From IMG/VR virus record IMGVR_UViG_3300023174_000134, positions 17,501-81,500 of that record: a DNA stretch of 64,000 bases; one strand, written 5' to 3'. A program made the position numbers and the translations under genes. The stretch comes from a virus. This document shows, one piece after another, positions 1-64,000 of this stretch. Below the pieces are notes generated by a model. That model searched no databases and was not told the origin of the DNA. It saw only the letters and a program-made list of their open reading frames with translations. Numbering within the stretch: position 1 is the first letter of the stretch; each line of letters starts with the position of its first letter.

Positions 1-1948
1 TACCTGTATCAACAGTATATAAGTTAGCAGGAATAATTTGGCCAACAGTATATGGTGATGTGCCGGCAGTTGTTACAACAATTTGATAATTCTCAGCTTT
101 AGCAGAAGAACTTGTGGCAGCAGAAATTGTTTCACCTGTACCAACAGTTAATGCTGGAGAATCTGAAGATGAGAATGACTGAGATGCATACAGACGCTTA
201 TACGAGTATGAAAAATCAGCAATTGTATTTTGTGCAATATAGTTTTGGCCAAGATTAAACAATAATGGCTCAAGGTTGCTATCTGAAATAAATGTGTCGT
301 TATATGTTGAAGCTGGATCTTTAGATGAAGTATCAATATCAGCTGCGGCAAGACGAGTTGTACCGCTAACTATTGATAATGACTTAACATCATTAACTTC
401 AAAGTCAATAGACCAGTTAGATAATGAATTTGGTGTAGTAATAAAAGGCTCAGAAAGTTGAATTGTCTGAGTTGCACCATTGTAATTGGTAATTGTTTTT
501 GGTGTTTCACCAACACCAGGACCAGCAATAACTCTAAACTTGGCACCAATATAAGCGGTATTAGCAGTAGAATATAATTGTGAACCAGTTATACTATTTG
601 CAATCTGAACATAACCTGTATTTGTTCCTAAAACAACTACATTACCACCTGTAATAGAACCAACATTCACATCAAACAAGTATGTGCGATAGGTATATGT
701 TGAAGAATTTTGTGTATTGGATGCAGAATCAAATGCAATAGATTTAACACGAGCTGTACCAATCTTAGTATTAGTAATTGTACCAGCAGTTGCCACATTG
801 ATTGTGCTATTTGATACACAATGTAAATCTACTGTTTGTAAACTGTTAATTGGTAAAGAACCAAAATGTGTATTTGAATACACATAATAACCATAGTCAG
901 CAGTCAGTCGTTTATTATTTACTGAATCGGTTGTTCTTGGTTTATCAAATGTAATTGTTGTTGGTGCAATGGTTTCAAATTCATAACCGTAAACATATGC
1001 TTTACCTGGCGATAGAATGACGTTAGCCTTTGCAGTATTAGCTGCACTTGTTTCTAATGCAAGTTTGAATGGTCGAACAGTATAGTTACCAGATTCATCA
1101 TATGTTCTGCGTGCTAAAGTATCTTCTAACACAGCATATTGTGGATAAATTAATGCGTAAGATAGAGTTCCATTTACAGTTCTAGCTAACTCAATAAATT
1201 GCGTGTCATCGGTAGAATCAAGCGTTCTGCTAGAAAGAATTAGTTCAATCTTAAATCGGTCGGCACCTGGAGCTTGAAAGTTAGAAGCATCTTGTGCTGG
1301 ATCCAACAAAGAAGTATCTTGTGTATATTCAACAATAGATTCTGTAATTTCAAAACCAATTCTTGCATTGGCAGATGTATTATATTTACTGAGTGCTATT
1401 GTTTGAGAACTGTTTTTAATGAAAAAACCATCATAAAAATAAACACCATCACTTACAGAAAATGTTTTGCCAGTTCCAACACCACCTGTTGAAACATTAG
1501 CAAAAACTGGAGCAGCTTCAACTGTGGTAATTGTATCACCAGCAGCAAAAGCTGTTCCTGAAATTTGTTTTACAAAGATTGTTTTTGGATCACCAGTACC
1601 AGCATCAGCATCATAAACAACCACAACTTGACCAGTTTTTGTTCCTGCCAAATTGGTAATTGTTTTGCCGTTAAAATTGTTAATATTAACCGCTGTACCA
1701 GCATAATCTGTGGCCACATTTAAATATGTGGAATCATGGATGAACAGTTGACCACCAGAAACGACAGAACCGTTTTTGAAAACGTGTTCGCCAAAACGCT
1801 CAACTTGTTTTTGTAAAAGAGTTTGAGATTGTGTTAATTCACGAGCTTGAACAGCAAAACCAGGCTTAAACAATATCCGAAGAAATTTCTTATCTTCGTT
1901 AAAATCATCATAATATGGATTGACATTAAAATTGGTATTTAACGACAT
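1..1948 (-). CDS. DUF4815-type virion protein, partial (3' end beyond window)
   Basis: A long open frame starts at the ATG at 1946-1948 (MSLNTNFNVNPYYDDF) and stays open to base 1, so at least 649 residues are present and the C-terminus lies outside the window. The N-terminus, with its RILFKPGFAVQARELTQ and LLQKQVERFGEHVFKNG motifs, matches the DUF4815 family of T4-like marine phages as I remember it. The rest is Ser/Thr/Asn-rich beta-type sequence typical of virion proteins. It is the last gene of the baseplate series, 12 bases downstream of the gp8-like gene, in the position that T4 uses for gp9/gp10, so a baseplate-peripheral or fibre-connector role is likely. The exact role is inference. 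Confidence 0.8.
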   Translation of the reverse strand, partial: MSLNTNFNVNPYYDDFNEDKKFLRILFKPGFAVQARELTQSQTLLQKQVERFGEHVFKNGSVVSGGQLFIHDSTYLNVATDYAGTAVNINNFNGKTITNLAGTKTGQVVVVYDADAGTGDPKTIFVKQISGTAFAAGDTITTVEAAPVFANVSTGGVGTGKTFSVSDGVYFYDGFFIKNSSQTIALSKYNTSANARIGFEITESIVEYTQDTSLLDPAQDASNFQAPGADRFKIELILSSRTLDSTDDTQFIELARTVNGTLSYALIYPQYAVLEDTLARRTYDESGNYTVRPFKLALETSAANTAKANVILSPGKAYVYGYEFETIAPTTITFDKPRTTDSVNNKRLTADYGYYVYSNTHFGSLPINSLQTVDLHCVSNSTINVATAGTITNTKIGTARVKSIAFDSASNTQNSSTYTYRTYLFDVNVGSITGGNVVVLGTNTGYVQIANSITGSQLYSTANTAYIGAKFRVIAGPGVGETPKTITNYNGATQTIQLSEPFITTPNSLSNWSIDFEVNDVKSLSIVSGTTRLAAADIDTSSKDPASTYNDTFISDSNLEPLLFNLGQNYIAQNTIADFSYSYKRLYASQSFSSSDSPALTVGTGETISAATSSSAKAENYQIVVTTAGTSPYTVGQIIPANLYTVDTG

Positions 1949-1960
1949 TAACTATTTTCC

Positions 1961-3544
1961 TTAGAATCTAATAACAAACTTAACATTTTCAGCTTGTCCA
2001 TCTGCTCGTGTAACTTTTTGAATATTTTCAGCATACAATATATCACCGGTATATGGTTGAAATTCAGGATTGGTCAATTTTACAACAGTCCTGTTTATAC
2101 CAGAATTTGCACCAATTAATGTGCCACCAACTGATACTGTTCCTTTCACTTTGGTCAATCTAACTTCATTTGCTGATTGAGCATTTACAAACCCATAAAA
2201 ATAGGCACTATTAGAAGAAGCTCCCTGATAAACAAACTCGTTTAACTCAAAGTTTGTACCAGCAATTAAAGTTATATTTGTGGTTTGCGAAATAACTGTA
2301 TTTGCATTTGAACTAATCACAGGTGAAGTATTACCGTATTTATACGGATCTCTTAAAAGTCCATACTGTCTAAATGAGGTGGATGTTGAAATTAGACCAT
2401 TTTCTGTAGCATCAACTGACCCAATTCTTTCGACAACCATAACATTCGTTGCATCTAACTCTTTTGCAGGATTGAAACCGTGGCCAAATTTAGGAGTAAT
2501 AATGACTCTGGCATTTGCCGTATTTGCACCAGGTGTTGCACCAGATGTTCCTGATCCATAAATTGTTGCATTGGCATACGAATATCCAGTTCCAGAAACA
2601 TCTATTGTTATTTTTGATATTGCACTATTTGTAATATTGGCAGAAGCTATTGCTCCAGTTCCATCGCCGTCAATATAAACTCTTGTTTTAAATGTGAGGT
2701 TATTTGCTGTTGTTCCGCCACCATTTGCGGTAGTGGCAGTTGATATGATGATTGAACTTGTATTTGGATTTACAGTTGTTACAGTTGTTCCAGAAGCAAT
2801 ACCTGTTCCGGTTACTGCCATATTTGCAACCACATTTGTAGTATTTGCAAGAGCAATTGTAGTTACTCCTGATACAAACGCCGTTGCGGTAATTGAAGGT
2901 TCAGCATATCCCTTGCCTCCGCCAGTAACTATAATTGTTGTTAATTCACCATCAATTAAGTTTGTTGAACTTACATTATAGTCTAGTTTTGCAATAGAAA
3001 TTGGAGCTGGAATCCAATCTGTTGTCAAAAACCGATTAGATGGTTTGACATTATACATATATTTCCAAATAAAGCCATCTGCTGTAAAGATTGTTCCGTT
3101 AGCCGTAGAATAATCTCCAGTCGGTTCTACTGTGGAAATAGAGTTTGCATTATTAGATAAACACTTATATACGTTTCTGGCAGAAGTCAAAATATACATC
3201 GGTTGACTGTTACCACCAGCACCAGAATCAGCCGTCAATAATGTATCAATTGATATTTTGTCATCAAATTGTTTGTATCTTTTTCCTGTTGTCCAATTTA
3301 CACGAGGAACAACCAATTCCACATCATTACCAGTAATGCGTTTGGCCGCATACATATTGTCCCATACAGATTTCTCATCAAAAGAAGAATCAACTATGGA
3401 ATTTGGAGAAGATTCGTTTGCATACGGAACATGATTTCCAATGAACACATAACCAACTGTAGCTGGTTCCGGTTCATAGAACGATTCTTTGAATTGTTCT
3501 GCGTTATTAAACGAGAGTTTTTTGGAAGTATAAAAAGTTGCCAT
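1961..3544 (-). CDS. gp8: Baseplate wedge subunit, gp8-like, enlarged
   Basis: The protein has 527 residues against about 334 in T4 gp8. Family landmarks recalled from T4 are present at both ends: VVPRVNW near residue 78, TADGFIWKYMYNVKP near 155-170, and the C-terminal YAENIQKVTRADGQAENVKF ending in IRF. Between about residues 195 and 345 lies a Gly/Thr/Asn-rich stretch absent from T4 gp8, with repeats of the type GGGKGYAEPSIT and VSGTGYSYANATI that also occur in the neighbouring gp6 and gp7 proteins. In T4, gp8 sits in the wedge beside gp7 and gp10. The gene lies directly downstream of the gp7-like gene, with a CATAAATA motif 12 bases before its ATG. Confidence 0.8.
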   Translation of the reverse strand: MATFYTSKKLSFNNAEQFKESFYEPEPATVGYVFIGNHVPYANESSPNSIVDSSFDEKSVWDNMYAAKRITGNDVELVVPRVNWTTGKRYKQFDDKISIDTLLTADSGAGGNSQPMYILTSARNVYKCLSNNANSISTVEPTGDYSTANGTIFTADGFIWKYMYNVKPSNRFLTTDWIPAPISIAKLDYNVSSTNLIDGELTTIIVTGGGKGYAEPSITATAFVSGVTTIALANTTNVVANMAVTGTGIASGTTVTTVNPNTSSIIISTATTANGGGTTANNLTFKTRVYIDGDGTGAIASANITNSAISKITIDVSGTGYSYANATIYGSGTSGATPGANTANARVIITPKFGHGFNPAKELDATNVMVVERIGSVDATENGLISTSTSFRQYGLLRDPYKYGNTSPVISSNANTVISQTTNITLIAGTNFELNEFVYQGASSNSAYFYGFVNAQSANEVRLTKVKGTVSVGGTLIGANSGINRTVVKLTNPEFQPYTGDILYAENIQKVTRADGQAENVKFVIRF

Positions 3545-3556
3545 GGTTTAATATTC

Positions 3557-3564
3557 TATTTATG
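3557..3564 (-). promoter_or_regulatory. Candidate late promoter box (CATAAATA) before gp8
   Basis: CATAAATA on the minus strand ends 12 bases before the gp8 ATG. T4-type late promoters consist essentially of TATAAATA recognised by gp55, with gp33 as coactivator. The T-to-C first base is shared with the motifs at 8535 and 53899, which hints at a local consensus of (T/C)ATAAATA. Inferred from motif and position only. Confidence 0.4.
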
Positions 3565-6067
3565 TAACAATTACAAGGGTTTCGCCGTTTGAAGTTATCG
3601 TAAATGCAGAATTTACTGTTGCTACCGTGTTACTGTAAATAGCATTAACATATCTAATTTGTGAATTAACAGCAATTTGAGAACCTATTGTTAACACACC
3701 TAAACTATTAGAAATATTAAATTTCGTGTTTGTGCCAGTTATATAGATGCTACTATTTACATTGACTGTTCCAGCAATAGTATTTGCCACATTTAAAGCC
3801 GTTTTGTCAATAGTGGTATTAATTGTTTCATTAATCTTATATTCTGCATAATCAATGAATCCAGCTGGGTGAATTAAATCTTTGAACACATCTTTAAATT
3901 TACTAAATTCTACCGAAGATGAGAGTAAATATGAATAATCAACATAGTATTCACGACCTTGGATCACTCTTTCTGAACTCGACAGTAAAGAATCGGATGT
4001 TGTCCAACGACCAGGAAAAGTAATATAACTTGGTTCAATTTCTGTGTTTGCTGTAGCTGTTCCATCACCATATGCTGTCAAACTAATCTGTGGTGCAAAT
4101 TCATATCCTTCACCAGCATCAGTAATTCTTATTTTTAATATAGCACCAGGGTTCTGGTCAGATTGTGCTAACAAATTCTCACCATCACCCATTAAAGCCG
4201 ATACAGTCAAATTAGCGTTAGATCCAGCTGTTGATGAAATCGTGATTGTTGGTAATTTTTTAGCATCATAATTTTGACCGCCTATTGGGTAATCACCAAA
4301 TTTACCAATTGTTTTGTTAGTTGTAGCATAATTAAAATTAACATTAACATTCAATGAGGTGTTGGATGAAATGGAATTAATATAACGAGGTTCATTGTTA
4401 ACCATAATTCGGTCACCAACTCGTAAATCATCTTGAAATACAGTATTAGTTCCAATAACTGTTACATTTGAATTGCCAAAAGTATTTGCGGTACCACGAA
4501 TTCTTGATGGTTGTAATTCTACTTTAGTAATTGCACCTGTTGGTGACACATTGGTTACGGCTGCAGCTCCACCAATACCAAAAGTCATAGATTTTTGTGT
4601 GAATAATAATTCATCTCCAATGGCATATCCACTGCCGCCATTATTAATTTCAATTCTACCTAGTGAATATGTGCTTAAAACTTGATGCGTTGTGCCGTTT
4701 GCTTGAAACGGTGCAGAATCAGCATCTAATGTTGGAATAGAAGCAAATGCGGCATTGGCAAATAAAATTGCCACATTGGTAATTGCACCAATACTTGTAA
4801 CATTCTGAAAACTTAAAGCATCAATAATTTTTGAATTAACATTTTCAGTAACAATTGAAGCATTGAATCCATAATTGGCAGCATTAATTGCAATACTTCC
4901 ATAATCAGCAATTCTATCAGTATTAACAACAAAAACATTTGCTGTGTTTTGACCAGAAACATCAACACCATCAATAGCAAGAGTTAATGAAGCTGCGCCC
5001 GTTCCAACCACATAAACATTTGAACCAACTTTAAATCCGGCACCGCCAGCTAAAGCTTGAATTTTATTAATAAATCCAGAAAATACTTCTGAAATAACGG
5101 CAGTTGCTGGATTTGTAGGGTTGCCTCCAGTAATTGTTACTGGATCTCCAACATTATAACTTGCACCACCATTAATAATGTTAATTGTTCTAAGTGAAGC
5201 TAACCCTAAAACTTCTATCTCAATTAACGAACCATCATCTGGATCTATAATATCTAATGTTGCATTTTCGCCTGTTGTAAATTCTCCAAGGAGAGTTTTT
5301 TTGTTTACATAAAGTTCAAAAATAGGAACAGTATTAACTGTTTTTTGTGAAACCCTTTCTACTAAAGCTGTAGCAGAAGAATCTGACCCGGTCAACTTAC
5401 GGTTTGTTAAAATTTCAAAATTAAAATCATTATATAAAACTTTTATTTCAGAATTATTTGCCGGAGCAGAGTTGAATATTAATTTTCTGGATTCTTTGCG
5501 AACATAATAATCTGTGGCTTCGGTTTTCAAAACTCCATTTACATATACGGCAATTGTTTCTGCCGCAGCAACTTGAGCTAATTTAAATGTTGTTTTTGTT
5601 CCGTTACCAGTATAATTACTGTAAACACTTTGCGAAATACGAAATGCATTTTCAATCAACCATTTGCCATCAGAAGCTCGCAAAACATTTAAATTTGGTT
5701 GAATAACTTCTACTTCTTCATTAAATAAAAGACGGAATAAAAGTTGAAAAGATTTTTGATTACCTTTAGCCAAATACAAAGGCAATATTTGTTTGATTAG
5801 AGTGCCTTTGTCTACCTCAACATTACGAGGAATTAAACTAGCATAGGTATTGAAAAAGTTATTTTCAAATTCTGCAATAGAATAATCAACATCGGAGATA
5901 TAACGAAGGTCTTTTGACTTAGTTATTAAGTCATTCTTTTTTGTGCCTTGTTTGTTTTCTAAGAACTCATAATATGCTTCCAAAAAAGCAATAAAATTAG
6001 GATGTTCTTCACGAACAAACTCCGGTACCTGACGATTAATCAGTAACGATGTTTTTTGGTCAGCCAT
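3560..6067 (-). CDS. Baseplate wedge protein, gp7-like by position
   Basis: The protein has 835 residues. The N-terminus (MADQKTSLLINRQVPEFVRE, then PNFIAFLEAYYEFLE near 24-38 and ILPLYLAKGNQKSFQLLFRL near 93-112) belongs to a conserved T4-like marine phage family sitting between gp6 and gp8. The rest is rich in Gly/Asn/Thr beta repeats such as GGASYNVGDPVTITGG, GGAGFKVGSNVYVVG and NNGGSGYAIGDELLF, which resemble short beta-rich virion repeats. T4 gp7 is the large peripheral wedge arm (about 1,030 residues). Sequence similarity to T4 gp7 itself is not visible, so the name rests on order and size. The ORF abuts gp6: its ATG is at 6067, the last base of gp6. Confidence 0.65.
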   Translation of the reverse strand: MADQKTSLLINRQVPEFVREEHPNFIAFLEAYYEFLENKQGTKKNDLITKSKDLRYISDVDYSIAEFENNFFNTYASLIPRNVEVDKGTLIKQILPLYLAKGNQKSFQLLFRLLFNEEVEVIQPNLNVLRASDGKWLIENAFRISQSVYSNYTGNGTKTTFKLAQVAAAETIAVYVNGVLKTEATDYYVRKESRKLIFNSAPANNSEIKVLYNDFNFEILTNRKLTGSDSSATALVERVSQKTVNTVPIFELYVNKKTLLGEFTTGENATLDIIDPDDGSLIEIEVLGLASLRTINIINGGASYNVGDPVTITGGNPTNPATAVISEVFSGFINKIQALAGGAGFKVGSNVYVVGTGAASLTLAIDGVDVSGQNTANVFVVNTDRIADYGSIAINAANYGFNASIVTENVNSKIIDALSFQNVTSIGAITNVAILFANAAFASIPTLDADSAPFQANGTTHQVLSTYSLGRIEINNGGSGYAIGDELLFTQKSMTFGIGGAAAVTNVSPTGAITKVELQPSRIRGTANTFGNSNVTVIGTNTVFQDDLRVGDRIMVNNEPRYINSISSNTSLNVNVNFNYATTNKTIGKFGDYPIGGQNYDAKKLPTITISSTAGSNANLTVSALMGDGENLLAQSDQNPGAILKIRITDAGEGYEFAPQISLTAYGDGTATANTEIEPSYITFPGRWTTSDSLLSSSERVIQGREYYVDYSYLLSSSVEFSKFKDVFKDLIHPAGFIDYAEYKINETINTTIDKTALNVANTIAGTVNVNSSIYITGTNTKFNISNSLGVLTIGSQIAVNSQIRYVNAIYSNTVATVNSAFTITSNGETLVIVT

Positions 6068-8121
6068 TATGAACTATATTTCTTTTCTAATATTGTTGAA
6101 ATTGCTATTGGATCATCTTCATCAATGGTAAGAATTGTGTCCCTTGTTGATTCAATAATTCCTTTTTCAGATTCAATTGATAGACGAATTAATCCATCAG
6201 TAGAATCAATGCTTAAAAACCGAATGTTATTAATGGTTACAATTCCATTGTCATAATCAATAGTTCCTGCATTAGAATTAATAATCTGCCTTTGTGCTAA
6301 ACTATCATAATAAATTGTTCTAAGTGTACCTGTTTTACCATCAATAACAGCAAGCGCTTCTGCACCATATCCGTTACCGCCAGTAATTGAAACTGTGGCA
6401 CGAGTATAATCAGTACCACGATTAGTGATATTAATATTTTGAATTTTACCATTTACAATTACTGCTTCAGCTGTTGCATTTGTGCCATCGCCAGTAATTG
6501 TAACTGTTGGTGTGGTTGTATATCCTGTTCCTGGATTGGTAATTTGAATTGAAGATATACCAGTAAAAGATTGTGGAGCCTCATCAAATTGAGCCGTTCT
6601 TACTGTTCCAGTAATATCAAATACTGTAAATAATGTTGATGTTAATTTATTTGTTAGTGTTCCACGATGAATAGGAACATTATATTTAATTGTATAACTT
6701 ACAGATTCATTTAATTGAGGTGTAAATCGGCGTTGAACACGGACAACGGTTTCTGATCCAATAATTGAATCACCATTCGTAGCATCAATAGAGTCTTGTA
6801 ATTTTGAAAGAATAAATGTACCAGCAAACTTATTCAAATTGGTATCACGGTAATCTAAAATAGCTTGACGAATATTTGTTTTAATACTGCCTTCATCTGA
6901 AGATGTTTTCTTTGGGTCATATTGAACTCGGTTTTCAACAATTAAATATAAAAATTGTGCATCACGAATTTCTGCACTTACTGATACAATTGCTTTTGGG
7001 TTAATAATATCATCAATAATTCTTTGTTTTTCAGTTTCAGAAATAAAATAATTTGCTTTTGGTTTTAGTGCAATATAAACTTTACCAAAAACTTTTGGAG
7101 TTTCAGTTTCGCCACCCCAAACGGATAAAGAATCTACACTTGGGTATTTACTCTTAATATACGATTCATAATCTTTAACAGTAACTAAACGATTTTGTGT
7201 TGCATATTGAGCTGCAGCTGAGTATTTAATTGAATCGACTGTTTCACGAGTTGAACCACCAGATGCTACATCAACAACATCAACAACGATATCAGAATAA
7301 GCGCCAATTGAAGAAGCGGCAACAAAACCATTCGTTTGATTGGCAGCAACACCATTGGTAACCAAATATGTTACTGTAACAACTGCACCATCATTAAGTG
7401 CTTTGCCAACCACTCCATCACCAAAATAAATTTCGTAGTTTCCATTTTTACTTTCTTGTAAAAAATAAACATTAGATGTTGAAGTAATATCAAGAATATC
7501 TGTTACTTGATTATAAACTTGTGTTGATGTATTTCCCACATTTGGTGATACGGATACAGAAATTGTTGTTGTATCAATATTGTTATCAGGTAATACAAAT
7601 ACAGATTTTGGATTAGAGTTTTCAGTATAATTGAAAACATAACTTACCAATGAACCTTCATAAATGTCCAAATTTTCAAAGAAAAAAGAAGTGTTGGATT
7701 TTGTTACTGTGGTTTCTTCTAATACAACAAAATTATAAGAAAGACTATCAATTAAATTTGAACTAAATGTAAACCCTCTTGGAATAGTCAATGTTTCAGG
7801 TGTTGTTGTTCCACTATTCACAGTTACATTAACGATTGCTCGTGGTGCAGTAACAGAAAAAGGAATATAACCTAAAGTTTTGGCGTGAGAAACAACCGAA
7901 TCTCTTAGTAAAGCGGTATCTAAAAATGCTTCATTAGCCACCATGTTCAAGTAGTATGAATTGTAGTGGGTATTATAAGCAAGAATATCTAAAAGAATAT
8001 TTAATCCAGCACCATCAAAATCATAGTCTTGAAATTGAGATTGTTGTTTTAAATATGCTTTTAGGTTTGTCTTGATTTGGTCAAAATCAAGGTCAGAAAT
8101 CTGTAAACGAGCGTTAGCCAT
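6067..8121 (-). CDS. gp6: Baseplate wedge subunit gp6
   Basis: The protein has 684 residues, close to T4 gp6 (660). The N-terminus carries LDFDQIKTNLKAYLK, FDGAGLNILLDILAYNTHY and LRDSVVSHAKTLGYIPFS, the signature of the gp6/J-like baseplate wedge family. gp6 dimers form the inner iris ring of the baseplate and bind gp25 and gp53. Near residues 515-590 are GTGYTTTPTVTITGDG-type repeats shared with gp7 and gp8. The gene is followed without a gap by the gp7-like ORF and preceded by gp25, a frequent order in marine T4-like phages. The start is the ATG at 8121, four bases after the gp25 stop. Confidence 0.9.
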   Translation of the reverse strand: MANARLQISDLDFDQIKTNLKAYLKQQSQFQDYDFDGAGLNILLDILAYNTHYNSYYLNMVANEAFLDTALLRDSVVSHAKTLGYIPFSVTAPRAIVNVTVNSGTTTPETLTIPRGFTFSSNLIDSLSYNFVVLEETTVTKSNTSFFFENLDIYEGSLVSYVFNYTENSNPKSVFVLPDNNIDTTTISVSVSPNVGNTSTQVYNQVTDILDITSTSNVYFLQESKNGNYEIYFGDGVVGKALNDGAVVTVTYLVTNGVAANQTNGFVAASSIGAYSDIVVDVVDVASGGSTRETVDSIKYSAAAQYATQNRLVTVKDYESYIKSKYPSVDSLSVWGGETETPKVFGKVYIALKPKANYFISETEKQRIIDDIINPKAIVSVSAEIRDAQFLYLIVENRVQYDPKKTSSDEGSIKTNIRQAILDYRDTNLNKFAGTFILSKLQDSIDATNGDSIIGSETVVRVQRRFTPQLNESVSYTIKYNVPIHRGTLTNKLTSTLFTVFDITGTVRTAQFDEAPQSFTGISSIQITNPGTGYTTTPTVTITGDGTNATAEAVIVNGKIQNINITNRGTDYTRATVSITGGNGYGAEALAVIDGKTGTLRTIYYDSLAQRQIINSNAGTIDYDNGIVTINNIRFLSIDSTDGLIRLSIESEKGIIESTRDTILTIDEDDPIAISTILEKKYSS

Positions 8122-8125
8122 TTTC

Positions 8126-8530
8126 TTATCTAATCCGTTCTAAGAAAAAATTAATTGTAATTGGGTCGGTTCTATTCAGAACAAAAAATTCCATCTCTAC
8201 TTTAAACCCATTTCTGTCAAAATCTGCAATAGCATTAATTCTTGAAACTCTAGCTCTAGGTTCGTAGTTTGATATTGTCTGTTCTATTTCTCTTTCTATG
8301 GAAGAAGCCGTAATTGTGTCCATATTTTCAAACAAAAGTCGGCGAATATTGCTACCAATGTCTGGTTGAAATGGCCTCTCATAGTGATTAGTTAACACCA
8401 AATTCTTTATAGAATTGATGACCGCCATATCACCAACATGGCGGTTTATGTCTTTTTTGACTGGATGAATAGTAAAATTTAAGTCTAAATCACTATATTC
8501 CCGAGCGATATTTGTGGTTACGGTTGCCAT
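8126..8530 (-). CDS. gp25: Baseplate wedge subunit gp25
   Basis: The protein has 134 residues, the usual size of the gp25 family (T4 132). It shows the family order: an N-terminal strand, DMAVINSIKNLVLTNHYERPFQPDIGS-like core at about 33-60 (RPF.PD.GS), the LLFE motif, IEREIEQTISNYEPRARV with the conserved EPR at about 94-96, and a C-terminal beta hairpin. gp25 binds gp6 and gp53 and is structurally related to the sheath, nucleating sheath polymerisation. The gene lies between an unknown 292-aa gene and gp6. Confidence 0.92.
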   Translation of the reverse strand: MATVTTNIAREYSDLDLNFTIHPVKKDINRHVGDMAVINSIKNLVLTNHYERPFQPDIGSNIRRLLFENMDTITASSIEREIEQTISNYEPRARVSRINAIADFDRNGFKVEMEFFVLNRTDPITINFFLERIR

Positions 8531-8534
8531 ATCT

Positions 8535-8542
8535 TATTTATG
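8535..8542 (-). promoter_or_regulatory. Candidate late promoter box (CATAAATA) near gp25
   Basis: CATAAATA on the minus strand lies four bases upstream of the gp25 ATG and overlaps the 3' end of the preceding gene. The very short distance means transcription would start at or inside the ATG, so it may be fortuitous or give a leaderless transcript. Confidence 0.25.
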
Positions 8543-9416
8543 CGTTCAGCCTAGAAAGTAGTTTGTCTGTTCCAATATAATCTTCAATCAAAGTGCTTTC
8601 TGATTCTCCCAAATTTTGTAATTTGCGAAGCTCTTGATAATCTTCCGACACAGCTTTTAGATTGGCATAATAATTTTTATCGTGATTTTCTCTGTTTGCC
8701 AAAAATATAGTGGTGTTCGCCAGCTGGCTATCAATTGTTGTAACTACCGATAAAGAAAGGTTTGAGGTGTGGACTGTGTTTGAGTAAGCTCCACTTGTGT
8801 CTTGTGTTATTGTTATACTATTATTAATTATATTATAGTAAGTTGAAATTATACTTGAGTTTGCATTTATCTGTGGACCAACAAAAAGACTGGTAAAACT
8901 ACCTAAAATTGGTGCGGTGTTAACGATTCCATCTGTTTGATTAACAAGATACATTGCTGATTTGCCATAACCAATTGCTGGATCTTTATATGGTGAGGTG
9001 TAAATGGCTGAAGTATTGGCACCCACATCATCATCAAAATTTCTTAGGCCTGAAAGCCTATCAGTATGTAATTTATAAGATTGGCAAACAGTAGCCAAAT
9101 TAGTATTTGCAATATTAGCAAATAAAGTAGTAATTGTTCCCGTTAATCCTTGTAATCCATTGGCTGCAGTAACAAGTGAAATAATTGAATTTGCAGAATT
9201 ACTAATAGTTTGCACATCTGTAGCCACAGGGTTTTTATAATATCCGCTTACATTACTAGTTGCTAAATCTTTTCCAGCCCAAGAAGTAAGCAAAGCAGGA
9301 ACTGCATTTAATTGTGCTTTTGTTTCGTCTGAAAAATTTTGTATGGTTTCATTTGGATCATCAAAGTTGTATCCAAGTCTTGCAAAAACTCCTGCTGAGT
9401 TTGCTATTGTTGTCAT
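8538..9416 (-). CDS. Conserved virion-region protein, unknown function
   Basis: The protein has 292 residues and is rich in Asn, Ser and Thr (SNSANSIISL, NANSSIISTYYN). No known domain was recognised and no signal peptide or membrane segment is evident. The C-terminus, SEDYQELRKLQNLGESEST, is predicted helical. It lies between the gp5 beta-helix gene and gp25, in the baseplate operon, so it is probably a structural or assembly protein. It starts at the ATG at 9416, with GGAG about eight bases upstream. Confidence 0.6.
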   Translation of the reverse strand: MTTIANSAGVFARLGYNFDDPNETIQNFSDETKAQLNAVPALLTSWAGKDLATSNVSGYYKNPVATDVQTISNSANSIISLVTAANGLQGLTGTITTLFANIANTNLATVCQSYKLHTDRLSGLRNFDDDVGANTSAIYTSPYKDPAIGYGKSAMYLVNQTDGIVNTAPILGSFTSLFVGPQINANSSIISTYYNIINNSITITQDTSGAYSNTVHTSNLSLSVVTTIDSQLANTTIFLANRENHDKNYYANLKAVSEDYQELRKLQNLGESESTLIEDYIGTDKLLSRLNA

Positions 9417-9435
9417 TTTATTTCTCCATTATAAA

Positions 9436-10278
9436 TTAAATCATTGGCAAAGTTGGAAATCCTGTAATTCCTCTTGGTGCAGGATGCTGGTGAAAATTAT
9501 ACATTGTGGTATTAACTATATCCGTCATCAAAACAGAAGTCATTATTAAAAAATTACCAAGAGGTGCAGCCACAGATACATCAGAAATAATTGGTCCCAC
9601 CGTGGTGATAGAGCCCGGTAATGCAACTGGAGTTGCTGGAGTTGGTTTGCCAAGAGAAAGTCCTCCAAGAGCAGATGTAAATCCATATGGCCCAGCTGTA
9701 ACACCCATACCTCCAGTTACTCGTGTTGTTGCAACAAGCGAATCACAAGTAGCTGGTCCATACACATTCAAATCTGAACTTATATCAACCGATGTTGCAG
9801 CACCAAGTCTTACAGAACCGCCAGTATTTTCATTTGCAGAAATTGATACATCATCATCACCTGATATAGAAATATCTTTAACTGCTCGAACATTATATTG
9901 ACCCTTAACAGCAAGATTATAATCACCAGTAACGGACTGATTAAAATTGCCTAAAACTTCCATATTACAATCACCACGCACAGTAATATTACAAACACCT
10001 TTTATTAAAACATTTTTATTTTTAGCTACAATTTCATAACCATCACCAAATATTTTTACAACTTGGTCACCATTGGGGTGCATTTCAATAAAGTTTTTTG
10101 ATTTACCATGTTGAATACGAACTCTTTCACGAGTAGGTGTATCATCCATTTCAAATGAATGTCCGCCTTCAGTTTGTTGAATATTGTTATATGGATACTC
10201 TGGTTTAGTTTCATCGTTGGCAACTGATTCTGGTTCAATCCATGTGCTTTCAATTGGAGGTCTTTCATACGTTGCCAT
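9436..10278 (-). CDS. gp5-like needle beta-helix protein (C-terminal domain as a separate gene)
   Basis: The protein has 280 residues. The region at about 35-170 has HGKSKNFIEMHPNGDQVVKI followed by short repeats such as NVLIKGVCNITVRGDCNMEV, GNFNQSVTGDYNLAVKGQYN and DISISGDDDVSIS. This is the octapeptide-like triple beta-helix pattern of T4 gp5C and VgrG spikes. The C-terminus has NFHQHPAPRGITGFP, a histidine-containing end plausible for a metal-binding spike tip. In T4 this domain is fused to an OB-fold and a lysozyme; here it stands alone, three genes after the OB-fold gene at 11401. It probably forms the central spike with that protein (inference). Confidence 0.75.
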   Translation of the reverse strand: MATYERPPIESTWIEPESVANDETKPEYPYNNIQQTEGGHSFEMDDTPTRERVRIQHGKSKNFIEMHPNGDQVVKIFGDGYEIVAKNKNVLIKGVCNITVRGDCNMEVLGNFNQSVTGDYNLAVKGQYNVRAVKDISISGDDDVSISANENTGGSVRLGAATSVDISSDLNVYGPATCDSLVATTRVTGGMGVTAGPYGFTSALGGLSLGKPTPATPVALPGSITTVGPIISDVSVAAPLGNFLIMTSVLMTDIVNTTMYNFHQHPAPRGITGFPTLPMI

Positions 10279-10280
10279 AA

Positions 10281-11177
10281 TTATCCTCCATTACTATTAT
10301 TAATAATACCAGAAACACTATTCATATTATTTTCAGCAACAAGCGTAGCGTTAGTTGATGATTCTTCAACTTCAACAAGAATTTCTGTTAGTAATTCTGA
10401 ATCTAAATCACCACCATCTGTGGTTGAAACGGAAGTTAAATTTGTAGCAGAAGCTAATATTGTTACAGTATCTTTAACAACAGTTTCTACTCCTTGAGTA
10501 AGTTCATTTCTAGCACGATTTAAATCACTAACAGCTTCTCTTATTTCAGAAAAAGATCCTTCTTCAGGTGTTCCTGGTGGTTCAGTAATCAAATCGCTAG
10601 TTGGATTCTGTGCGGCAAAGTCAGCTGCTTCTTCAGCTGTAGCTTCGTTCCAAGCGTCAGAGAAAATACTTGCAATTGTTTTATAAAGTCTTGTTAAACA
10701 ACCCTTTAACATGGCAAATATTTTTGCTGGTAAACTTAAAATCCATTGAATTAGTTTTTTTATTTTTACAACAACATCAAGAACATATTTTTGAAAATCA
10801 AGAACGGGTTGAATGTATTCTTTTTGAACATATCTAATAAAAGCAGCTGCAGCTTTTAATTTCTCAATAACGGTAAAAATAAGTCCAGATGGTTCTCCAA
10901 AACCTAATGCAAGTTTGACAGCACGAATTCCATCTCTAATAAACCTAGAGATGGCTTTAACATATTTTTTTAACCCAATGTTTTTTTGAATATCTAAAGA
11001 AAAATCACAAACATGAGATATTTGAGAATTTAAATTATCAACAATTGTACCTTCAACAATACCTACACCTAAAGCCGGTGGGTTTGAAGGCAAGTTATTT
11101 TTTTTGTCGTTAGAATCAGCAGATGTTAATGAATCTACCTTTGCCACATTAGGACTTGGTATAGCTTCCGTAGCCAT
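10281..11177 (-). CDS. Unknown protein of the baseplate operon with amphipathic helices
   Basis: The protein has 298 residues and was not recognised. The centre (about residues 65-175) is helical and hydrophobic with lysines (IFTVIEKLKAAAAFIRYVQK, IQWILSLPAKIFAMLKG), while the flanks are acidic, Ser/Thr-rich and probably disordered. It is encoded between the OB-fold and beta-helix halves of a split gp5, two bases upstream of the latter. This suggests a hub- or spike-associated role, possibly membrane interaction at injection, but there is no direct evidence. Confidence 0.55.
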   Translation of the reverse strand: MATEAIPSPNVAKVDSLTSADSNDKKNNLPSNPPALGVGIVEGTIVDNLNSQISHVCDFSLDIQKNIGLKKYVKAISRFIRDGIRAVKLALGFGEPSGLIFTVIEKLKAAAAFIRYVQKEYIQPVLDFQKYVLDVVVKIKKLIQWILSLPAKIFAMLKGCLTRLYKTIASIFSDAWNEATAEEAADFAAQNPTSDLITEPPGTPEEGSFSEIREAVSDLNRARNELTQGVETVVKDTVTILASATNLTSVSTTDGGDLDSELLTEILVEVEESSTNATLVAENNMNSVSGIINNSNGG

Positions 11178-11404
11178 TATGATGTTCCTTTTTTAATCAT
11201 TTTCATTGCATTATTAATTATTTCACGATAACAAGCATCTTGCTCTGCATGACAAGTATCAAGCACAATATCATCATGGCAATGGCAGTTTGTTTTTTTC
11301 ATTTCTTCAGCAAACTCTTTTTCAGTTAATGTTCCAGCAAAATATTTTTCTTCCAATATTTTTACTTTCGCAGCCAATTTATGTAGTTCCATTAATTTAC
11401 TCAT
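11177..11404 (-). CDS. Small Cys/His-containing protein of the baseplate operon
   Basis: The protein has 75 residues, mostly charged helix, with a cluster NCHCHDDIVLDTCHAEQDAC (about residues 39-58) containing four cysteines and three histidines that could bind a metal. No family was recognised. Its ATG overlaps the stop of the OB-fold gene upstream (four-base overlap) and its stop overlaps the next start by one base, so it is translationally coupled within the gp5 locus. Confidence 0.6.
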   Translation of the reverse strand: MSKLMELHKLAAKVKILEEKYFAGTLTEKEFAEEMKKTNCHCHDDIVLDTCHAEQDACYREIINNAMKMIKKGTS

Positions 11405-11697
11405 TTTATTCCCGGTAAAACTCCCATCATTACTGGTTGTTGTGCATTTTCACCATCTAAAAAGAAACCAACAATCCAATCTCCAATTCTTGGAGCAGAG
11501 AAATTTTTAGAATCATTAATTGGATGCATTGGGTGAGCCCAAGGTAAATCATTTGTAGGAACTAAAGTCTTTTTTTCAGAATGCCATCCAAATATTCTTA
11601 CACGGCATCGACCAATGGCTAGAGGATCAAGTCGGTCCTCAACAATTCCAACCCACCATATAAAACCATTTTTACCAGCAAAATCAGTATTTTCCAC
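11401..11697 (-). CDS. gp5 N-terminal OB-fold protein (separate gene)
   Basis: The protein has 98 residues. FIWWVGIVEDRLDPLAIGRCRVRIFGWH at about 12-39 matches the T4 gp5 N-terminal OB-fold (WFVGVVEDRMDPLKLGRVRV), followed by DLPWAHPMHPI and GDWIVGFFLDGENAQQPVMM. In T4 this domain docks the needle on the gp27 hub and continues into lysozyme and beta-helix domains. Here the ORF stops after the OB-fold. The gp27-like gene is directly upstream (one-base overlap), which supports the hub assignment. The length is clearly reduced relative to the 575-residue T4 gp5. Confidence 0.85.
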   Translation of the reverse strand: MENTDFAGKNGFIWWVGIVEDRLDPLAIGRCRVRIFGWHSEKKTLVPTNDLPWAHPMHPINDSKNFSAPRIGDWIVGFFLDGENAQQPVMMGVLPGIK

Positions 11698-13019
11698 TAA
11701 TATATTCCTGCTTCAGATTGTTTTAATAAATTGCCAGCTAAAACAAATTCATTGTTTGTAGAATCAGATGATATTTCACAAATCGTTTCATGTCTATCCG
11801 GTTTAATCATGTGTCTTGTTCCAATTATCAAATAGTTTCCGGATATAGATTTATCTATGTTGTCAGTATCATTTAAAGAAAAAGCATGAGCATTTAAGTT
11901 CAAAACAAAACCAGAACTAATTGCAAAATTACCAGGTAATGTTATATTCATTCTTCTTTGCAAAAGGCTATTTAAAAGTGCTTTTCTTTGAGGAATATAT
12001 GTATGAGTGTCATCAATAATGGTTGCAGATTTATTATCATTTTTTCTAACATATGATGTATCAAATCTGCTTGTTTGATATGGATATAAAACAACTTTAG
12101 AATCATACATTTGTGAAGCATTTTTATTTTCTCGGTTCAATCCTGCCGAAGCCATTGGAAACTGATTTAAACTCTTATCTTTTTTGAAAGTGTTATTAAT
12201 GTCTAAGCGAGTTATTTCAACATTTCTTGTAAGCACATCAAACCCAATAAATTTATTGGCAAAAAAACCGTTTCTTATATTTTCTAAAAAATCAAAAGCT
12301 ACCGTAAAATTGAAATCACGAATGCCTAAAAATTCACTAGCAACTGAATCGTTTAAATTTTTAACATTGAAATTAATTTTTAATATTGGCCCACTAGAAA
12401 TTAAAGTTGATAAAGAAACAAAATTAAAACCAACTTTATTTTCAAAAAATAAAAAATTAGCTTTATCATTAACATTAACAGCTCTTTTAGATAACCATTG
12501 CACCGTTTCAAATGGCGTTAAAAGAGGAACAATAGAGCTATGAATTCCTTTTGGTTTTTCTACAATACCAATTTTTTTATTTGGAACTTTTAAATAATTT
12601 TTTAATACCGATACCACTATTTTATCGTAGGTTCCAGAATAGTATTGGTTAATTTTTTGTTGCTCGGAATAAATTAATTCTTCTGAAACAAAATGTAAAA
12701 CATATATTTCAGTATTTTGATTTACATTTGTTCTATTTGTTTGTTTGTATATCCTAAAGCTTTTTAAAATAGTTGTTACATCAGTTTCATTAGATTTGTT
12801 TATATTTACAATCAAATATTCTGACCCATCAAATAATAATCTTTTAGATAAACCAACTGAATCTTTGAGAGCTATATTTCCAGACATACAAGGCATTAGT
12901 ATGCTATCAAAAATATTTAATTCAACAAATAGACTTGATACATCAAATTTACCAAATTTTGATATAATTGATATATCTTTTATTTTAAATTGTGTTGGTT
13001 CTTTTATTTGAAATGACAT
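11697..13019 (-). CDS. Baseplate hub protein, gp27-like
   Basis: The protein has 440 residues (T4 gp27 391). The N-terminus (ISIISKFGKFDVSSLFVELN, SGNIALKDSVGL) and a middle section VVSVLKNYLKVPNKK followed by LLTPFETVQWLSKRAV resemble hub proteins of the gp27/VgrG type, in which four tube-like domains form the torus that holds the gp5 spike. The location directly upstream of the gp5 OB-fold gene agrees. The assignment is by fold-type pattern and synteny, not by strong sequence identity that I can see. Confidence 0.7.
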   Translation of the reverse strand: MSFQIKEPTQFKIKDISIISKFGKFDVSSLFVELNIFDSILMPCMSGNIALKDSVGLSKRLLFDGSEYLIVNINKSNETDVTTILKSFRIYKQTNRTNVNQNTEIYVLHFVSEELIYSEQQKINQYYSGTYDKIVVSVLKNYLKVPNKKIGIVEKPKGIHSSIVPLLTPFETVQWLSKRAVNVNDKANFLFFENKVGFNFVSLSTLISSGPILKINFNVKNLNDSVASEFLGIRDFNFTVAFDFLENIRNGFFANKFIGFDVLTRNVEITRLDINNTFKKDKSLNQFPMASAGLNRENKNASQMYDSKVVLYPYQTSRFDTSYVRKNDNKSATIIDDTHTYIPQRKALLNSLLQRRMNITLPGNFAISSGFVLNLNAHAFSLNDTDNIDKSISGNYLIIGTRHMIKPDRHETICEISSDSTNNEFVLAGNLLKQSEAGIY

Positions 13020-13648
13020 TATTTAAAAACATTCCTTAATTCTTCTTCAATAGAGGACACAAATTCTGGCTTTAACAATTTGATGGTTCTTTTTGCTTCA
13101 TTTTGTTCAATTTCATAATCATAATATGATTTGGTTTCTTTAGTTGTGGTAATTGTAATTGAATTACCATCATCTAAAGTTAAATTTGTTGTTGTTGCTG
13201 CCACATTAGCATATGTATTTGCATCAATTTGGAGTTTTGATTGTAACTCAGATCCATTTGAATTTGAGGTACGTGTTTCAACTTTATAATATGAATGGAT
13301 GTTTGCTTGAGACCAAGTTGTGCCAGATTGTCCAACACTTGCGTTGGCCGAATATTTTTCATTTATGTAAGAAATAATTGTTCTTTGGTCAAGAGGCCAA
13401 TCAAATTGTGGATCCACAATATTGTTTATCATTAAGACTGCCCAATGACGCTCAGGAGAATCATAAAATTTAGTTGCAATAATTTCTGGAGTGTCACCAT
13501 CTTGAATATCATATTCATAATAAACGGCAGAATTATCTTTAAAAGATTGTTCAAATCCAAAACGAGATGTTATATTTGTAACAGTTTCAACATCTAAAGA
13601 ATTTAAAGTATAAACTGTTTTTGGAAAGTAATTAAAATATTTTGCCAT
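13019..13648 (-). CDS. gp53: Baseplate wedge subunit gp53
   Basis: The protein has 209 residues (T4 gp53 196). Characteristic motifs are YEYDIQDGDTPEIIATKFYD followed by SPERHWAVLMINNIVDPQFD and WPL at about 45-88, corresponding to the T4 LysM-like part RPEELANAIYGNPQLYWVLLM. gp53 clamps the gp6 and gp25 wedge core. The C-terminal 70 residues contain a Lys/Glu-rich strand-helix region. The gene is flanked by gp48- and gp27-like genes with start/stop overlaps of one base. Confidence 0.88.
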   Translation of the reverse strand: MAKYFNYFPKTVYTLNSLDVETVTNITSRFGFEQSFKDNSAVYYEYDIQDGDTPEIIATKFYDSPERHWAVLMINNIVDPQFDWPLDQRTIISYINEKYSANASVGQSGTTWSQANIHSYYKVETRTSNSNGSELQSKLQIDANTYANVAATTTNLTLDDGNSITITTTKETKSYYDYEIEQNEAKRTIKLLKPEFVSSIEEELRNVFK

Positions 13649-14916
13649 TAGAAAAGTGCCTCACGTTTTTCATTAACTTGATTATATCCAGCATCTTTTA
13701 AATTTTCTATTGTCTGTTTAGATAATCTATCCGTTCTAATGCTAGATTTTGTCATAATTTCTGTTTCTTTAAATTGTAATGATAAACGAATTGCAACTGG
13801 CATACCTGTTCCACCAACAGTAGCATTTTCACCAGGAATTTCATATGAAGAAAATCCGCCTGGTGCATAATCAACATCCATAGAAGTTAAAACACAAGTG
13901 GATATTTTTGGTATATTTGGATTAATTCTGCCATTATAATAAAAACTAATGTCGAATTCTGATGGAGGAACTAAAAAGAATCCATTTGTTCCACCTTGTG
14001 CAACTTCTGGCGCTTGATGAAATCTTAATCTTTGAATAATATCTTGAACTTCTTTGGCTTCTTTTTCATCTCTTGGATAAAATTGAAAGTCAAAACGAAA
14101 TGTTCTTAAAGATGGAGAAGAATATATTAATTCAAGCATTGGATTTTGAACCACTCCAAACGCTTGAGAAAAAGCAACTTGAAAAATGCCTCCGGCTTGT
14201 TTAGCTAAACCACTTAAAATAAACGGAGAAACTTGACCAACAACCTCTTTAGCAATTGCTCCAGCATCCTGACCTTGTAAAATACTATCAATGGCACTTT
14301 TACCAGCTGAAAGAACTCCAGCAGCTAAAGTTCCACCTGGTCTAAGTTCGTCAAAAGTTTGAGCTTCAGTAAAAGCTAAAGTGTCTGGCATATACAAAGC
14401 AACAGTATCCGTTATTCTTTTTTCAGCTCTTATACTTCCAGTTTGTAATCTTTGAGTAACTTGTTTACCTAGACCAGAAAATCCATCAGCTCCTCCTCTT
14501 ATTATATCTACTCCTGTTTTAATAGATTGATTAATTCCAGAAACACTATCAAGGACTTGCTTAACTGTTCCACCAACTGAAGATGCTAACGGAGAATTAC
14601 CAACGGCATTACTAGCTTGATTAATTATATTACCTAAATTAGCCAATTGATAACTGGTTCCAGCTGCAAACGAACCATTGTTTATATTATTTTTAATCGC
14701 TTGCGGAGTGTCACCCGTGCCTTCACCAGAAAAACTTGTCAATCTTTGTTCATTGATGTTGATGACCATGTAGTGAGCTTTATCACTACTACCTAAATCA
14801 CTAGGATAACGATATGTGTTTCTTTCGTATTTTTTATTTTCAGTTAAAGAAGCAAGAGGTCCTTTAGCTGAGCCTGGAGGAGTAAAACTAATATTGGTGA
14901 GATTGAAAAGTGCCAT
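13648..14916 (-). CDS. gp48: Baseplate tail-tube cap, gp48-like
   Basis: The protein has 422 residues (T4 gp48 364). The C-terminal half carries PMLELIYSSPSLRTFRFDFQ and FYPRDEKEAKEVQDIIQRLR near 255-295 and PVAIRLSLQFKETEIMTKSS near the end, the tube-fold pattern of gp48. The N-terminal half is Ala/Gly/Ser-rich with probable membrane-like or disordered stretches. gp48 with gp54 caps the baseplate and starts tube polymerisation. A perfect TATAAATA late box lies about 27 bases upstream of the ATG, so this gene probably heads the minus-strand baseplate transcript. Confidence 0.82.
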   Translation of the reverse strand: MALFNLTNISFTPPGSAKGPLASLTENKKYERNTYRYPSDLGSSDKAHYMVININEQRLTSFSGEGTGDTPQAIKNNINNGSFAAGTSYQLANLGNIINQASNAVGNSPLASSVGGTVKQVLDSVSGINQSIKTGVDIIRGGADGFSGLGKQVTQRLQTGSIRAEKRITDTVALYMPDTLAFTEAQTFDELRPGGTLAAGVLSAGKSAIDSILQGQDAGAIAKEVVGQVSPFILSGLAKQAGGIFQVAFSQAFGVVQNPMLELIYSSPSLRTFRFDFQFYPRDEKEAKEVQDIIQRLRFHQAPEVAQGGTNGFFLVPPSEFDISFYYNGRINPNIPKISTCVLTSMDVDYAPGGFSSYEIPGENATVGGTGMPVAIRLSLQFKETEIMTKSSIRTDRLSKQTIENLKDAGYNQVNEKREALF

Positions 14917-14942
14917 TTAGTATCCTATGGAGATTTACTACA

Positions 14943-14950
14943 TATTTATA
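14943..14950 (-). promoter_or_regulatory. T4-type late promoter box TATAAATA driving the baseplate operon
   Basis: A perfect TATAAATA on the minus strand lies about 27 bases upstream of the gp48 ATG, leaving room for a leader that contains TCTCC/ATAGGAT-like sequence. It overlaps the start codon of the divergent gp4 gene. It is the best late promoter candidate in the window. Confidence 0.65.
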
Positions 14951-15396
14951 TGACATTCGGCAAAACTTATAAAGGATGGTTCAATCCAAGGCACCCCACC
15001 AAATATAAAGGTGATGCGGATAACATCGTCTATCGGTCAACATGGGAACGCAGGGTAATGAAATGGTTGGATGAACATCCGAATGTTCTCTGGTGGTCGT
15101 CAGAAGAATTGGCAGTACCATACAAGTCTCCAATCGACAATAAAATGCACCGCTACTTTCCAGATTTCATTGCCAAAATGAGGTTAAAAGACGGCAAGGT
15201 AATGACTTATATTATTGAGGTAAAGCCAATGGCACAGACAAAGATGCCCATTCAGAAAAGGAAAACCAAAAGGTTTCTACAAGAGATGGCAACCTATGCG
15301 GTTAATCAGGAGAAATGGAGAGCTGCGGATATATTCTGTCAGGAACATGGGTGGAAGTTCCTCGTGGTAACGGAACAGGAGCTTGGATTACTATAA
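14950..15396 (+). CDS. gp4: Head completion nuclease gp4
   Basis: The protein has 148 residues, the size of T4 gp4 (150). KTYKGWFNPRHPTKYKG, NIVYRSTWERRVMKWLDEHP, VLWWSSEELAVPYKSP and HRYFPDFIAKM...YIIEVKP are the conserved gp4 blocks. The E-(x)-YFPDF and EVKP elements fit a PD-(D/E)XK-like nuclease core. In T4, gp4 acts in head completion after packaging. It is divergent from gp48, with the two ATGs 33 bases apart, and opens the plus-strand structural segment. A weak ribosome site (GGAG at about 14929) is 17 bases upstream. Confidence 0.92.
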   Translation: MTFGKTYKGWFNPRHPTKYKGDADNIVYRSTWERRVMKWLDEHPNVLWWSSEELAVPYKSPIDNKMHRYFPDFIAKMRLKDGKVMTYIIEVKPMAQTKMPIQKRKTKRFLQEMATYAVNQEKWRAADIFCQEHGWKFLVVTEQELGLL

Positions 15397-15475
15397 CCTT
15401 ATCTTTAAAGCGGAACACCGATACTTATAAGGTTTTGCTGCCAAAAATCAGGTAATAATGGACTTTATTTTTGAG

Positions 15476-15483
15476 TATAAATA
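15476..15483 (+). promoter_or_regulatory. TATAAATA late promoter motif before the 192-aa gene
   Basis: A perfect TATAAATA on the plus strand ends four bases before the ATG at 15488. The predicted start of transcription would fall at the ATG, so either the mRNA is leaderless or the motif is not the functional promoter for this start. The 91-base gap from 15397 to 15487 holds no other recognised signal. Confidence 0.35.
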
Positions 15484-15487
15484 GAGT

Positions 15488-16066
15488 ATGGCTTATTTAC
15501 TAGACAGAATCACTCAGCAGCTATCGGAAGAAGGTTTAGAACCAAGAACCAATGCAGCTAGAGAGTGGTTAAAAGCTAAGGTAAAGAATTTATCACCTCA
15601 GCGCACGGCGCTAATGAAAGACCGTGATAAGATAAAAAATAGGTCAATGATGGGTCGTATGTATTTTTATTTTTACGACCCTAAGTTAAAGGATTCGTTG
15701 CCATATTACGATAGGTTCCCATTGGTCATACCAATTGAACGTTACCCAGACGGTTTTTTAGGACTGAATTTGCATTACATCAGCCCAAAGCAACGGATTA
15801 TCCTTTTAGACAAATTGAGTGTATTTTTAAATAATGATAACTACGATGAAACCACAAAGTTTCGTTTGAGGTATCACACACTTAAAAATGCCTCCAGAAT
15901 TTTTGAAGGTACTCCTTGTATTAAGAAGTATCTTTATAAGCACGTTGACAGTAGGTTTTTAGAGATACCTGCTGAAGAATGGGATATTGCTGCCTTAATT
16001 CCATATGAATATTTTGTAGGCGCAACAAAAAACAAAGTTTGGACAGATTCTAGGAAAAAATTCTAA
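15488..16066 (+). CDS. Conserved T4-like phage protein between gp4 and gp54
   Basis: The protein has 192 residues. SMMGRMYFYFYDPKLKDSLP, YYDRFPLVIPIERYPDGF and LGLNLHYISPKQRIILLDKL form a block that I recognise as conserved among marine T4-like phages in this position, without an assigned function that I can name with certainty. The C-terminus includes EEWDIAALIPYEYFVGATK. Its location between gp4 and the gp54-like gene, and its four-base overlap with the latter (ATG at 16066 shares the stop), suggest a tail or baseplate-hub component. Confidence 0.65.
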   Translation: MAYLLDRITQQLSEEGLEPRTNAAREWLKAKVKNLSPQRTALMKDRDKIKNRSMMGRMYFYFYDPKLKDSLPYYDRFPLVIPIERYPDGFLGLNLHYISPKQRIILLDKLSVFLNNDNYDETTKFRLRYHTLKNASRIFEGTPCIKKYLYKHVDSRFLEIPAEEWDIAALIPYEYFVGATKNKVWTDSRKKF

Positions 16067-16836
16067 TGTCTTTTTCACCACAATTATTTTTAACAAATAT
16101 TAAAGCACACGATGGCCCAGCAAAGCCATCCAGATTTGAAGTGATTCTTCCCATTCCAGGTTATATCAATTCATTTGTTGGTAATTCAATACTTGAACAA
16201 TTGATTAACTTACCAAATAATATTGTATCGTCTGTTACTGATATCTTTTCAGCACCTCAGGATCCAGCAACAAGAACAACCAATGCTTCTTTGTCCCGTT
16301 ACTTAGCTCTTCAATGTGAAACTGCCGAGTTACCTGGCAGAACATTGTTAACACAAGATGCTAAAGTGTATGGTCCCACATTTAAAATACCATATCAATC
16401 ACAATACAATGATATTAATTTAGGATTTATTTGCACAAATGATTTCTATGAGAGAAAACTGTTTGACCGTTGGTTAGAAGCAATTCATCCATCAGATACA
16501 AACAATATGAGATTTCCAAGAGGAAATCAAACTCGTTATATGACAAATATTACGATTGTTCAGTATGATGATTTTATTAAAAAGATTTATTCGGTACAAT
16601 TGATAGATGCTTTTCCAATTGGTGTGGCTGCACAACCATTAAGTTGGTCAGAAGATAACTTCCATAGGTTATCGGTACAGTTTGCATATCAGAGATATAA
16701 AGTTATATACGAAGGTAGTTATGATTTGGCTGCAGCCGCTAGTGCTTTGTTTGGTGTTAAAGCTGCGCCTTTTTTTGATAGAGCAGGAAATTCTATTAAC
16801 AATACAATAGGAAAAACGCTTGCGAAGATTTTTTAA
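16066..16836 (+). CDS. gp54: Baseplate tail-tube initiator, gp54-like
   Basis: The protein has 256 residues (T4 gp54 320). RFEVILPIPGYI near 20-35, LSRYLALQCETAELPGRTLL near 80-100, and NDFYERKLFDRWLEAIHPSD with the following MRFP near 125-150 are the tube-protein fold pattern shared by gp19 and gp54. The C-terminal LSWSEDNFHRLSVQFAYQRY matches the gp54/gp19 end. gp54 polymerises on gp48 to start the tail tube. The gene precedes the gp26-like gene by 16 bases. Confidence 0.8.
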   Translation: MSFSPQLFLTNIKAHDGPAKPSRFEVILPIPGYINSFVGNSILEQLINLPNNIVSSVTDIFSAPQDPATRTTNASLSRYLALQCETAELPGRTLLTQDAKVYGPTFKIPYQSQYNDINLGFICTNDFYERKLFDRWLEAIHPSDTNNMRFPRGNQTRYMTNITIVQYDDFIKKIYSVQLIDAFPIGVAAQPLSWSEDNFHRLSVQFAYQRYKVIYEGSYDLAAAASALFGVKAAPFFDRAGNSINNTIGKTLAKIF

Positions 16837-16852
16837 TTTATGAGGATTTAAT

Positions 16853-17581
16853 ATGTTACCTAAAATTGATGTGCCGATGTATGATTTGGTTCTGCCTCTT
16901 ACCAAAAAGAAAGTTAGGTTTCGACCTTTTTTGGTAAAAGAAGAAAAGATTTTATTAATGGCCATGGAAGCAGAAGATGATAATTCTATTCTATTAGCAA
17001 TAAAGCAAATAGTTAGCAATTGTTGTTTAGATGATGATATGGATGTCAATACTCTTCCAATTACTGACCTTGAATATTTGTTTTTAAATTTAAGAGCTAG
17101 GTCAGTAGGTGAGATGGTTGATTTGCAATATAAGTGCAACAATAAAATAAAAGATGATAAAGACGAAGAAAAAGACTGTGGAAATTTAGTAAAACTATCC
17201 ATCAATCTTTTAGAAATAAAACCTGAAGCTTCTAAAATTGATAGTAAAATACAATTGAGTAAAAATATGGGTGTTTCTATGAAATATCCAACATTAAAGA
17301 TGATTGAAGGAATTGAAGGAACAGAGGTTGAAAAATTAATGTTGATTCTTTCAAAGTGTGTTGAATATGTGTATGATGCTGAAAATATCTATTATAGTAA
17401 AGATATTCAACCAGAAGAATTAAAAGAGTTTATTGAAAATTTAACGGGAGAACAGTTTGCCAAAATACAACAATTCTTTGATAACATACCAAAAATATCA
17501 AAGAAAGTTAATTTTGGTTGTTCAAAATGTGGCTATCAGGAAGATATAGTCATAGAAGGAATTCAAAATTTTTTCGTATAA
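16853..17581 (+). CDS. gp26: Baseplate hub assembly protein, gp26-like
   Basis: The protein has 242 residues. VPMYDLVLPLTKKKVRFRPF with LVKEEKILLMAMEAEDD at about 5-42 is the pattern of the T4 gp26-type baseplate/hub proteins (T4_baseplate family). A probable zinc-binding pair of motifs occurs: CNN...DCGN near 95-110 and GCSKCGYQ near 221-228. The final codons AAT TTT TTC GTA TAA include slippery heptamers, and an overlapping -1 frame continues for about 60 codons (see next entry). The GAGG at 16841-16844 is a fair ribosome site for the ATG at 16853. Confidence 0.78.
   Translation: MLPKIDVPMYDLVLPLTKKKVRFRPFLVKEEKILLMAMEAEDDNSILLAIKQIVSNCCLDDDMDVNTLPITDLEYLFLNLRARSVGEMVDLQYKCNNKIKDDKDEEKDCGNLVKLSINLLEIKPEASKIDSKIQLSKNMGVSMKYPTLKMIEGIEGTEVEKLMLILSKCVEYVYDAENIYYSKDIQPEELKEFIENLTGEQFAKIQQFFDNIPKISKKVNFGCSKCGYQEDIVIEGIQNFFV
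17566..17575 (+). promoter_or_regulatory. Candidate -1 ribosomal frameshift site
   Basis: In the gp26 frame the sequence reads caA AAT TTT TTC GTA TAA. It contains two overlapping heptamers of the X XXY YYZ form, A AAT TTT (17566-17572) and T TTT TTC (17569-17575), just before the gp26 stop at 17579. The -1 frame is open across this point to 17760. I did not find a clear downstream pseudoknot by eye. Confidence 0.55.
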
Positions 17582-17760
17582 ATTTTTGTTATGATAATTT
17601 GAAAAACTACTTTGAAACAAATTTTGCACTAATGCAACACCACAAATATAATTTGAACGACATAGAAAACATGATTCCTTGGGAAAAAACAATTTATGTT
17701 ACCATGTTAATCAAATATATTGAAGAAGAAAACGAAAAGTTAAAACAAAAAAAGAGATAA
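17569..17760 (+). CDS. gp51-like C-terminal extension, probably reached by -1 frameshift from gp26
   Basis: The -1 frame relative to gp26 encodes about 60 residues: RINFCYDNLKNYFETNFALM, then QHHKYNLNDIENMIPWEKTI and a Glu/Lys-rich end. The HHKYNLNDIENMIPWE motif is conserved in T4-like phages at this position, and I associate it with the gp51/tail-assembly-chaperone region. The only in-frame ATG (17518) lies inside gp26 without a ribosome site, and a TTG at about 17602 also lacks one. Frameshift fusion is therefore the simplest reading, analogous in layout to the lambda G/GT pair just before the tape measure gene. This is inference. Confidence 0.6.
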   Translation, partial: FFRINFCYDNLKNYFETNFALMQHHKYNLNDIENMIPWEKTIYVTMLIKYIEEENEKLKQKKR

Positions 17761-17763
17761 AAA

Positions 17764-19455
17764 ATGGCATTTTCAGATTTAGTAAGATATCAAAAAAATC
17801 AAGGAAAAGGAGTAATTGGTTCTTTGTCTGGTGCTGTTGGTCAAGCAACTTTACAAAAAATTGATCCAAGAAATTATCTGTTTAATCGCAGAGGAACATT
17901 GGCAACTCTTTTTCCTGGATTAAAAGGTTATCAAGCTAAAACTTCTTCAGATAAAATATCTAGTGGTGCAAGTGGTGGTTTTTCATCCGGTCAAGTTGAG
18001 GTGATAGGCAATAAACTTGACCAACTTTCTACTCAGATGTCTATAACATCAAAAAATTCTATGTCTTTGCCAATGATGGCAAGAGATATGAATGTAATGA
18101 GGCAGAACATTGTTAAAATGGTAAAAGCACAAGGAGTTAAACCTGCAACAAAAGCTGATATGTTTTTTATGAGAGCTAGTGACAGAGAAAAAGCTTATGA
18201 ATCTCAATATGGTAGGAAGACAACTTCTCCAACTCCAATGGCAGCACCAGGTAAAAAAGAAGATGGAAGTTTACTTGGTACATTAATTACAACTGTGGGT
18301 AATATTATATCCACAACACTCACGCAAGGATTAAAATCTATTTCAGATATTGTTGTTGGAGCTTTAAATTCTGTTGCTGAAATAATATCAACTGCAATAT
18401 TAGCTTTAGCTGCGTCCATAACCGGAAAAAATATGTTGGGTGGAGGAATTCCAGATATTGGTGGTAAAGGCGGAAAAGGAACTCCACCAAAAGGAAAATT
18501 AACAAGATTTGGTGGTGCTGCCGTTGGAGCACTTGCTTTTACTGGACTCTCAATTGGTGCTGGGTACGCTACAGACTATGCAATGGATAAAACTGGAGCT
18601 TCTGTTGATCCTGATGAATTGAAGGGATTAAAAGCAGTAGATGAAGAAAACTATAACAAAATGTCCATTGGAGAAAAAATTCAATCTGCTCCAGCTAGAG
18701 GTATTGAAAAAGTTGGTAGTTTTTTAGGATTTGATAGATTGTCTGAAAGAGCCTCAGCTGAAAGAATTAAATCAGAAAGTGAATATTTAAATAAAAAATC
18801 TCCAACTCCAGCTGGCCAAGGAGATGTAAGTGAGGATCTTGTAAATTATGTAAAACAAAAAGAAGGTTTTACGCCAGTAGCTAAAAAAGATTATGCACAA
18901 TATAGTATTGGATACGGAACAAAAGCAAACAGTCCTAATGAGGGTCCAATTACTCCAGAAGAAGCTGATAGAAGATTAAGAGAAGTCTTATCTAAAACAC
19001 AAAAAAATGTGATTGACCATGCGGCTAAATATGGGTATAATTGGGACCAGAAAAAAATAGATGCTTTAACTTCTTTCACCTATAATCTTGGGCCAGGAGC
19101 TTTGAATCAACTCACAGCAAAAGGAACAAGAAAAGATGATGAGATTGGTAAAAAAATATTAGAGTATAATAAAGCTGGTGGACAATCTTTGCCTGGACTA
19201 GTAGCAAGAAGGTCTGAAGAATCTACAACATTTTCAAGTGGAGTTTCTCTTGTAGCATCATCACCAAATACAGGTAACAGAGTTTCTAGTATTTCAGCAG
19301 CATTATTAGCTGCAAACCAACCAAGTAGTGGCACTCAAGTGATTGATAATAAAACTATAAACAACAATACTCAAGCTGGTGGCGGTGGTGCAGGAACTCA
19401 AGTAACTGCCTATGACAGCGATATGGTAAAATACTTGTTACGACCAGTTAGTTAA
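17764..19455 (+). CDS. Tape-measure/hub-type tail protein with C-terminal lysozyme (GH24) domain
   Basis: The protein has 563 residues. The N-terminus (DLVRYQKNQGKGVIGSLSGA, ATLFPGLKGYQAK, SLPMMARDMNVMRQNIVKMV, KADMFFMRASDREKAYE) is a conserved T4-like marine phage family in the gp29 (tape measure/hub) position. A hydrophobic, Gly/Ala-rich segment at about 170-280 could be membrane-active. Residues about 355-480 form a lysozyme: LVNYVKQKEGFTPV with the catalytic Glu, then DYAQYSIGYGT (T4 Asp20 present, Thr26 replaced by Ser) and LTSFTYNLGPGALNQL. T4 carries this enzyme in gp5; here gp5 lacks it. The ATG lies three bases after the -1-frame stop. Confidence 0.78.
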   Translation: MAFSDLVRYQKNQGKGVIGSLSGAVGQATLQKIDPRNYLFNRRGTLATLFPGLKGYQAKTSSDKISSGASGGFSSGQVEVIGNKLDQLSTQMSITSKNSMSLPMMARDMNVMRQNIVKMVKAQGVKPATKADMFFMRASDREKAYESQYGRKTTSPTPMAAPGKKEDGSLLGTLITTVGNIISTTLTQGLKSISDIVVGALNSVAEIISTAILALAASITGKNMLGGGIPDIGGKGGKGTPPKGKLTRFGGAAVGALAFTGLSIGAGYATDYAMDKTGASVDPDELKGLKAVDEENYNKMSIGEKIQSAPARGIEKVGSFLGFDRLSERASAERIKSESEYLNKKSPTPAGQGDVSEDLVNYVKQKEGFTPVAKKDYAQYSIGYGTKANSPNEGPITPEEADRRLREVLSKTQKNVIDHAAKYGYNWDQKKIDALTSFTYNLGPGALNQLTAKGTRKDDEIGKKILEYNKAGGQSLPGLVARRSEESTTFSSGVSLVASSPNTGNRVSSISAALLAANQPSSGTQVIDNKTINNNTQAGGGGAGTQVTAYDSDMVKYLLRPVS

Positions 19456-19458
19456 TAA

Positions 19459-19480
19459 AAAACCCCGCCGAAGCGGGGTT
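19459..19480 (-). terminator. Rho-independent terminator after gp32
   Basis: On the minus strand CCCCGC-TTCG-GCGGGG is followed directly by TTTTTT, a strong hairpin with a UUCG-type tetraloop. It lies 21-40 bases after the gp32 stop. The convergent tape-measure gene ends at 19455, and the same hairpin could terminate that transcript, but the T-run favours the minus strand. Confidence 0.9.
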
Positions 19481-19500
19481 GACTTGCATGGGATTTTGTA

Positions 19501-20385
19501 TTACTTTGTTTCAGCAAGTGATTTGAAGTAATCCAAATCTTCATCTTCAACACCAGACTTTAAGACAACTTCATCGTCTTTGAAAGGACTGATATCAGCA
19601 GATTCAGCTTTGGTTCTTACAACTTCACCATCAAAGCCTAGAACTTTATCCAAACGAGCTTTTAATTGCTCATAAGGTTTGAACTGCGACTTCTGAGTAA
19701 ACTCTTTGAGAGAAAACTCTTTCTTCCACAATTCCTCTAGTTTAGCATCATCACCTTCAAATAATGGAGATGAATCAGCAAACTCCGATTTATCATAGTT
19801 ACGATAACCTTCAACATTACGAATCTTCAGTTTGAAGTTAGCACCTTCCCACATATCAAATGGGTTAACTGGTGTTTCATCAGCGAATTCAGGATTCATC
19901 GCCTCTGTAATCTTGTCAAAGATTTTCTTACCGAACTTAAACAGTTTGATTTGTCCTTCATTTTCAGGATTACTTGGGTCAGACACAACTAGAATGTTAG
20001 CAACATAAGACAACTTGCGTTTTTGTTTGCGAGCAATCTCTTTGTTAGCTTCAATTCCAGAATTCCATAATGTATTATTGTGTTCACAAACAGGACACTT
20101 ATCATTCAAAGTGGTCAAGCAGTTATCAATAAACCAACCGCCAGGTCCCTGAAATCCATGACTGAATGTGCGAACCCACGGTAAGGCGTCATCACCGTCA
20201 ACTGCTGGTGCTGGCAGAAAGCGAATGACCGCCATGCCGTTACCAGATTTATCTACTGATGGTTGCCAAAAGCGAGTATCGTCTTTTGAACCGGCTTCTG
20301 TTGAACCGGATTGAGTAGCTTCAATCGCCTTAGTAAGTTTATCCAACGAACTACGATTGCGCTTAAGATTTGCAAATGAACTCAT
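19501..20385 (-). CDS. gp32: Single-stranded DNA-binding protein gp32
   Basis: The protein has 294 residues (T4 gp32 301). It has a basic N-terminal cooperativity segment (NLKRNRSSLDKL), the zinc ligand set His76, Cys89, Cys97, Cys100 (FSHGFQGPGGWFIDNC...CPVC), OB-fold core sequence, and an acidic C-terminal tail (FKDDEVVLKSGVEDEDLDYF) of the type that recruits gp59 and other replication proteins. The gene is followed by a strong terminator and preceded by both a TATACT sigma70-like box and a TATAAATA late box, as expected for a protein needed throughout infection. gp59 and gp33 lie upstream, as in T4. Confidence 0.96.
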   Translation of the reverse strand: MSSFANLKRNRSSLDKLTKAIEATQSGSTEAGSKDDTRFWQPSVDKSGNGMAVIRFLPAPAVDGDDALPWVRTFSHGFQGPGGWFIDNCLTTLNDKCPVCEHNNTLWNSGIEANKEIARKQKRKLSYVANILVVSDPSNPENEGQIKLFKFGKKIFDKITEAMNPEFADETPVNPFDMWEGANFKLKIRNVEGYRNYDKSEFADSSPLFEGDDAKLEELWKKEFSLKEFTQKSQFKPYEQLKARLDKVLGFDGEVVRTKAESADISPFKDDEVVLKSGVEDEDLDYFKSLAETK

Positions 20386-20445
20386 ATGTATTACCTCGTA
20401 TTAAATGTATTAAAAAATATGTGCAACTTATCCACATGATGCATA

Positions 20446-20474
20446 GTATATCATTTATTTATATGCTTTGCAAG
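20446..20474 (-). promoter_or_regulatory. Promoter region of gp32 (TATAAATA late box and TATACT element)
   Basis: On the minus strand TTGCAA, 17 bases, TATACT forms a sigma70-like promoter upstream of gp32, and TATAAATA (20456-20463) lies inside its spacer. The pair overlaps the last codons of the HAD gene. T4 gene 32 also has more than one promoter, which supports overlapping modes of expression here. Confidence 0.5.
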
Positions 20475-20954
20475 TAGAATATCTAGCAACATAATAGTAT
20501 TGCCAACATCTTTGTGATGAATACCTATACCTCCTGCTTCATTAAAGGCTTGAATAACATCCAAGGTATCATCAATCAGGATGCTATCAGGTGTAGCATA
20601 CTCTGCCTTTAATTTTCTTCCTGCTACAACATTAACCTTCCATTTCTCAGAAAGGTTCATTCTTTTAACCCACACCTTCTTTTGAATCTCCACTTCATCA
20701 TGGTATTTGTTACCACCAGATGATGTAAGAATTTCAACATTCTCATGTGAAAAATTAGTTGAAACATATGTTATTAACTCTGAAGCACCTGGCCACCAGT
20801 CTAAAGTTTCAAAGTGTTTGCCTTCAATAAATTTAGTCCAGTTTTTACTAAACATTTTTCTATCTCGTGCTGAACCAGGCGATTCATTAAACAACTCAAT
20901 GTACCGCTTTTCAAAATTGGCAATTACGCCATCCATATCTAAGTATAATTTCAT
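20451..20954 (-). CDS. HAD-family phosphatase (5'-nucleotidase-like)
   Basis: The protein has 167 residues. Motif I is LYLDMDGVIANF (Asp5, Asp7), a likely motif II is EILTSSGG, a lysine lies in the KLKAEYATPDS segment, and motif IV is SILIDDTLDVI. This is the arrangement of deoxyribonucleotidase-type HAD proteins found in many phages. A role in nucleotide pool control is plausible, but the substrate cannot be read from sequence. The ORF starts four bases inside the gp59 stop and sits between gp59 and gp32. Confidence 0.8.
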   Translation of the reverse strand: MKLYLDMDGVIANFEKRYIELFNESPGSARDRKMFSKNWTKFIEGKHFETLDWWPGASELITYVSTNFSHENVEILTSSGGNKYHDEVEIQKKVWVKRMNLSEKWKVNVVAGRKLKAEYATPDSILIDDTLDVIQAFNEAGGIGIHHKDVGNTIMLLDILLAKHINK

Positions 20955-21538
20955 AATATAATCTTCTTTAATAACAACTTGTATTTTACAGTATCAAAGG
21001 TAAGAAAAGAGGCATACTTTGTTAGTTTTCTTCGGTAATCTGGCCATCGTATTGTATCGGTAATCTTCCTATCCCACATCGGTAAGAATTGCAGGATTGC
21101 GTTTAGGACGATTAGTGTTTCTGGTGATATCTCTTTGCGTAAAGCCATCGTTAACAGTCTTGGATGGTCTCCATTCGTTGACAATAATTCATTAGGGTCT
21201 TTACAATCTTCAAAAATAACTTTACAATCATTCTCAAAGGTATACGATAGTGATTGAACTACCTTCTGCCGTAATAGGTAATTTACCTCAGCTTCAGGTT
21301 GTAATAGTGTGCCTGCCCATGCCTCACTATTCTCAAATAGGTTGGCAATTACAAAATTCTGAAATTGTTCTTTATTTGGATACTTACGGGACAGTTTATA
21401 GAAATGGTATTTGTCCCTACGATTTTCAAATGTAGTGGGACTGATATTACACTTACCATTATACTTGAAATAATCGTAATCGCTGGTGAAATGTAATTTT
21501 AGAGTATGATATATTGAAAATGCTTCATAGCCTGTCAT
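20951..21538 (-). CDS. gp59: Helicase loader gp59
   Basis: The protein has 195 residues (T4 gp59 217). DYFKYNGKCNISPTTFENRR, DKYHFYKLSRKYPNKEQFQN, and FVIANLFENSEAWAGTL at about 20-77 match the T4 protein (KYN..MRVSDAAYQKRRDKYFFQKLSEKY, LVANQDAWIGD). gp59 loads the gp41 helicase on gp32-coated DNA. The gene order gp33-gp59-gp32 is as in T4, here with one HAD gene inserted between gp59 and gp32. Confidence 0.92.
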   Translation of the reverse strand: MTGYEAFSIYHTLKLHFTSDYDYFKYNGKCNISPTTFENRRDKYHFYKLSRKYPNKEQFQNFVIANLFENSEAWAGTLLQPEAEVNYLLRQKVVQSLSYTFENDCKVIFEDCKDPNELLSTNGDHPRLLTMALRKEISPETLIVLNAILQFLPMWDRKITDTIRWPDYRRKLTKYASFLTFDTVKYKLLLKKIIL

Positions 21539-21759
21539 AGTGGCAATCTAGGGCTTTTATTCTTTAATAAATTGTTTTCCATTGCATCATTTTCAATTTT
21601 AGATTTGAGGTTGGCATTCACCAAAGTCGAGGCCACTTCAATTTCCAATCCTGTGCGCTTACAATGTTCCACAATCGCTTCAATGTAGTTGTAGTCTGTT
21701 TCAGCAACCAATTTATCAATTGCTATTGCAAACTTCATCATTTCATCTTTAGTTGGCAT
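21535..21759 (-). CDS. gp33: Late transcription coactivator gp33
   Basis: The protein has 74 residues, shorter than T4 gp33 (112). It has the YNYIEAIVEHCKRTGLEIEV helical block (T4 MSYLEATTAFLEENSI) and the C-terminal block DAMENNLLKNKSPRLPL, corresponding to T4 AIDENLLRPS...LDFLL, the hydrophobic tail that contacts the sliding clamp. Loss of the T4 N-terminal 30-40 residues is the main difference. Its presence agrees with the TATAAATA motifs seen in the window. It overlaps gp59 by four bases. Confidence 0.85.
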   Translation of the reverse strand: MPTKDEMMKFAIAIDKLVAETDYNYIEAIVEHCKRTGLEIEVASTLVNANLKSKIENDAMENNLLKNKSPRLPL

Positions 21760-21989
21760 TATCTATAATCAAACTCTTGGTCTGCTCTCTTGTCCTGAAC
21801 CCATTCATGTTCTTCTTGTACCAAATCTAAACGACCTTCAAAATTAAAGCCGCAACCTTTTAGAAACATTTCAAATTCATTAACAATATCACTTATGGTT
21901 TCAGCCTTGAATTCAACCGTTCTTTTAGATGAAACGGCATCTGCAAAAGGCATCGCCTCTTCTTCACAAATAAATGTAAACTTACTCAT
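21759..21989 (-). CDS. Conserved small phage protein upstream of gp33
   Basis: The protein has 76 residues. It opens with SKFTFICEEE and contains SDIVNEFEMFLKGCGFNFEG, a block that I recognise from small T4-like cyanophage proteins next to gp33. No function is known to me. It shares one base with the gp33 start and its ATG overlaps the stop of the 58-aa membrane ORF upstream. Confidence 0.7.
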   Translation of the reverse strand: MSKFTFICEEEAMPFADAVSSKRTVEFKAETISDIVNEFEMFLKGCGFNFEGRLDLVQEEHEWVQDKRADQEFDYR

Positions 21990-22162
21990 ATCATTTTCCT
22001 TTTACGACATTCTTCTTTCACTTCAATTGGATAGTCTGCACTAATTTCAGAAATTGTGCAATCATAAATCTTCACACGGCTATATTCATATGTAAACACC
22101 GTGTGAAGAACAATAGCAATCAAACATAATGTTACGGAAACAAAAACAATCACATTCTGCAT
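21986..22162 (-). CDS. 58-aa single-pass membrane protein
   Basis: A short ORF from the ATG at 22160-22162 to TGA at 21986-21988, with a four-base overlap with the next gene. Residues 4-23 (VIVFVSVTLCLIAIVLHTVF) form one membrane segment, followed by a charged tail with two cysteines and a KEECRKRKMI end. No family was recognised. It fills the space between the 84-aa membrane gene and the 76-aa gene. Confidence 0.6.
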   Translation of the reverse strand: MQNVIVFVSVTLCLIAIVLHTVFTYEYSRVKIYDCTISEISADYPIEVKEECRKRKMI

Positions 22163-22175
22163 AATAACCTTTCAA

Positions 22176-22430
22176 TTATTTTTTAGGTGATGGTGATCCT
22201 GTATGACTACCTTGTGCAGCTGCATATGCAACACAAATGGTATCTGTTTGTTGAACAAATGAACAACGCACCGCAACAGGATCAACTCCCTTTGCAATAG
22301 CAGCATCAATGTTCTTTGACATTAGGGCTCTATCATTTATATGATAAACTGCTATAGAAATTATTGCAGACATGAAAACAATTGCACTTGCAATAATAAC
22401 ACCTATGATATCTTTTCTTAAATCGCTCAT
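22176..22430 (-). CDS. Small inner-membrane protein next to a cell-wall hydrolase
   Basis: The protein has 84 residues. A membrane segment lies at about 8-28 (IGVIIASAIVFMSAIISIAV), followed by a periplasmic-type part with two cysteines (VRCSFVQQTDTICVAYAAA) and a Pro/Ser/Lys end. The ORF overlaps the stop of the SleB-type hydrolase by four bases, so an accessory lysis or envelope role is possible. No family was recognised. Confidence 0.6.
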   Translation of the reverse strand: MSDLRKDIIGVIIASAIVFMSAIISIAVYHINDRALMSKNIDAAIAKGVDPVAVRCSFVQQTDTICVAYAAAQGSHTGSPSPKK

Positions 22431-23008
22431 ATTTTTATGTCCTTTTTCATTGTTACTAAATCTGATTGACGTTTATAAAATATATGCCTGCCAATTTGTG
22501 TAGTCTTTGGCAATCCCCATTGAGGATTAACATAATCTGCATGATAGTATGTGGCACCTTTTGTAATATCTGCCATGTTTTCGTAATTCATTAAAACATA
22601 AACAGCTACTTCTCTAACGCTATTATACAATGAAGTGTGTATAATTGTCAACCTTTTAGAGGTAAACATTGAATCGCACATCCATGAGAATTGGCAAATT
22701 GTGTTACCATTAATCACCGTTTTTTGCTTTACCACACCACAAACATCTGAGCCATAGTTTCCTGAGGCTAAACGATTGAGTGTAACAAGTGCAACGGCAA
22801 TTTGACCATCTTTTGATTCGTGGCCTGCTTCAAAATAGATATTCTCTGCTAAACAATCAACTTGTTTCTGTGTTGGTTTAGAAAGTGCTTTGTAACCAAC
22901 GCTTGCTGGTATGTAATACTTACTTTCACTTGAATGAACATTCACAGCGGTTACCGCTAAAATAATTACTGATAAAATTATACTTAAAAGTATCGTTTTA
23001 CTTCGCAT
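22427..23008 (-). CDS. SleB/CwlJ-type cell wall hydrolase with signal anchor
   Basis: The protein has 193 residues from the ATG at 23008, chosen because AAAGGAG lies four bases upstream; a frame-open ATG at 23053 would add 15 residues without a ribosome site. Residues 5-23 (TILLSIILSVIILAVTAVN) form a signal anchor. ENIYFEAGHESKDGQIAVAL and VTLNRL contain the Glu of the Hydrolase_2 (SleB) family, and CQFSWMCD and ATYYHADYV are further family blocks. This enzyme class cleaves peptidoglycan and may serve as endolysin or for cell-wall remodelling. Confidence 0.85.
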   Translation of the reverse strand: MRSKTILLSIILSVIILAVTAVNVHSSESKYYIPASVGYKALSKPTQKQVDCLAENIYFEAGHESKDGQIAVALVTLNRLASGNYGSDVCGVVKQKTVINGNTICQFSWMCDSMFTSKRLTIIHTSLYNSVREVAVYVLMNYENMADITKGATYYHADYVNPQWGLPKTTQIGRHIFYKRQSDLVTMKKDIKI

Positions 23009-23052
23009 ACATCTCCTTTTTGTTAAGGAAAGGCCAAAGCCTTTCCGATCCA

Positions 23053-23328
23053 TCAGGCGGACTTTTTGCTTGTAGTCTTTTGTTCTGTGGTAATATTAGA
23101 AACGAAATCGTTCAAGGTCTTTGCCTTGTTAATGACTTCTTGTTCTGATGGAAATGGCGGGTAACCTGGATGCCTCGGTGGTTCCTGCCCATTGATTTTG
23201 GCCGTTTCACAATCTGTCGACCATTGGTTTGATATTTGTTCACGCTTGCCAAAGTAATCATCGGAAAGCATATCTCGTGCCATCTTTAATAGCTCGAGGC
23301 GAATTTCAAAAGCTGTCATATTAGACAT
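23053..23328 (-). CDS. Conserved T4-like phage protein, unknown function
   Basis: The protein has 91 residues. MTAFEIRLELLKMARDMLSD and PPFPSEQEVINKAKTLNDFV are blocks conserved among marine T4-like phages near gp33/gp59 as I recall them. The sequence is soluble and helical with a Lys/Ser end (TTEQKTTSKKSA). No function is known. GGAG lies upstream of the ATG. Confidence 0.75.
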   Translation of the reverse strand: MSNMTAFEIRLELLKMARDMLSDDYFGKREQISNQWSTDCETAKINGQEPPRHPGYPPFPSEQEVINKAKTLNDFVSNITTEQKTTSKKSA

Positions 23329-23404
23329 AGTAAATCTCCTGTGTGTTTATGTGTGTTATCGGCTTTGTGTGTGATGCCGATAGTCTATTTAGTTAATTTT
23401 TTTC

Positions 23405-23971
23405 TTAATAAGCCCAAGAAACATAAGTGTTCCTAACTCCTTTTGTTACTGGATCAACTCTGTGTGGGTATAAAAAGTTAGAAGGAAACATTAAAAGACA
23501 TCCTTTTGGCATTTTTATCACTTCGTCTTGGAACATAACAAACTCGCCACCTTCATAATCATCATTTAATGTGCCAACAATACTAATCGTTGGTATACCT
23601 TTTATTTCACCATCAAACAATGAATGGATATGGTCACAATGTTCTGCCATCAACCTATCTTCTTTATATTGATTGAACCTTACACCGCTGTAACCTTTCC
23701 AAGTAGCAAACCAAGGAAAATTTAAATCACCAAGATATTGTGATATTCCGTCCCAAATTCTTTGCATGATAATTGGCCTAGTTGAAACAGTATCCCAAGA
23801 AACATCTAATTCACGGTTACCACTTCTTGTTGCATATGACCCATTAGTAGGATCATAAAATGTGTGTTGGTGAAATTTAATTCTTTCAATTTCATCTAGC
23901 GTTTGCTTACAAATCTCATCACTAAGATGATTTTCATATACTTTGATGTATGCTCTTAAATCTTTTTTCAT
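23405..23971 (-). CDS. 2-oxoglutarate/Fe(II) oxygenase (prolyl-hydroxylase type)
   Basis: The protein has 188 residues from the ATG at 23971, which overlaps the upstream stop as TAAAATG and follows GGGA; an ATG at 24004 is also open. The Fe(II) triad is visible: HxD in EHCDHIHSLF (about 110-115) and the distal His in NFLYPHRVDPV (about 167), with the 2OG-binding Arg in KGVRNTYVSW. The strand EGGEFVMF typical of the jelly-roll core lies between them. The substrate is unknown; phage members may modify proteins or nucleotides. Confidence 0.85.
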   Translation of the reverse strand: MKKDLRAYIKVYENHLSDEICKQTLDEIERIKFHQHTFYDPTNGSYATRSGNRELDVSWDTVSTRPIIMQRIWDGISQYLGDLNFPWFATWKGYSGVRFNQYKEDRLMAEHCDHIHSLFDGEIKGIPTISIVGTLNDDYEGGEFVMFQDEVIKMPKGCLLMFPSNFLYPHRVDPVTKGVRNTYVSWAY

Positions 23972-23972
23972 T

Positions 23973-24635
23973 TTAATCCCAAAGGTTTTGATAATACTTA
24001 CCAAACAATCTAAAGCCGTTTGCCTTTCTTTTTTGGTGTGCTTCTAAACCTTCACGGTCTACTTTAACTTTACTTACATATTGACCATCTTTATCCCATG
24101 GGAATTTTTCATCACCACATTCAGAATGGTCAAAGAATTCGGCTTCATCATCATCTCTTATTTCTTGTTCAAATGCCCAAATCATTTCAGCAAGAATCCA
24201 ATCCCAACGCATGAAATGTAAACTATCTGTATCCCATTCATTCTCTTTTGGTTGTGCCATATGACTACGCAAATATTCAGGAACATCCTCATCATTCGTA
24301 TAAGGTGCACCATGTTTAGTTTTATCTAATTGCTTTAACATTGGCAAAATAATATGAGCCAAAGTATGATCCATTGACCAAGTATCCCATCGGTCAATTT
24401 TTACATACTTAATTGGTGGGTGAATAAAATCTAACACTACACGGATAGCGGTACTGATAGGTTCAATTCTTTTAGCCCATCGTTCAACCCATTCAGGATG
24501 ATCCACATAATCTTTATCTTCAATCACGCCTTTATTACGACCACATTTACTCCAATCAGTCCAGAAAAAGATATGTTCCAGAATTGTATATGGAGAAATC
24601 CAATGATAACGGTAGTTACTTAAATAAATTTTCAT
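23973..24635 (-). CDS. Conserved phage protein, unknown function
   Basis: The protein has 220 residues, soluble and rich in Trp, His and Asp. VKIDRWDTWSMDHTLAHIIL and PMLKQLDKTKHGAPYTNDED are the blocks of a family seen in many tailed phages. The many Asp/Glu/His residues near the C-terminus (EFFDHSECGDEKFPWD) suggest metal binding, but no activity is established to my knowledge. It precedes the 2OG oxygenase with coupled translation. Confidence 0.7.
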   Translation of the reverse strand: MKIYLSNYRYHWISPYTILEHIFFWTDWSKCGRNKGVIEDKDYVDHPEWVERWAKRIEPISTAIRVVLDFIHPPIKYVKIDRWDTWSMDHTLAHIILPMLKQLDKTKHGAPYTNDEDVPEYLRSHMAQPKENEWDTDSLHFMRWDWILAEMIWAFEQEIRDDDEAEFFDHSECGDEKFPWDKDGQYVSKVKVDREGLEAHQKRKANGFRLFGKYYQNLWD

Positions 24636-24641
24636 AATAGT

Positions 24642-24881
24642 TTATTGTATCATTAAAATGTAGCCACAGTAGGCAAAAATTGAGATGATGCCTAACTTAA
24701 AAACAAATAAGCATAAGGCAAGTAGAGGTGCTCTTAGTAGATATATTACCAGAACAAGAGATAATATAAACAATAATTCATAATCACCAACCGATGAATT
24801 TTCAACCTTTGTTACCGATGGTTGAATTTCAATTTTCTGTAATTCTTTTACAGGTTCAATTTTTTCAACGAATAAAGGCAT
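24642..24881 (-). CDS. Small two-segment membrane protein
   Basis: The protein has 79 residues. An N-terminal charged 30 residues are followed by two hydrophobic segments (LLFILSLVLVIYLL at about 32-45 and LLALCLFVFKLGIISIFAYC at about 53-72). No family was recognised. It could be holin-like, but nothing proves it. It lies between a hairpin terminator at 24904 and the 220-aa gene. Confidence 0.5.
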   Translation of the reverse strand: MPLFVEKIEPVKELQKIEIQPSVTKVENSSVGDYELLFILSLVLVIYLLRAPLLALCLFVFKLGIISIFAYCGYILMIQ

Positions 24882-24903
24882 ATTATCTCATAATAAAATG
24901 GTG

Positions 24904-24929
24904 TGGGTGTTTTGAAGAAGGCCACCCAC
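24904..24929 (-). terminator. Hairpin terminator after the 43-aa secreted protein
   Basis: On the minus strand GTGGGTG, a 12-base loop, CACCCAC gives a 7-bp stem followed by ACCATTTTATT. It begins 15 bases after the stop of the small secreted protein and would end the promoter-tmRNA-secreted-protein transcript. Confidence 0.6.
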
Positions 24930-24943
24930 GAAGCCTTAAAGAA

Positions 24944-25075
24944 TTACTTCTTCTTTTCTTCTTTCTTCACTTCAGCTTTTGGTGCATCTTTCTTTGCTTC
25001 TTCTTTCTTAGCAGGTGCTTGAGCAAATGCTGTTACAGCGAAAGTTGCAGCTACGAGAGCGATTAGTTTTTTCAT
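24944..25075 (-). CDS. 43-aa secreted Lys/Glu/Ala-rich protein
   Basis: A short ORF with a textbook signal peptide: MKKLIALVAATFAVTAFAQA, with an AFA-type cleavage site, then AKKEEAKKDAPKAEVKKEEK and KK. Small proteins of this form are common in Burkholderiales genomes, and a transfer from the host is likely (inference). It starts at 25075 after TTGGAG and follows the tmRNA coding piece directly, so the two probably share a transcript from the promoter at 25721. Confidence 0.75.
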   Translation of the reverse strand: MKKLIALVAATFAVTAFAQAPAKKEEAKKDAPKAEVKKEEKKK

Positions 25076-25232
25076 GTTAAACTCCAATTAAAGTTGATAA
25101 TATAATCAGTTTGTCGCTATCAATCAGACCAAGATATCAAAGCAAGGATATCGGGAACTGTACCAAGCAAAGACTTACTAATTTGTGGTGAGTATTCTGT
25201 TACGAGGAACTCACCAAAACCCTAAGCAGTTT

Positions 25233-25265
25233 TTAGGCTGCTAATGCGAACTTATTATCGTTTGC
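25233..25265 (-). other. tmRNA proteolysis-tag reading frame (ANDNKFALAA-stop)
   Basis: Ten codons from the GCA resume codon to TAA. The ALAA end is the canonical ClpXP/ClpAP recognition sequence, and the AND...FALAA layout resembles betaproteobacterial tags such as ANDERFALAA as I recall them. The frame is embedded between an A-rich single-stranded stretch and the downstream pseudoknot, as in functional tmRNAs. Confidence 0.93.
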
Positions 25266-25348
25266 GTTTAATTTAATTTAGTTATTACGCCTACTCTGGC
25301 GACTCTCCATTGTTCTAATGATTGCCATGTCGAATCTATAACACCCCC

Positions 25349-25418
25349 ATCAAAAGTATATTGCCACAACTATAATGTGTGTTTGCTACCGATAACTCGG
25401 TTCGTCAATATACTTTTG
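25349..25418 (-). repeat. Inverted repeat of the tmRNA intervening segment
   Basis: CAATATACTTTTG (25406-25418, plus strand) and CAAAAGTATATTG (25351-25363) are perfect 13-bp inverted copies. In the minus-strand RNA they extend the acceptor stem past CCA and join the 3' and 5' tRNA-like ends through the spacer. A further small hairpin CCGA-GTTA-TCGG lies inside. This is the precursor loop expected to be removed when a permuted tmRNA matures. Confidence 0.9.
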
Positions 25419-25469
25419 GTGGAGGTGGGCGGATTTGCACCGCCGTCCACAACAACTTTCAAACAACTT

Positions 25470-25589
25470 CTACGAATGCTTAGCTACAAAAACAAGAACC
25501 ACAAAAATTACTAATGCAATTGCACACGCACCAGTATAAAATGCAAAACTTCTAATCTTCTTTTCTTTTACACAATTCTTATCTGGCAT
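25470..25589 (-). CDS. 39-aa membrane peptide ending inside the tmRNA acceptor piece
   Basis: An ORF from ATG 25587-25589 to TAG 25470-25472: a charged start MPDKNCVKEKKIRSF, then a membrane segment FYTGACAIALVIFVVLVFVA and KHS. Its last codons GTAGCTAAGCATTCGTAG are also the 5' part of the tmRNA acceptor piece. Its ATG overlaps the stop of the preceding 41-aa ORF (TAATG). Whether it is translated is unproven, but start/stop coupling and the membrane segment favour a real gene. Confidence 0.55.
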   Translation of the reverse strand: MPDKNCVKEKKIRSFAFYTGACAIALVIFVVLVFVAKHS

Positions 25590-25714
25590 TATAGATAATT
25601 CCCTAAAAACCAAATGATAAAAAGTAAAGATAGGCCACCAGCTAATATCTTTAAGGCACCAATCTGTCTTTCATTTTGCTCTGGTGTGCAGAGCTTCTTC
25701 CAATATTTATTCAT
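25589..25714 (-). CDS. 41-aa membrane peptide heading the tmRNA transcript
   Basis: MNKYWKKLCTPEQNERQIGA is followed by a membrane segment (LKILAGGLSLLFIIWFLGNY). The ATG lies six bases after the TATAAT of a consensus promoter, so the mRNA would be leaderless. No family was recognised. It is the first of four elements (two peptides, tmRNA, secreted peptide) in one probable transcript. Confidence 0.55.
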   Translation of the reverse strand: MNKYWKKLCTPEQNERQIGALKILAGGLSLLFIIWFLGNYL

Positions 25715-25720
25715 ACAGCT

Positions 25721-25749
25721 ATTATACACCTATTTTAGTTATTTGTCAA
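25721..25749 (-). promoter_or_regulatory. Consensus sigma70 promoter upstream of the tmRNA transcript
   Basis: On the minus strand TTGACA (25749-25744), 17 bases, TATAAT (25726-25721): a perfect host sigma70 consensus with optimal spacing. It overlaps the 3' end of the PD-(D/E)XK gene and reads toward the two peptides and the tmRNA. It lacks the hairpin of the repeated cassettes further along. Confidence 0.9.
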
Positions 25750-26409
25750 GTAATATTTGGCAATATACTGTTTTAATTGAGGCAGGTAAGGTTGTTTATC
25801 CCTCACAAATATCTGTGGTTTGCCTTCTTCAACGGCAATTGCCACTACCAATTTATTTATTGGTTTGCCTGTTATTTCACCAAACATTTCTGCATATGCC
25901 GAGCATTGCATAAAGTAATTGAGAATACCATCTTCCCATTTCTCTTTACTAGAGGTCTTAAAGTCAATGACTGCCAATTCTCCATCCCACTCAGCGATAC
26001 AGTCAACACGGCCAGCGATTTTCAGTCCATCAGAATATAGTGCCTGTTCTAATGAATAGATTTTACCAATATTTTGGTCTAACTCTGGCCTCAACTGTAA
26101 AAACAATTCTTTAATGTTTGGCATCATTGTTTGCATCCTCAATTCATTCATCTCATTGAGTAAATACTTTTCACAAACGGTGTGTAATGCGGTACCACGC
26201 CTTGATGCCTTACCAGAAACTTTATTGGCTTCTTCATCACCCACACGAGCACGCCATTCTAAGATAGCTTTCTTATTATAGGTTGACAATACGGTTGTAA
26301 CCGATGGGTATGAATTACCATTCGGTGTTTTGTATTGTCTACCACTTTCTGTTGTAACTGCTTCTAAATCAAAATCTAATTCAGGTAATTTAATGTGCTC
26401 AAATGTCAT
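25735..26409 (-). CDS. PD-(D/E)XK-family exonuclease
   Basis: The protein has 224 residues. NSYPSVTTVLSTYNKKAILE, SRRGTALHTVCEKYL (Glu/His helix), and the catalytic block GRVDCIAEWDGELAVIDFKT at about 133-152 with D-ExK-type geometry (Asp135, Asp149, Lys151) define a Cas4/RecB-like nuclease of the phage type. The final QCSAYAEMF helix supplies the Q/Y motif. It may act in recombination or DNA degradation. It is tightly packed with the 108-aa gene upstream. Confidence 0.85.
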   Translation of the reverse strand: MTFEHIKLPELDFDLEAVTTESGRQYKTPNGNSYPSVTTVLSTYNKKAILEWRARVGDEEANKVSGKASRRGTALHTVCEKYLLNEMNELRMQTMMPNIKELFLQLRPELDQNIGKIYSLEQALYSDGLKIAGRVDCIAEWDGELAVIDFKTSSKEKWEDGILNYFMQCSAYAEMFGEITGKPINKLVVAIAVEEGKPQIFVRDKQPYLPQLKQYIAKYYLTNN

Positions 26410-26732
26410 TTTTTACTTTGTAATCGTTTCGTAATCTTCTCAACGTGTTTTTTGACAACTTGAGCCGTTCTTGCTTCTTTGATAGATTTTCTACCATATC
26501 GTTCACCAACAGAAGAATTAGGATGTTTCTCTGCTACCTTTGATAACACTTCTTTGAAACCATCAGGCACTCGGTGTGAACCCATACCTGCAACACTAGT
26601 AACAATTGATGGTGCGGTTAATACTGATTGAACATGAGGATTTTCCTTAAGAAATGTTTCACGCTCTGACCATTTCATAAACAATTCAAATTCTTCATTT
26701 GTTACTGTATCAATAAAATTATAAGTTGGCAT
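26406..26732 (-). CDS. Conserved phage protein, unknown function
   Basis: The protein has 108 residues. MPTYNFIDTVTNEEFELFMK resembles the start of FmdB-like regulatory proteins but lacks the zinc-ribbon cysteines. DGFKEVLSKVAEKHPNSSVG and a Lys/Arg-rich C-terminus follow. I recognise the layout from T4-like marine phages without a function. Four-base overlap with the nuclease gene. Confidence 0.7.
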   Translation of the reverse strand: MPTYNFIDTVTNEEFELFMKWSERETFLKENPHVQSVLTAPSIVTSVAGMGSHRVPDGFKEVLSKVAEKHPNSSVGERYGRKSIKEARTAQVVKKHVEKITKRLQSKK

Positions 26733-27310
26733 TAAGAATATCCATGAGCTAAAGGTTCAACCATTTCAATAAACCATTGTGGTTGTGTTCTACTATTTAT
26801 TTTACCTTTCCATGACCATAAATGACTTTTGCTCATCACATAGTAATTGTGATATGATTGTAAAGAATTACCTGGTACCTTACAAGCATCAGGCATTGCC
26901 GGAGTTGGGCCAGTAAACGGGCCAACAGGACAATTATCTGGTACTTTTTTTAAATCAGGTATCAACCTTGCTGTTGCATGAATTTTACCATATCTATAAG
27001 TAAATTCTTTTTGTAGTTCACACCACATATTATACAACCAACGATAATTACTATCACTTTGTCGCAGCCAAATAGCGGAAGGATGATTCATCATTGTGGG
27101 TTTCATCAATCTATTCTCACGCTCATCAAGCAAACGCCATCTTTTAATGTTGCGATTATTAATTGTTTTGCCAATATACATTTCACCATCAAGAACACGA
27201 TGAGCTGTTGACATTAATTGAGCATATTCAATTACCATTTTACAAACGTGCCTATCAACGTGCATCTCTGCACATTTTATAGGATCAGGATCAAGGTAGA
27301 AGATGTTCAC
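26732..27310 (-). CDS. Conserved protein of phages, GTG start
   Basis: The protein has 192 residues. It begins with a GTG at 27308-27310 that overlaps the TGA of a 29-aa ORF. NIFYLDPDPIKCAEMHVDRH, VCKMVIEYAQLMSTAHRVLD and HPSAIWLRQSDSNYRWLY are conserved blocks found in various phages and some prokaryotes. The His/Asp pattern suggests metal binding. I do not know a demonstrated function. Confidence 0.7.
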   Translation of the reverse strand: MNIFYLDPDPIKCAEMHVDRHVCKMVIEYAQLMSTAHRVLDGEMYIGKTINNRNIKRWRLLDERENRLMKPTMMNHPSAIWLRQSDSNYRWLYNMWCELQKEFTYRYGKIHATARLIPDLKKVPDNCPVGPFTGPTPAMPDACKVPGNSLQSYHNYYVMSKSHLWSWKGKINSRTQPQWFIEMVEPLAHGYS

Positions 27311-27396
27311 TTTTTAATCCAATCATAAACGACTTTATCCAATTCTGTAAAATCATAATGTTTCTTTTTACCAAATATTTTTTTAAGCCAATTCAT
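27307..27396 (-). CDS. 29-aa basic peptide
   Basis: MNWLKKIFGKKKHYDFTELD continues with KVVYDWIKK. The ATG overlaps the TAA of the 59-aa ORF upstream and the TGA overlaps the GTG of the next gene. The tight coupling suggests it is translated. The amphipathic, Lys-rich start could bind membranes or nucleic acid. Confidence 0.5.
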   Translation of the reverse strand: MNWLKKIFGKKKHYDFTELDKVVYDWIKK

Positions 27397-27575
27397 TACC
27401 AACTCCCATCATCTATCCAAAAGCGGATTGTTAAAAATAAAAAACCAAAACTATATGTTGCTGACTCCCAAGGATCAAGTTCTTTTTGGATCCAAGGTAA
27501 AACTTTCCAATGTAATGGGTTGAAGCTAAATATAACACTCAAACCACTATATCTGAGGTAATCAATAAAGTTCAT
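27396..27575 (-). CDS. 59-aa conserved small phage protein
   Basis: An ORF from ATG 27573-27575. FSFNPLHWKVLPWIQKELDP and the end TYSFGFLFLTIRFWIDDGSW are typical of a small family I have seen in T4-like phages, with aromatic residues and one possible membrane-associated segment. No function is known. It overlaps the DnaQ-type gene by four bases and the 29-aa ORF by one. Confidence 0.65.
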   Translation of the reverse strand: MNFIDYLRYSGLSVIFSFNPLHWKVLPWIQKELDPWESATYSFGFLFLTIRFWIDDGSW

Positions 27576-28174
27576 TTAACTTCCTTTGCCATTGATATCA
27601 TGTCTAACATTCTTTTTTGTTGTTTCAGTATTTCAAAAAATAATCTTAAAGTGTTATAGGCATCAACATCAGCTCGGTGTGCTTTGCCTTCAAATTGCAT
27701 TTTATAAACACCCATTGCTGATGATAAACCACCTGATGGTTTTTTACCATTGGCCAACATTCTCATTACATACCAAGTTTTCACATCAACCCATCGGCGA
27801 CCAAAGTGTTTGAATTCAATGCCGTGTTTATCAAATTCATCCTTCAACTCGGTAGAATCTCCTCCACCCCAAGTTACAGGATTCACAAACACATCATTAT
27901 CTTTAATCAGCCTACTCAATTCTTGACCAATATCATAGTGTGTCATGCCAAATTGTGATATATCTTCATTGGTGATACCAGTCAAATCAGTAATAAACTG
28001 ATAGATTGGTTCATTGACTTTGACATACCACTTTTTAGTAATCCATTCACTTGGTTGCTCTCTTGCTGAACCGATGGCAACACCAATCTGTATGATACTT
28101 GGATTTGGTGTCGAACCATCTGGTGCATTATTGAGTTCAAGGTCAAGTGCTAGATATTTTTGGTCAAGATTCAA
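27572..28174 (-). CDS. DnaQ-like 3'-5' exonuclease (DEDDh)
   Basis: The protein has 200 residues. ExoI motif YLALDLELN (Asp10, Glu12), an ExoII-like region with WGGGDSTELKDEFDKHG, and ExoIII HRADVDAYNT (HxxxxD) complete the DEDDh set. It is a stand-alone exonuclease, possibly for RNA or DNA trimming or nucleotide salvage. It overlaps the stop of the lipoprotein gene by four bases. Confidence 0.87.
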   Translation of the reverse strand: MNLDQKYLALDLELNNAPDGSTPNPSIIQIGVAIGSAREQPSEWITKKWYVKVNEPIYQFITDLTGITNEDISQFGMTHYDIGQELSRLIKDNDVFVNPVTWGGGDSTELKDEFDKHGIEFKHFGRRWVDVKTWYVMRMLANGKKPSGGLSSAMGVYKMQFEGKAHRADVDAYNTLRLFFEILKQQKRMLDMISMAKEVK

Positions 28175-28878
28175 TTGTTAACTTTCACAGGCGTATTATC
28201 TACCTTTGGTGAATCATCAAGTGTTACCTTGAATGATACGGGTTTAGCTGTTTCATCGGTTGTAGCAGGCGGAACAGGACTTACGATAACTGGTTCATTC
28301 TGCTTGTTAACTTTATTAACCGATTCTTCAAGTTCACGGAATGCTGCCGATTTACGCAAAGCCATTTCTAAATTTTTGTCATTCTGAATCTTCTCAATCA
28401 ACAACTTATTAGAATCGTCTAGCGAATAACGCAATTGCACGAATGTTCTGAACCCACGGCCTTCATGGCGAATTTCAAAGTTTGGTCGCTGAATGCCAAC
28501 CAAATTCACTTGTGCAACCAGCAGTTTAGTGGTTCGTTCAATATCACGGTTCACTCCATCTGCACTACCAATCTCTGCGGTAAAGTCTTTCATCATCGCT
28601 GATACATAAGATGAATATTTTGCGGCTAACTCACGCTTTGCCGATAGCATCGCTTTATCAACCGAGAATTGGAGGTCAGCAGAATATTCACTTGATACGG
28701 AATACAAAGCATCATCTTTTGGTTTTTCCATGTACCAATCTGGCATACGAACCGAATCGCCAGTCTTAGCACCTTTACCAAATAGTGAACTAGAATCCAT
28801 AGCTGTTTTAGGTGGGTTTGAACCACAAGCCGACAACATTACTAATGGAACTAATGCTACTAATAACTTCTTTTTCAT
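28171..28878 (-). CDS. LPP20-type outer-membrane lipoprotein
   Basis: The protein has 235 residues. The signal peptide KKKLLVALVPLVMLSACGSN carries the lipobox LSAC with Cys18. DWYMEKPKDDALYSVSSEYS and LQFSVDKAMLSAKRELAAKY resemble the LPP20/FlgT-like fold (alternating Ala-rich helix). The C-terminal 40 residues are Pro/Val/Thr-rich and disordered. A Gram-negative outer-membrane lipoprotein in a phage suggests envelope modification, for example exclusion of other phages. The function is unproven. Paired with the next secreted gene. Confidence 0.75.
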   Translation of the reverse strand: MKKKLLVALVPLVMLSACGSNPPKTAMDSSSLFGKGAKTGDSVRMPDWYMEKPKDDALYSVSSEYSADLQFSVDKAMLSAKRELAAKYSSYVSAMMKDFTAEIGSADGVNRDIERTTKLLVAQVNLVGIQRPNFEIRHEGRGFRTFVQLRYSLDDSNKLLIEKIQNDKNLEMALRKSAAFRELEESVNKVNKQNEPVIVSPVPPATTDETAKPVSFKVTLDDSPKVDNTPVKVNN

Positions 28879-28886
28879 AATATAAA

Positions 28887-29669
28887 TTACCTTAAAATAT
28901 TAATGTGCCTTGTAATCACTTTTCGTTGACTACTTGGTATTTGAGAGATAACAAACTTCATTTCATTTTCGGTATAACTATCTTTCAAATTCACATTGTT
29001 GGTCACAAACAAAAACAACAACAACTCTTTTGATTGCACTTGCCCTTGAGGAACTTGTGCTTTCATTCTATATGGTTCGGATGGTAACACAAAATTACTG
29101 TTTGGTGTGGCAATCCATGTATTCAATACTCTATTGTAATTGCCGTCATAATAATTATACAAATACAGATTGCCTTGTTTGTTTACCGAACCGTTAAAGG
29201 TAATATCTGCACCATCTTTCAAATTAAAATTACCACCAATGATAAACTGTATGTCGTTCTTTACCTTTTGAACATCAGCGTTTATCGTTACCACACAAAC
29301 TTTATAACCACGCTCTACTACGATATCTCTTTTGACATCCGAGATTGATTTTATATGGCCTTCAATTTTGTTGAAGGTCTGCCGATTAAAATTGCAATTT
29401 TCACTTTGACAATTTTCTTCAATCATGGCATCCACATACTCACCATTAAATTTGATTAAAGCATTTTGTTTAGCATTTTCTTCTGCAAATTCACAAGCAA
29501 CATTCTCTGCGGTCTCGGGACCAAAACGATGTTCACCGACACCTATTATCGCATTAGCATTAAATGCTAACATTAAACCAATTATCGCTGTATAGGTCTG
29601 CAAACGGCATGAAGCTTTGAATTTACTTGTTTCAATGCCTTTGTCATTCTGATTTGAGATTCTATACAT
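28887..29669 (-). CDS. Secreted FlgT/LPP20-like protein with DUF4384-like end
   Basis: The protein has 260 residues. The n-region KFKASCRLQ is followed by TYTAIIGLMLAFNANA, with an A-N-A cleavage site at about 40. GPETAENVACEFAEENAKQN resembles the first domain of FlgT/LPP20 proteins. ADITFNGSVNKQGNLYLYNY and SNFVLPSE resemble DUF4384. Two cysteine pairs are present. The ATG at 29669 is used here, but a TTG at 29606 would give a shorter signal peptide and less overlap with the preceding ORF. Likely partner of the LPP20-like lipoprotein. Confidence 0.65.
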   Translation of the reverse strand: MYRISNQNDKGIETSKFKASCRLQTYTAIIGLMLAFNANAIIGVGEHRFGPETAENVACEFAEENAKQNALIKFNGEYVDAMIEENCQSENCNFNRQTFNKIEGHIKSISDVKRDIVVERGYKVCVVTINADVQKVKNDIQFIIGGNFNLKDGADITFNGSVNKQGNLYLYNYYDGNYNRVLNTWIATPNSNFVLPSEPYRMKAQVPQGQVQSKELLLFLFVTNNVNLKDSYTENEMKFVISQIPSSQRKVITRHINILR

Positions 29670-29749
29670 TTTTCTTTATTCACAAATTGGTCATGCACAT
29701 TGTAATTTGTTGGCATACCCAACCATAATACTAATGCCCATGTGTTCAT
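29582..29749 (-). CDS. 55-aa small protein overlapping the secreted gene
   Basis: From the ATG at 29749 the ORF reads MNTWALVLWLGMPTNYNVHD followed by QFVNKEKCIESQIRMTKALK and a Cys-containing end. The N-terminal hydrophobic part and two cysteines suggest a small secreted protein seen in other T4-like phages. It overlaps the next gene's 5' end by 88 bases in another frame, which argues for a later start in that gene. An ATG at 29764 is also open. Confidence 0.55.
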   Translation of the reverse strand: MNTWALVLWLGMPTNYNVHDQFVNKEKCIESQIRMTKALKQVNSKLHAVCRPIQR

Positions 29750-30015
29750 AATATACTCGACCAAGTTTTCAATTTGGTTATTTTTCGTTCAGCAGCTTTT
29801 GCTACCTCGTCAATGTCAATAATATTATTATCACCCATCAATTTAATCATCGCAACTAAATCACCAACTTCTTCAACTAGTCTGCTACGATTGTTAATGC
29901 CATCTTCTGGCCACCGAGATTCAAAACCAAAACGAAAGATTTTACTAATTGCTTGAGTAACTTCTGCACACTCCTCTTGAGCAATTAATAATATTTCTTT
30001 TTCTTTATTGTTCAT
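29746..30015 (-). CDS. MazG-like nucleotide pyrophosphohydrolase
   Basis: The protein has 89 residues. LIAQEECAEVTQAISK (E-E-x-x-E) and RLVEEVGDLVAMIKLM (E-x-x-D) are the metal-binding motifs of the all-alpha NTP-pyrophosphatase fold. Small members in phages hydrolyse (d)NTPs, and some act on ppGpp-related pools. It overlaps the upstream 75-aa gene by four bases. Confidence 0.85.
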   Translation of the reverse strand: MNNKEKEILLIAQEECAEVTQAISKIFRFGFESRWPEDGINNRSRLVEEVGDLVAMIKLMGDNNIIDIDEVAKAAERKITKLKTWSSIL

Positions 30016-30239
30016 CTTAATGTATTCTTTACTTTGAATTCTTTCATGGTGTAGTAATCAACCAAACACCGCTCTATATGTGTAATTAAATCCGTTTGGG
30101 CATTGCCTTCAATTACAAATCTAACTGGACAATATCCCCATGTTTTACGCTTTACAAAGTCAGCATAGTATTTTCTATGTTCATTATTTGAAGCATCAAA
30201 TACCATCAGAGGCCGTAAACTTAAACTTAATAAACTCAT
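30012..30239 (-). CDS. Conserved small phage protein
   Basis: The protein has 75 residues. LSLRPLMVFDASNNEHRKYY, ADFVKRKTWGYCPVRFVIEG and a helix ending DYYTMKEFKVKN form a pattern seen in several T4-like phages. Soluble, function unknown. Its stop overlaps the MazG-like start. Confidence 0.65.
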   Translation of the reverse strand: MSLLSLSLRPLMVFDASNNEHRKYYADFVKRKTWGYCPVRFVIEGNAQTDLITHIERCLVDYYTMKEFKVKNTLR

Positions 30240-30292
30240 AATAATTTCACTTTGTAAATGTTAGAAAAATGCTAAGGGACACTCAAGGCGCT

Positions 30293-30418
30293 TCACAGCG
30301 AGCTATCGTGCTGTTGTTTAAGGGTGAGCGAAATTCGCCTGTATGAGCACTTTAAATGCGGACGATCCATTTTTATAGTATCATAGATACTCGGCATCTC
30401 CGACTTACAAGCTCGCAT
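30293..30418 (-). CDS. Possible 41-aa ORF
   Basis: An open frame MRACKSEMPSIYDTIKMDRP followed by HLKCSYRRISLTLKQQHDSS and L. A weak GGAAATTC precedes the ATG at 30418. No relative was recognised, and the codon choice looks less regular than that of neighbours. The interval from 30240 to 30450 otherwise holds only a short hairpin (ACAGC...GCTGT). It could instead be an untranslated leader of the 75-aa gene. Confidence 0.3.
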   Translation of the reverse strand: MRACKSEMPSIYDTIKMDRPHLKCSYRRISLTLKQQHDSSL

Positions 30419-30450
30419 GAATTTCCGCAACTCTCCCATTAGCAAACTGG

Positions 30451-30843
30451 TTACTCAGTAACTTCGGTTACTGTCATTTCTTCAGCAACTGGTGCCTTAA
30501 CTTCTTTGGCAACTTCGGTTGCTTTCAAGTCTTTCAACTTGCCAACTTGTTTAGCAGAAGGAACATACCCAGCGTCTAACACACCAGCACGCTTCATGTA
30601 GTCCTTAACTTGGTCAACATTCATCAACTGATAACCAGAAACTTTACGGCCATCTTTGATTACTTTAACAGTACCATTGGCTTGGGTCTTGATATGCCAC
30701 ATATAAGTGGAAATACGATACATGAAAATCTCATGCCCAAGGAGAGTATTAATCTCGTCTTTTGTTACAGGCTTGCCAGAAATCATTACTGTCAATAATT
30801 TTTGGAAAGGTTTCAACTTCATTTTTTTAGCAGGTTTTGCCAT
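30451..30843 (-). CDS. Conserved phage protein with winged-helix-like core
   Basis: The protein has 130 residues from the ATG at 30843 (GGAG seven bases upstream; a GTG is one codon earlier). FQKLLTVMISGKPVTKDEIN and HEIFMYRISTYMWHIKTQAN suggest a small helical DNA-binding fold, with KDGRKVSGYQLMN as a wing. The C-terminus is a Glu/Val/Ala-rich tail. Driven by the sigma70 promoter at 30877. The function is inferred only from fold resemblance. Confidence 0.6.
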   Translation of the reverse strand: MAKPAKKMKLKPFQKLLTVMISGKPVTKDEINTLLGHEIFMYRISTYMWHIKTQANGTVKVIKDGRKVSGYQLMNVDQVKDYMKRAGVLDAGYVPSAKQVGKLKDLKATEVAKEVKAPVAEEMTVTEVTE

Positions 30844-30876
30844 CACATAACTCCATTATCAATTAAAGGAACAACC

Positions 30877-30905
30877 ATTATACTACAAATATGCCTGAAA
30901 GTCAA
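30877..30905 (-). promoter_or_regulatory. sigma70 promoter (TTGACT-17-TATAAT)
   Basis: On the minus strand TTGACT (30905-30900), 17 bases with TTCAGGCAT as in the cassette family, then TATAAT (30882-30877). The leader of about 26 bases carries GGAG for the 130-aa gene. No GTTGC hairpin lies directly upstream. Confidence 0.85.
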
Positions 30906-30922
30906 GCGCTTTTTCGGTAATG

Positions 30923-31372
30923 TTAAGCTGTTTCGGCAACATTACAGAAATCTACAAATTCGGGTAATGATCCAGAGAATACCACTTCACTCTCATAATC
31001 ACCACTTATACCGAAAAAATTACAACCACAATAATACACTTCAATTTTGAATTGACCATCAACATTCAAAATGTGATACTCATAATCTTGACCACAATCT
31101 TCTGCGGTTACAGGATACAAATAAAATCCACCAGATTCTTTTTTGAAATTAGCAACTAATTGTGCAGCCAAATCGCCCATGCCATTAAAGAATTTGCCTT
31201 CTTCGCCAAAGCGTAAGCCATTGACAATTTTACCACCAGATAAAAACTCGGCCAACTCTGCACCGTGGCCAGATGGATAACCATCAAACTGGCGGTACAT
31301 ATTCACAATTGGTTCGGCTCTTTCGCCTTTTACCGATTCACTATACACGAATGTTAAACTTCTGGTACCCAT
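30923..31372 (-). CDS. Conserved protein, unknown function (MGTRSLT family)
   Basis: The protein has 149 residues. MGTRSLTFVYSE with MYRQFDGYPSGHGAELAEFL and YHILNVDGQFKIEV are typical of a family found in phages and some bacteria. A soluble mixed alpha/beta protein with four cysteines. No function is known to me. It stands just upstream of the promoter at 30877 and starts eight bases before the end of the 77-aa gene. Confidence 0.75.
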   Translation of the reverse strand: MGTRSLTFVYSESVKGERAEPIVNMYRQFDGYPSGHGAELAEFLSGGKIVNGLRFGEEGKFFNGMGDLAAQLVANFKKESGGFYLYPVTAEDCGQDYEYHILNVDGQFKIEVYYCGCNFFGISGDYESEVVFSGSLPEFVDFCNVAETA

Positions 31373-31380
31373 AATAACTC

Positions 31381-31614
31381 CTAATAATTATAAACTGAAA
31401 ATGCTATTGCATCTTCTTTCAAACAAGTGGACTGTTTACTATTCCAACCACGAAAACGAGCAGAAGGAACATTAAAACGGGGACCACGATATCTAACCTT
31501 AAAAAACTTACCTTGATGAGCCATCACTTTACGGAATTCAGCAAGATATTCAATTGGCACTCGGTGATAAATTGCACAAACACCAGATTTTTTAAACTGT
31601 TCAAAATTAACCAT
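31381..31614 (-). CDS. Small basic conserved phage protein
   Basis: The protein has 77 residues. FRKVMAHQGKFFKVRYRGPR, FNVPSARFRGWNSKQSTCLK and a final EDAIAFSVYNY. Basic, aromatic and soluble. I recognise the RYRGPR...STCLKEDA layout from other phages as a short unknown family. The ATG overlaps the TAA of the 58-aa ORF. Confidence 0.65.
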   Translation of the reverse strand: MVNFEQFKKSGVCAIYHRVPIEYLAEFRKVMAHQGKFFKVRYRGPRFNVPSARFRGWNSKQSTCLKEDAIAFSVYNY

Positions 31615-31783
31615 AATCCACCATCATATCTTCAATTTCAACCCATTCATCTTCAATACCATCAGGGATTTGTTTTGCAACAACCGCACGATAAGCTTCA
31701 GCATCTTCAATATCAGCAAACGCTTTCAAATTCACATACCCATTTTCGGGACCGAATGATTTTACAATATAAACTACTTGCAT
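31607..31783 (-). CDS. 58-aa acidic protein
   Basis: An ORF from ATG 31781-31783. QVVYIVKSFGPENGYVNLKA, FADIEDAEAYRAVVAKQIPD and an acidic end EDEWVEIEDMMVDYG. It overlaps the next gene start by eight bases. Small acidic proteins of this sort are often early phage effectors, but nothing specific can be said. Confidence 0.6.
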   Translation of the reverse strand: MQVVYIVKSFGPENGYVNLKAFADIEDAEAYRAVVAKQIPDGIEDEWVEIEDMMVDYG

Positions 31784-31784
31784 A

Positions 31785-32573
31785 TTAAGCCGCCTTTTTC
31801 ATTACATTAATAATAGGAAGATATTGTATACCTTCACCAATTGGAAACTTCACAAAGCCAGAGGTATCTTTTTTCGCTTTACCTTTAGCATACAAACCAA
31901 TAATTGAATTCTTTGGATCCAAAAACCGTAAATCACTTTCATCACCATTGAAAACGGACATATTGTAATTAAAGAATTTGTTAGGCATTGGTGAACCTTT
32001 TTTAATACCAAATACGACAGCAATATTCATGCCTTGCTTTACTGCTTCTTTACAATCAAAGTAATTACCATCAGCCATTGAAAATGTTAAATGGTAATTT
32101 TTGAAGTCCGCAACTTTACGACCAAGAACCTTGGTATAATCATAAAACTGGACATCAGGAAAGGCAGTAAAAATGTTACGATATAATTTTCCATCACGAA
32201 TAACCTCATATTTTTCCCAAGATAAATCACTTGTACCGTTTAATCTAAAAACAGGAATTAAACCTTTTTTAGCCGATTGTTTAATTGCTAATTTAATATC
32301 AGCAACTAACCATTCCATAAAACCTGCTCGTTCTTCAAAAAAGAATTGTGTTTTACGGATACGAGCTTCTTGAATAGTATTGGTTGTAGCACCTTTTTTA
32401 AACATACCGCCACGACCAGCAGTATTCAAGCAAGCTGCCTTACAACCTGCTGTCGCTTTAGGACAGGTGTTAAAACCAGATAAGTCAGCAGGTGCCAAAT
32501 GTAGAATGTAGGTGTTATAACCTTGCGATAAACCTTTTAATACTTTTGGGTTACCAGTGCTTAATAATTTCAT
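31785..32573 (-). CDS. Conserved phage protein with N-terminal cysteine cluster (DUF7227-like)
   Basis: The protein has 262 residues. MKLLSTGNPKVLKGLSQGYN, then LHLAPADLSGFNTCPKATAG, CKAACLNTAGRGG with three or four cysteines at about 36-48, and FRLNGTSDLSWEKYEV. This layout is that of a widespread phage family of unknown function (DUF7227-type as I recall it), whose Cys cluster suggests a metal or Fe-S site. Directly controlled by the cassette promoter at 32607, with a leader of about 27 bases. Confidence 0.75.
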   Translation of the reverse strand: MKLLSTGNPKVLKGLSQGYNTYILHLAPADLSGFNTCPKATAGCKAACLNTAGRGGMFKKGATTNTIQEARIRKTQFFFEERAGFMEWLVADIKLAIKQSAKKGLIPVFRLNGTSDLSWEKYEVIRDGKLYRNIFTAFPDVQFYDYTKVLGRKVADFKNYHLTFSMADGNYFDCKEAVKQGMNIAVVFGIKKGSPMPNKFFNYNMSVFNGDESDLRFLDPKNSIIGLYAKGKAKKDTSGFVKFPIGEGIQYLPIINVMKKAA

Positions 32574-32606
32574 AAATTTGCTTTCTTTATCAACTCAACA
32601 AGATCC

Positions 32607-32734
32607 ATTATACACGAACCAAGGCAGGTGTCAAGGGGTTTGGCAACTATTTTTGGGTTTGTTGCTTCCACGCAACACCCGTAAGCTCTTGATTCCATTG
32701 ACTTTTTGTAAGCTCTTGATTCCATTGACTTTTT
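32607..32734 (-). promoter_or_regulatory. Early promoter cassette A with duplicated upstream block
   Basis: Reading on the minus strand: two tandem 27-bp copies of a block containing CAATGGAATCAAGAGCTTAC (32734-32708 and 32707-32681), hairpin GTTGCGTGGAAGCAAC (32676-32661), TTGACA (32634-32629), 16 bases, TATAAT (32612-32607). It drives the 262-aa gene. It is the only cassette in which the upstream block is duplicated. Confidence 0.9.
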
Positions 32735-33090
32735 TATCTCCGCATATTGGCTTGGTCGATTGCCTCTTCATCCGTGAAAATGGGCACAGCATTGGACTTA
32801 TGCAAGGTACCAATCCCTTTCATCTTATCGCCAGTATAGACATTACCATGAACAGGCTTTGTTGCGACACCTCCAATCGTTTCCAACGAATCGTAATGTG
32901 GTGTTTCACGGACAAATCTTTTACCACTTTGCAAAGCCACAATATTTTTAGTGCCAGGTTTACCGAAATTAGGTTTTAGTTTTTCTAAACTGGTAAGCCA
33001 TTCTTGGTACTGCTCTTGTTTTTTTGCCAATTGTTTTTTTCTTTGCATACGCAATTTTTTAGGCGACCGATTGTTTACATAAATCATCAT
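32734..33090 (-). CDS. Conserved basic phage protein, unknown function
   Basis: The protein has 118 residues. A Lys/Arg-rich helix (KKLRMQRKKQLAKKQEQYQE) is followed by the conserved core YDSLETIGGVATKPVHGNVY, TGDKMKGIGTLHKSNAVPIF. This core recurs in many phages without known function. The stop codon lies at the border of cassette A, and the ATG overlaps the SWIM gene stop (ATGA). Confidence 0.7.
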   Translation of the reverse strand: MMIYVNNRSPKKLRMQRKKQLAKKQEQYQEWLTSLEKLKPNFGKPGTKNIVALQSGKRFVRETPHYDSLETIGGVATKPVHGNVYTGDKMKGIGTLHKSNAVPIFTDEEAIDQANMRR

Positions 33091-33473
33091 AATTTAGCCC
33101 TCACCGCTTCAGCGTGTTTACATTTACCACGATAACCAAAACCAATACAAGAACAGGTAATACTAGAACCTGCCACTTCAATCTTATAATCGTGGTTGCC
33201 AGATTTCACTTTGAAAATGCGAACACCGACTTTTAGGCTATAATCATGCCCATCATCTTTTGGTATTAGTTTGGATAATTCAGAATGATTAACCTTGATA
33301 AACTTACGATACCGCTTATCTAATTTAATCGTTTTTGATTTTGATTCTACTACAATGCCATCGCTAGCACGAGCATGAGCAATAATGTTGCCCTTAGAAT
33401 CAAGTAAGTAAGTATGGTTTGGAACTGAAAAGTCCGACTGCCATACAGTAATTTCTTTTAGTATTTCACTCAT
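33087..33473 (-). CDS. SWIM zinc-finger protein
   Basis: The protein has 128 residues from the ATG at 33473; an ATG nine bases earlier lies inside the -10 region. The C-terminus SSITCSCIGFGYRGKCKHAE gives CxCx(8)CxH, the SWIM motif, preceded by beta strands with KSGNHDYKIEV. SWIM domains bind DNA or protein. The promoter at 33481 puts the transcription start at the ATG, so the mRNA would be leaderless. Confidence 0.75.
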   Translation of the reverse strand: MSEILKEITVWQSDFSVPNHTYLLDSKGNIIAHARASDGIVVESKSKTIKLDKRYRKFIKVNHSELSKLIPKDDGHDYSLKVGVRIFKVKSGNHDYKIEVAGSSITCSCIGFGYRGKCKHAEAVRAKL

Positions 33474-33480
33474 ACCCACC

Positions 33481-33532
33481 ATTGTAACATAACTGGTGGG
33501 AAAGTCAAGCCCTAGTGTTGCTTAAAAACAAC
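33481..33532 (-). promoter_or_regulatory. Early promoter cassette B (TTGACT-16-TACAAT)
   Basis: Minus strand: hairpin GTTGTTTTTAAGCAAC (33532-33517), CTAGGGC, TTGACT (33508-33503), 16 bases, TACAAT (33486-33481), then GGTGGGT and the ATG of the SWIM gene. The -10 differs by one base from consensus and the spacer is not the one shared by the other cassettes. Confidence 0.85.
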
Positions 33533-33544
33533 AGCGTCCAAGTC

Positions 33545-33709
33545 TTATCCCTTCAAGAGCTGCTGGTCGCTTTCTTCCCGCATTTCTTCCTCAAATGCCA
33601 TTATCTTCAAGCGGTCAAGTTCCTTCTTTAAGCTTTCAATGTCACCAGATTGTTGGTCAATACGCTTTTGTATTTCAACAATTTGATCCATAAATTGTTT
33701 AACTGACAT
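33545..33709 (-). CDS. 54-aa coiled-coil protein
   Basis: An ORF from ATG 33707-33709. MDQIVEIQKRIDQQSGDIES, LKKELDRLKIMAFEEEMREE shows heptad hydrophobics typical of a short coiled coil. Its start overlaps the end of the 52-aa ORF. It lies directly before cassette B. No family was recognised. Confidence 0.6.
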   Translation of the reverse strand: MSVKQFMDQIVEIQKRIDQQSGDIESLKKELDRLKIMAFEEEMREESDQQLLKG

Positions 33710-33857
33710 CTTCTTCCTCTTTCTTCAATAAGCGATAAGTTGCCTTATCGTGGTGCTTCGTGTTTTTTTGCCTAAACTCTTTAAGAGTATCCTTATCAGA
33801 GTTTTTTCTAAATTTGGATTTCTTTGGTTTTAGAAATTTCTGTCCGCCGCCTATCAT
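33699..33857 (-). CDS. 52-aa basic protein
   Basis: An ORF from ATG 33855-33857. MIGGGQKFLKPKKSKFRKNS, DKDTLKEFRQKNTKHHDKAT. Strongly basic with an acidic end, probably nucleic-acid-binding, family unknown. Overlaps the 54-aa ORF by 11 bases and follows clpP by 11 bases. Confidence 0.55.
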   Translation of the reverse strand: MIGGGQKFLKPKKSKFRKNSDKDTLKEFRQKNTKHHDKATYRLLKKEEEDVS

Positions 33858-33868
33858 ACAATTACCTG

Positions 33869-34444
33869 TTACAAAATATGGTCTGCTACGCCAAATTCAA
33901 CCAATTCTTCAGCCGTCAAGTAAACATCACTTGCTGGTAGAAGTTTGGCTTTTACTTTACTTGGTACTAGACCTGTTGCTTCTGTTAAAATATCAACCAT
34001 ACGCTTATTCAAATGTTCGGTTTCTTTCATCGCAGCTTTGATGTTATGATATTTGTCATCCATAGAATCGGTAAATTGGTGACACATAATACTGGTGTTT
34101 TTTGCGACATAGCGTTCACCTTTATCACCAGCAGCGAATATTAGAAAGGCTGCACTCATTACATTACCAATTGCAATAGTGCGAACCACGAAATTAGAAT
34201 TTTGCATTACATCAATTAAACCAAAGGCATCGGTCAAACTACCGCCAGTTGAATTAATATAAATTGTTAGTATTTTATCTGGATTGGAATTGTCCATGTT
34301 TTCATAGAGCAACCAACGGATAGCCTTCTCAATATTTTCATCATCAATTTCACCCATTAAAAAGTGGGTGTGATTTTTAAGTAAACCAAGACCAATGATA
34401 TCTTCGGCATCAATCACCGAATCGTCAAGTTTTTTATTTGTCAT
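33869..34444 (-). CDS. clpP: ClpP-like serine protease
   Basis: The protein has 191 residues, the size of ClpP (about 195). ILTIYINSTGGSLTDAFGLI is the oxyanion region, IAIGNVMSAAFLIFAAGDKG holds the catalytic Ser, and TSIMCHQFTD the catalytic His. The C-terminal ending YLTAEELVEFGVADHIL is standard. No ATPase partner is seen in the window, so it may work with host ClpX/ClpA. Together with the tmRNA tag it suggests phage investment in ClpP-linked proteolysis (inference). Confidence 0.88.
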   Translation of the reverse strand: MTNKKLDDSVIDAEDIIGLGLLKNHTHFLMGEIDDENIEKAIRWLLYENMDNSNPDKILTIYINSTGGSLTDAFGLIDVMQNSNFVVRTIAIGNVMSAAFLIFAAGDKGERYVAKNTSIMCHQFTDSMDDKYHNIKAAMKETEHLNKRMVDILTEATGLVPSKVKAKLLPASDVYLTAEELVEFGVADHIL

Positions 34445-35393
34445 TTTTTAGATGCCAATCATATGCTGTTTGTAATATATCCATTATATCATACCTAGGC
34501 TTGAATTGCAATACTTTTTGAGCAAGATTGATGTCGGCAACCAAAGAATCGGGGTCACCTTGGCGGCGAGATACTACGGTATACTTTACAGGTAGGTTAA
34601 GTTTGTCTTTTATTAAGTTGATAATTTCTAGGTTAGAGTGACCTTTGCCTGTTCCTAAATTCATTAGTACCGATTGCCCGCCACCCATGAGGTATTCTAA
34701 CCCCGTAATGTGTGCCTTTGCAACATCGGTAACATGAACATAATCTCGGATACAAGAGCCATCCTCGGTGTCATAATCGTCACCATATAATTCAAAGTTA
34801 TTTAGATTCTGAAGAATTCTAGGAATTAGATGTGTTTCTGGTTCATGGTTTTCACCAATATCCAATTCTTCATCGGCACCTGCCAAATTGAAGTATCGGA
34901 ATATCATATAATTGATACCAGATTGTTTTATTGCATTTTCAGAAGCCAGTTTACTTGCTGAGTATGGATTGTGGTCAAATGTAACATTATCCATCTCTGA
35001 AATTGGAATGTCAAATAACTTATTGATTCTATCTGGCTTGTAAACACCAGCGGTAGAAGAATACACAAAATATTTCACTCCATGCTTTTTCATAGCATTG
35101 AGTATAGTGCAAGTTCCGCCAGTATTTACTTCCCAAAACTCGGTTGGATTCTTTACTGATTCTCCAATCTCAATTCGACCAGCCATGTGAAACACGGCAT
35201 CAATTTTAGTTTTGAGAAATAGATAATTGATTACTTCGTGGTTACGAACATCAATATATTGAAAAACATCATAGTAAGAATGCTTTGGCCTGACAATATC
35301 AATCGCAACAACATTCCATCCAGATTGCTTGAGATATTTACACAAATGACTACCAAGATAGCCAGAGCTACCAGTAACTAACGCAGTTTTCAT
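34434..35393 (-). CDS. galE: UDP-glucose 4-epimerase-like NAD(P) sugar epimerase
   Basis: The protein has 319 residues. The NAD-binding motif TGSSGYLGSHLCKYL lies at 7-21, the catalytic region has YSSTAGVYK and NPYSASKLASENAI (Tyr-x3-Lys), GENHEPETHLIPRIL is characteristic of GalE, and IRDYVHVTDVAKAHI is the late family motif. It makes or converts a UDP-hexose. Beside it is a family 2 glycosyltransferase, so the pair may alter surface sugars or glycosylate a phage product. Overlaps clpP by 11 bases. Confidence 0.9.
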   Translation of the reverse strand: MKTALVTGSSGYLGSHLCKYLKQSGWNVVAIDIVRPKHSYYDVFQYIDVRNHEVINYLFLKTKIDAVFHMAGRIEIGESVKNPTEFWEVNTGGTCTILNAMKKHGVKYFVYSSTAGVYKPDRINKLFDIPISEMDNVTFDHNPYSASKLASENAIKQSGINYMIFRYFNLAGADEELDIGENHEPETHLIPRILQNLNNFELYGDDYDTEDGSCIRDYVHVTDVAKAHITGLEYLMGGGQSVLMNLGTGKGHSNLEIINLIKDKLNLPVKYTVVSRRQGDPDSLVADINLAQKVLQFKPRYDIMDILQTAYDWHLKNDK

Positions 35394-36169
35394 TATACTA
35401 AAATCTTTATTCCTGGTCCCACTTCAAGTTCTTGCGTAGGTTGTTTTGCAATCGTTACCAATTTTTTACCAATTTTCCATGGAAATTGACCATGGTATTT
35501 TTTCTCATTAGCAGCGTTACCTTGGTCAAAGAATTCTTTATTGACCGAATTAGGATTGCCATCTAAACGATAACACGCTGTATGAGCATTGGTACAATCA
35601 AATTTTGGAAATGCCTTACTTATCGCAGAAAAAAACTGCCTGTCAGCGCCCCATTGGCCGTACCAAGAATGACCGATACGAACAGCGATATCCCGCCTAA
35701 CAGCAAAACAACTGGTATCAATATGAAAAACGCTATCATTAAAGTAAACAGGCCATTTGCCCAGCGATTCGCAGTTATCATCGCAAATATAGTTTCCATC
35801 TTTGTCATAAATTTTTCTAAGAGAATATGCCCAATCATTACCTTCCTCAATTTTCTTTACCAATTTTTCTACATGGCATGGTTCAAACCAATTATCTTCA
35901 TCCAAATAACAGATGATATCAGCGTTAACAAGAAAAGAACAGGCAGCGAATACACGATGACCATACCATCCTTTTCCAACATTTTCTTCTAGCTCAACAA
36001 CTTTAACCTTTGTTGCACCTTCAAGCATTGTATCAACGGCAGGTTTATATTTATTGCCGTCAATAAAAATATAATGTGTTAAATCTTTATAGGTTTGTTT
36101 ATCAACAGAAGCCAAGCAATCGGCTAATTTTGAATTGCCAATTGTTGGCGTAACTACTGCTACTTTCAT
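35393..36169 (-). CDS. Family 2 glycosyltransferase
   Basis: The protein has 258 residues. VAVVTPTIGNSKLADCLASV, an NVGKGWYGHRVFA motif, and the metal/nucleotide-sugar motif IICYLDEDNWFEP near 87-99 (DED in place of DxD) define a GT-A fold. WGADRQFFSAI supplies the second acidic motif. The acceptor is unknown. One base overlap with the GalE-like gene. Confidence 0.85.
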   Translation of the reverse strand: MKVAVVTPTIGNSKLADCLASVDKQTYKDLTHYIFIDGNKYKPAVDTMLEGATKVKVVELEENVGKGWYGHRVFAACSFLVNADIICYLDEDNWFEPCHVEKLVKKIEEGNDWAYSLRKIYDKDGNYICDDNCESLGKWPVYFNDSVFHIDTSCFAVRRDIAVRIGHSWYGQWGADRQFFSAISKAFPKFDCTNAHTACYRLDGNPNSVNKEFFDQGNAANEKKYHGQFPWKIGKKLVTIAKQPTQELEVGPGIKILV

Positions 36170-36171
36170 AA

Positions 36172-36612
36172 TCAGTCCTTAATAGGAATATCAATATCAG
36201 GAAATGCTTCTTTAATTAATTTAGGTGTAAGAAATTTAATAGCAAGGTCTTTTCTCAACATCCTAACCAACAAAAACGATTCATCTTTATGTAATGATTC
36301 TAAAATGACCAATAACAATGATGATTGTTTTTTGCCAGTTAAACCAGCAGGTCGCAATTTATGGTTCTCAATGAATCTATACATTTTTGGTATTTCAGTA
36401 TCCAAATAAGCAAAATTTAACCCAGCAGGTTCAACCGCAGGTCGATAGTTTGGAATCTGAACATCAAATTTAACATGAGGATTAAAAGCCATAATTAAGA
36501 ATTGCTTAAACCTCTCGTCCCCGTTCCTACGCAATATTTGAAGGCGTTCTTCTTTAGTTTGTGCCTTTTCAAACTTATCCATTATCTCAGAATATAATAA
36601 CTCAGAACTCAT
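36172..36612 (-). CDS. Conserved T4-like phage protein (DUF6433-like)
   Basis: The protein has 146 residues. KAQTKEERLQILRRNGDERF, then KQFLIMAFNPHVKFDVQIPN and HKLRPAGLTGKKQSSLLLVI resemble a family widely found in marine T4-like phages beside RNase H, which I recall as DUF6433. Helical and soluble; function unknown, likely replication-related by location. Confidence 0.75.
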   Translation of the reverse strand: MSSELLYSEIMDKFEKAQTKEERLQILRRNGDERFKQFLIMAFNPHVKFDVQIPNYRPAVEPAGLNFAYLDTEIPKMYRFIENHKLRPAGLTGKKQSSLLLVILESLHKDESFLLVRMLRKDLAIKFLTPKLIKEAFPDIDIPIKD

Positions 36613-36621
36613 TTTTTACCT

Positions 36622-37470
36622 TTAAAATTCATCAATTACTTCAATTAAATTTTTCAAACGATTAGCAATCATGTAATTCATAAACTCTTGGCGAGTATGG
36701 CCTTTCGCATTTTCATAGGTATCTATGATACTTTTTTTAAGTGGTTCTGGAATCTGTGTTAAATCAATCAACATTTCATTCCGCTTAAAGTTTCGTAGCA
36801 TTTCATCATTACAAAATTCACTAGGGTCTTGGTTCAACCAATTGATAATCTTCGCTTCAGTAATAGGTTTCTGCCTACCGCCCTCAACAAATACATCATC
36901 TTTGGTTAGAATGTTTGGAATGCCATCACCTTTATCACCACGAATAATCAACTGTTTCAATTGTAGTGCAGGCAATGGTTCTTTGAGCATCTTCTTTAGG
37001 ATCGGTGAGTATTGCTCAACATTAGGGAACTTTTGCAATTGTGCAAAGTCTTTATCAGAGGAAAGAATCATTACCTTTTGTGAAGCTGCATATCTTGTTG
37101 CCAACACAGCAATCACATCGTCAGCTTCAGCAGTATCAACATCCAATACTTTGTATGGTGAATGGTTCTTTAACTCATCACGGATTTTATTCAATACTTC
37201 AAAGATTGAACTCCAATCGTGACCAGAAGATTGTCTTGCTTTCTTACGATTGGATTTGTAGTTTGGAAACACATCACGGCGCCAATACTTTTTATTGTCG
37301 CAAGCAATCACAACTTCGGGACCATGTGATTCTTTGAATTTCTTCACATAGGTACGAATCGTGTTCAAAATCATGTGGCGAACCAAACTCTCATCAACGG
37401 GAGTTTTAGAAGAACCAATCTGTTCCATCAAGTTGGCAATTGCCACCTGATTAAAGTCAAATAATATCAT
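36622..37470 (-). CDS. rnh: T4-type RNase H / 5'-3' exonuclease
   Basis: The protein has 282 residues (T4 Rnh 305). MILFDFNQVAIAN starts with the first Asp. VFPNYKSNRKKARQS contains the basic arch, TAEADDVIAVLATRY and MILSSDKDFAQLQ carry further active-site acids, and GDKGDGIPN is the helix-hairpin motif. It removes RNA primers of Okazaki fragments with gp32 and the clamp in T4. Start at ATG 37470. Confidence 0.93.
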   Translation of the reverse strand: MILFDFNQVAIANLMEQIGSSKTPVDESLVRHMILNTIRTYVKKFKESHGPEVVIACDNKKYWRRDVFPNYKSNRKKARQSSGHDWSSIFEVLNKIRDELKNHSPYKVLDVDTAEADDVIAVLATRYAASQKVMILSSDKDFAQLQKFPNVEQYSPILKKMLKEPLPALQLKQLIIRGDKGDGIPNILTKDDVFVEGGRQKPITEAKIINWLNQDPSEFCNDEMLRNFKRNEMLIDLTQIPEPLKKSIIDTYENAKGHTRQEFMNYMIANRLKNLIEVIDEF

Positions 37471-37479
37471 GTAACCATT

Positions 37480-37638
37480 CTAATGTATTTTGTTACTAAA
37501 AAGAGGCGAACTTAGCTTAGTTGCCACGGCATCAAAGATTAAATCCTCTATTTCTTCAATCTCGGCATAGGTTAATTCTTCGGCAGGCAATTCACCTTGC
37601 AATACTGCCCATGCTATTTTTTGCCGTTCTTCGGTCAT
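37480..37638 (-). CDS. 52-aa acidic helical protein
   Basis: An ORF from ATG 37636-37638. MTEERQKIAWAVLQGELPAE, ELTYAEIEEIEDLIFDAVAT. Acidic, helical, no membrane segment. It overlaps the 174-aa gene end by four bases and ends ten bases before rnh. Unknown family. Confidence 0.6.
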   Translation of the reverse strand: MTEERQKIAWAVLQGELPAEELTYAEIEEIEDLIFDAVATKLSSPLFSNKIH

Positions 37639-38159
37639 TTACTGTCTTTCGTTGGAAATGGCCATGCGGCCATACCTGTTGTTGGATCAACCTCAAATAC
37701 AGGTTTATCCCAATGTTGAAAATATCTATTGTGCAATTCTTCCATAATAGTCATCACTTGCTCAGTATTTAATTCTGTATCTTCTAAGCGTTCTTCTAAA
37801 TCTAAGATTTCCCATTCATCGTTTTCTAAATCATGCCATACCCAAATGCAGACTTCTTCTTTTGGTCGGTGAATTAATGCCCATGGTGTGAACTCGTGTT
37901 CGGGAAATACAAAGCCTTCGGTCAATGCATCTTTGTGAATAAAGACAGCAAATGATTCCATGTTTTTATTACCACCTTCAACATATTGGTAAAGCGCACC
38001 CTCGCCTGTTTCAAGGTCACCATAACCATCAAAGATAATTTTCACTTCTTCAACACTTGAAATGTTTTCACCAATCTCCGATCCTTCATCAGAATCGTGG
38101 TACATCGCATCCAAATGGTGTTTTAATAATTCTTCAAATCGTTCATAATCATAAGGCAT
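37635..38159 (-). CDS. Acidic protein, unknown function
   Basis: The protein has 174 residues with many Asp/Glu residues and several tryptophans (EVCIWVWHDLENDEWEILDL). The N-terminal 30 residues are helical. FEVDPTTGMAAWPFPTKDSK ends the protein with a WW/Pro-type tail. Unrecognised. It is encoded between the 236-aa conserved gene and rnh in the same tightly packed operon. Confidence 0.6.
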   Translation of the reverse strand: MPYDYERFEELLKHHLDAMYHDSDEGSEIGENISSVEEVKIIFDGYGDLETGEGALYQYVEGGNKNMESFAVFIHKDALTEGFVFPEHEFTPWALIHRPKEEVCIWVWHDLENDEWEILDLEERLEDTELNTEQVMTIMEELHNRYFQHWDKPVFEVDPTTGMAAWPFPTKDSK

Positions 38160-38161
38160 AA

Positions 38162-38872
38162 TTATTTCCTTCTTTTTGGTTTTTTCACCGCTTTTGCTTC
38201 ATTACCAAGTTTCATCGCATCTTCAATAATTAGATTACAGAATGAAACCAACTTTTTTAATTCTACCCTTGAAAAATTAGAATAACCTTCTTTTAATTCT
38301 TTATCATCGGTATCCAAAACTTCTTGGAATTCATTTCGCCTTCTCTCAAAGATTGGTACCAACATTTTTGCGTGTTTACCTTTAACACGACCATGCATTA
38401 CACCGTAAGGAGATGGAATCTTGGCAAACTTAGATAGTATATAATCATCAATCGCACCCTCAAGGTCTCCTGCAATCTCGGAGACTTTTTCTTTCATGCG
38501 GTCTTGAATGGATACTATGTAAACATCTAAATCGTCCTCGACTTCATCCTTATCGTCCTTTGACATCAACTCAATGACCTTTTCTCTGGTCTGTTGAGCT
38601 AACTCATCACTAACAATTGTTCCTCTACTAATAACTCGGCAAAGAAAACCAGTTACCTGAAAACTCTTGCTTGTATCAAGCTTGCCTTTAATCTTATTCT
38701 TCTTAGCATACTCGGCAATATATTTTGCTGAGGCTTTGGCATCTTTATTGGCGTTATACCAATTCAATACAGAAGCAATATCGCTTTGAGATTCAATTTT
38801 TACATAATTTGGTTCGGTAGCATTTCCTAGTATAGAACTAACTATTGCTGCCTTTCTTATTTGCCCTGCCAT
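38162..38872 (-). CDS. Conserved T4-like phage protein, unknown function
   Basis: The protein has 236 residues. AIVSSILGNATEPNYVKIES, KASAKYIAEYAKKNKIKGKL, SPYGVMHGRVKGKHAKMLVP and EGYSNFSRVELKKLVSFCNL are blocks that I recognise from marine T4-like phages. The N-terminus looks DNA-binding and the C-terminus is strongly basic (KKPKRRK). Function unknown. It overlaps the 103-aa gene by 35 bases. Confidence 0.7.
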   Translation of the reverse strand: MAGQIRKAAIVSSILGNATEPNYVKIESQSDIASVLNWYNANKDAKASAKYIAEYAKKNKIKGKLDTSKSFQVTGFLCRVISRGTIVSDELAQQTREKVIELMSKDDKDEVEDDLDVYIVSIQDRMKEKVSEIAGDLEGAIDDYILSKFAKIPSPYGVMHGRVKGKHAKMLVPIFERRRNEFQEVLDTDDKELKEGYSNFSRVELKKLVSFCNLIIEDAMKLGNEAKAVKKPKRRK

Positions 38873-39149
38873 CTAATAGTTCCTCAAATGTGTATTTACC
38901 GTAAGAATCAATGAACATAATACCATCTTCGGTTTCATTTAATGTCTTACTTATACACTTAGCCGATTCAATCGCATCTTTTGCCGTTTCCAACACGGCA
39001 CAATTGCCGAATATTTTCTGTAAAACCTCAGTTTCAAGATTATAATTCATGCTATCATCATTGTAGCTGCCAAAGAGGTAAACAAATTGGTCAGAGGCTG
39101 AAACCCGATAACCATCTTTGGTCACCATAATATAAATTCCACTCATCAT
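38838..39149 (-). CDS. Small conserved phage protein
   Basis: The protein has 103 residues. SGIYIMVTKDGYRVSASDQF begins a beta-rich domain, followed by NDTEDGIMF-like acidic turns (ETEDGIMFIDSYGKYTFEEL). Function unknown; the layout is similar to short T4-like proteins of unknown role. Overlaps the 70-aa gene by four bases. Confidence 0.6.
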   Translation of the reverse strand: MMSGIYIMVTKDGYRVSASDQFVYLFGSYNDDSMNYNLETEVLQKIFGNCAVLETAKDAIESAKCISKTLNETEDGIMFIDSYGKYTFEELLDGRANKKGSNS

Positions 39150-39358
39150 GTTTCCAGTATCACATACTCTCCAAAATACTTATCAAAAACCTGTACCAGA
39201 TTTTCATAATCACCAGACTTCATCTCTGCCAGAATCGCAGAGCTATCAAGCCCAAATTTTCTTGCATTTTTCTGAGCAAAACCCATTAGATAAAAAGCAT
39301 TACCTTGGGGACCAGTTAAATCAATAACCAAAGGGCGGTCAATTTTATCAACAATCAT
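39146..39358 (-). CDS. Small conserved phage protein
   Basis: The protein has 70 residues. PLVIDLTGPQGNAFYLMGFA, QKNARKFGLDSSAILAEMKS and GDYENLVQVFDKYFGEYVIL form a compact pattern seen in many phages and a few bacteria. No function is known. The ATG overlaps the TGA of the 57-aa ORF. Confidence 0.7.
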   Translation of the reverse strand: MIVDKIDRPLVIDLTGPQGNAFYLMGFAQKNARKFGLDSSAILAEMKSGDYENLVQVFDKYFGEYVILET

Positions 39359-39528
39359 TTTTTCTCCATAATATATTTAATAACTTCGTTAGCTTCTTTC
39401 ATATTAGATTTTGCAACAGCTTCTTCAATCATATGCTCTTGGACTTTATGCAAGCCAGATACAAAAGTCATAATATCTTCTTTTCGCATAACATAGCGAA
39501 TATTGTAAAGTGGTTTTTTATTTTCCAT
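39355..39528 (-). CDS. 57-aa helical protein
   Basis: An ORF from ATG 39526-39528. MENKKPLYNIRYVMRKEDIM, TFVSGLHKVQEHMIEEAVAK, SNMKEANEVIKYIMEKK. Helical and methionine-rich. It overlaps the 70-aa gene by four bases (ATGA) and begins two bases after the 135-aa gene. Unknown family. Confidence 0.6.
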   Translation of the reverse strand: MENKKPLYNIRYVMRKEDIMTFVSGLHKVQEHMIEEAVAKSNMKEANEVIKYIMEKK

Positions 39529-39530
39529 AA

Positions 39531-39938
39531 TTACTCCACAGTATAAGGTTTATTCCATTTACCAATGTTAATATTAACATAGTAAGCAGTATTAAAATAA
39601 TCAACTTGAGCATCCGACTCATCGTACCAGTCAGCACCTTTTAATGCTGCCATGGCTTCAGTCAAAAATTCTTTGGACTGTCCAGAAAAATGTTCCTGAA
39701 ACCAGTAGGGATTAACACTTATGCTTTTCTCGGCAGCCGAACCGTTACGAAAACCACCAGGTTGATTACCGACCGTGGAATTGTAATTTTTGATAAAATC
39801 AATTTTACCAGACTTCACATTTAAAACAATGGTAGAATGATTGCTAACTTTTAGCGAACCCTTAACACCATACTTTTTTAATACTGGTTTCAATTTAGAA
39901 GCGATAATCGCCTTTTTTTGTTGATTCATATATGCCAT
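39531..39938 (-). CDS. Conserved protein, unknown function
   Basis: The protein has 135 residues from the ATG at 39938, after AAGAAAGG; the frame is open to 39968, but that ATG overlaps the -10 box of cassette C. NQQKKAIIASKLKPVLKKYG, SNHSTIVLNVKSGKIDF and QVDYFNTAYYVNINIGKW recall a widespread phage family of unknown function. Leader of about 20 bases. Confidence 0.75.
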   Translation of the reverse strand: MAYMNQQKKAIIASKLKPVLKKYGVKGSLKVSNHSTIVLNVKSGKIDFIKNYNSTVGNQPGGFRNGSAAEKSISVNPYWFQEHFSGQSKEFLTEAMAALKGADWYDESDAQVDYFNTAYYVNINIGKWNKPYTVE

Positions 39939-39966
39939 GATAATGCCTTTCTTAGTCAATATAACC

Positions 39967-40036
39967 ATTATACACGAACCATGCCTAAAGTCAAGCCCTT
40001 TTGTTGCATGGAAGCAACACCGCTAAGCTCTTGATT
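39967..40036 (-). promoter_or_regulatory. Early promoter cassette C
   Basis: Minus strand: AATCAAGAGCTTAGC (40036-40022), hairpin GTTGCTTCCATGCAAC (40018-40003), TTGACT (39994-39989), 16-base spacer TTAGGCATGGTTCGTG, TATAAT (39972-39967). Identical in spacer to cassette D. It drives the 135-aa gene and stands back to back with a plus-strand gene cluster. Confidence 0.9.
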
Positions 40037-40142
40037 TTTTTATACTAAATAGTAGTGGTATTGATTTGGCATTACACTATATTCCACAAGCTCTTGTGGT
40101 ATTCTTTATTATCTTCATTAATATAACTAAAAGAAACCAAAA

Positions 40143-40586
40143 ATGGCTGACCCTATCGTTGCCGGCGCTCAAGGTGCCGTTAATACTCTCAAAGCTGCTC
40201 AAGGAGCAAGCAAACAATTAAGCTCTGTGGTTACCGACCAACAGGCTGATATGGAAAAAGCGGTTCAACAACAACATATCAACAGAATGAAAGCCAAAGC
40301 TGAAAGAGAATACTTAGCCACAATGGCTGAGTTTAAGGCTTACGAAAAATATCAAAAAGAAAAAGCTCACCAACAAAAAATTGAACAGTTAAAACTAGAA
40401 GCTATTAAAAAATATGGTAAAGCTGCTTGGGCAGAAGTTGAAGCCACAAAAGCAAAAATGGAAAAAGAAAGAGCCGATGAATTAAAATACATGGATAAGG
40501 ACAGGCAGAAACAAGTTCAAGTTTTTTGGTGGTGTATGACGGCTGCGGCTTTAATAACATACTTTTTTAAGTTGTATAAATTATAA
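40143..40586 (+). CDS. Coiled-coil protein with C-terminal membrane segment
   Basis: The protein has 147 residues. ADPIVAGAQGAVNTLKAAQG is followed by a long charged coiled coil (about 30-120) and a membrane segment VFWWCMTAAALITYFFKLYK near the end. The start MADPI...GA resembles small virion-associated proteins of T4-like phages. It is on the plus strand, opposite to surrounding early genes, with two tiny membrane ORFs following. The 106 bases upstream (40037-40142) show no clear promoter. Confidence 0.65.
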   Translation: MADPIVAGAQGAVNTLKAAQGASKQLSSVVTDQQADMEKAVQQQHINRMKAKAEREYLATMAEFKAYEKYQKEKAHQQKIEQLKLEAIKKYGKAAWAEVEATKAKMEKERADELKYMDKDRQKQVQVFWWCMTAAALITYFFKLYKL

Positions 40587-40670
40587 ATGAATATGCAACC
40601 AATAGTTTTCATGCTTGTTCTTATAATTTGTCTTTCTTTAATGGTGATTGAATCAGGAGTGTTTAAATAA
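40587..40670 (+). CDS. 27-aa membrane peptide
   Basis: MNMQPIVFMLVLIICLSLMV followed by IESGVFK. It starts immediately after the TAA of the coiled-coil gene and is almost entirely one membrane span. Too short to place in a family; part of a three-gene plus-strand cluster. Confidence 0.45.
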   Translation: MNMQPIVFMLVLIICLSLMVIESGVFK

Positions 40671-40690
40671 TAAACTGAAATGGAGGTATT

Positions 40691-40777
40691 ATGAATAAAT
40701 TACCGCAATTAATATTTGCGATTGTTTTGATTGGTAGTTTGACTCTTATGGCTTTAGAAATTATAGTTAAAATGTAA
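40691..40777 (+). CDS. 28-aa membrane peptide
   Basis: MNKLPQLIFAIVLIGSLTLM followed by ALEIIVKM, with an excellent ribosome site TGGAGG at 40681-40686. A single membrane span. The strong ribosome site is the main reason to accept it as a gene. Confidence 0.55.
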   Translation: MNKLPQLIFAIVLIGSLTLMALEIIVKM

Positions 40778-40792
40778 AAAAAGGCGGTTAAT

Positions 40793-40866
40793 TGGTGCCC
40801 CTTGATGGAATCCAACCACCAATCCATGATTACAAATCAAGTGTTATAGCATTTAACTAAAAGGGC
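40793..40866 (-). tRNA. tRNA-Thr (anticodon UGU), CCA encoded
   Basis: On the minus strand a 74-base cloverleaf fits. Acceptor GCCCTTT pairs with AAGGGGC (one G-T), D-stem GTTA/TAAC, anticodon arm CTTGA-TTTGTAA-TCATG (one T-T mismatch) with anticodon TGT, T-stem GGTGG/CCATC with loop TTGGATT, and 3' ACCA. It would read ACA threonine codons. The T-loop has G where C56 is standard, and the anticodon stem mismatch is unusual, so activity needs testing. It is the only tRNA I found. Confidence 0.85.
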
Positions 40867-40871
40867 GATTA

Positions 40872-41138
40872 TTATACTACTTGTCCGTTTTTGTGAATAT
40901 AACGAACTGTGCCATTTTCATCCTTAAATGATACTCCTTCCCAAAAGAATTCTTTTTCCTGAAAATGCTTGATTCTTTCATCTGTAAACTCGGAAATATC
41001 AACTTTCATTTCACCAAGATACTCTTGCCAATTGTCATCAGCAGTCCTAGCAATTTCCATGGCTGTATCTTCATTTTCCGCTTCGACAACATGAACTTGG
41101 CGGAACATTCCAATAGATTCTACAATATATTTTGCCAT
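40872..41138 (-). CDS. Small acidic conserved protein
   Basis: The protein has 88 residues. AKYIVESIGMFRQVHVVEAE, NEDTAMEIARTADDNWQEYL is the pattern of small beta-alpha-beta proteins common in phages (periodic 'V-ENEDEA' motif). The end is beta-rich with VSFKDENGTVRYIHKNGQVV. It follows the 282-aa gene by three bases. Confidence 0.6.
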   Translation of the reverse strand: MAKYIVESIGMFRQVHVVEAENEDTAMEIARTADDNWQEYLGEMKVDISEFTDERIKHFQEKEFFWEGVSFKDENGTVRYIHKNGQVV

Positions 41139-41141
41139 TTT

Positions 41142-41990
41142 TTACTCTCCAAGCGAAAAATTAATCTGTTTTACAGAATCCCAGCGAAAACTACGCCAAG
41201 CTTGTGTTTCTGTGTCCCAAACTGCTAACACTTCGTCTGATTTTTTGCGAGAATTAGCAGAATTTTCAGAATTTGTCGCTTCAGGAATGAAATCTTCACT
41301 CAAAGTAGCTTGCATCACTCGTTCCGTGCCGTCTTTTTTGATAAAAGTAACACCAACTACTCGTTCACGCAACAATCCTTTCAACCATTCACGACCAATT
41401 TCATCAGCAAACGCATTTTTTGCAGGTTCGTCTTGTGCCATGAGTGTATCAAACTCTTTTTTCAATTCTTCTAGCGCTTCAACCATATCATCTTCTTCAC
41501 TTTCTTCTTCATCTTCAAATTGGTCACGCAAATTATACTCATCAATCAATTCTTCAGGTATATTTTCAACATCTTCAGCATTAGAATACTCATAGCAGTC
41601 ATCTTGACCTGCACAATTACTGCCAACGAAGCCCATGCCAGGTTCCCAATAGGTAGCAGTAACATACCATTCAGTATTTTGTGCTACGAAATCGTAAAAT
41701 ATCGTTGGCGGTGCCCATGCTGTATCAAAATTTAGTGTGATACAATTGTCATTGACCTTTTCCCACGAATAAATGCTTGCTTCCCACTTGGTTCCCCAAT
41801 TAGAAATGTTCCAATCGTACCAATTTTCTTCATCTTCAGCTGGTCTTGGTCTAAAAAAGGCAAATAGACCAGATTCAATGTTATTATTACTCTTATTTTC
41901 ATCAAGGAATTTCAAGTGTGCTTCTAGTTTTGCAACTTCGGCAACATCATCATTGTGAAACTCAGCATTATTAGCACACCAATTAGGCAT
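41142..41990 (-). CDS. YubB-like (DUF1281-type) protein fused to a small beta-barrel domain
   Basis: The protein has 282 residues. MPNWCANNAEF, WYDWNISNWGTKWEAS and WAPPTIFYDFVAQNTEWYVT are typical of the YubB/DUF1281 ferredoxin-like family carried on plasmids and phages. An acidic helical linker (about 160-195) follows. The C-terminal 80 residues include VGVTFIKKDGTERVMQATL and AVWDTETQAWRSFRWDSVKQ, a recurrent SH3-like phage domain. The two normally occur as separate proteins, so this looks like a fusion. Function unknown. Confidence 0.7.
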   Translation of the reverse strand: MPNWCANNAEFHNDDVAEVAKLEAHLKFLDENKSNNNIESGLFAFFRPRPAEDEENWYDWNISNWGTKWEASIYSWEKVNDNCITLNFDTAWAPPTIFYDFVAQNTEWYVTATYWEPGMGFVGSNCAGQDDCYEYSNAEDVENIPEELIDEYNLRDQFEDEEESEEDDMVEALEELKKEFDTLMAQDEPAKNAFADEIGREWLKGLLRERVVGVTFIKKDGTERVMQATLSEDFIPEATNSENSANSRKKSDEVLAVWDTETQAWRSFRWDSVKQINFSLGE

Positions 41991-42005
41991 TTTTATTTCC
42001 CTTTC

Positions 42006-42386
42006 TTAATTTTTGGCAATAGAGCCTGCATAATTTTTCATTTTGTTTATCATAACACGACCGAGCAGTCTTTTGAGGTATTCTTCAACCCATTTCCAAC
42101 TGTTTTCCGTCTTTCGTACCATGCATCCGTAGATATTTGCACCAAGTAAACCCTTAACATACACTTCAGGATCGGCAAAAATTGCCTCAAAGTGGTCATC
42201 CAACTCAGGATTACCATCTTCGCCTTGTGTTAAAAAGACCACATGATACATATCACCAAGGCTGGTGTGGTCAATCTTCTTTCCTTTTTCAAAATCATCA
42301 CTAAAATCAAAAAAAGAAAGTCTTAAGCCATCATCTTCCCTATGTGGCAATATATAAAAGCCATCAAAGTCTTTTGCATCTGGCAT
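42006..42386 (-). CDS. Conserved protein, unknown function
   Basis: The protein has 126 residues from the ATG at 42386, preceded by a strong GGAGG seven bases upstream; the frame is open to an ATG at 42413 without a ribosome site. FDGFYILPHREDDGLRLSFF and YHVVFLTQGEDGNPELDDHF are acidic beta-rich blocks, followed by a basic helical end (LKRLLGRVMINKMKNYAG). Unrecognised. Confidence 0.6.
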   Translation of the reverse strand: MPDAKDFDGFYILPHREDDGLRLSFFDFSDDFEKGKKIDHTSLGDMYHVVFLTQGEDGNPELDDHFEAIFADPEVYVKGLLGANIYGCMVRKTENSWKWVEEYLKRLLGRVMINKMKNYAGSIAKN

Positions 42387-42415
42387 GGAAATACCTCCAA
42401 AGATAATTTCCATAC

Positions 42416-42592
42416 TTATAATACAAATTCTTGTGGGTTTCCCTGATTAACTTCAAAGATTAATTCTTTTACCACAAAGGATGCGGTATTGAAATGACCA
42501 GTTCCTTCTTCTTGTGGTTTATAATTAGATTCAATTCTTTTCTTGGCATCTTCCAGAACAGCAACATACTGCTCACGGGTAATCATTTTCAT
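42416..42592 (-). CDS. 58-aa soluble protein
   Basis: An ORF from ATG 42590-42592. MKMITREQYVAVLEDAKKRI, ESNYKPQEEGTGHFNTASFV. Helical with one His. It begins just after the 76-aa membrane gene ends and ends before the 126-aa gene. No family was recognised. Confidence 0.55.
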   Translation of the reverse strand: MKMITREQYVAVLEDAKKRIESNYKPQEEGTGHFNTASFVVKELIFEVNQGNPQEFVL

Positions 42593-42593
42593 T

Positions 42594-42824
42594 TTATATC
42601 CTATAAATTAAACCAAACACATAAATGGCCAAGAGGCCAAAGTTTACAGCAATCATGGCTTTTTCTTTAATCAGAAAACCCCATATCAAAAACAATAGGG
42701 CGCCAGTATTCAACAACCAGATATTCAATGGGTCAATCATCAATGCTGTTGCTAATGCACCACCTAGTGTTACAAAGGTGGCGACCCATTTCAATATATT
42801 TACTTTACTCAATTTTTTCCACAC
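42594..42824 (-). CDS. Three-span membrane protein
   Basis: The protein has 76 residues with three hydrophobic segments (about 11-30 WVATFVTLGGALATALMIDP, 33-50 WLLNTGALLFLIWGFLI, 53-74 AMIAVNFGLLAIYVFGLIYR). I recognise it as a small family in T4-like phages, loosely resembling half a PQ-loop protein. Function unknown. Overlaps the next gene upstream by 20 bases. Confidence 0.65.
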   Translation of the reverse strand: MWKKLSKVNILKWVATFVTLGGALATALMIDPLNIWLLNTGALLFLIWGFLIKEKAMIAVNFGLLAIYVFGLIYRI

Positions 42825-42993
42825 ATTCTCTAAAAGCCATCCGTGTCATTGTATCATACGGACTATAATCTAACAATATTCTATTGCGGTTCTCTTTATT
42901 GACCGCATAATGATAATACTTAATGTTATCATCTTCCTCCTCTACGGAGAGGTGATAATAAAAATGTCCATGCTCAATCGGCAGAATATACAC
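42805..42993 (-). CDS. 62-aa protein, probable GTG start
   Basis: Read from a GTG at 42993 with GAGG ten bases upstream. YILPIEHGHFYYHLSVEEED, DNIKYYHYAVNKENRNRILL. An in-frame ATG at 43122 would overlap most of the neighbouring 117-aa gene and give an unlikely N-terminus, so the GTG is preferred. Family unknown. Confidence 0.55.
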   Translation of the reverse strand: MYILPIEHGHFYYHLSVEEEDDNIKYYHYAVNKENRNRILLDYSPYDTMTRMAFRECVEKIE

Positions 42994-43327
42994 TTGAATT
43001 TTCCTCGGTATAATTTCTTTCAATGCTGGCGACCCACGCTTCATACTCCCGCTTGCGTTCATCAGCCAACCACTTCGCTTGCTTGGCCAACTCTGGATCG
43101 GTTTCTTCAATAACCCAACCATTGGTGCGAAGCTCTTCCCGACCAGAAAAGGTCTCTTTCATTTTATCCATGGCATCATGGATTTTATCAATGTTAGAGA
43201 TTAACCAATCACGGTTATTCCAATCTTCCTCGGTACCAAAACCACGAGGGCGATACCCATAAAAGTCTTTATGAAAATCGCTATAGTAGCCTTGTAATTC
43301 ATCAACGGAATATTTGGAATACATCAT
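42974..43327 (-). CDS. Small conserved phage protein
   Basis: The protein has 117 residues. DELQGYYSDFHKDFYGYRPR and EDWNNRDWLISNIDKIHDAM recur in small proteins of several phages. The C-terminal half is a charged helix. Unknown function. It overlaps the 62-aa gene by 20 bases and the 62-aa conserved gene upstream by four. Confidence 0.65.
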   Translation of the reverse strand: MMYSKYSVDELQGYYSDFHKDFYGYRPRGFGTEEDWNNRDWLISNIDKIHDAMDKMKETFSGREELRTNGWVIEETDPELAKQAKWLADERKREYEAWVASIERNYTEENSSVYSAD

Positions 43328-43512
43328 ACAGTTTCCTTTATCGGTGCAAAAAATTCACGACCCATGGCCATGAAGGTACGAAATGCCGTGGCTTCTTGGT
43401 AACTTAAATCATCAAAACATAAATTCATTTCCTCTAAGGTTTCTAAAAGACCTTTGATACCCCATTGGTCTTGGTACTGCCGAATAATTTGAATAGCTTG
43501 CTCGATTTGCAT
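43324..43512 (-). CDS. Small conserved phage protein
   Basis: The protein has 62 residues. QIIRQYQDQWGIKGLLETLE, EMNLCFDDLSYQEATAFRTF. Helical, soluble, unknown function; a member of a small family I have seen in other T4-like early regions. The gene follows the 93-aa gene by two bases. Confidence 0.6.
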   Translation of the reverse strand: MQIEQAIQIIRQYQDQWGIKGLLETLEEMNLCFDDLSYQEATAFRTFMAMGREFFAPIKETV

Positions 43513-43514
43513 AA

Positions 43515-43796
43515 TTACTCCGATAAATTAATTACACGGAAATCAAATTCCATAAAACTAGTCTGGTATGGCACAAACATGATTTTGCCAACACGATTCT
43601 TTTTATTGGCTTTGGTTTCAAACTTCACAAACTTATCAGCCGTGACCGTAATTTTATACGACATAAAACCAGGTTCGGTGCAATTGGTTTGCTCTACGAC
43701 ACCTTCAATGAAAGCATCATCACGACCAGCACATGGCTTGAAATCATAGGCACGAATCGTATCACCAACTTTTGCAACTTTTTCAAATTTCAACAT
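43515..43796 (-). CDS. Small beta-rich conserved protein
   Basis: The protein has 93 residues from the ATG at 43796, after GAAAAGG; the frame also opens with an ATG at 43823 that lies within the promoter start region. KVAKVGDTIRAYDFKPCAGR, DDAFIEGVVEQTNCTEPGFM and SYKITVTADKFVKF recall a small OB/SH3-like phage family. Driven by cassette D. Confidence 0.7.
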   Translation of the reverse strand: MLKFEKVAKVGDTIRAYDFKPCAGRDDAFIEGVVEQTNCTEPGFMSYKITVTADKFVKFETKANKKNRVGKIMFVPYQTSFMEFDFRVINLSE

Positions 43797-43825
43797 AATA
43801 TAACCTTTTCTCAATTTATGCATCC

Positions 43826-43900
43826 ATTATACACGAACCATGCCTAAAGTCAAGCCCACCTGTTGCATGGAAGCAACACCGCTAAGCTCTTGATTCCATT
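43826..43900 (-). promoter_or_regulatory. Early promoter cassette D (contains the stop of the HNH gene)
   Basis: Minus strand: AATGGAATCAAGAGCTTAGC (43900-43881), hairpin GTTGCTTCCATGCAAC (43877-43862), TTGACT (43853-43848), spacer identical to cassette C, TATAAT (43831-43826). The first block is translated as the last five codons MESRA plus TAG of the upstream HNH gene, showing that the cassette has replaced or supplied the end of that gene. Confidence 0.9.
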
Positions 43901-44307
43901 AGAACTTTTTCCAAGTATTTCTTTCTCTTATGCATTGGCAGGTTTTCCTCATTCAAAAAGGTCTTATACTTGTGGCAACAAGAGCATAAAGTCTGCAAGT
44001 TTTCTGGCACATTGTTAGAATTATCTCCATCTATATGGTCAACTTCTAATTGCCAGTTTGGTGCAACGATGGTAGTGGTACACGCATAACCCAAGCGACC
44101 ATCAACATTTTCACAGAAATCTTTTCTATACTGCTTATAATCCCATCCATTCATTTCATATTTACTCTTATGATGATACGAACATAATTTGTGATATCTT
44201 CCATAACCAGAGTTATCGGCATAATTATCACACCCTTTCACTTCACACTTTGGTGCCAGATTCAAAACTTCTGGCCCCCATAATGTGTTGCTAATTTCCC
44301 ATGCCAT
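43882..44307 (-). CDS. HNH endonuclease
   Basis: The protein has 141 residues. An N-terminal zinc-like segment CEVKGCDNYAD...HKLCSYHH precedes the HNH core LEVDHIDGDNSNNVPENLQT and LCSCCHKYKT. Such small HNH proteins act as homing or restriction endonucleases. Its final residues MESRA are encoded by the repeated cassette D block, so the natural C-terminus may have been truncated or extended there. Confidence 0.85.
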   Translation of the reverse strand: MAWEISNTLWGPEVLNLAPKCEVKGCDNYADNSGYGRYHKLCSYHHKSKYEMNGWDYKQYRKDFCENVDGRLGYACTTTIVAPNWQLEVDHIDGDNSNNVPENLQTLCSCCHKYKTFLNEENLPMHKRKKYLEKVLMESRA

Positions 44308-44489
44308 TACTTTTTTCCTTTCTGCGACTGCCAGTATTCCGTAAAGGTATCAAAGCACCTTTGGAACTTCGCTTCATAGACCTCTTTGAGAGAATCAATC
44401 AACTCTGGTTTATCCTTCACTAATTCTATATCTTCAAGGATAGCCCAGCATCGCAAAATTTCTTGTTCTAAATCAAACCTATCACTCAT
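44307..44489 (-). CDS. Small conserved phage protein
   Basis: The protein has 60 residues. FDLEQEILRCWAILEDIELV, KDKPELIDSLKEVYEAKFQR and CFDTFTEYW. Short helical T4-like family, function unknown. Overlaps neighbours by one (downstream) and four bases (upstream). Confidence 0.65.
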   Translation of the reverse strand: MSDRFDLEQEILRCWAILEDIELVKDKPELIDSLKEVYEAKFQRCFDTFTEYWQSQKGKK

Positions 44490-44656
44490 TTTTTATCCTT
44501 TATTTTATTAATGGCATCCATCGCATCAGGATATTCTTTCATCCACGAAACCAACTCATCGTTCTTTACCACATCTTCCAATGGATTCCTTGGTGTTGTA
44601 TTCACCACGATATTAAACTTCGCCAATTTATTCCAGTCAATTTGGTACTCTCTCAT
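44486..44656 (-). CDS. 56-aa protein
   Basis: From the ATG at 44656 (GAGGAAAAAGAGAGT upstream) the product is MREYQIDWNKLAKFNIVVNT, TPRNPLEDVVKNDELVSWMK. A longer open frame to 44761 would overlap the 112-aa gene by 71 bases and is less likely. Unrecognised. Confidence 0.55.
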   Translation of the reverse strand: MREYQIDWNKLAKFNIVVNTTPRNPLEDVVKNDELVSWMKEYPDAMDAINKIKDKK

Positions 44657-44690
44657 ACTCTCTTTTTCCTCAGGTTTTCCACGGCGCTTC

Positions 44691-45029
44691 CTAACTCCAA
44701 GTCCTATGTTTCTCGGCGACCCACTCATTACCATCATATTCTCCAATATACCAATCCACATCCTCGGGAATCTCTACCACTTTCAGAGTAGCACAGAAGC
44801 CATTCGCTTTCTCACCAAGCTTCTCTACCACCGCCACTAATGTCGGATCATTCCGTGGAATCTCACGGCAATTAAACCATTCATTATTGTCAAGGTAATA
44901 ATCGCTTGAGAGAACCGATTGCGGATGCTCCTCTTTGCGTAGGGTAATTCCTTTCCTCTCCGCATAGGCCTCAATCGCTTCATCCGACAAACTAAAACCA
45001 CCGTAGTCCGAATTAATTACTACTTTCAT
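44691..45029 (-). CDS. Conserved phage protein, unknown function
   Basis: The protein has 112 residues. KVVINSDYGGFSLSDEAIEA begins a family found in many phages and some bacteria (YGGFSLS motif). CREIPRNDPTLVAVVEKLGE and LKVVEIPEDVDWYIGEYDGN follow. A compact domain with a conserved IPEDVDWYI. No function is known. Confidence 0.75.
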   Translation of the reverse strand: MKVVINSDYGGFSLSDEAIEAYAERKGITLRKEEHPQSVLSSDYYLDNNEWFNCREIPRNDPTLVAVVEKLGEKANGFCATLKVVEIPEDVDWYIGEYDGNEWVAEKHRTWS

Positions 45030-45252
45030 AGAGTTTCCTTATTTCAATTTCAACATTCGTAGTACCATTGTAATCCTCTGATATACCATTACTCCTGAAA
45101 GTATATCTCCGTGCTTCATCTGCACAGGCATCTACAACGGACTTAATGATAGTTTCTAGTGTACCTTCAGAGCAGACATAGTAACTTCCTGCATCAAACT
45201 CTGCCTTGCCTATCTTGGCATCCGCCAATATTTTCTGTAATTTAGTATTCAT
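45013..45252 (-). CDS. Small protein, unknown function
   Basis: The protein has 79 residues. QKILADAKIGKAEFDAGSYY, VCSEGTLETIIKSVVDACAD. Soluble, mixed alpha/beta, two cysteines. Overlaps the 112-aa gene by 17 bases. Not recognised. Confidence 0.55.
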   Translation of the reverse strand: MNTKLQKILADAKIGKAEFDAGSYYVCSEGTLETIIKSVVDACADEARRYTFRSNGISEDYNGTTNVEIEIRKLYESSN

Positions 45253-45260
45253 ACTGTTCC

Positions 45261-45419
45261 TTATAATCCAAGTGCAACCGCCACAGAGGCTGCATTACCC
45301 GCTGATGCCACAATGTATAACCAACCCATATGGTTTAGTCCTTGCTCAAATGCTTCACCTGACCATTTCCACATAATAAACACAAAGGCCACTTGTAGAG
45401 ATAATAGAAAGGTTTCCAT
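45261..45419 (-). CDS. 52-aa membrane protein
   Basis: From the ATG at 45419, METFLLSLQVAFVFIMWKWS, a short loop and a second span WLYIVASAGNAASVAVALGL. The start overlaps the stop of the preceding 25-aa ORF (TAATG). Two membrane spans, no family. Confidence 0.55.
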   Translation of the reverse strand: METFLLSLQVAFVFIMWKWSGEAFEQGLNHMGWLYIVASAGNAASVAVALGL

Positions 45420-45496
45420 TAGATAGAGATACCAATGATTATGAGTATGCCACAAATAATGGTGGCAATTAACTGTTCTTTATCTGAAAAATCCAT
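45419..45496 (-). CDS. 25-aa membrane peptide
   Basis: MDFSDKEQLIATIICGILII followed by IGISI. One membrane span. GGAG lies seven bases before the ATG. Short but coupled to the next ORF by an overlapping TAATG. Confidence 0.5.
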   Translation of the reverse strand: MDFSDKEQLIATIICGILIIIGISI

Positions 45497-45766
45497 GATG
45501 CTCTCCTAATAATAAACCATTGTAACACATTATAGACAAAAACACAGGTAATTGTATAGTATAGGATACATTACCCAATCGACTTCCACGGCAAATTTCC
45601 TGGCCGCGGATTTTTTTGAAGTCTGAGAATCCAAAAGTTTTTTCGCTGGAACTAATAGAAACTCTTTGAAACAAACAGCGAAAATAAGTCATGTGGTACC
45701 CTTACTGCACTCAGCCAAATACTAAGGATCCTTACATTGGTTTTCAATTCGATTTTAGCTTTTAGC
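45497..45766 (-). other. 270-bp gap with an inverted repeat and no convincing gene
   Basis: No supported protein gene. A 9-bp inverted repeat TTTTCGCTG (45640-45648)...CAGCGAAAA (45676-45684) with a 27-base loop lies in the middle. TATAAT-like (45528-45533) and TACAAT-like (45518-45523) boxes lie upstream of the 25-aa ORF on the minus strand, without a good -35. The gap may hold a promoter, a leader or a small RNA. Confidence 0.5.
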
Positions 45767-46075
45767 TTAGAAAGTATTGAGAGAAGGACTCAGCGATGCT
45801 ATGAGCTCTCGCTCTCTACTATGAGCTGCCTTGCGACCTCTCACCACCTCTATGACCTCATACTGCACCGCTTCATCCGACCTTAGAGCCTCACAAATTG
45901 CCCAATCCTTGGACTCTTTTCTGGCTCTACTCATATGCTTCTGGACTCTCACCTTTACTGAACGGAGATAAGCCTGACCAATTGCTGCGGTGAGGCCAAT
46001 ATAGGTGTCCTCTCCTATGGTCAACTGATACAATACATGGTTACGGTCTGAGCGCTTTCTACGCATAAAAATCAT
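45767..46075 (-). CDS. Small GIY-YIG-like protein
   Basis: The protein has 102 residues. NHVLYQLTIGEDTYIGLTAA is a GIY-YIG-type start (LYQL/YIG), followed by YLRSVKVRVQKHMSRARKES with the conserved Arg and WAICEALRSDEAVQYEVIEV, then Glu in HSRERELIASL. It has the size of minimal GIY-YIG nucleases found in phages. Overlaps the upstream gene by 17 bases. A second ATG three codons in is possible. Confidence 0.65.
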   Translation of the reverse strand: MIFMRRKRSDRNHVLYQLTIGEDTYIGLTAAIGQAYLRSVKVRVQKHMSRARKESKDWAICEALRSDEAVQYEVIEVVRGRKAAHSRERELIASLSPSLNTF

Positions 46076-46262
46076 TCCTAAATTTGGTCAGCTGTTTCAT
46101 AGCCTTTGCTTCTAATTCTGACCAGTCACCAGTGGCCGCAGCCTTGCGTATATCTTTATTGACCCACTTGGTCAAACCCATACTAGCGCTTTGGTGCATG
46201 GCCGCTAGAGCGTTATTGGTGCTCATTCGGCGACCAAATTCGGTACTGATTAATTTACGCAA
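46059..46262 (-). CDS. 67-aa protein, probable TTG start
   Basis: A TTG at 46262 is seven bases after GGAG and gives MRKLISTEFGRRMSTNNALA; the first in-frame ATG with a plausible position is at 46226. The rest (LTKWVNKDIRKAAATGDWSE) is helical and basic. The start overlaps the stop of the 53-aa ORF. Start choice uncertain. Confidence 0.5.
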   Translation of the reverse strand: MRKLISTEFGRRMSTNNALAAMHQSASMGLTKWVNKDIRKAAATGDWSELEAKAMKQLTKFRNDFYA

Positions 46263-46416
46263 TTGGAAACTCCATTCTATACACTTTATAAGCCTCAATG
46301 GTTCTCAGCGGAAAAGACAGCGGTGCTTTCTCTAGCTCGGTTAGAAGCTTATTGAATGACAGCCCAAGGAATTCGCACTCCTTCTGTAGCTGTCGAATAG
46401 CCGTGGTGATTTTCAT
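46255..46416 (-). CDS. 53-aa helical protein
   Basis: MKITTAIRQLQKECEFLGLS, FNKLLTELEKAPLSFPLRTI. Its ATG overlaps the TAA of the 42-aa ORF (TAATG) and its TAA overlaps the next TTG. Soluble, unknown. Confidence 0.5.
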   Translation of the reverse strand: MKITTAIRQLQKECEFLGLSFNKLLTELEKAPLSFPLRTIEAYKVYRMEFPIA

Positions 46417-46544
46417 TAGCTAACGATATAATAGGAAACAGTAAGAGCATCTAGCCGTTGGCAAGTGCCCTCAAGGTCAATAAGGCTCGTGGTAGTGTAA
46501 TAGAGCTCACTGGTAGGTCTAAGGTAGATTTTATAGGTAACCAT
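46416..46544 (-). CDS. 42-aa protein
   Basis: MVTYKIYLRPTSELYYTTTS, LIDLEGTCQRLDALTVSYYI followed by VS. It begins just after the 97-aa basic gene. A small beta-type peptide, unrecognised; accepted because of coupled starts and stops on both sides. Confidence 0.5.
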   Translation of the reverse strand: MVTYKIYLRPTSELYYTTTSLIDLEGTCQRLDALTVSYYIVS

Positions 46545-46545
46545 A

Positions 46546-46839
46546 TTAAGCAGCCTTCAAAACGGTAACATTGGAAGGCTTCTTATTGGCCTTGACAGCT
46601 TTGATACCAACTGGATTTTTGAGAGCAGCGAGCTTTGCTTCTAACTTAGCGATACGAGCGGCCTTCTTGGCAGCACGGTCATAGGCTTTGTTTTCACGAG
46701 CAATCTTTTTAATTTCTTTTGCTTTCGCTTTCGCCACACGAGCAGCCATCAAATCAACTCGGATAGCGTCCTTCAATTCAACAATTAAGGCACGTTTATC
46801 AGCGAGGTTTAATTCATTCACAATACTAAATGTAGTCAT
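46546..46839 (-). CDS. Lys/Ala-rich basic protein
   Basis: The protein has 97 residues with a central Ala/Lys/Arg helix (MAARVAKAKAKEIKKIAREN, KAYDRAAKKAARIAKLEAKL) and a basic tail with KAVKANKKPSNV. It resembles histone-H1-like or nucleoid-binding proteins in composition, and a DNA-binding role is likely but unproven. Driven by cassette E; leader about 30 bases with AAAAGAAAAGG. Confidence 0.65.
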   Translation of the reverse strand: MTTFSIVNELNLADKRALIVELKDAIRVDLMAARVAKAKAKEIKKIARENKAYDRAAKKAARIAKLEAKLAALKNPVGIKAVKANKKPSNVTVLKAA

Positions 46840-46875
46840 AATAATTCCTTTTCTTTTATCAACTCAACAAAATCC

Positions 46876-46926
46876 ATTATACACGAACCACGGCAAAAGT
46901 CAAGCACTTTGTTGCCTAAAAACAAC
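46876..46926 (-). promoter_or_regulatory. Early promoter cassette E
   Basis: Minus strand: hairpin GTTGTTTTTAGGCAAC (46926-46911), AAAGTGC, TTGACT (46903-46898), spacer TTTGCCGTGGTTCGTG, TATAAT (46881-46876), then a leader with TTGTTGAGTTGATAAA that is also found after cassette A. The upstream gene ends at 46930 next to the hairpin. Confidence 0.9.
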
Positions 46927-46929
46927 AGG

Positions 46930-47268
46930 TTAGGCACCACACCAACTGATTGATCCATAAGACTTTTCTAGCACATTACCACGGGCGAAATTCTTAGCGG
47001 GCGCCCTCCAACTGGCGGACTTCAATATATCGCCAACCTGAAATTTATCCGACTTCAACACGATAAAAGAGTGGCTACTACGGGAAGTATCACGAATCCC
47101 ATCGGTACTGTAGCCAATGATGACCTTAATAAACTTCGAGCCCTTATCAAATTCAACCACCAACTGGCGGTCAAAGCCACTTTTTGCCCATGAAGCACCA
47201 CGGCTCATATAACATTCCTTTAGGTACTCTGCATAGGCCTGTAACGCTGAATCCATATTACTCTGCAT
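46930..47268 (-). CDS. Unknown protein ending at cassette E
   Basis: The protein has 112 residues from ATG 47268 (GGAG five bases upstream). MDSALQAYAEYLKECYMSRG, then FIKVIIGYSTDGIRDTSRSS and SASWRAPAKNFARGNVLEKS. Mixed alpha/beta with a basic centre. Unrecognised. Overlaps the 47-aa ORF by 11 bases. Confidence 0.55.
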   Translation of the reverse strand: MQSNMDSALQAYAEYLKECYMSRGASWAKSGFDRQLVVEFDKGSKFIKVIIGYSTDGIRDTSRSSHSFIVLKSDKFQVGDILKSASWRAPAKNFARGNVLEKSYGSISWCGA

Positions 47269-47401
47269 AATCACTCCAAAATTCTATGGCCTGCTCAGCC
47301 ATCTCTAATGAACAACCCAGCTTCTGCGAGATAACATCCGCATTACAGCCAGCCTCTAATAACTCTTGGACTTGATCCAAAAAATGTTTCATTCCACTCA
47401 T
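47258..47401 (-). CDS. 47-aa protein with helix-turn-helix-like pattern
   Basis: MSGMKHFLDQVQELLEAGCN, ADVISQKLGCSLEMAEQAIE, FWSDYAE. The ADVISQKLGCSLEMAEQAIE stretch looks like a small helix-turn-helix. It could be a regulator, but nothing more can be said. Start overlaps the stop of the 95-aa gene by one base. Confidence 0.55.
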   Translation of the reverse strand: MSGMKHFLDQVQELLEAGCNADVISQKLGCSLEMAEQAIEFWSDYAE

Positions 47402-47688
47402 TAATCACACAAGCTCATTGATGAGCCCAAAATTAGTTGACGTTTAACCCTATCTACACCAATGATAGTGTCACCATTACTCCAACGCAAAGCACCGTAA
47501 CCACTCTGAGCTTTGCCCATGAAGCGGGACTTTTTGAATGCCTCAATGATAGCGGTGCAAACCTCGGAGGTTAACTCACCATCATAGGCGATATCAATAG
47601 AGTCCTGCCAGGTGTCCTGATACGATTCCATACGATGTGAACCTGGCACCATGGTACGGGTCTTAACTAGAATTTTACCATTAAACAT
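47401..47688 (-). CDS. Unknown 95-aa protein
   Basis: MFNGKILVKTRTMVPGSHRM, ESYQDTWQDSIDIAYDGELT, then KSRFMGKAQSGYGALRWSNG. Beta-rich, soluble. Its ATG overlaps the TAA of the 31-aa membrane peptide. Not recognised. Confidence 0.55.
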   Translation of the reverse strand: MFNGKILVKTRTMVPGSHRMESYQDTWQDSIDIAYDGELTSEVCTAIIEAFKKSRFMGKAQSGYGALRWSNGDTIIGVDRVKRQLILGSSMSLCD

Positions 47689-47783
47689 TAAGCAATCACC
47701 AATACAAAGTAAATTACAAGAGAAAACGAGAACAACATGGTACCCGTCAGGAGGAGAGAAATTAAATCTTTATTTGTCATCAT
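47688..47783 (-). CDS. 31-aa membrane peptide, predicted leaderless
   Basis: MMTNKDLISLLLTGTMLFSF followed by SLVIYFVLVIA. One membrane span. The first ATG lies seven bases after the TATAAT of cassette F, so the transcript begins at or one base before the start codon. A second ATG follows immediately. Confidence 0.55.
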   Translation of the reverse strand: MMTNKDLISLLLTGTMLFSFSLVIYFVLVIA

Positions 47784-47790
47784 ATAAACC

Positions 47791-47840
47791 ATTATACACG
47801 TTCCAAGGCAATTGTCAAGGGGCTGTTGTTTTTAAGCAAC
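47791..47840 (-). promoter_or_regulatory. Early promoter cassette F
   Basis: Minus strand: hairpin GTTGCTTAAAAACAAC (47840-47825), AGCCCC, TTGACA (47818-47813), 16 bases, TATAAT (47796-47791), GGTTTAT, ATGATG. The sequence from -10 to ATGATG is nearly the same as after cassette G. Confidence 0.9.
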
Positions 47841-47841
47841 A

Positions 47842-48093
47842 TCATGATAATTTTTCTCTGATACTATTGGCTAGTTCGGATTCTTCATCTCCGTAATCTT
47901 GATAATCTCCCATAGCACAATAAATTGCATCAATCTCAGCATCGGAGAATTCAGGTTGTTTATCAGTAATATTGAGGATTCTCTGCATGGCATAAATGCA
48001 CTCATATTGCAAATCAAATTCCATTGGAGATTCTTCAATGTGTTTTTTAATTAATCGGATATCTTCTAAAATTTTGTCTTTATTTTTCATCAT
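47842..48093 (-). CDS. Acidic 83-aa protein, predicted leaderless
   Basis: MMKNKDKILEDIRLIKKHIE, then MEFDLQYECIYAMQRILNIT and SDAEIDAIYCAMGDYQDYGD. Helical and acidic. The ATG is seven bases after TATAAT of cassette G and a second ATG follows. An ATG nine bases upstream lies inside the -10 box. Unknown function. Confidence 0.6.
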   Translation of the reverse strand: MMKNKDKILEDIRLIKKHIEESPMEFDLQYECIYAMQRILNITDKQPEFSDAEIDAIYCAMGDYQDYGDEESELANSIREKLS

Positions 48094-48100
48094 GTAAACC

Positions 48101-48153
48101 ATTATACACGATCCGAGGCAAATGTCAAGCCCTCGCTAAGTCATTGATTCCAT
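48101..48153 (-). promoter_or_regulatory. Early promoter cassette G (no hairpin)
   Basis: Minus strand: AATGGAATCAATGACTTAGC (48153-48134), GAGGGC, TTGACA (48128-48123), spacer TTTGCCTCGGATCGTG, TATAAT (48106-48101). The upstream block is present but the GTTGC hairpin is missing, so the parts of the cassette can be separated. Confidence 0.85.
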
Positions 48154-48182
48154 TGAGGATAATACTTGACCGGAATGGTCAG

Positions 48183-48479
48183 TTATAGACGGAAGCCATC
48201 ATCATCTTCATTATCTATTGGAATTTCTACTATCCAATCATCTTCGGGAAGTGTTTGAATACCTGCGTGACGCTTCTCAGTTACTCTCGCAATAACCTTA
48301 GTGGTCGCAATACCTTCGGGTGTTCTGCGATACTCTCTGGATTTCTCTGCAAGCTTCTGTTTAGTTTCGGGAGATTTAGTTTGACCAGTATTGGCGCAGG
48401 AAATCGAGCAGAAATTCCCTCGCCCTCTGTGTAGTTTTTTACATTGGGGACATTGTTTCTCTTTATATACGCCTGGCAT
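48183..48479 (-). CDS. Zinc-finger/NUMOD-like small protein
   Basis: The protein has 98 residues. KQCPQCKKLHRGRGNFCSIS with CxxC...C at 8-26, then TGQTKSPETKQKLAEKSREY resembling the NUMOD3 motif of homing endonucleases, and an acidic tail. It may be a remnant or accessory of a homing nuclease; a HNH endonuclease gene lies just upstream. Confidence 0.6.
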   Translation of the reverse strand: MPGVYKEKQCPQCKKLHRGRGNFCSISCANTGQTKSPETKQKLAEKSREYRRTPEGIATTKVIARVTEKRHAGIQTLPEDDWIVEIPIDNEDDDGFRL

Positions 48480-48514
48480 GGTGGATATCTATGTTGGTTC
48501 TCTACCACTTTTTG

Positions 48515-49345
48515 CTACTTTTTACCACTATTTACTACTATAATTTTACCTTCTTTTGTTACTCTATGAAGCTTTGATTGTTTAAATTCTTTTGGTTTTA
48601 GTTTAAATTCTTTTGGTTTTGTTGTAGGTTCACTAGTTATGTTTCTCCAATTGTCTTGAACATATTTTTTAGCCAATCTAATATCTCTTACATAGAATTT
48701 TATATGTTCAATAAAATCATATTGGTTAATTATGTCCATCCCTGCTTTATTCATTCTACTACAATAGGCATTCCATGCACGAAATATATCATCTAGTTGC
48801 CACGACTCAAAAGTTCTTAGTATTTCAATTTTTTTACTAAATTCTTCTTCATTTTTTTTAGGTTCTTTGAGTTTTTTAAGTTCAATGAGTTTTTGTTTTT
48901 CTTCTAAAATACTTTTATTTGCAATGTGCCACCCTAAAGACCAATCTATCATAGACCCCTTTTCTAAATTACACTCATTACACAATATTTGAAGGTTATT
49001 CATATCATCAATTAATGCAGGATAATGTCTGATTGGTTTTATATGGTCTACTCTTAAATTTTCTTCTGACCCGCATACTGGACATAAATGAGCATGGGTC
49101 TTATATACTTGTTCTTTAATCAATTTCCACCGTTTTGAATTATAAAATCGGTGTAGCCGCTCTTCAAATTCTTTATTGGAATAATCATTATTTAAAATAG
49201 TGGGTTGTTTAAGTTTTCTTTGTTTACGGACAATTCCATCTTTTTTACTAGTATCAATAGTGCCTCCACGAGAGAGGAATTCATCTACCGTTTCAAAAGA
49301 ATCAATATTTTTAAATTTTTTATAATACATATTTTTTCTACTCAT
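48515..49345 (-). CDS. HNH homing-type endonuclease
   Basis: The protein has 276 residues. HLCPVCGSEENLRVDHIKPI, RHYPALIDDMNNLQILCNEC and NLEKGSM form the HNH core at about 90-136, with CxxC pairs. Flanks are Lys-rich helices. It stands alone between an LpxH-like gene and the NUMOD-like ORF and is probably a free-standing mobile endonuclease. The AT content looks higher than in its neighbours. Confidence 0.85.
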   Translation of the reverse strand: MSRKNMYYKKFKNIDSFETVDEFLSRGGTIDTSKKDGIVRKQRKLKQPTILNNDYSNKEFEERLHRFYNSKRWKLIKEQVYKTHAHLCPVCGSEENLRVDHIKPIRHYPALIDDMNNLQILCNECNLEKGSMIDWSLGWHIANKSILEEKQKLIELKKLKEPKKNEEEFSKKIEILRTFESWQLDDIFRAWNAYCSRMNKAGMDIINQYDFIEHIKFYVRDIRLAKKYVQDNWRNITSEPTTKPKEFKLKPKEFKQSKLHRVTKEGKIIVVNSGKK

Positions 49346-49346
49346 A

Positions 49347-50162
49347 TTAATACTCCGTCTTTCGGACAGTTTTTAGCCACTCTTGCTGTTTCTCATGGGT
49401 GGTTACTTCATTCTCATCCTTTTCCTTTGTCCAATGTATTATTTTCCATATACCTTCGTGGGTTTCTACTAATGCGGTACAGGATTCTACCCAATCGCCA
49501 TCGTTCATATACAGTATACCATTGAGTTCTTTTATCTCGGCATGGTGGATATGCCCACAAATGACACCATCATATCCTTTCTTTTTACAATACTCGGAAA
49601 TATTCTTTTCAAACCCTAGTAGGAAATCAGAGGCTTTCTTTACTTTATACTTTAGAAAGCGAGAGAGCGACCAATAGCCCAGCCCAAATTTACGGCGGAA
49701 GGCATTAAAGGTAGAATTCCAATTGAGCACCATATCATATAACTTATCACCAAGGAAAGTCAACCATGGTGCAAGTTTGGAGATACCATCAAATAAATCT
49801 CCATGTGTAACCAGTAATCGTTTACCATTGGCATCTATGTGCTCGGTCTGGTTGCATATCTGTATGGCACCGAAGCTTAGGCCATAGGGTATCATTGGTC
49901 GTAGGAATTCATCGTGGTTACCTGCAACATACACTACTCTGGTGCCTCGCTTGGCATGGCCTAGGATTCTTCGCACTACATTAGAATGAGATTGTTTCCA
50001 GCGCCACTTGTTTTGTTGTATTTTCCATGCATCAATAATATCACCCACAAGGTATAGAGTATCGCAAGTGTGGTGCTTCAGAAAATTATTCAGTTTCTCG
50101 GCCTGGCAATCACGGGTGCCAAGGTGAACATCGGAGATGAAGATACTACGATAGGTGTTCAT
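49347..50162 (-). CDS. LpxH-like metallophosphoesterase
   Basis: The protein has 271 residues. The motifs FISDVHLG, VGDIID, VAGNHDEFLRPM, THGDLFDGI and GVICGHIHHAEI are the full five-motif set of calcineurin-like phosphoesterases, in the arrangement of UDP-2,3-diacylglucosamine hydrolases (LpxH) and relatives. LpxH acts in lipid A synthesis at the inner membrane. Phage carriage suggests control of envelope lipids, but another nucleotide-type substrate cannot be excluded. Overlaps the 60-aa gene by 17 bases. Confidence 0.82.
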   Translation of the reverse strand: MNTYRSIFISDVHLGTRDCQAEKLNNFLKHHTCDTLYLVGDIIDAWKIQQNKWRWKQSHSNVVRRILGHAKRGTRVVYVAGNHDEFLRPMIPYGLSFGAIQICNQTEHIDANGKRLLVTHGDLFDGISKLAPWLTFLGDKLYDMVLNWNSTFNAFRRKFGLGYWSLSRFLKYKVKKASDFLLGFEKNISEYCKKKGYDGVICGHIHHAEIKELNGILYMNDGDWVESCTALVETHEGIWKIIHWTKEKDENEVTTHEKQQEWLKTVRKTEY

Positions 50163-50328
50163 CGTGGGCTATAATCCATTGTAGTGCATCGGTTAAACTT
50201 TTATATATGGGTGATTTGGGATTGTTTTGGTTTGTATACCATTGATAGACCATTGCTTCTTCTATTTGCCATGCATTGGTCTCTTTATTCCATTGTGCCG
50301 TGCGTTCAACTGTTTTTTCTAGTATCAT
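50146..50328 (-). CDS. 60-aa protein, unknown
   Basis: MILEKTVERTAQWNKETNAW, QIEEAMVYQWYTNQNNPKSP and YKSLTDALQWIIAHDEHLS. Trp-rich, soluble. Overlaps the next gene by 17 bases and the previous by 23. Confidence 0.55.
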   Translation of the reverse strand: MILEKTVERTAQWNKETNAWQIEEAMVYQWYTNQNNPKSPIYKSLTDALQWIIAHDEHLS

Positions 50329-50533
50329 TGATATGAAAATTCATCTCTCGCTCATTGACCACTACACGATTGGAGAGGTCTTGGATTTTCTTATTAAGAC
50401 GGACTATTTTAATGAAGCAGAGTATGAGTAGTGCCACCACAATGGTGAATGAAGCACCCCAGCCTACGATAAGACCATATGTCCAGTACCAAAGGCTATC
50501 AATGGCATTATTCAGTAGTGTTAGTGGGTTCAT
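50306..50533 (-). CDS. Membrane protein with short coiled coil
   Basis: The protein has 75 residues. A membrane segment at about 15-42 (WYWTYGLIVGWGASFTIVVA) is followed by KIVRLNKKIQDLSNRVVVNE, a short coiled coil. Such N-in/C-out coils occur in spanin- or Rz-like proteins, but the assignment is not supported. Overlaps the 57-aa ORF by 26 bases. Confidence 0.5.
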   Translation of the reverse strand: MNPLTLLNNAIDSLWYWTYGLIVGWGASFTIVVALLILCFIKIVRLNKKIQDLSNRVVVNEREMNFHINDTRKNS

Positions 50534-50681
50534 CAGGTATCTGTGGTATCGGAGGTTTTTTCATTGTTTCGTGTATTATATCGGTGATAGATTTACTTGG
50601 TCTACGGATGGATTGATTAGGTTTCATCCAATCGGGCAATGGTTCAATGTCATCGGGTTCACCCCAAAAGTTATGGTTCAT
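50508..50681 (-). CDS. 57-aa Pro-rich protein
   Basis: MNHNFWGEPDDIEPLPDWMK, PNQSIRRPSKSITDIIHETM, KKPPIPQIPDEPTNTTE. Proline-rich and probably disordered. Coupled to the preceding 37-aa ORF by a four-base overlap. Unknown. Confidence 0.5.
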   Translation of the reverse strand: MNHNFWGEPDDIEPLPDWMKPNQSIRRPSKSITDIIHETMKKPPIPQIPDEPTNTTE

Positions 50682-50791
50682 AGTTTTTCACATTGATTGG
50701 TCATTACTTCAACATGGGCATGGTTTCGACCTGCATCAAAGCCAAATGCATAGGCAAAGCAAAATATTAATAGGTATACAATCCAGTTCAT
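50678..50791 (-). CDS. 37-aa membrane peptide
   Basis: MNWIVYLLIFCFAYAFGFDA followed by GRNHAHVEVMTNQCEKL. One membrane segment with a His/Cys tail. Coupled by overlaps on both sides (four bases each). Resembles small T4-like membrane ORFs. Confidence 0.5.
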   Translation of the reverse strand: MNWIVYLLIFCFAYAFGFDAGRNHAHVEVMTNQCEKL

Positions 50792-51120
50792 TTAATTTCC
50801 CATTTGATTCCAAGCAAATTATACAGTATTCTTTGTAGCAAATGAGGTGATGATTTTAGTTTTACCGTGGTGGTTTCTACATCAAGGCACATATTGGCGC
50901 CCGTGATAGTAATGTTTCCCGTTGTGGTTGGATAGAATGTATGGGTTTGGTCATAATTTACTTTTAACTTTGGCGGTTCACATGGTGCATAGTCCAATTC
51001 CAATGGCAATTGCTCGGTCAATGGCCAGAAGAATTGAATCTCTGTCTGCCTATTATAAATGGGTGCATGATAGTTATTCCAAAAAGCCCATTCTCTATCT
51101 TCGGTTGTAAAGGTAGTCAT
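50788..51120 (-). CDS. Unknown protein, MTTFT-type N-terminus
   Basis: The protein has 110 residues: MTTFTTEDREWAFWNNYHAP, then beta-rich PKLKVNYDQTHTFYPTTTGN and a basic end LLQRILYNLLGIKWEIK. Its first ten residues resemble those of the 92-aa protein encoded at 51362 (MTTFTSDDR), suggesting a shared N-terminal motif. Function unknown. Confidence 0.55.
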   Translation of the reverse strand: MTTFTTEDREWAFWNNYHAPIYNRQTEIQFFWPLTEQLPLELDYAPCEPPKLKVNYDQTHTFYPTTTGNITITGANMCLDVETTTVKLKSSPHLLQRILYNLLGIKWEIK

Positions 51121-51359
51121 TCAACACCTTCTTGTTTTGCTCTGCGTTCTTGGATAGTTTCTTCTTTCCAAATCTTACGAGGTGAAGCACACATTACACA
51201 ATTTGGTTGCCCACAATCTAATGCGTGGTGCTTGGCGAACATATGTGGATTGTCAACCGGCATCCCATGGGACTTTGCTATCTTAACTTGCTTCTGTATT
51301 GCGTTTGAATCCTTCAACAACCTTTTACTATGCTTAAACTTCGCTTCTTCGTGGCTCAT
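51117..51359 (-). CDS. Small conserved protein with Cys motif
   Basis: The protein has 80 residues. KHHALDCGQPNCVMCASPRK at about 44-63 contains CxxxxCxxC with basic flanks, a pattern seen in a small family in many phages and bacteria. Possibly metal-binding. Overlaps the 110-aa gene by four bases. Confidence 0.65.
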   Translation of the reverse strand: MSHEEAKFKHSKRLLKDSNAIQKQVKIAKSHGMPVDNPHMFAKHHALDCGQPNCVMCASPRKIWKEETIQERRAKQEGVE

Positions 51360-51361
51360 GT

Positions 51362-51640
51362 TTAACCTTTTCTAAATGACTGAACAATAGTTTTAGTAAA
51401 TGCCATGATACGGGCATTTGCCTTTCTAAACTCTGCAACCTCCTGTAATAGTTTATTGTATTCGTTAGTATTCACTACGGTAAAATCATCTTTTGGTGCC
51501 ATAGCAGCATCTTCATAGCCTGGATGGTATGGTGCCTCTGCAACCAAATCTTCTTCTAGGCCTGTTGCACTTGAAGGTGTAACACAACTAAGGCCCGGAT
51601 CATAAGCGGACTTTCTATCGTCAGATGTAAATGTTGTCAT
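51362..51640 (-). CDS. Unknown 92-aa protein, MTTFT-type N-terminus
   Basis: MTTFTSDDRKSAYDPGLSCV, then acidic EDLVAEAPYHPGYEDAAMAP, and a C-terminal helix (LLQEVAEFRKANARIMAFTK). Its N-terminal motif is similar to the 110-aa neighbour. Two bases upstream of the 80-aa gene. Unrecognised. Confidence 0.55.
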   Translation of the reverse strand: MTTFTSDDRKSAYDPGLSCVTPSSATGLEEDLVAEAPYHPGYEDAAMAPKDDFTVVNTNEYNKLLQEVAEFRKANARIMAFTKTIVQSFRKG

Positions 51641-51855
51641 TCGTAATATCCTTTTGATACAAAAAAATCTTTTACTTTCTTTTCAGCCTCTTGCTGTGAT
51701 TCTGCCAATAATTTTACACTTGCTACTCGGTTTCTATCAACCCGTAGGTTAAATGGTACTGGACTGCCATCAAACATTACTTCAGGTGGTATATCTATGA
51801 CCACCTCAAACTCTTTTAGGTTCTTAATGCGGTCAATTACATTCTTTGCATCCAT
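51637..51855 (-). CDS. Small conserved protein
   Basis: The protein has 72 residues. KEFEVVIDIPPEVMFDGSPV, PFNLRVDRNRVASVKLLAES, QQEAEKKVKDFF. A small alpha/beta fold with a family-like ending. Unknown function. Overlaps the 59-aa ORF by one base. Confidence 0.6.
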   Translation of the reverse strand: MDAKNVIDRIKNLKEFEVVIDIPPEVMFDGSPVPFNLRVDRNRVASVKLLAESQQEAEKKVKDFFVSKGYYE

Positions 51856-52034
51856 TAATATTTTCCTTGTAGAATGATTGGCTTAGGTGTTTCTCGTGTA
51901 GTAAAGTCTTTTGTTACCCATAGTAAAGCTGCAAGTATGACCAAGAATGTGCCTATGAGCACCAAGTATTTTTCACCACGATACAGGCCATTATACCATG
52001 CCTTTATTTTATTTGCAATAATTGGATCAATCAT
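51855..52034 (-). CDS. 59-aa single-pass membrane protein
   Basis: MIDPIIANKIKAWYNGLYRG, then membrane segment KYLVLIGTFLVILAALLWVT and a short tail. ATG at 52032-52034 overlaps the stop of the 75-aa gene. Unknown. Confidence 0.55.
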   Translation of the reverse strand: MIDPIIANKIKAWYNGLYRGEKYLVLIGTFLVILAALLWVTKDFTTRETPKPIILQGKY

Positions 52035-52261
52035 TAGTGAAGATTTGCCTTAGGTGGATCAGCAAGAATAGGCCTATCGGCAATCGCATTAAGCAGATTG
52101 CGAAAGTCTTTTTGATTTTGGAATTCGTTATTGAGAAGAATTAAACGGGCAAGAATAACTGCCGATAATTCAAGAGCTGGAACTTGGTATTCTACCGCAA
52201 GAGTGGATAGAAGGGTATCTACTTTTTTTGATATTGTAAGTAATTCTTCATCGGTAACCAT
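52034..52261 (-). CDS. Small conserved helical protein
   Basis: The protein has 75 residues. MVTDEELLTISKKVDTLLST, then LELSAVILARLILLNNEFQN and QKDFRNLLNAIADRP. Helical; similar short proteins occur in T4-like phages. GGAG precedes the ATG. Preceded by a hairpin terminator, so it probably starts its own transcript from an unrecognised promoter near a TATAAT at 52282. Confidence 0.6.
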   Translation of the reverse strand: MVTDEELLTISKKVDTLLSTLAVEYQVPALELSAVILARLILLNNEFQNQKDFRNLLNAIADRPILADPPKANLH

Positions 52262-52316
52262 AATATATCTCCTTTACTGCCATTATATATTAATTCTCAA
52301 TAAAGAGAGGCAATAA

Positions 52317-52338
52317 AAAACCCACTCAACGGTGGGTT
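52317..52338 (-). terminator. Rho-independent terminator
   Basis: Minus strand AAAACCCAC-CGTTGA-GTGGGTTTTTT: a 9-bp stem with a T-run, starting at the stop codon of the 58-aa TTG-start gene. It separates the tail-fibre/cupin operon from the early genes at 52.2 kb and below. Confidence 0.85.
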
Positions 52339-52515
52339 TTATGATTTGACTGATTCTTCTATTTCATTTTGAACAGGCATCCATTTACCTAAATAACCCA
52401 TTGCATCGTTCCTATACCGCACTTGCATTTCTAGCGTTCCATCTTGTTTTTGTAGTGTTCTAAACTCAGGAACACTATTAGGATAAATTCTGCCTTTATC
52501 GTATTCTGTTTTCAA
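52339..52515 (-). CDS. 58-aa protein with TTG start
   Basis: A TTG at 52515 overlaps the TGA of the cupin-like gene (TTGA) and follows GAGGG. The product MKTEYDKGRIYPNSVPEFRT, LQKQDGTLEMQVRYRNDAMG is soluble, beta-type, unknown. The frame has no upstream ATG, so the TTG start rests on coupling and open frame. Confidence 0.55.
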   Translation of the reverse strand: MKTEYDKGRIYPNSVPEFRTLQKQDGTLEMQVRYRNDAMGYLGKWMPVQNEIEESVKS

Positions 52516-52793
52516 TTTTTACCCTCTGCAAATACATTTACAAACACAGTTTTATCTTCTAACGCTTCAATTTCGTGCCATTTGTTACCTAATAAATTAA
52601 CAGGTTGAGTATTTTTAGTCATAATTAATTCTTTGCTTTCTACTCGCACTATGCAAGAACCCGAATGACAAATAGTTGCATGACTATAAAAATGTTGATG
52701 TCTAGGCAGTCCTTGTCCTTTATTAGCATGATAAACATTTAAAGTAGCCCCATTATAAGTAAATGTATGTTTAGGGCTAATTTGTTTAATCAT
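52512..52793 (-). CDS. Cupin-like protein
   Basis: The protein has 93 residues. GLPRHQHFYSHATICHSGSC shows the HxH-type start of a cupin barrel, followed by WHEIEALEDKTVFVNVFAEG with a conserved His/Glu. It may be a sugar- or metal-binding single-domain cupin. It sits behind the fibre-linked 84-aa gene. Confidence 0.7.
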   Translation of the reverse strand: MIKQISPKHTFTYNGATLNVYHANKGQGLPRHQHFYSHATICHSGSCIVRVESKELIMTKNTQPVNLLGNKWHEIEALEDKTVFVNVFAEGKN

Positions 52794-53044
52794 AAAGTTT
52801 GCGTTCCTGTTGAAGTAGGCTCAAAGTCAATGCTTGGAACAATGGATGCTACATAAGGTGCTACCTCACCAAATTCACCCGCTTTTGCACGATTGTATAG
52901 ATCAACACCCCAAGGCTCAGGGTCAAAAGAACAAGCACCAAAAGGCATTTCTTCTACAAATTCTTCCCATTTAACTGTAAGATAAATTGCAGTTCCTTCT
53001 GCATTGTTATAAATTGGATCTTTAGCATATTGAAGTGTAAACAT
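52790..53044 (-). CDS. Fibre-associated small conserved protein
   Basis: The protein has 84 residues. FTLQYAKDPIYNNAEGTAIY, LTVKWEEFVEEMPFGACSFD and PEPWGVDLYNRAKAGEFGEV resemble a family placed directly after tail-fibre genes in T4-like marine phages. Possibly a fibre chaperone or tip component. The gene follows the fibre gene by 12 bases. Confidence 0.7.
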   Translation of the reverse strand: MFTLQYAKDPIYNNAEGTAIYLTVKWEEFVEEMPFGACSFDPEPWGVDLYNRAKAGEFGEVAPYVASIVPSIDFEPTSTGTQTL

Positions 53045-53056
53045 ATATTTTCCTTT

Positions 53057-53872
53057 TTAAGAAACTCTACAAGCAAGTCCAGTAAGTCCGCCACTATTGG
53101 TATTACCGGGTCCACCTGCCATCCATTTCCAAGTCCCCGATAAATTATTTTGTACTTCTTGTATAAATCCACAATTTGATCGCAACCAAGATGCTTGAAT
53201 TTGACCTTGACCACTACCTGCTGAATAATTACTTCCTGGAGTAAAATTAACAACAGAAGATCCGTTGCTATTGCCATTAACAAAACAATAACTTCCAACA
53301 GTATTAAATGTAGGACAAGCAACTACTAAGGTTCCAGTAGAAGTAATTGTTCCACCTGATAATCCATTACCAGTAGCAACTGAAGTTACTGTTCCAACAC
53401 CAGCAGTGTTAGCTTTTGCAAATGCGGAGTTAGCATATCCAGCGGCAGAGTTAGCTACGGCAAATCCACTATTTGCATATGAACCTGAAGCTGTTCCTGT
53501 ATTAGCAGTAGCAAATGCTGAGTTAGCATATGAACTAGCAGAAACTACCGTATTAGCAGTAGCAAATGCTGAGTTAGCATATGAACTAGCAGAAACTACC
53601 GTATTGGCAGTAGCAAATGCTGAATTGGCATATGAGCCAGAAGCTGTTGCTGTATTAGCGGCTGCAAACGCTGAATTGGCATATGAGCCAGAAGCTGTTC
53701 CTGTGTTAGCAGTAGCAAAGGCTGCATTGGCGTATGAGGCACCTGAATTCGCTATTGCTGAAGGGAGTAAGCCACTTTGTAGTTTGGCTAATGTGATGGT
53801 ACCATCCGCAATATCAGCGGCAATTACTGCGTTGTCTGCGATGGAATCTGCTGTGACTTTATTAAGAGGCAT
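53057..53872 (-). CDS. Tail fibre-like protein with SYANSAFATANT repeats
   Basis: The protein has 271 residues. N-terminus LNKVTADSIADNAVIAADIA, DGTITLAKLQSG is the adhesin-like head common in fibre proteins. Residues about 45-150 hold seven to eight repeats of the type SYANSAFATANT plus a short linker. Two of the repeat units are nearly identical 51-bp DNA repeats. The C-terminal Gly/Asn/Ser domain (VGSYCFVNGNSNGSSVVNFT, SWLRSNCGFIQEV) is a probable receptor-binding tip. A CATAAATA late box lies 26 bases upstream. Confidence 0.75.
   Translation of the reverse strand: MPLNKVTADSIADNAVIAADIADGTITLAKLQSGLLPSAIANSGASYANAAFATANTGTASGSYANSAFAAANTATASGSYANSAFATANTVVSASSYANSAFATANTVVSASSYANSAFATANTGTASGSYANSGFAVANSAAGYANSAFAKANTAGVGTVTSVATGNGLSGGTITSTGTLVVACPTFNTVGSYCFVNGNSNGSSVVNFTPGSNYSAGSGQGQIQASWLRSNCGFIQEVQNNLSGTWKWMAGGPGNTNSGGLTGLACRVS
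53526..53627 (-). repeat. Tandem 51-bp repeat inside the tail fibre gene
   Basis: Two near-identical 51-bp units (53526-53576 and 53577-53627) encode the 17-residue unit SYANSAFATANTVVSAS. Neighbouring degenerate copies extend the array from about 53420 to 53745. Slippage or recombination here would change fibre length by whole repeats without changing the frame. Confidence 0.85.
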
Positions 53873-53898
53873 TGTTTATCCTATAATCTATAATGATA

Positions 53899-53906
53899 TA
53901 TTTATG
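53899..53906 (-). promoter_or_regulatory. Candidate late promoter box (CATAAATA) for the fibre gene
   Basis: CATAAATA on the minus strand 26 bases before the fibre ATG, preceded by GAG and followed by TATC. Reasonable leader length for a late transcript. Shares the first-base variation with the boxes before gp8 and gp25. Confidence 0.5.
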
Positions 53907-53928
53907 CTCTATTTAGTAAAACTTGATA

Positions 53929-54144
53929 CTACGCTTCAATTGGCATCTGTGGGTTTTGTTCACACACAAAATTGATGTATTCCACAGCATCTTCTTCACA
54001 AGTAAAATAACGAACAATAGTTTGGCCTGTGAAACAGGATGTAAAGATGAGCAATATATTGTCCTCACGATAAACTGAGAACTTTATTGCCCATCCATTA
54101 CGAACAACCGGGCTAAAACTCCGTGAGTTATTTCTTATGTCCAA
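53929..54144 (-). CDS. 71-aa protein, unknown
   Basis: From the ATG at 54144: MLDIRNNSRSFSPVVRNGWA, IKFSVYREDNILLIFTSCFT and EEDAVEYINFVCEQNPQMPI. Beta-rich with a C-terminal helix. It overlaps the phasin-like gene end by 17 bases. A longer open frame to 54192 would overlap more. Unrecognised. Confidence 0.55.
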   Translation of the reverse strand: MDIRNNSRSFSPVVRNGWAIKFSVYREDNILLIFTSCFTGQTIVRYFTCEEDAVEYINFVCEQNPQMPIEA

Positions 54145-54433
54145 CATTAGCAAAACTCTTGAGGGTGCCAGTTTGAATGATTTCTTTTGCATTTTCTGTT
54201 ACTGTATCTACTACTTCCTTTGCTTTATCTAGGTATGTAGTGGATTCTTTACCTGCAAATGAACCAATGGCATCAAAGGTTGCTACTGTTGCCTTATACT
54301 GTGCGTCAATTAAGGCTACAGTAAAGTCTTGGCTTTTCTTGGTGAATTCTTTCACATCTTTTGCTACAGCATACTGTGCAAATTGGTCAGCAAAATACTT
54401 GGTGGTTTCTTGAATGGTGTTTAGGTTAAACAT
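54128..54433 (-). CDS. Phasin-like protein
   Basis: The protein has 101 residues. TIQETTKYFADQFAQYAVAK, DVKEFTKKSQDFTVALIDAQ and KEVVDTVTENAKEIIQTG are amphipathic helices in the pattern of phasins (polyhydroxyalkanoate granule proteins). A bacterial phasin in a phage suggests a PHA-storing host, but helical composition alone can mislead. The gene follows the 47-aa DUF3563-like ORF. Confidence 0.55.
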   Translation of the reverse strand: MFNLNTIQETTKYFADQFAQYAVAKDVKEFTKKSQDFTVALIDAQYKATVATFDAIGSFAGKESTTYLDKAKEVVDTVTENAKEIIQTGTLKSFANVGHKK

Positions 54434-54450
54434 GGTAATATCCTTAGTGA

Positions 54451-54594
54451 TTAATAATTAAATGAAGTATGACGCTCAAATTCTCTAATCAATCTTTCAA
54501 CATCAGCCTGTGATAATGGCTGACGACTGGCAATATAACTTTCTAGTATAGATTGCCTGTCAATGGTGAATAGTGATAAAATTTTATTAAGCAT
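54451..54594 (-). CDS. 47-aa DUF3563-like peptide
   Basis: An ORF from ATG 54592-54594: MLNKILSLFTIDRQSILESY, IASRQPLSQADVERLIREFE. The Y-A-x...DVERLIREFE layout is similar to DUF3563 peptides, which I associate with betaproteobacteria. Function unknown. GGAG-type site upstream. No overlap with the plus-strand nuclease region. Confidence 0.55.
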   Translation of the reverse strand: MLNKILSLFTIDRQSILESYIASRQPLSQADVERLIREFERHTSFNY

Positions 54595-54686
54595 TTTTTT
54601 CTCCGTAGACCTCTTAATGAGAATCTATATGGAGTATATATGCTTTTTTATGTTGCAAACGCAAATAATTTAAGGTATATATAGGT

Positions 54687-54716
54687 GTAGGTCGCCGAAT
54701 TACAGTTCGCACCTAC
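54687..54716 (+). promoter_or_regulatory. Hairpin upstream of the plus-strand homing endonuclease
   Basis: GTAGGT (54687-54692) ... ACCTAC (54711-54716) with an 18-base loop containing GTCGCCGAATTACAGTTCGC. It sits 26 bases before the endonuclease ATG. In T4, stem-loops limit expression of homing nucleases from early transcripts, and a similar role is possible here (inference). Confidence 0.45.
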
Positions 54717-54741
54717 TCTAACATAAAAGGACTATGCCAGC

Positions 54742-55212
54742 ATGAATATCTATGATAACTCAAAATTAGTATTACCTTATGTTTACCGTTGTACCGAAAA
54801 AAATACAGGTAGATTTTACATTGGATATAGATTCAAAAATACAGTACCAGCTAATGAGGACTTAGGCAAACATTACTTTACATCTAATGATTATGTTAAA
54901 AAGAACTTTAATAACTTTGATTATGAAGTTGTAGCTGAGTTTCCTGATAGAAAGAGCGCTTTTGCATTTGAAACAAAACTAATAAATGAAACCAAAGGCG
55001 TGAACCAAATAAATGCCAATAAGCATAATAAATCAAAAGCGCCTTATACAAAAGCACAAATAACGGAATATTGTTTATATCCAGATTGCGGAAAATATAT
55101 TAATTCTTCAATTAAAAGATTTTGTTGTAAGAGCCATGCAGCTCAATATGCAGCCAAAAAAAAGCATGGCACTCTTTACAAAAACCAATTAAAGTTTAAT
55201 TTCACCTTATGA
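54742..55212 (+). CDS. GIY-YIG endonuclease (homing type)
   Basis: The protein has 156 residues. PYVYRCTEKNTGRFYIGYRF is the GIY-YIG core start (YVY...YIG), followed by Arg27-type residue and KSAFAFETKLINETKG with the catalytic Glu. The C-terminus YCLYPDCGKYINSSIKRFCC is a zinc-like DNA-binding finger. It is one of the few plus-strand genes and converges on phoH with a six-base overlap. This is the typical arrangement of a free-standing homing endonuclease. Confidence 0.85.
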   Translation: MNIYDNSKLVLPYVYRCTEKNTGRFYIGYRFKNTVPANEDLGKHYFTSNDYVKKNFNNFDYEVVAEFPDRKSAFAFETKLINETKGVNQINANKHNKSKAPYTKAQITEYCLYPDCGKYINSSIKRFCCKSHAAQYAAKKKHGTLYKNQLKFNFTL

Positions 55213-55953
55213 AATGTTATCTTCGTGTTGAATTTTCGCCAAAATATAATCTTTTACTAAACTTGACCGAACAATGTCATCAGCGGTAAATTCAATTTTA
55301 GTAAAAGCCGCCATGTGCATGGCAATATCAAAGAATTTAAGAATGCCTGACATATCATTTTTCTTTTTGTTCAAATCGGTCTGCCGATAATCACCACACC
55401 AAATGATTTTTGACATATGGCCAACACGGGTCATAACAGTATCCAATTCTTCAAATGTCATATTCTGCATTTCATCAACAATAATGATGGCGGAATCAAA
55501 GGACATTCCACGGATAAATGATGTAGATATAAACTCAATATGACCCTGTTCTTCGAGCCTATCCCATGCATCCTTGCGACCAAATAGTGTTTCACATATC
55601 TGGCGATAAGGTTGTTGATAGATGTCCATCTTTTCATTTACATCGCCGGGTAAATGACCAATCTCCCGTGATTGCACGGCAGACCTAACTACAATGATTT
55701 TGGTAAATGGGTTTGATTTGTCTAAAACTTCTTCAAGTGCTTTATATAAGGCACAAAATGTTTTACCTGTGCCTGCAACACCATGTAGTGCTACAAAATA
55801 ATCTTGGCGTTTGTATGCTTCAAAAAATAATCTTTGGTTTTCTGTGAGTGGTTGGAAGGTTTTGAGGTCATCAATTCGTATGCGTAATTGATTGGATTTG
55901 TTAACTGGTTTCAGTTCTGTTACATTGTCGATTAGAGCTTTGTTGCGAGCCAT
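55207..55953 (-). CDS. phoH: PhoH-like ATPase
   Basis: The protein has 248 residues. LHGVAGTGKTFCALYKALEE is Walker A (about 57-66), SREIGHLPGDVNEKM is the PhoH-specific block, SAIIIVDEMQNMTFEEL is Walker B, and WCGDYRQTD is motif III. PhoH is abundant in marine T4-like phages; its role is debated (RNA/phosphate metabolism). It is read from the ATG at 55953, overlapping the GIY-YIG-like gene by 53 bases. Confidence 0.93.
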   Translation of the reverse strand: MARNKALIDNVTELKPVNKSNQLRIRIDDLKTFQPLTENQRLFFEAYKRQDYFVALHGVAGTGKTFCALYKALEEVLDKSNPFTKIIVVRSAVQSREIGHLPGDVNEKMDIYQQPYRQICETLFGRKDAWDRLEEQGHIEFISTSFIRGMSFDSAIIIVDEMQNMTFEELDTVMTRVGHMSKIIWCGDYRQTDLNKKKNDMSGILKFFDIAMHMAAFTKIEFTADDIVRSSLVKDYILAKIQHEDNIS

Positions 55954-56359
55954 TTATTTTTCCTAATACATGAGATTTGTGAATTTTACAGGTCACCCAT
56001 GAGTTATAGTATTGTTCACTTAATAGAGCATGGCGATAGAATATCTCAAATGTTTCCCAATACGAACACTCTGACCTAGATTTGCATAAATGTAGAATTT
56101 CTCTTGTGTATGCATCCTCCCCATTTTGTTTGACTTCTTCTTTTAATACTTCGTTGGAACCCCAATAGGTTAACCAATCACTTGATACTCTGCTCTTTTT
56201 CTTTTTGCCTTTTACTTGCCTCGTTTTAGATTTAGTAAAAAATTTCTTACCGATATACTTTCGGCCTGTTGAAATGTGTGTGATAAGATACACAAAACCG
56301 TAATGGTTTTGTATATCTTCTTCGTTGAATTGTTCTGCTGTATTATAATAAAGCCACAT
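55901..56359 (-). CDS. GIY-YIG-type endonuclease of the T4-like phage family
   Basis: The protein has 152 residues. HYGFVYLITHISTGRKYIGK is the GIY-YIG core, RVSSDWLTYWGSNEVLKEEV, YTREILHLCKSRSECSYWET with a catalytic Glu, and QYYNSWVTCKIHKSHV. This conserved family sits upstream of phoH in marine T4-like phages and may act in recombination or DNA degradation rather than homing. Its 3' end overlaps phoH by 53 bases. Confidence 0.85.
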   Translation of the reverse strand: MWLYYNTAEQFNEEDIQNHYGFVYLITHISTGRKYIGKKFFTKSKTRQVKGKKKKSRVSSDWLTYWGSNEVLKEEVKQNGEDAYTREILHLCKSRSECSYWETFEIFYRHALLSEQYYNSWVTCKIHKSHVLGKINGSQQSSNRQCNRTETS

Positions 56360-56508
56360 TAATAATCTTCATCCTGCTCCATTTCGCTCTCCTGTATATA
56401 GGTTCCGCAAAATGAACAGTATGCTGGACTATCTTCTACTTCTCTTTCATCATATTCAATCTTAAACTTTGAATCACACTCAGAACATTTATGCTTTAAT
56501 ACGGTCAT
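56359..56508 (-). CDS. 49-aa zinc-ribbon protein
   Basis: An ORF from ATG 56506-56508: KHKCSECDSKFKIEYDEREV, then SPAYCSFCGTYIQESE. Two CxxC pairs separated by about 20 residues make a zinc ribbon. It may be a nucleic-acid-binding or transcription-factor-like protein. Start and stop overlap the neighbours by one base each. Confidence 0.7.
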   Translation of the reverse strand: MTVLKHKCSECDSKFKIEYDEREVEDSPAYCSFCGTYIQESEMEQDEDY

Positions 56509-56942
56509 TAATTACACCATGATTGCTTGGCTTCACCAAAATACTCACGAGCAAAACCATTTTTAATTAACATGGTGCGTAATGATTGGCCATTCAATAT
56601 GATATCGCCCAAAACACGGCCACCGAATTTATCCCACCCATACAACACAACTTGGCGCTGAGTGGAAGCTGATACTGCTTTCTTTGTGAATTCACTTGCG
56701 GCTTGTCCTCTGGCATCTTCTGAAGGGCATTGGGCTCTGTGTCCTTTTTCTGGAGTATCCACACCGAATATTCTAACGGCAAGCTCGGGTTTAAGTGGTG
56801 CAGGTAAAAAAGGAGCCGCTATGACAACAGTATCGCCATCGTTTACACGGACAATCTGAGCGTCATAGGTTACACCTTGAGGAGTTTTTTGTGCAAATGC
56901 TAACAATGGTGTTGCTAATAATACAAGTAATAATTTTTTCAT
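56508..56942 (-). CDS. Secreted thermonuclease (SNase family)
   Basis: The protein has 144 residues. Signal peptide MKKLLLVLLATPLLAFAQKT with an AFA site. RVNDGDTVVI, VRIFGVDTPEKGHRAQCPSE and DKFGGRVLGDIIL give the catalytic Arg, Asp, Thr, Glu, Arg of staphylococcal-type nucleases. The mature enzyme would act in the periplasm, perhaps degrading DNA of competing phages or released nucleic acid. The location is inferred from the signal peptide. Confidence 0.85.
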   Translation of the reverse strand: MKKLLLVLLATPLLAFAQKTPQGVTYDAQIVRVNDGDTVVIAAPFLPAPLKPELAVRIFGVDTPEKGHRAQCPSEDARGQAASEFTKKAVSASTQRQVVLYGWDKFGGRVLGDIILNGQSLRTMLIKNGFAREYFGEAKQSWCN

Positions 56943-56943
56943 T

Positions 56944-57648
56944 TTATTTCCTATTAATTTTTGCTAATTTCAAATAACTTAGTGTTTTAATCCAAAACCA
57001 ACCCATGTCAAATTCAAACCATTTTTCAGATAGTTTTGCACTTGCTGGTTTATTATGATGGTTATTATGTAGTTCTTCACCACCAATAATTAGACCCATT
57101 GGTATAATGTTTTTAGATGTGTCGTTTGTTTCTGTGTTACGATAACCCCAATAATGGCCAACACCATTGACTACACCTGCAGCCCAAAATGGAATCCAAG
57201 CCATCTGTATCAACCACATAACAATACCCCATCCGTGAAATAGATAGGTTTCAATAATCAATAATGCTATTACGCCTACAAGGCTATACTTTGAGTATAT
57301 ATTCTTCTCAATCCAATCGTCAGGTGTTCCTTTGCCGTATGCTTCAACCATTAATTTATCTTTTGATGCTTCGTGATATAGAAATGCACCACCAAATAAT
57401 ACACGCCAAATACCAAATATCTTTGGTGAGTGTGGGTCACCTTTTTGGTCGGTCATCTGATGGTGTTTACGGTGTATAGCAACCCATTGCTTGGTGACCA
57501 TGCCTGTTGTAAGCCATAGCCAAAATCGTATGAGATGTTCTAATACAGGATTAAATGTTACTGCTCGGTGTGCTTGACTGCGATGGAGATACATTGTAAC
57601 ACAAAGAATGGTGATGTGGGTCATCACCAATGTGTAGAGAATTAACAT
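56944..57648 (-). CDS. Membrane fatty acid desaturase (acyl-CoA/acyl-lipid delta-9 type)
   Basis: The protein has 234 residues. The three histidine boxes are present in order: HRSQAHR (about 22-28, HxxxxH), HRKHH (about 59-63) and HNNHH (about 198-202, HxxHH). Hydrophobic segments flank them (VMTHITILCVTMYL, LVGVIALLIIETYLF, WLIQMAWIPFWAAGVV). The length is shorter than bacterial enzymes (about 260-400) mainly at the N-terminus. The gene sits between NrdB and the secreted nuclease, with TAATG coupling to NrdB. It would introduce a double bond into host membrane lipids. Confidence 0.88.
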   Translation of the reverse strand: MLILYTLVMTHITILCVTMYLHRSQAHRAVTFNPVLEHLIRFWLWLTTGMVTKQWVAIHRKHHQMTDQKGDPHSPKIFGIWRVLFGGAFLYHEASKDKLMVEAYGKGTPDDWIEKNIYSKYSLVGVIALLIIETYLFHGWGIVMWLIQMAWIPFWAAGVVNGVGHYWGYRNTETNDTSKNIIPMGLIIGGEELHNNHHNKPASAKLSEKWFEFDMGWFWIKTLSYLKLAKINRK

Positions 57649-58652
57649 TAGGCGGCTTTACCCCAAACATCGTCCCATGTACCACTTAATGCACCCTTAG
57701 AATAATCTGTTGAACGGTTTTCAAAAAAGTTAGTGTGTGTTGGAGCATTAATCATTTCTTCAACCCATGGCAATGGATTGCGTTTGACTTTGAAAATGCC
57801 TTTCATGCCTAGGCCAATTAATCTGCGGTCAGCAATATAACGAATATATTGTTTAACATCAGCAGGTGTTAAACCTTCCATTTCACCCATACTAAAAGCA
57901 AGGTCAATGAATTTATCTTCTAATTCAACCATTTTTTCTGCAATGGCATAGATAGATTGTTTTAATTCATCATTCCATATTTCGGTGTTCTCATGCACAT
58001 AGGTCTTAAATAGTTTCATCATGGACTCAGCGTGCATTGTTTCATCAACGATTGACCATGTAATGATTTGACCCATGCCTTTCATTTTACCTTGGCGTGG
58101 AAAGTTTAGTAACATAATGAATGAGCTAAACAACTGCATACCTTCTGTAAAGGCTGAAAATACTGCAATATGTCGTGCTGTGTTTTCTTTGGTGCCGTTC
58201 TTATCTGAAATATCAAGCACATAATCATGCTTGTCTTTCATCTCCTGATACTCCATAAAATCATTATAGGTTGTGTCAGGCAGACCCAATGTTTCAATCA
58301 GGTGTGAATATGCCGCAATATGTAATGCTTCACGAGCTGCAAAGCCCATCAGCATCATACGCACTTCTGGTTGTGGAAAATATGGCAGATAGTTCTTTAC
58401 ATAACCACCTGCCACATCAATGTCGCCTTGTGTGAAGAAACGGAAAATATTGGTTAAAAAGTGTTTCTCAGCTGGTGTGAGTTTCTTTTTCCAATCTTTC
58501 ACATCTTCAAGCATTGGCACTTCTGTGTGTAACCAATGTGATTGCTCATGCTTCAACCATGCCTCATATGCCCATGGATAATTGAATGGTTTAAAACTGT
58601 TGCGTGTATCTGTTAATTTACTTTCTGTTTTCTTAATCATCTTTTCTCTCAT
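57648..58652 (-). CDS. nrdB: Ribonucleotide reductase small subunit (class I, NrdB)
   Basis: The protein has 334 residues. Metal-ligand motifs: Glu/His in AAREALHIAAYSHLIE (with the radical Tyr four residues after the His), Glu in SAFTEGMQLFSSF, and Glu/His in WSIVDETMHAESMM. NPLPWVEEMI and the C-terminus, DDVWGKAA, follow. It supplies the tyrosyl-radical cofactor for NrdA, encoded 0.9 kb upstream. An ATG at 58640 is a possible alternative start. Overlaps the 212-aa gene by 20 bases. Confidence 0.93.
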   Translation of the reverse strand: MREKMIKKTESKLTDTRNSFKPFNYPWAYEAWLKHEQSHWLHTEVPMLEDVKDWKKKLTPAEKHFLTNIFRFFTQGDIDVAGGYVKNYLPYFPQPEVRMMLMGFAAREALHIAAYSHLIETLGLPDTTYNDFMEYQEMKDKHDYVLDISDKNGTKENTARHIAVFSAFTEGMQLFSSFIMLLNFPRQGKMKGMGQIITWSIVDETMHAESMMKLFKTYVHENTEIWNDELKQSIYAIAEKMVELEDKFIDLAFSMGEMEGLTPADVKQYIRYIADRRLIGLGMKGIFKVKRNPLPWVEEMINAPTHTNFFENRSTDYSKGALSGTWDDVWGKAA

Positions 58653-59271
58653 ACATTACTGTGTTGGTGTTTCCTAGTGCCCATTTGGCCTCGGTTTCTA
58701 CTGACCATCTCTTAGTTGCTACTTTAAAATCTGGCATCTTTAATTCTTTTGGGTTACTACTTGGTTCTAATATAATCAACCTATTATTTGGTTGAGCAGC
58801 AAACTGCCCGTTATCACACATAACAAAATTATAAGACTTGTGATCCTCAACATCTTCGGAAAAGCCAGTATCAAGAGTATTAAAATCAGGATGGGCACTA
58901 TCAACTGTGAAAAGGTATACCCCATACATCCAATCTCCATTTTTCAACTTAAACTTACATTTCATGGATTGTAACTGTGCTTTCTTTAGAACAGTAATAT
59001 CATATGATAAACAATCCCATAACTGTAAACTATCTAGTGGTTGTGGAGTGCCTTCAATTGGTTTCCAACAAAATGCGTGTAGTGGTAGTTTGTCATACAA
59101 TGCACCATATTCATTTAAATAGGCCTCAATGCGAAACGCTTGGCCTCGTAACGATTTGATACTTACCCACCAACATGGCTCAAGTTCTCCATGACCTTTT
59201 TCAAAGTCATAGAGAAATTCTTTACGAACAAAACATTTTACCGGTGGTAAATTTGCTACAATGTGTGCCAT
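58633..59271 (-). CDS. Conserved protein of the phage nrd operon
   Basis: The protein has 212 residues from the ATG at 59271, which overlaps the TAA of the Fe-S carrier gene (TAATG); an ATG at 59301 is also open. AHIVANLPPVKCFVRKEFLY, DFEKGHGELEPCWWVSIKSL and LDSLQLWDCLSYDITVLKKA are characteristic of a family always found next to phage RNR genes, as I recall from cyanophages. Function unknown. Confidence 0.8.
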   Translation of the reverse strand: MAHIVANLPPVKCFVRKEFLYDFEKGHGELEPCWWVSIKSLRGQAFRIEAYLNEYGALYDKLPLHAFCWKPIEGTPQPLDSLQLWDCLSYDITVLKKAQLQSMKCKFKLKNGDWMYGVYLFTVDSAHPDFNTLDTGFSEDVEDHKSYNFVMCDNGQFAAQPNNRLIILEPSSNPKELKMPDFKVATKRWSVETEAKWALGNTNTVMYERKDD

Positions 59272-59594
59272 TAAAAACCCACCGATGAACCGCAACCGCA
59301 AGAAGATTTTACATTTGGATTACTAATTACAAACCTTGATTCAAAAGGCTTTTCAACATAATCTAATGTTGCTTCATTTAAGTATTCCATTGACATATAA
59401 TCCACTATTAGTTTAACATCTGTTGCTTCAAAAACAAAATCATCTTCTTCTATTGTATCTTCAAAAGTAAAAACATATTCAAAGCCATTACAACCACCGC
59501 CTCTGAGAGCAACCCTCAAACCTTTTAATTTAGGTTCGTTTTCTTCAATAATTAAATCACGAATTCTTTCAGCGGCAGCCTTTGTTAGTTTCAT
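59271..59594 (-). CDS. A-type Fe-S cluster carrier (IscA/ErpA/HesB family)
   Basis: The protein has 107 residues, the family's usual length. ALRGGGCNGFEYVFTFED holds the first Cys, and NVKSSCGCGSSVGF holds the CxC pair at the C-terminus. It would carry Fe-S clusters to targets. Its place in the nrd operon suggests support of the metal-dependent NrdB or other Fe enzymes (2OG oxygenase, desaturase) during infection (inference). Confidence 0.92.
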   Translation of the reverse strand: MKLTKAAAERIRDLIIEENEPKLKGLRVALRGGGCNGFEYVFTFEDTIEEDDFVFEATDVKLIVDYMSMEYLNEATLDYVEKPFESRFVISNPNVKSSCGCGSSVGF

Positions 59595-61384
59595 TACCCT
59601 TCACACGCCAAACATTCATTACCTTGTGCGATAGCGGTCATATCTAGTTCTTTGATAACTTCTCTTTCAATACGCTTAGACACCTTATCAGCCTTTGCTA
59701 ACTTCTCTGAACGGCAATAGTATAGTGTTTTCAATCCTTTTTTCCATGCCAAAAAATGGCAGGCATGAAGATATTTGACATTCACATCTGGTCTAAAGAA
59801 TAGATTTAATGATTGTGCTTGGTCAATATACACTTGGCGGTCAGCTGCGTGTTCAATCACCCAGCGTTGGTCAATTTCCATACTGGTCTTAAACACATCT
59901 TTCTGCGTTTCATCTAACACATCTAAATGCTGAACCGAACCATCGTTTGCAATAATAGACGACCATGTATCTTGCATTTGTTCTTCTGTTAAACCCTTTT
60001 CTCTAAGAATTTTATCAAGGAATTTATTCTTATTCAGATATGCTCCTGATAAGGTGTCTTGTCTGTAAGCATTAGCACGATATGGCTCAATAGAAGGACT
60101 GGTGTTACCCATAAGGATAGAGCTAGAAGCATTTGGGGCCACAGCCATAACATGAGCGAACCGTAAGCCGGTGCCAGCACAATCACTAGGAGAGCCACGT
60201 TCTGCACCCAATTCAAGATTTGCTTCATTTAACTTACTCCTAATATGTTTGAACATTTTGTTATTGGCTACTTTGGCCATAACACCTTCAAAAGCAATAC
60301 CGTTACGCTGTAGATAAGCATGGAACCCAAGAGCACCGATACCAATAGAACGCTCTCGCTCGGCACTAAACTTTGCACGATGAACAGCATCAGGAGCATT
60401 AGTAATGAAGTAATCAAGGACATTATCAAGCATCTCGGCAATATCTTTAAGAAATAATTTGTTAGTTCTCCATTCATCATAATACTCCAAATTAACTGAC
60501 GATAGGCAGCAAACGGCTGTTCTATCTTTATCTGTTGGTAGAATAATCTCAGAGCATAGGTTTGATTGTTGAATCTTTAGACCTAAATCTTTCTGAAATT
60601 GTGGCATGAGCCGATTGCTGGTGTCAATGAAATGAATATATGGTTCACCAGTTAACATTCTTGTTTCTAAAATTCTCTGCCACAATTCACGAGCAGAAAT
60701 AGTATCTCTTACTTCACCTGATGCTGGGTCTTTTAATTGCCATGTGTCATCAAAGTTTGGGTCAAGCATTGATTGCTCAACAAGGTGCATAAACTCATCG
60801 GTGATATTAATGCCATGATGTAAATTCAGGCAACGCATATTCTGGTCGCCTGTTGGTTTACGAATCTCAAGGAACATTAATACATCAGGATGACTGATAT
60901 CAAGATAGGCTGCATATGACCCTCTGCGTGTGCGGCCTTGACGATAGGCTAGTGATGAGGCGTCATAGGTACGCAAGTGTGGCATTACGCCTGTTGATTT
61001 GTCATCAGCACTACGAATACCAATGCCGATGCCTACGCCACCGCCTAGCATTGATAACCAATTTACTTCAGCAAGGCAATCTACTAGTCCTTCTGCCGAA
61101 TCATGTAGATAAGGGAGAAAACATGATATAGGAAGACCACGCTTACTGCGACCAAAGCTAAGAATGGGAGTAGAATAAGAAAGCCAATGATTGGAACTAT
61201 ACTCATACAACCTCTGTGAATGCTCTTCGTTAGAGCCAAACGCTTTTGAAACATATGCAAACCTCTCTTGCGGTGATGTTTCGTCCTCTTTCATGTAGGA
61301 CTCTTTCAATCTTTTAATTCCCAATTCATCAAACAATGAATCACGAGAATAATCTACCTTAATACCGTGAACGATATCACTCAT
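59594..61384 (-). CDS. nrdA: Ribonucleotide reductase large subunit (class I, NrdA)
   Basis: The protein has 596 residues from ATG 61384 (TTGGAG upstream); a frame-open ATG at 61426 would add 14 residues overlapping the primase. GLPISCFLPYL, QSNLCSEIIL (active-site Cys and Glu) and TAVCCLSSVNLEYY provide the three catalytic cysteines, and the C-terminus NECLACEG the shuttle CxxC. No N-terminal ATP-cone is present, so allosteric activity control is lost, as in other phage NrdA. Confidence 0.95.
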   Translation of the reverse strand: MSDIVHGIKVDYSRDSLFDELGIKRLKESYMKEDETSPQERFAYVSKAFGSNEEHSQRLYEYSSNHWLSYSTPILSFGRSKRGLPISCFLPYLHDSAEGLVDCLAEVNWLSMLGGGVGIGIGIRSADDKSTGVMPHLRTYDASSLAYRQGRTRRGSYAAYLDISHPDVLMFLEIRKPTGDQNMRCLNLHHGINITDEFMHLVEQSMLDPNFDDTWQLKDPASGEVRDTISARELWQRILETRMLTGEPYIHFIDTSNRLMPQFQKDLGLKIQQSNLCSEIILPTDKDRTAVCCLSSVNLEYYDEWRTNKLFLKDIAEMLDNVLDYFITNAPDAVHRAKFSAERERSIGIGALGFHAYLQRNGIAFEGVMAKVANNKMFKHIRSKLNEANLELGAERGSPSDCAGTGLRFAHVMAVAPNASSSILMGNTSPSIEPYRANAYRQDTLSGAYLNKNKFLDKILREKGLTEEQMQDTWSSIIANDGSVQHLDVLDETQKDVFKTSMEIDQRWVIEHAADRQVYIDQAQSLNLFFRPDVNVKYLHACHFLAWKKGLKTLYYCRSEKLAKADKVSKRIEREVIKELDMTAIAQGNECLACEG

Positions 61385-61403
61385 TAAAACTCCAATCTTA
61401 TTA

Positions 61404-62435
61404 TTATACTTTCTTCCAAAAAACAAATTTGGTCTGTGCTTGTAAACCGTTAAATGTGTTACTACTTATAATACTTTCAATCTCACCAACTGATATGCCA
61501 CTCATAACCATTTCATTGACATCTTTTGCTTGTATAGTATTAGGCCAAATGACGATATGGTGATTGGATTTGATGCTTTCTTGCATCATCTTCACAATTT
61601 CTTTATTGCGTGGTTCATTATCAAATATTAAAACTTTCTTACCTGCTGAAATATTTTCTGCAACAATAGCAAGATTAGCATCAGCACTTGCAATGCAATT
61701 CTTTACAAATAAACTATCAAGGGGACCTTCAACAACACGGACAGGTTCGTGAACACTCACTCTATCCATACCAAACACCAATTTTTCTTCACTATTAGTG
61801 GTGCGAATGGTTATATATCTAAGTGTTTTATCGGAGGTTTCTAATGCACGGCCTGATACAGCAATCAGGTTATTATACACATCATAGAATGGTATAATAA
61901 CTCGAGCATCATCAATCAATTTCTTGCCATGGTTAGGCACCAAGGCATCTATAAACTTCTTATAGTGTGATGTGAATAATAGGTCTTTGTAGAACCTATC
62001 TGGAATTTTACGATTCTTTAGATATGCTAAGCAAAAATGCTCACTTGATAGGTTAGAACAGAACTCGGCGTGCTCAAAGATTTTTGGTTTGTCAAGTTTA
62101 TCAAATCTTGGCGAGGGTACGTTGAATGTTGGCTCCTTAAAATTGGAGAAACCGGATTCACCTGATTTATACCGTTCAAGGACATATTCCTTGTATAAAC
62201 TACCATCTACATTCTCCAATAATTTACCTAGACTTGTACCTATTCCACAATTTTTGCACGAATAGAATAGATTGTTGCCTTTCTTATACACATACCCACG
62301 AGCCTTGAGGAGATTCTTCTTAGAATCACCGCAAATCGGGCATGAGAAATTCCAAAGGTAATCTTGCTTACGCTTGAAGTTTCTCAGACGATGGGAAATT
62401 AGTCCAATATATTTGGACTCTACACTTAAACTCAT
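61404..62435 (-). CDS. gp61: DNA primase gp61
   Basis: The protein has 343 residues (T4 gp61 342). Zinc finger CPICGD (Cys32, Cys35) with CKNCG (Cys60, Cys63), a TOPRIM-like VVEGPLDSLFVKN (about 238-250) and KKVLIFDNEPRNKEIV. It makes RNA primers for lagging-strand synthesis with the gp41 helicase. Start at 62435 is eight bases after the consensus TATAAT, so the transcript has almost no leader. Confidence 0.9.
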   Translation of the reverse strand: MSLSVESKYIGLISHRLRNFKRKQDYLWNFSCPICGDSKKNLLKARGYVYKKGNNLFYSCKNCGIGTSLGKLLENVDGSLYKEYVLERYKSGESGFSNFKEPTFNVPSPRFDKLDKPKIFEHAEFCSNLSSEHFCLAYLKNRKIPDRFYKDLLFTSHYKKFIDALVPNHGKKLIDDARVIIPFYDVYNNLIAVSGRALETSDKTLRYITIRTTNSEEKLVFGMDRVSVHEPVRVVEGPLDSLFVKNCIASADANLAIVAENISAGKKVLIFDNEPRNKEIVKMMQESIKSNHHIVIWPNTIQAKDVNEMVMSGISVGEIESIISSNTFNGLQAQTKFVFWKKV

Positions 62436-62443
62436 AATATAGG

Positions 62444-62472
62444 ATTATAACAAAATACTACTGAATTGTCAA
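62444..62472 (-). promoter_or_regulatory. Consensus sigma70 promoter of the primase operon
   Basis: Minus strand TTGACA (62472-62467), 17 bases, TATAAT (62449-62444), CCTATATT, ATG. A perfect sigma70 consensus without the cassette hairpin. It reads through primase, nrdA, the Fe-S carrier, nrdB and the desaturase as a possible single early transcript. Confidence 0.92.
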
Positions 62473-62474
62473 CA

Positions 62475-62783
62475 CTATTGAAATATTTTTGTAATGATTT
62501 CCATGTGGCCAGATAACCAACCAAAAGCGGCAAGTGCACCTGCTGACAACCATACCCACTTATCTCTCTGAGATTTAAGTGCATTGATTTCTTTTGCCAA
62601 AGCTGAATGTTGACTGCATGAAGCATCATACATGGTTTTAAGCTGCTCTGTCAAGTCATCTCGTGTTTTATCAAGGCAATCATGCATATCCTTAACATCC
62701 ACTTTTAGCTCATCTAATTTCTCATCAAGGATGTGTACCTTGGTTTCGACTATACCTAGTCTTTCATCTACTTTGGCCATCAT
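62475..62783 (-). CDS. Coiled-coil protein with C-terminal membrane anchor
   Basis: The protein has 102 residues. KVDERLGIVETKVHILDEKL, DELKVDVKDMHDCLDKTRDD form a heptad coiled coil, and WVWLSAGALAAFGWLSGHME a membrane segment near the end. This layout resembles small phage coil-plus-anchor proteins (some called holin-like). Start overlaps the stop of the secreted 66-aa gene. Confidence 0.6.
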   Translation of the reverse strand: MMAKVDERLGIVETKVHILDEKLDELKVDVKDMHDCLDKTRDDLTEQLKTMYDASCSQHSALAKEINALKSQRDKWVWLSAGALAAFGWLSGHMEIITKIFQ

Positions 62784-62980
62784 TTCTTCTCTGGAACTGG
62801 TGTGCCTTCTAATTTCTTATGCACTTTGATTTCTTTACAAACTTCTTTTTCTTTACCTGTTTTCTGGTCTTTCTGCATGACACAGGCTTTCTTGGTTTCG
62901 GCAGCTTGTGCTGTATTAACGGCAGTTAATGCTACTGCTACGGCAATAAAAGTCCATGCGAATGTATTGAATGCTTTCAT
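62780..62980 (-). CDS. 66-aa secreted protein
   Basis: Signal peptide MKAFNTFAWTFIAVAVALTA, VNTAQAAETKK with an AQA site, followed by CVMQKDQKTGKEKEVCKEIK, a small two-cysteine periplasmic part. Unknown. Coupled to the next gene by a four-base overlap. Confidence 0.6.
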   Translation of the reverse strand: MKAFNTFAWTFIAVAVALTAVNTAQAAETKKACVMQKDQKTGKEKEVCKEIKVHKKLEGTPVPEKK

Positions 62981-63201
62981 TTCTGTTCTTCCTTTTTAGC
63001 AAATTTTTCTGAGGCGGTAAAGCCTAATCCTGCGATTACAAGGTATATCATTGAATCAAACAATGATGGTGTTACCTTGTAACCAAAAATGTCAGCGACA
63101 AGTGCAAAAGCACAAATTAAAAATGATAAAAGGGTTATAACTCTTTTACTACTGATAGACCCATTGTGTCCATCGGATAGCATACTATTCAACCAATTCA
63201 T
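62977..63201 (-). CDS. Holin-like two-span membrane protein
   Basis: The protein has 74 residues. SSKRVITLLSFLICAFALVA and LFDSMIYLVIAGLGFTASEK are two membrane spans with a Lys/Glu tail (KFAKKEEQK). The pattern (short N-terminus, two spans, charged end) fits phage holin families. A lysis role is plausible because secreted and membrane neighbours form a cluster, but it is not proven. Confidence 0.6.
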   Translation of the reverse strand: MNWLNSMLSDGHNGSISSKRVITLLSFLICAFALVADIFGYKVTPSLFDSMIYLVIAGLGFTASEKFAKKEEQK

Positions 63202-63204
63202 TTA

Positions 63205-63696
63205 TTAAATCTCTGGTTGAGGTGGTTGAAGTGGTGCTGGTTTACCACCAAATCCTGTTGTAACTGCTGGTGCAAATGGCGATGGTGCAGGTGCCGATGC
63301 AACAAAAGCAGGTGTTGTTACACCACTAAAACTTGGTGTAGATGGTGTTGTTGGTGCAGGACTTACTGTTGTAGGCCGTGTTGCAGCTTGTAGTGCCATC
63401 TTTTGTGCATCTTTATCACCACCTGCCAACATGATACCAGACAATGTGCCGGTTAAGAATGTAGCAATAGGAATAATCAACTCAAAGAATTTTTGGTCAA
63501 TTGGTGAGATTGCATTGAGTGGTTGAGTTACAAAAATCAACGAATACAATACAACAAATACAATGCCAAACAATGTAAGTGCTAAACAAATACCAATAAA
63601 AAACTTCAGACGAGCCATCAACTGCTCTTCGGTATACATGAAGTTATCTTCTGATTTCTTTTCTTCTTTATTAAAAATATTCAAGTTCATTTGCAA
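63205..63696 (-). CDS. Membrane protein with Pro/Thr-rich tail
   Basis: The protein has 163 residues. Two membrane spans (about 32-55 FFIGICLALTLFGIVFVVLY and 70-90 LIIPIATFLTGTLSGIMLAG) are followed by a 65-residue tail rich in Pro, Thr and Ala (TTVSPAPTTPSTPSFSGVTT). Layout resembles a holin with an extended tail. Unknown family. Confidence 0.55.
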   Translation of the reverse strand: MQMNLNIFNKEEKKSEDNFMYTEEQLMARLKFFIGICLALTLFGIVFVVLYSLIFVTQPLNAISPIDQKFFELIIPIATFLTGTLSGIMLAGGDKDAQKMALQAATRPTTVSPAPTTPSTPSFSGVTTPAFVASAPAPSPFAPAVTTGFGGKPAPLQPPQPEI

Positions 63697-63965
63697 TTCG
63701 CTCCAGTTGTTGGCATTATTGGTGTTGGTGTATTTTGTGCAATCGGTTTAGTTCCATCTGGTCCCAAGCGTGGATCATTTTGACCCTTAAAAATGTGAGA
63801 AGGACAAGTTCTTGTTACATCACAATATGGCAACTTGCACATATCTTTGTCCCAATTTGCTGGGTCTTGGCACGGGTAACGAAACTTATCGCCACTAAAA
63901 TATGCCAATGTCAATGGAAGCAATAATAAAATAATTAGGCCTTTGGCTAATCTTTTATCATTCAT
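63687..63965 (-). CDS. 92-aa secreted Cys-containing protein
   Basis: N-terminal hydrophobic segment GLIILLLLPLTLAYFSGDKF then YPCQDPANWDKDMCKLPYCD and a Pro/Thr-rich end with a final Cys. Five cysteines suggest a disulfide-bonded periplasmic protein. It overlaps the upstream ORF stop by one base (TAATG) and the next gene by ten. Confidence 0.6.
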   Translation of the reverse strand: MNDKRLAKGLIILLLLPLTLAYFSGDKFRYPCQDPANWDKDMCKLPYCDVTRTCPSHIFKGQNDPRLGPDGTKPIAQNTPTPIMPTTGANCK

Positions 63966-64000
63966 TAATGAACTCCTAATACATGAAGTGCGTGTTCATA
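63965..64000 (-). CDS. Partial CDS, C-terminal end only
   Basis: The last 11 codons of a gene entering from the right edge read YEHALHVLGVH then TAA at 63965-63967. The stop overlaps the next ATG (TAATG). Too short to identify. Confidence 0.55.
   Translation of the reverse strand, partial: YEHALHVLGVH

Follow-up and report, generated by a model that had tools for sequence, protein, structure and literature searches.

tmRNA is the RNA that frees stuck ribosomes, and ribosome rescue is a housekeeping function of the host. That phages can carry such a gene in two pieces is established: a report of 2022 described a two-piece tmRNA in the T4-like phage Melnitz and counted 53 such RNAs across phage genomes, of which 50 came from marine or aquatic samples; it proposed that they serve either to keep the host machinery running or to degrade host proteins (PMC9004378). 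A further study listed 79 tmRNA sequences from bacteriophages, covering every form, and introduced the covariance model RF04321; it also mentions phage DS6A, whose tag-less tmRNA-like gene is reported to block the endogenous tmRNA (PMC11915505). The permuted phage tmRNA gene of the preliminary description, which is the locus considered here, is therefore not unprecedented, two-piece genes of phages having already been published (PMC9004378).

The window, by which we mean the whole 64,000-nucleotide stretch of viral DNA that was analysed, makes up most of an 81.5-kb virus record that is itself a fragment. Its PHROG matches, among them a baseplate wedge, a tail tube cap and a gp32-like SSB, are those of a T4-type myovirus, as had been supposed, and its DNA similarity to annotated phages is confined to short matching pieces. 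Like Methylophilales phage Melnitz, it is a T4-like aquatic phage with a permuted gene and an early-type promoter upstream, and the Melnitz authors also suggest roles at the ribosome or in proteolysis (PMC9004378). However, the ssrA of Melnitz falls with those of Alphaproteobacteria and is reportedly under glutamine riboswitch control (PMC9004378), whereas the window copy groups with beta-type bacterial sequences and has no Rfam match to a riboswitch family nearby.

Permuted tmRNA genes that had not been annotated were found in Pelagibacter phage HTVC008M (L003), Synechococcus phage BUCT-ZZ01 (L002) and Stenotrophomonas phage BUCTxx99 (L004). That of HTVC008M (tag ANFNEYALAA) lies, as in the window, downstream of a PD-(D/E)XK nuclease gene, at a distance of about 400 nt, but its best match within the clan is the alpha_tmRNA model and not the beta model. 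BUCT-ZZ01, a Kyanoviridae phage, has a gene that passes the beta model and also encodes a ClpP-like protein; it differs in its tag, ANDETFSMALAA, and in the distance to ClpP of about 41 kb. The same phage has an ARAGORN tRNA with anticodon CTA, for the amber codon (L002:1621-1696; labelled Pyl), a possible amber suppressor. With the betaproteobacterial tmRNA of RF01850, the window copy shares the gene order, the position of the tag and the pseudoknot after the stop codon, and it departs from that family in its A/G55 pair, its long branch and its mosaic coding piece.

Our preferred reading, to which we would give a probability of roughly 0.8 on sequence grounds, is that the gene specifies a functional two-piece tmRNA, structurally of the betaproteobacterial type, which has been passed down within a lineage of aquatic T4-type phages. 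The minus strand carries a complete and intact circularly permuted gene. Infernal aligned the whole of RF04321 (model positions 1-213) to window positions 25477-25233 with 121.7 bits (E=3e-23, gathering score 47), and the beta_tmRNA model RF01850 matched with 120.6 bits (cutoff 84, E=3.5e-36); ARAGORN called a permuted gene at 25142-25509 on the minus strand with the tag ANDNKFALAA. The features expected of RF04321 are present, namely an acceptor piece 5' of the coding piece, an alanine-type acceptor stem with G3-U70 and CCA, and a tag reading frame with a resume codon, a stop and a degron-like end. The precursor also folds better than its shuffles (z = -2.9). The claim of a phage-encoded permuted tmRNA, which was to fall if there were no covariance-model hit or no pairing between the pieces, has therefore held, since both Rfam permuted models score above cutoff, ARAGORN agrees and the two pieces covary. 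The gene is real and, as far as can be judged from its sequence, probably functional.

All parts of the gene lie on the minus strand. The acceptor piece (about 25417..25477, from the RF04321 alignment and pairing counts) comprises the 5' strands of P2, the T-arm with the loop UGCAAAU, the 3' strand of the acceptor stem and an encoded CCA, and its 3' end reads CTCCACCA at 25417. The coding piece (25187..25348, from ARAGORN, Rfam and pair counts) comprises the acceptor 5' strand GGGGGUG, the D-loop, the resume region, the tag, the pseudoknot and a 3' hairpin; its outer limit of 25187 is an estimate, for which ARAGORN gives 25142 and Rfam 25159. Between the two lies an intervening segment of exactly 68 nt (25349..25416) that should be excised, its two ends making a perfect 13-bp stem stacked on the acceptor stem: the inverted repeat (25351-25363 / 25406-25418) begins in the CCA and is continuous with that stem, and a repeat search returned one 22-nt arm pair, 91% complementary, at the spacer ends. 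Such end-stem runs average 8.6 in 205 viral copies among the matches listed, versus 4.1 in shuffles. The acceptor stem itself pairs at seven of seven positions (25348-25342 with 25421-25427) and includes G3-U70, the alanine determinant. The tag frame, GCA AAC GAT AAT AAG TTC GCA TTA GCA GCC TAA (25233..25265), is read by ARAGORN as ANDNKFALAA*, and across its stop codon runs an H-type pseudoknot (25221..25241, from sequence and pair counts), in which GCAG/CUGC is interleaved with CCUAA/UUAGG and which is kept in most of 45 relatives among the matches listed. In spacer, repeat, acceptor stem, tag and pseudoknot alike, the preliminary description had read the locus correctly. Viral tags among the matches listed end in AA in 199 cases out of 208, and in ALAA in 142.

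Relatives were gathered with two pattern scans of viral contigs that returned at least 120 loci each, and ARAGORN reported at least 211 permuted tmRNAs in a set that joined the scan loci to the window gene and three annotated phage records. Since G1-G4, U6, G7, C69-C72, CCA and parts of the D-loop were specified in the search patterns, these positions are excluded as evidence of conservation. Acceptor pair 5:68, which the pattern leaves free, is standard in all 205 viral homologs among the matches listed and occurs there in five forms (GC 138, AT 43, CG 19, TA 3 and GU 2). Pairs of P2 that join the two pieces covary as well, 25450:25327 being CG in 33, GU in 6, UG in 2 and UA in 1 of the 45 nearest sequences. 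In the same 45, the P2 sub-helix GUUU/GAAC is poorly retained, which would count against a functional two-piece reading, though this region also aligns poorly.

Coupling extends to the loops. Wherever the D-loop position preceding G-N-TTCGAC is G, T-loop position 55 is U, and wherever it is A, position 55 is G; none of 276 sequences mixes the two states. On the tree, there are nine changes at each position, seven of them in the clade that holds most beta-type bacterial sequences. By analogy with G18-U55 of tRNA, the two bases would form the elbow contact, and the coupled switch offers a natural experiment on the L-shape of tmRNA where no covalent link joins the pieces. The window copy has A in the D-loop with G55, whereas all beta-type bacterial tmRNAs compared have G/U55, a feature seen in the sequences compared and not an Rfam criterion for RF01850. 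Because of this difference, the copy is beta-type by model and tree but not a typical betaproteobacterial tmRNA.

The gene had also been credited with a consensus promoter of its own. The promoter stands, as a sigma70-type TTGACA-N17-TATAAT that matches at 12 of 12 positions (25721..25749, minus strand), 212-244 nt upstream of the tmRNA; exclusive ownership does not, because two small ORFs (25714-25589 and 25589-25470) stand between it and the tmRNA, so that it would drive a short transcription unit rather than the tmRNA alone. The first of these ORFs, right after the promoter, has 41 aa (25589..25714, minus strand, listed from an upstream GTG). The second has 39 aa (25470..25589, minus strand, listed from an upstream TTG), shares one base with the first and runs into the 5' end of the acceptor piece, where it stops. 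Each encodes one hydrophobic, membrane-like segment, and an ORF corresponding to the second ends the same way in the aligned sequences of L014 and L115. Perfect TTGACA-N(16-18)-TATAAT sites number six in the window, against 0.08 expected; all are on the minus strand (22622-22651, 25721-25749, 32607-32634, 47791-47818, 48101-48128 and 62444-62472), and three of them share a TGCCT(T/C)GG-like spacer.

The upstream neighbour is a PD-(D/E)XK nuclease gene (25735..26409, minus strand, PF12705). A nuclease of this kind lies within 1.5 kb upstream on the same strand at 104 of 208 viral tmRNA loci among the matches listed, of which 152 have 1.5 kb of upstream sequence. Seen from the nuclease, 63 loci extend far enough downstream, and in 19 of these ARAGORN calls a permuted tmRNA on the same strand at no more than 1.5 kb, a lower bound, as it misses copies found by Infernal, for example in the record behind L430. 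Downstream of the tmRNA is a gene for a small lysine-rich peptide of 43 aa with a signal-peptide-like start (24944..25075, minus strand), a 95% identical copy of which directly follows the tmRNA in L065. Elsewhere in the window, a fatty acid desaturase gene (56944-57648, minus strand, PF00487, 8e-16) adjoins the phage ribonucleotide reductase genes.

The way in which such an RNA would work can be read partly from its sequence. One precursor contains the acceptor piece, the spacer and the coding piece in that order, with the spacer ends and acceptor strands forming one long stem, and the mature pieces can pair through the acceptor stem, P2 and the D-loop/T-loop contact; G3-U70 and the encoded CCA are there, and the tag, with its ALAA degron end, is followed by the pseudoknot. 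From known tmRNA biology, host tRNA-processing nucleases would excise the spacer, host AlaRS would charge the acceptor piece, and host SmpB would bring the charged RNA to ribosomes that have stalled on broken mRNA of phage or host, after which the stalled protein would receive the ANDNKFALAA tag and go to host ClpXP. Host SmpB is probably used, since SmpB was detected in none of 25 tmRNA-bearing phage records (the window's 81.5-kb fragment and 24 others) by a search that was positive in all four bacterial genomes. A working tmRNA that relies on SmpB, AlaRS and ClpXP of the host is favored by its intact charging determinants, by a tag ending in ALAA and by compensatory change that has continued, and the ribosome-rescue role first suggested for the gene is probably correct, with tag, charging determinants and pseudoknot intact. 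As to the benefit, our guess is that it would most likely be extra ribosome-rescue capacity during mRNA degradation and the shut-off of host transcription.

One alternative, which takes up the ClpP link drawn in the preliminary description, is that tmRNA and ClpP act as a module, the phage providing both the tag and a protease subunit and so redirecting the proteolysis of tagged host or phage proteins. The window does contain a gene for a ClpP-like serine protease of 191 aa (33869..34444, minus strand, PF00574, 2.9e-34), a member of the ClpP (S14) family that keeps the Ser-His-Asp triad in an alignment to 3q7h; it is 8.4 kb from the tmRNA and outside its unit. Among 31 tmRNA-bearing records, 19 have ClpP, usually within about 11 kb, and in most of 30 two-gene viral loci among the matches listed it lies 0.4-3 kb downstream on the same strand. 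However, detectable ClpP is absent from the other 12 records, and the comparison is with four records lacking tmRNA, all partial, one of which has ClpP, which is too few to establish an association. ClpP within 4.5 kb downstream was seen at 2 of 11 loci with tmRNA and 0 of 32 without, in counts made with ARAGORN, which misses some tmRNA copies. The gene order common to related phages would explain such closeness without a functional link, and we consider the module unlikely. A more distant ClpP-like gene is found 376 nt downstream of the permuted tmRNA in L136, L185 and L205.

A second alternative is that the phage recently picked up a host ssrA, by imprecise excision or recombination, possibly as a passenger without selected function. 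The beta-type Rfam match is in its favor, as is the likeness, in our impression, of the neighbouring 43-aa lysine-rich peptide to small proteins secreted by betaproteobacteria. Against this, the nearest relatives among the matches listed are phage copies, at 0.17 substitutions/site, with the nearest bacterium at 1.1. On the tree, the window copy groups with L014, L040 and L108 (support 0.98), within a larger clade (support 0.94) that includes 42 sequences of the betaproteobacterial set and is apart from 29 alpha-type sequences; this grouping and the passing of the beta model place the gene in RF01850. No close copy was found in 399 genomes of one betaproteobacterial order, that of Cupriavidus, which yielded short conserved fragments only. 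The A/G55 pair, the compensatory changes that go on within the phage clade and the upstream neighbour common to about half of the viral loci among the matches listed are likewise at odds with a host pick-up, which we judge very unlikely and which, as the main explanation, was rejected on the tree and the 399-genome search. The tree suggests instead that the window tmRNA sits in a phage-only clade and is not a recent copy of a host gene. An alphaproteobacterial origin, suggested by the A/G55 pair, was also rejected, as it falls among beta-type sequences both on the tree and by Rfam model.

Further evidence on descent comes from the gene itself. Over its first 213 nt the similarity is to L014, at 100% in the acceptor and 90% in the 5' part of the coding piece; the remainder outside the tag instead resembles L102 at 80-87%, compared with 29-49% for L014. 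Because of this change of affinity, the gene looks like a recombinant of two phage tmRNA lineages, with a joint at approximately 25297.

That the RNA is a decoy or inhibitor of host trans-translation is highly improbable. DS6A does provide a precedent, in a tmRNA-like RNA reported to block the tmRNA of the cell, but here the reading frame of the tag, its stop codon, the ALAA end, the pseudoknot and the charging determinants are all intact. Tag ends and structure are also retained across relatives, when a decoy would need no tag.

For the functional tmRNA that we prefer, the wider setting is a population of at least about 200 further two-piece tmRNAs in viral contigs, and the phage relatives include cyanophages, pelagiphages and others. 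It is possible, and we put it forward tentatively, that T4-type aquatic phages maintain a long-lived tmRNA lineage of their own, which often occupies a single genomic position adjoining a PD-(D/E)XK nuclease gene, that it recombines between phages and undergoes repeated coupled double changes in D-loop and T-loop, and that it is kept since infection creates many ribosomes stalled on cut mRNA. A beta-type phage clade, a frequent neighbour gene, a mosaic structure, the coupled D-loop/T-loop switch and the lack of detectable SmpB are additions that we did not find in the literature on phage tmRNA in a non-exhaustive search. Phage copies of ribosome-rescue genes have so far mostly been viewed as curiosities. 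Yet Infernal found a tmRNA in six of 10 larger records that had been picked for gp32 or the nuclease, including all four of at least 90 kb, the remaining 25 records having been selected for having one; because the 10 were chosen by other genes, this suggests that tmRNA is a common, selected gene in one large aquatic phage group.

What the first reader, a model, noticed from the sequence alone, without database searches (positions are those of the whole stretch)
56944..57648. Fatty acid desaturase inside the ribonucleotide reductase operon
All three histidine boxes of membrane desaturases are present in a 234-aa ORF coupled to nrdB. A phage desaturase could raise membrane fluidity for lysis, cold adaptation or altered receptor function. 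Both enzymes are diiron proteins and an Fe-S carrier lies in the same operon, hinting at shared metal needs.
Basis: partly seen in the sequence, partly recalled or inferred. Interest (0 to 1): 0.65.

Follow-up and report, generated by a model that had tools for sequence, protein, structure and literature searches.

The report
Phage lipid desaturase without bacterial tail
A T4-like phage, probably infecting betaproteobacteria, carries a real and well-conserved membrane-lipid desaturase as the last gene of its DNA-precursor operon; it belongs to an old phage-only branch of the bacterial DesA enzymes that lacks their C-terminal tail domain, and many of its relatives travel with iron-sulfur assembly genes.

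Summary
Window 56944-57648(-) encodes a 234-aa membrane desaturase whose ATG overlaps the nrdB stop (TAATG). All ten diiron ligands (9 His + Asn161) are present and invariant in 86 distinct viral relatives. AlphaFold2 (pLDDT 93.9) matches mouse SCD1 (6wf2, TM 0.76). NCBIfam places it just above the DesA-family cut-off (402 vs 400 bits), on only the first 60% of the profile.

New points. (1) Bacterial DesA almost always carries an extra ~145-aa DesA/ISL3 helical tail; no viral copy does. (2) All viral copies form one clade (99/92) nested in proteobacterial DesA and joined with a few chromosomal tail-less bacterial DesAs (100/96): one old transfer, not repeated host capture. (3) RNR linkage is local: 22 of 85 viral loci have RNR genes nearby, and only 9 of 80 close nrdB relatives have the desaturase; L277 shows the empty site. 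(4) IscA and/or IscU lie within 5 kb in 23 of 85 loci, and 8 of 11 large desaturase-phage records carry an IscA-type carrier: suggestive, not proven.

Phage desaturases and phage Fe-S genes are already known, so this is a new variant of a known kind. Activity, substrate and benefit remain inferred.

The parts
56944..57648 (-). Tail-less DesA-family membrane desaturase, 234 aa
   Evidence: Pfam PF00487 8e-16; NF049918 402 bits over profile 10-241/385; AF2 pLDDT 93.9; SCD1 fold match
57568..57585 (-). Histidine box 1, HRSQAH, residues 22-27
   Evidence: sequence; H22 and H27 invariant in 86 viral sequences
57460..57474 (-). Histidine box 2, HRKHH, residues 59-63
   Evidence: sequence; H59, H62, H63 invariant
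57154..57168 (-). NGVGH, residues 161-165: Asn and His ligands of the SCD1-type site
   Evidence: aligned with SCD1; N161 and H165 invariant
57055..57069 (-). Histidine box 3, HNNHH, residues 194-198
   Evidence: sequence; H194, H197, H198 invariant
57648..58652 (-). nrdB, ribonucleotide reductase small (R2) subunit, stop codon overlaps the desaturase start
   Evidence: PF00268 1.4e-78; TAATG junction
58633..59301 (-). PHROG 3704 protein, labelled 'ferredoxin' in PHROGs but without a Pfam match
   Evidence: phrog_3704 9.5e-82; no Pfam family
59271..59594 (-). ErpA/IscA-type Fe-S cluster carrier
   Evidence: NF010147 128 bits vs cut-off 117; PF01521
59594..61426 (-). nrdA, ribonucleotide reductase large subunit
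   Evidence: PF02867 4.7e-108
61404..62435 (-). Primase-like gene at the head of the run
   Evidence: phrog_47 DNA primase 1.8e-62
56508..56942 (-). SNase-like nuclease, next gene downstream; in L277 it follows nrdB directly
   Evidence: PF00565 1.9e-11
62444..62472 (-). Candidate promoter of the run (TTGACA-17-TATAAT, extended -10)
   Evidence: 12/12 consensus match; promoter-like hits as a whole are not enriched over shuffles, so a candidate only

Best explanation
It is a catalytically competent, phage-adapted acyl-lipid desaturase of the DesA family. SHOWN: the catalytic core and all ten diiron ligands are intact and under purifying selection; the C-terminal DesA/ISL3 tail of nearly all bacterial relatives is missing; all sampled viral copies descend from one tail-less lineage; the gene overlaps the nrdB stop codon. 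INFERRED: it is made together with ribonucleotide reductase, inserts in the host inner membrane, takes electrons from a host ferredoxin or reductase (no ferredoxin was found in the phage records) and O2, and introduces a cis double bond (by homology delta-9) into acyl chains of existing membrane phospholipids. This would change membrane order within one infection cycle without new fatty-acid synthesis. Many relatives also bring IscA/IscU, which could help mature the Fe-S electron donor and other Fe-S proteins during infection. Why the tail is dispensable is unknown; loss of a regulatory or localising domain is the simplest guess.
For: Family: Pfam 8e-16, NF049918, about 61% identity to Achromobacter DesA. 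Fold: pLDDT 93.9; mouse SCD1 with diiron centre 6wf2 E=1.2e-7, TM 0.76. Ligands 10/10 invariant in 86 viral and 97 bacterial sequences. dN/dS 0.12-0.31. Tail: viral ORFs end 0-15 aa after the core, 78 of 80 bacterial ORFs run 140-155 aa further, the other two being cut by contig ends; the tail is PF01610-like and NF049919 DesA_ISL3_tail; absent from 11 of 11 large viral records. Tree: viral clade 99/92, with tail-less bacterial DesA 100/96. Substrate: P. aeruginosa DesA is an sn-2 phospholipid delta-9-desaturase (PMC10269440); a 394-aa relative with the same box spacing raises palmitoleate in E. coli (PMC4975390). Fe-S neighbours. Phage identity: baseplate, tail-tube and gp32-like SSB proteins.
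Against: No activity data. The experimentally tested DesA relatives are of full length (394 aa), so activity of a tail-less core is assumed. No ferredoxin (Fer2) was found in the window's record or in 10 other desaturase-phage records, so the electron donor is unknown. RNR linkage is not conserved. The Isc-desaturase link is partly phage-lineage inheritance, and among nrdB loci it is not significant (Fisher p=0.10).
Confidence: 0.77

Rival explanations
1. It is a histidine-box diiron enzyme of the same fold acting on another substrate or with another chemistry (lipid hydroxylation, another lipid class, or a different double-bond position).
For: Histidine-box membrane enzymes include hydroxylases (a weak FA_hydroxylase score, E 0.023, appears for one bacterial relative); ligand identity does not fix regio- or substrate selectivity; the tail is missing; several viral relatives fall just below the NF049918 cut-off.
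Against: 55-61% identity to bacterial DesA over the whole core without large gaps; the window protein passes the NF049918 cut-off; the only good solved matches are acyl desaturases.
Confidence: 0.15
2. It is a decaying or passenger gene carried in a hot spot for accessory genes behind nrdB, without a function in lipid metabolism.
For: Present in only 9 of 80 close nrdB relatives; it sits in several different neighbourhoods; L018 has lost the third box by an in-frame deletion; dN/dS is higher than for nrdB.
Against: All ten ligands invariant in 86 distinct viral sequences of one old clade; dN/dS 0.12-0.31; reading frames intact in nearly all loci.
Confidence: 0.05
3. Its role is tied to RNR: both are iron enzymes and the operon is an iron-cofactor module in which the carrier serves NrdB and the desaturase together.
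For: Gene order nrdA-ErpA/IscA-3704-nrdB-desaturase; 10 of 22 RNR-linked viral loci also have IscA.
Against: 63 of 85 viral desaturase loci have no RNR gene within 5 kb (some are short contigs) and 71 of 80 nrdB relatives have no desaturase nearby. A-type carriers deliver Fe-S clusters rather than assembling non-haem diiron sites (established knowledge).
Confidence: 0.1

Closest known systems
Bacterial DesA (P. aeruginosa PA0286; Pseudomonas sp. A3 PA3FAD9), NCBIfam NF049918
   Same: Catalytic core, box motifs and spacing; 55-61% identity to proteobacterial members
   Different: Bacterial proteins are about 385-395 aa with a DesA/ISL3 alpha-bundle tail; the phage protein stops after the core. 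PA0286 itself was not compared here
Rare tail-less chromosomal DesA of some proteobacteria (L239, L240, L242)
   Same: Core only; joined with the viral clade at 100/96
   Different: Chromosomal, in a conserved bacterial neighbourhood (L239 and L240 share neighbours); 56-60% identical
Other phage desaturases: cyanophage (Roitman 2018, not held), Arctic brine vFAD (PMC7300359), Baikal VP_1723 (PMC7678222)
   Same: Membrane desaturase with histidine boxes in a phage; in Baikal also with an Fe-S biogenesis gene
   Different: No homologue below E=1e-5 among 50,697 phage records; the nearest, Pelagibacter phage Mosig, is 25% identical. The Arctic and Baikal sequences could not be compared
Mouse/human stearoyl-CoA desaturase SCD1 (6wf2, 4ymk, 4zyo)
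   Same: Fold and ten-ligand diiron site
   Different: About 21% identity; acyl-CoA substrate, cytochrome b5 partner (established knowledge)
Marine T4-like viral genomes with IscU/A-type carrier genes (PMC5332604)
   Same: Phage-borne Fe-S assembly genes
   Different: No desaturase is mentioned in that paper

Membership tests
Membrane FA_desaturase (PF00487) | Score above the curated cut-off (29.7 bits) | tested here: met
   59 bits, 8e-16
Membrane FA_desaturase (PF00487) | Three histidine boxes and SCD1-type diiron ligand set | tested here: met
   9 His and Asn161 present and invariant in relatives
Membrane FA_desaturase (PF00487) | Desaturase fold of an integral membrane protein | tested here: met
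   AF2 pLDDT 93.9; SCD1 TM 0.76
DesA family (NF049918) | Equivalog cut-off of 400 bits | tested here: met
   402.3 bits for the window protein, marginal; L042, L061, L185 and L030 score 378-399
DesA family (NF049918) | Full-length profile including the DesA/ISL3 tail | tested here: not met
   Profile 10-241 of 385 only; tail absent. Tail-less bacterial members pass the same cut-off, so the tail is typical rather than required
DesA family (NF049918) | Delta-9 desaturation of phospholipid acyl chains | not testable with these tools
   Known for P. aeruginosa DesA (PMC10269440); needs expression and lipid analysis
ErpA/IscA-type Fe-S carrier (neighbour) | Curated score and conserved C-terminal CGCG motif | tested here: met
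   NF010147 128 bits vs 117...SSCGCGSS.. in the sequence

The most novel reading that the evidence does not exclude
Aquatic T4-like phages carry a dedicated lipid-remodelling and iron module: a tail-less, possibly deregulated DesA plus their own IscU/IscA supply, in some cases with a Dps-like protein and an LpxH-like hydrolase nearby, so that membrane unsaturation and the loading of iron enzymes are controlled together during infection; the ISL3-like tail that phages lack is the host's brake on DesA.
Probability: 0.2. Interest if true: 0.75.

Novelty: new variant of a known kind. Interest (0 to 1): 0.5.

Why it matters
It shows that a membrane-lipid desaturase can be a long-standing phage gene family rather than a repeated recent theft from hosts, and it offers a natural experiment on an unexplained domain: bacteria keep the DesA/ISL3 tail almost always, the sampled phages never. 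That makes the function of the tail directly testable (same core, with and without). The recurrent IscA/IscU neighbours suggest that phages rich in iron enzymes bring their own cofactor assembly, a link noted before in marine viral genomes (PMC5332604) but not, in the papers read here, tied to RNR plus a desaturase.

Tried and rejected
Repeated host capture: rejected, one viral clade. Long-form viral copies: L183-L186 first appeared to match DesA 1-334, but the ORF stops after the core and the DNA downstream is an unrelated gene. Relic of the tail downstream of viral genes: none found. A phage ferredoxin as electron donor: none in 11 records; the PHROG 'ferredoxin' label of the neighbour at 58633-59301 is not supported by Pfam, nor by a Fer2 search of the record. 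Conserved RNR linkage: not supported. Acinetobacter 'phage' MD-2021a hits: the annotated neighbours look bacterial, so ignored. Roitman 2018 was not in the library.

Full report
OBSERVATION. The ORF at 56944-57648 on the minus strand is real. It overlaps the nrdB stop codon by one base (TAATG). Pfam gives FA_desaturase at 8e-16. NCBIfam gives NF049918 'DesA family fatty acid desaturase' at 402 bits against a cut-off of 400, but only over profile positions 10-241 of 385. The order on the minus strand is primase-like gene, nrdA, ErpA/IscA, PHROG 3704, nrdB, desaturase, SNase-like nuclease, SegE-like GIY-YIG, PhoH. The window is bases 17501-81500 of an 81.5-kb IMG/VR virus record. Baseplate wedge, tail tube and a gp32-like SSB mark it as a T4-like tailed phage. 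A permuted tmRNA scoring as betaproteobacterial (RF01850), and nrdB hits to Alcaligenes and Bordetella phages among the best, point to a betaproteobacterial host; this is inference.

CATALYTIC SITE AND FOLD. Boxes HRSQAH, HRKHH and HNNHH plus N161 and H165 align with the ten diiron ligands of SCD1 (the SCD1 ligand list is established knowledge). All ten are invariant in 86 distinct viral and 97 distinct bacterial sequences (rows with a core under 215 residues, such as the deletion variant L018, were left out). AlphaFold2 with 76 aligned homologues gives mean pLDDT 93.9; the only good solved matches are SCD1 structures, first 6wf2 at E=1.2e-7, TM 0.76. Pairwise dN/dS against near relatives is 0.12-0.31: clear purifying selection, though weaker than on nrdB.

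RELATIVES. Two scans of IMG/VR gave about 157 viral loci, some of them two cuts of one contig. In all complete ones the ORF ends 0-15 residues after the core. Of 80 bacterial loci, 78 continue for 140-155 residues and the other two run off the contig. The extension matches Pfam DDE_Tnp_ISL3 (E 1.6e-7 to 1.7e-13) and NCBIfam NF049919 'DesA/ISL3 alpha bundle tail' (130 bits). In a full-length model of the Achromobacter protein it is all helical. It is absent from 11 of 11 large desaturase-carrying virus records, and no relic lies downstream of the viral genes. Among 229 genomes of the class of Achromobacter, 114 have a homologue and nearly all are long-form. Tail-less chromosomal forms occur in three (L239, L240, L242), in one with a short tail of other sequence (L241) and in more distant paralogues (L244, L245).

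TREE. A quick tree of 119 rows puts all 59 viral rows on one branch (SH-aLRT 99). A careful tree of 87 rows gives the viral clade 99/92, and viral plus three tail-less bacterial rows 100/96 (its bootstrap had not fully settled). The simplest reading is one transfer involving a tail-less DesA lineage, followed by long diversification in phages. The direction between phage and the tail-less bacteria is not fixed by the tree. Both viral scans used queries from this family, so more distant phage desaturases are under-sampled.

CONTEXT. In 85 distinct viral loci, 22 have RNR genes within 5 kb, 23 have IscA and/or IscU (13 of these without RNR) and 7 have a Dps-like gene; others sit beside T4-type capsid genes or DNA polymerase (IscU, Dps and capsid labels were given by eye from the sequences, IscA and RNR by homology to the window's genes; NifU_N and gp23 profiles later confirmed such genes in whole records). 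The arrangements differ (convergent DES/IscA; IscU-IscA-DES; IscU-DES-IscA; DES-IscU-IscA). On the desaturase tree the Isc neighbourhood needs at least 9 changes and the RNR neighbourhood at least 8. Conversely, only 9 of 80 contigs with nrdB close to the window's carry a desaturase. In L277 the order is IscA, 3704, nrdB, SNase, with no desaturase, so the gene is gained or lost as a single unit behind nrdB. Genome-wide, 8 of 11 large records carry an A-type Fe-S carrier and 4 of 11 a NifU_N (IscU-type) protein. In 50,697 phage records the window's IscA finds 11, of which I judge only two (uncultured giant phages) likely to be genuine phages. This contrast uses different search sensitivity and related phages, so it is suggestive. 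Within nrdB loci alone the Isc-desaturase link is not significant (p=0.10).

MECHANISM. DesA of P. [quoted passage not shown] A 394-aa relative with the same motifs raises palmitoleate in E. coli (PMC4975390). By homology, the phage enzyme would desaturate acyl chains of the host's existing phospholipids using O2 and a host electron donor; no Fer2 ferredoxin was found in any of the 11 records. Timing with RNR, effect on fluidity and benefit to the phage are inference. Models of that kind were published for Arctic phages (PMC7300359).

KNOWN OR NEW. Phage desaturases are known (cyanophages; Arctic brine; Baikal, where one population also has an Fe-S gene, PMC7678222), and so are phage Fe-S assembly genes (PMC5332604). 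Not found in the papers searched: a tail-less DesA phage clade, or its place in an RNR operon. None of the 50,697 phage records has a homologue below E=1e-5. Hence: new variant of a known kind, interest moderate.

Noticed in passing
window 25159-25509 (-): Phage-encoded permuted tmRNA scoring as betaproteobacterial (RF01850), tag ANDNKFALAA; hints at a betaproteobacterial host.
   Followed up: partly
window 49347-50162 (-); L026, L042, L051, L071, L075: LpxH-like metallophosphatase, 91% identical in phages whose desaturases are only about 68% identical; in those loci it lies 1-2.5 kb from the desaturase. Below the curated LpxH cut-offs.
   Followed up: partly
window 58633-59301 (-): PHROG 3704 is labelled 'ferredoxin' and several cyanophage records call it purM, but it has no Pfam match, the record has no Fer2 match, and it recurs in phage RNR operons: likely a propagated misannotation.
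   Followed up: partly
L082-L161 and other bacterial DesA: Nearly all bacterial DesA carry a C-terminal domain shared with ISL3 transposases (NF049919); I found no account of its function.
   Followed up: partly
L018 2635-3228: A near-identical viral copy with an in-frame deletion of about 36 residues that removes the HNNHH box; decay or assembly artefact.
   Followed up: no
G005 (399.8-kb virus record of L030), 302565-303167 and 309422-310063: A large-genome virus with two further, distant (31-32%) desaturase-like genes besides the DesA-type one.
   Followed up: no
L030, L169, L179, L194, L204, L218, L225: Dps-like ferritin-fold genes near the desaturase in seven viral loci; identified from the sequence by eye, not by a profile search.
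   Followed up: no
window 53057-53872 (-): Repeat-rich tail-fibre-like ORF (ANT..GSYANSAFA repeats) with a long open frame on the opposite strand.
   Followed up: no
window 56944-58652 against L008-L015: nrdB is nearly identical to the window (dS 0.01-0.07) while the adjoining desaturase has dS 0.23-0.27: a likely recombination boundary at the nrdB/desaturase junction.
   Followed up: no
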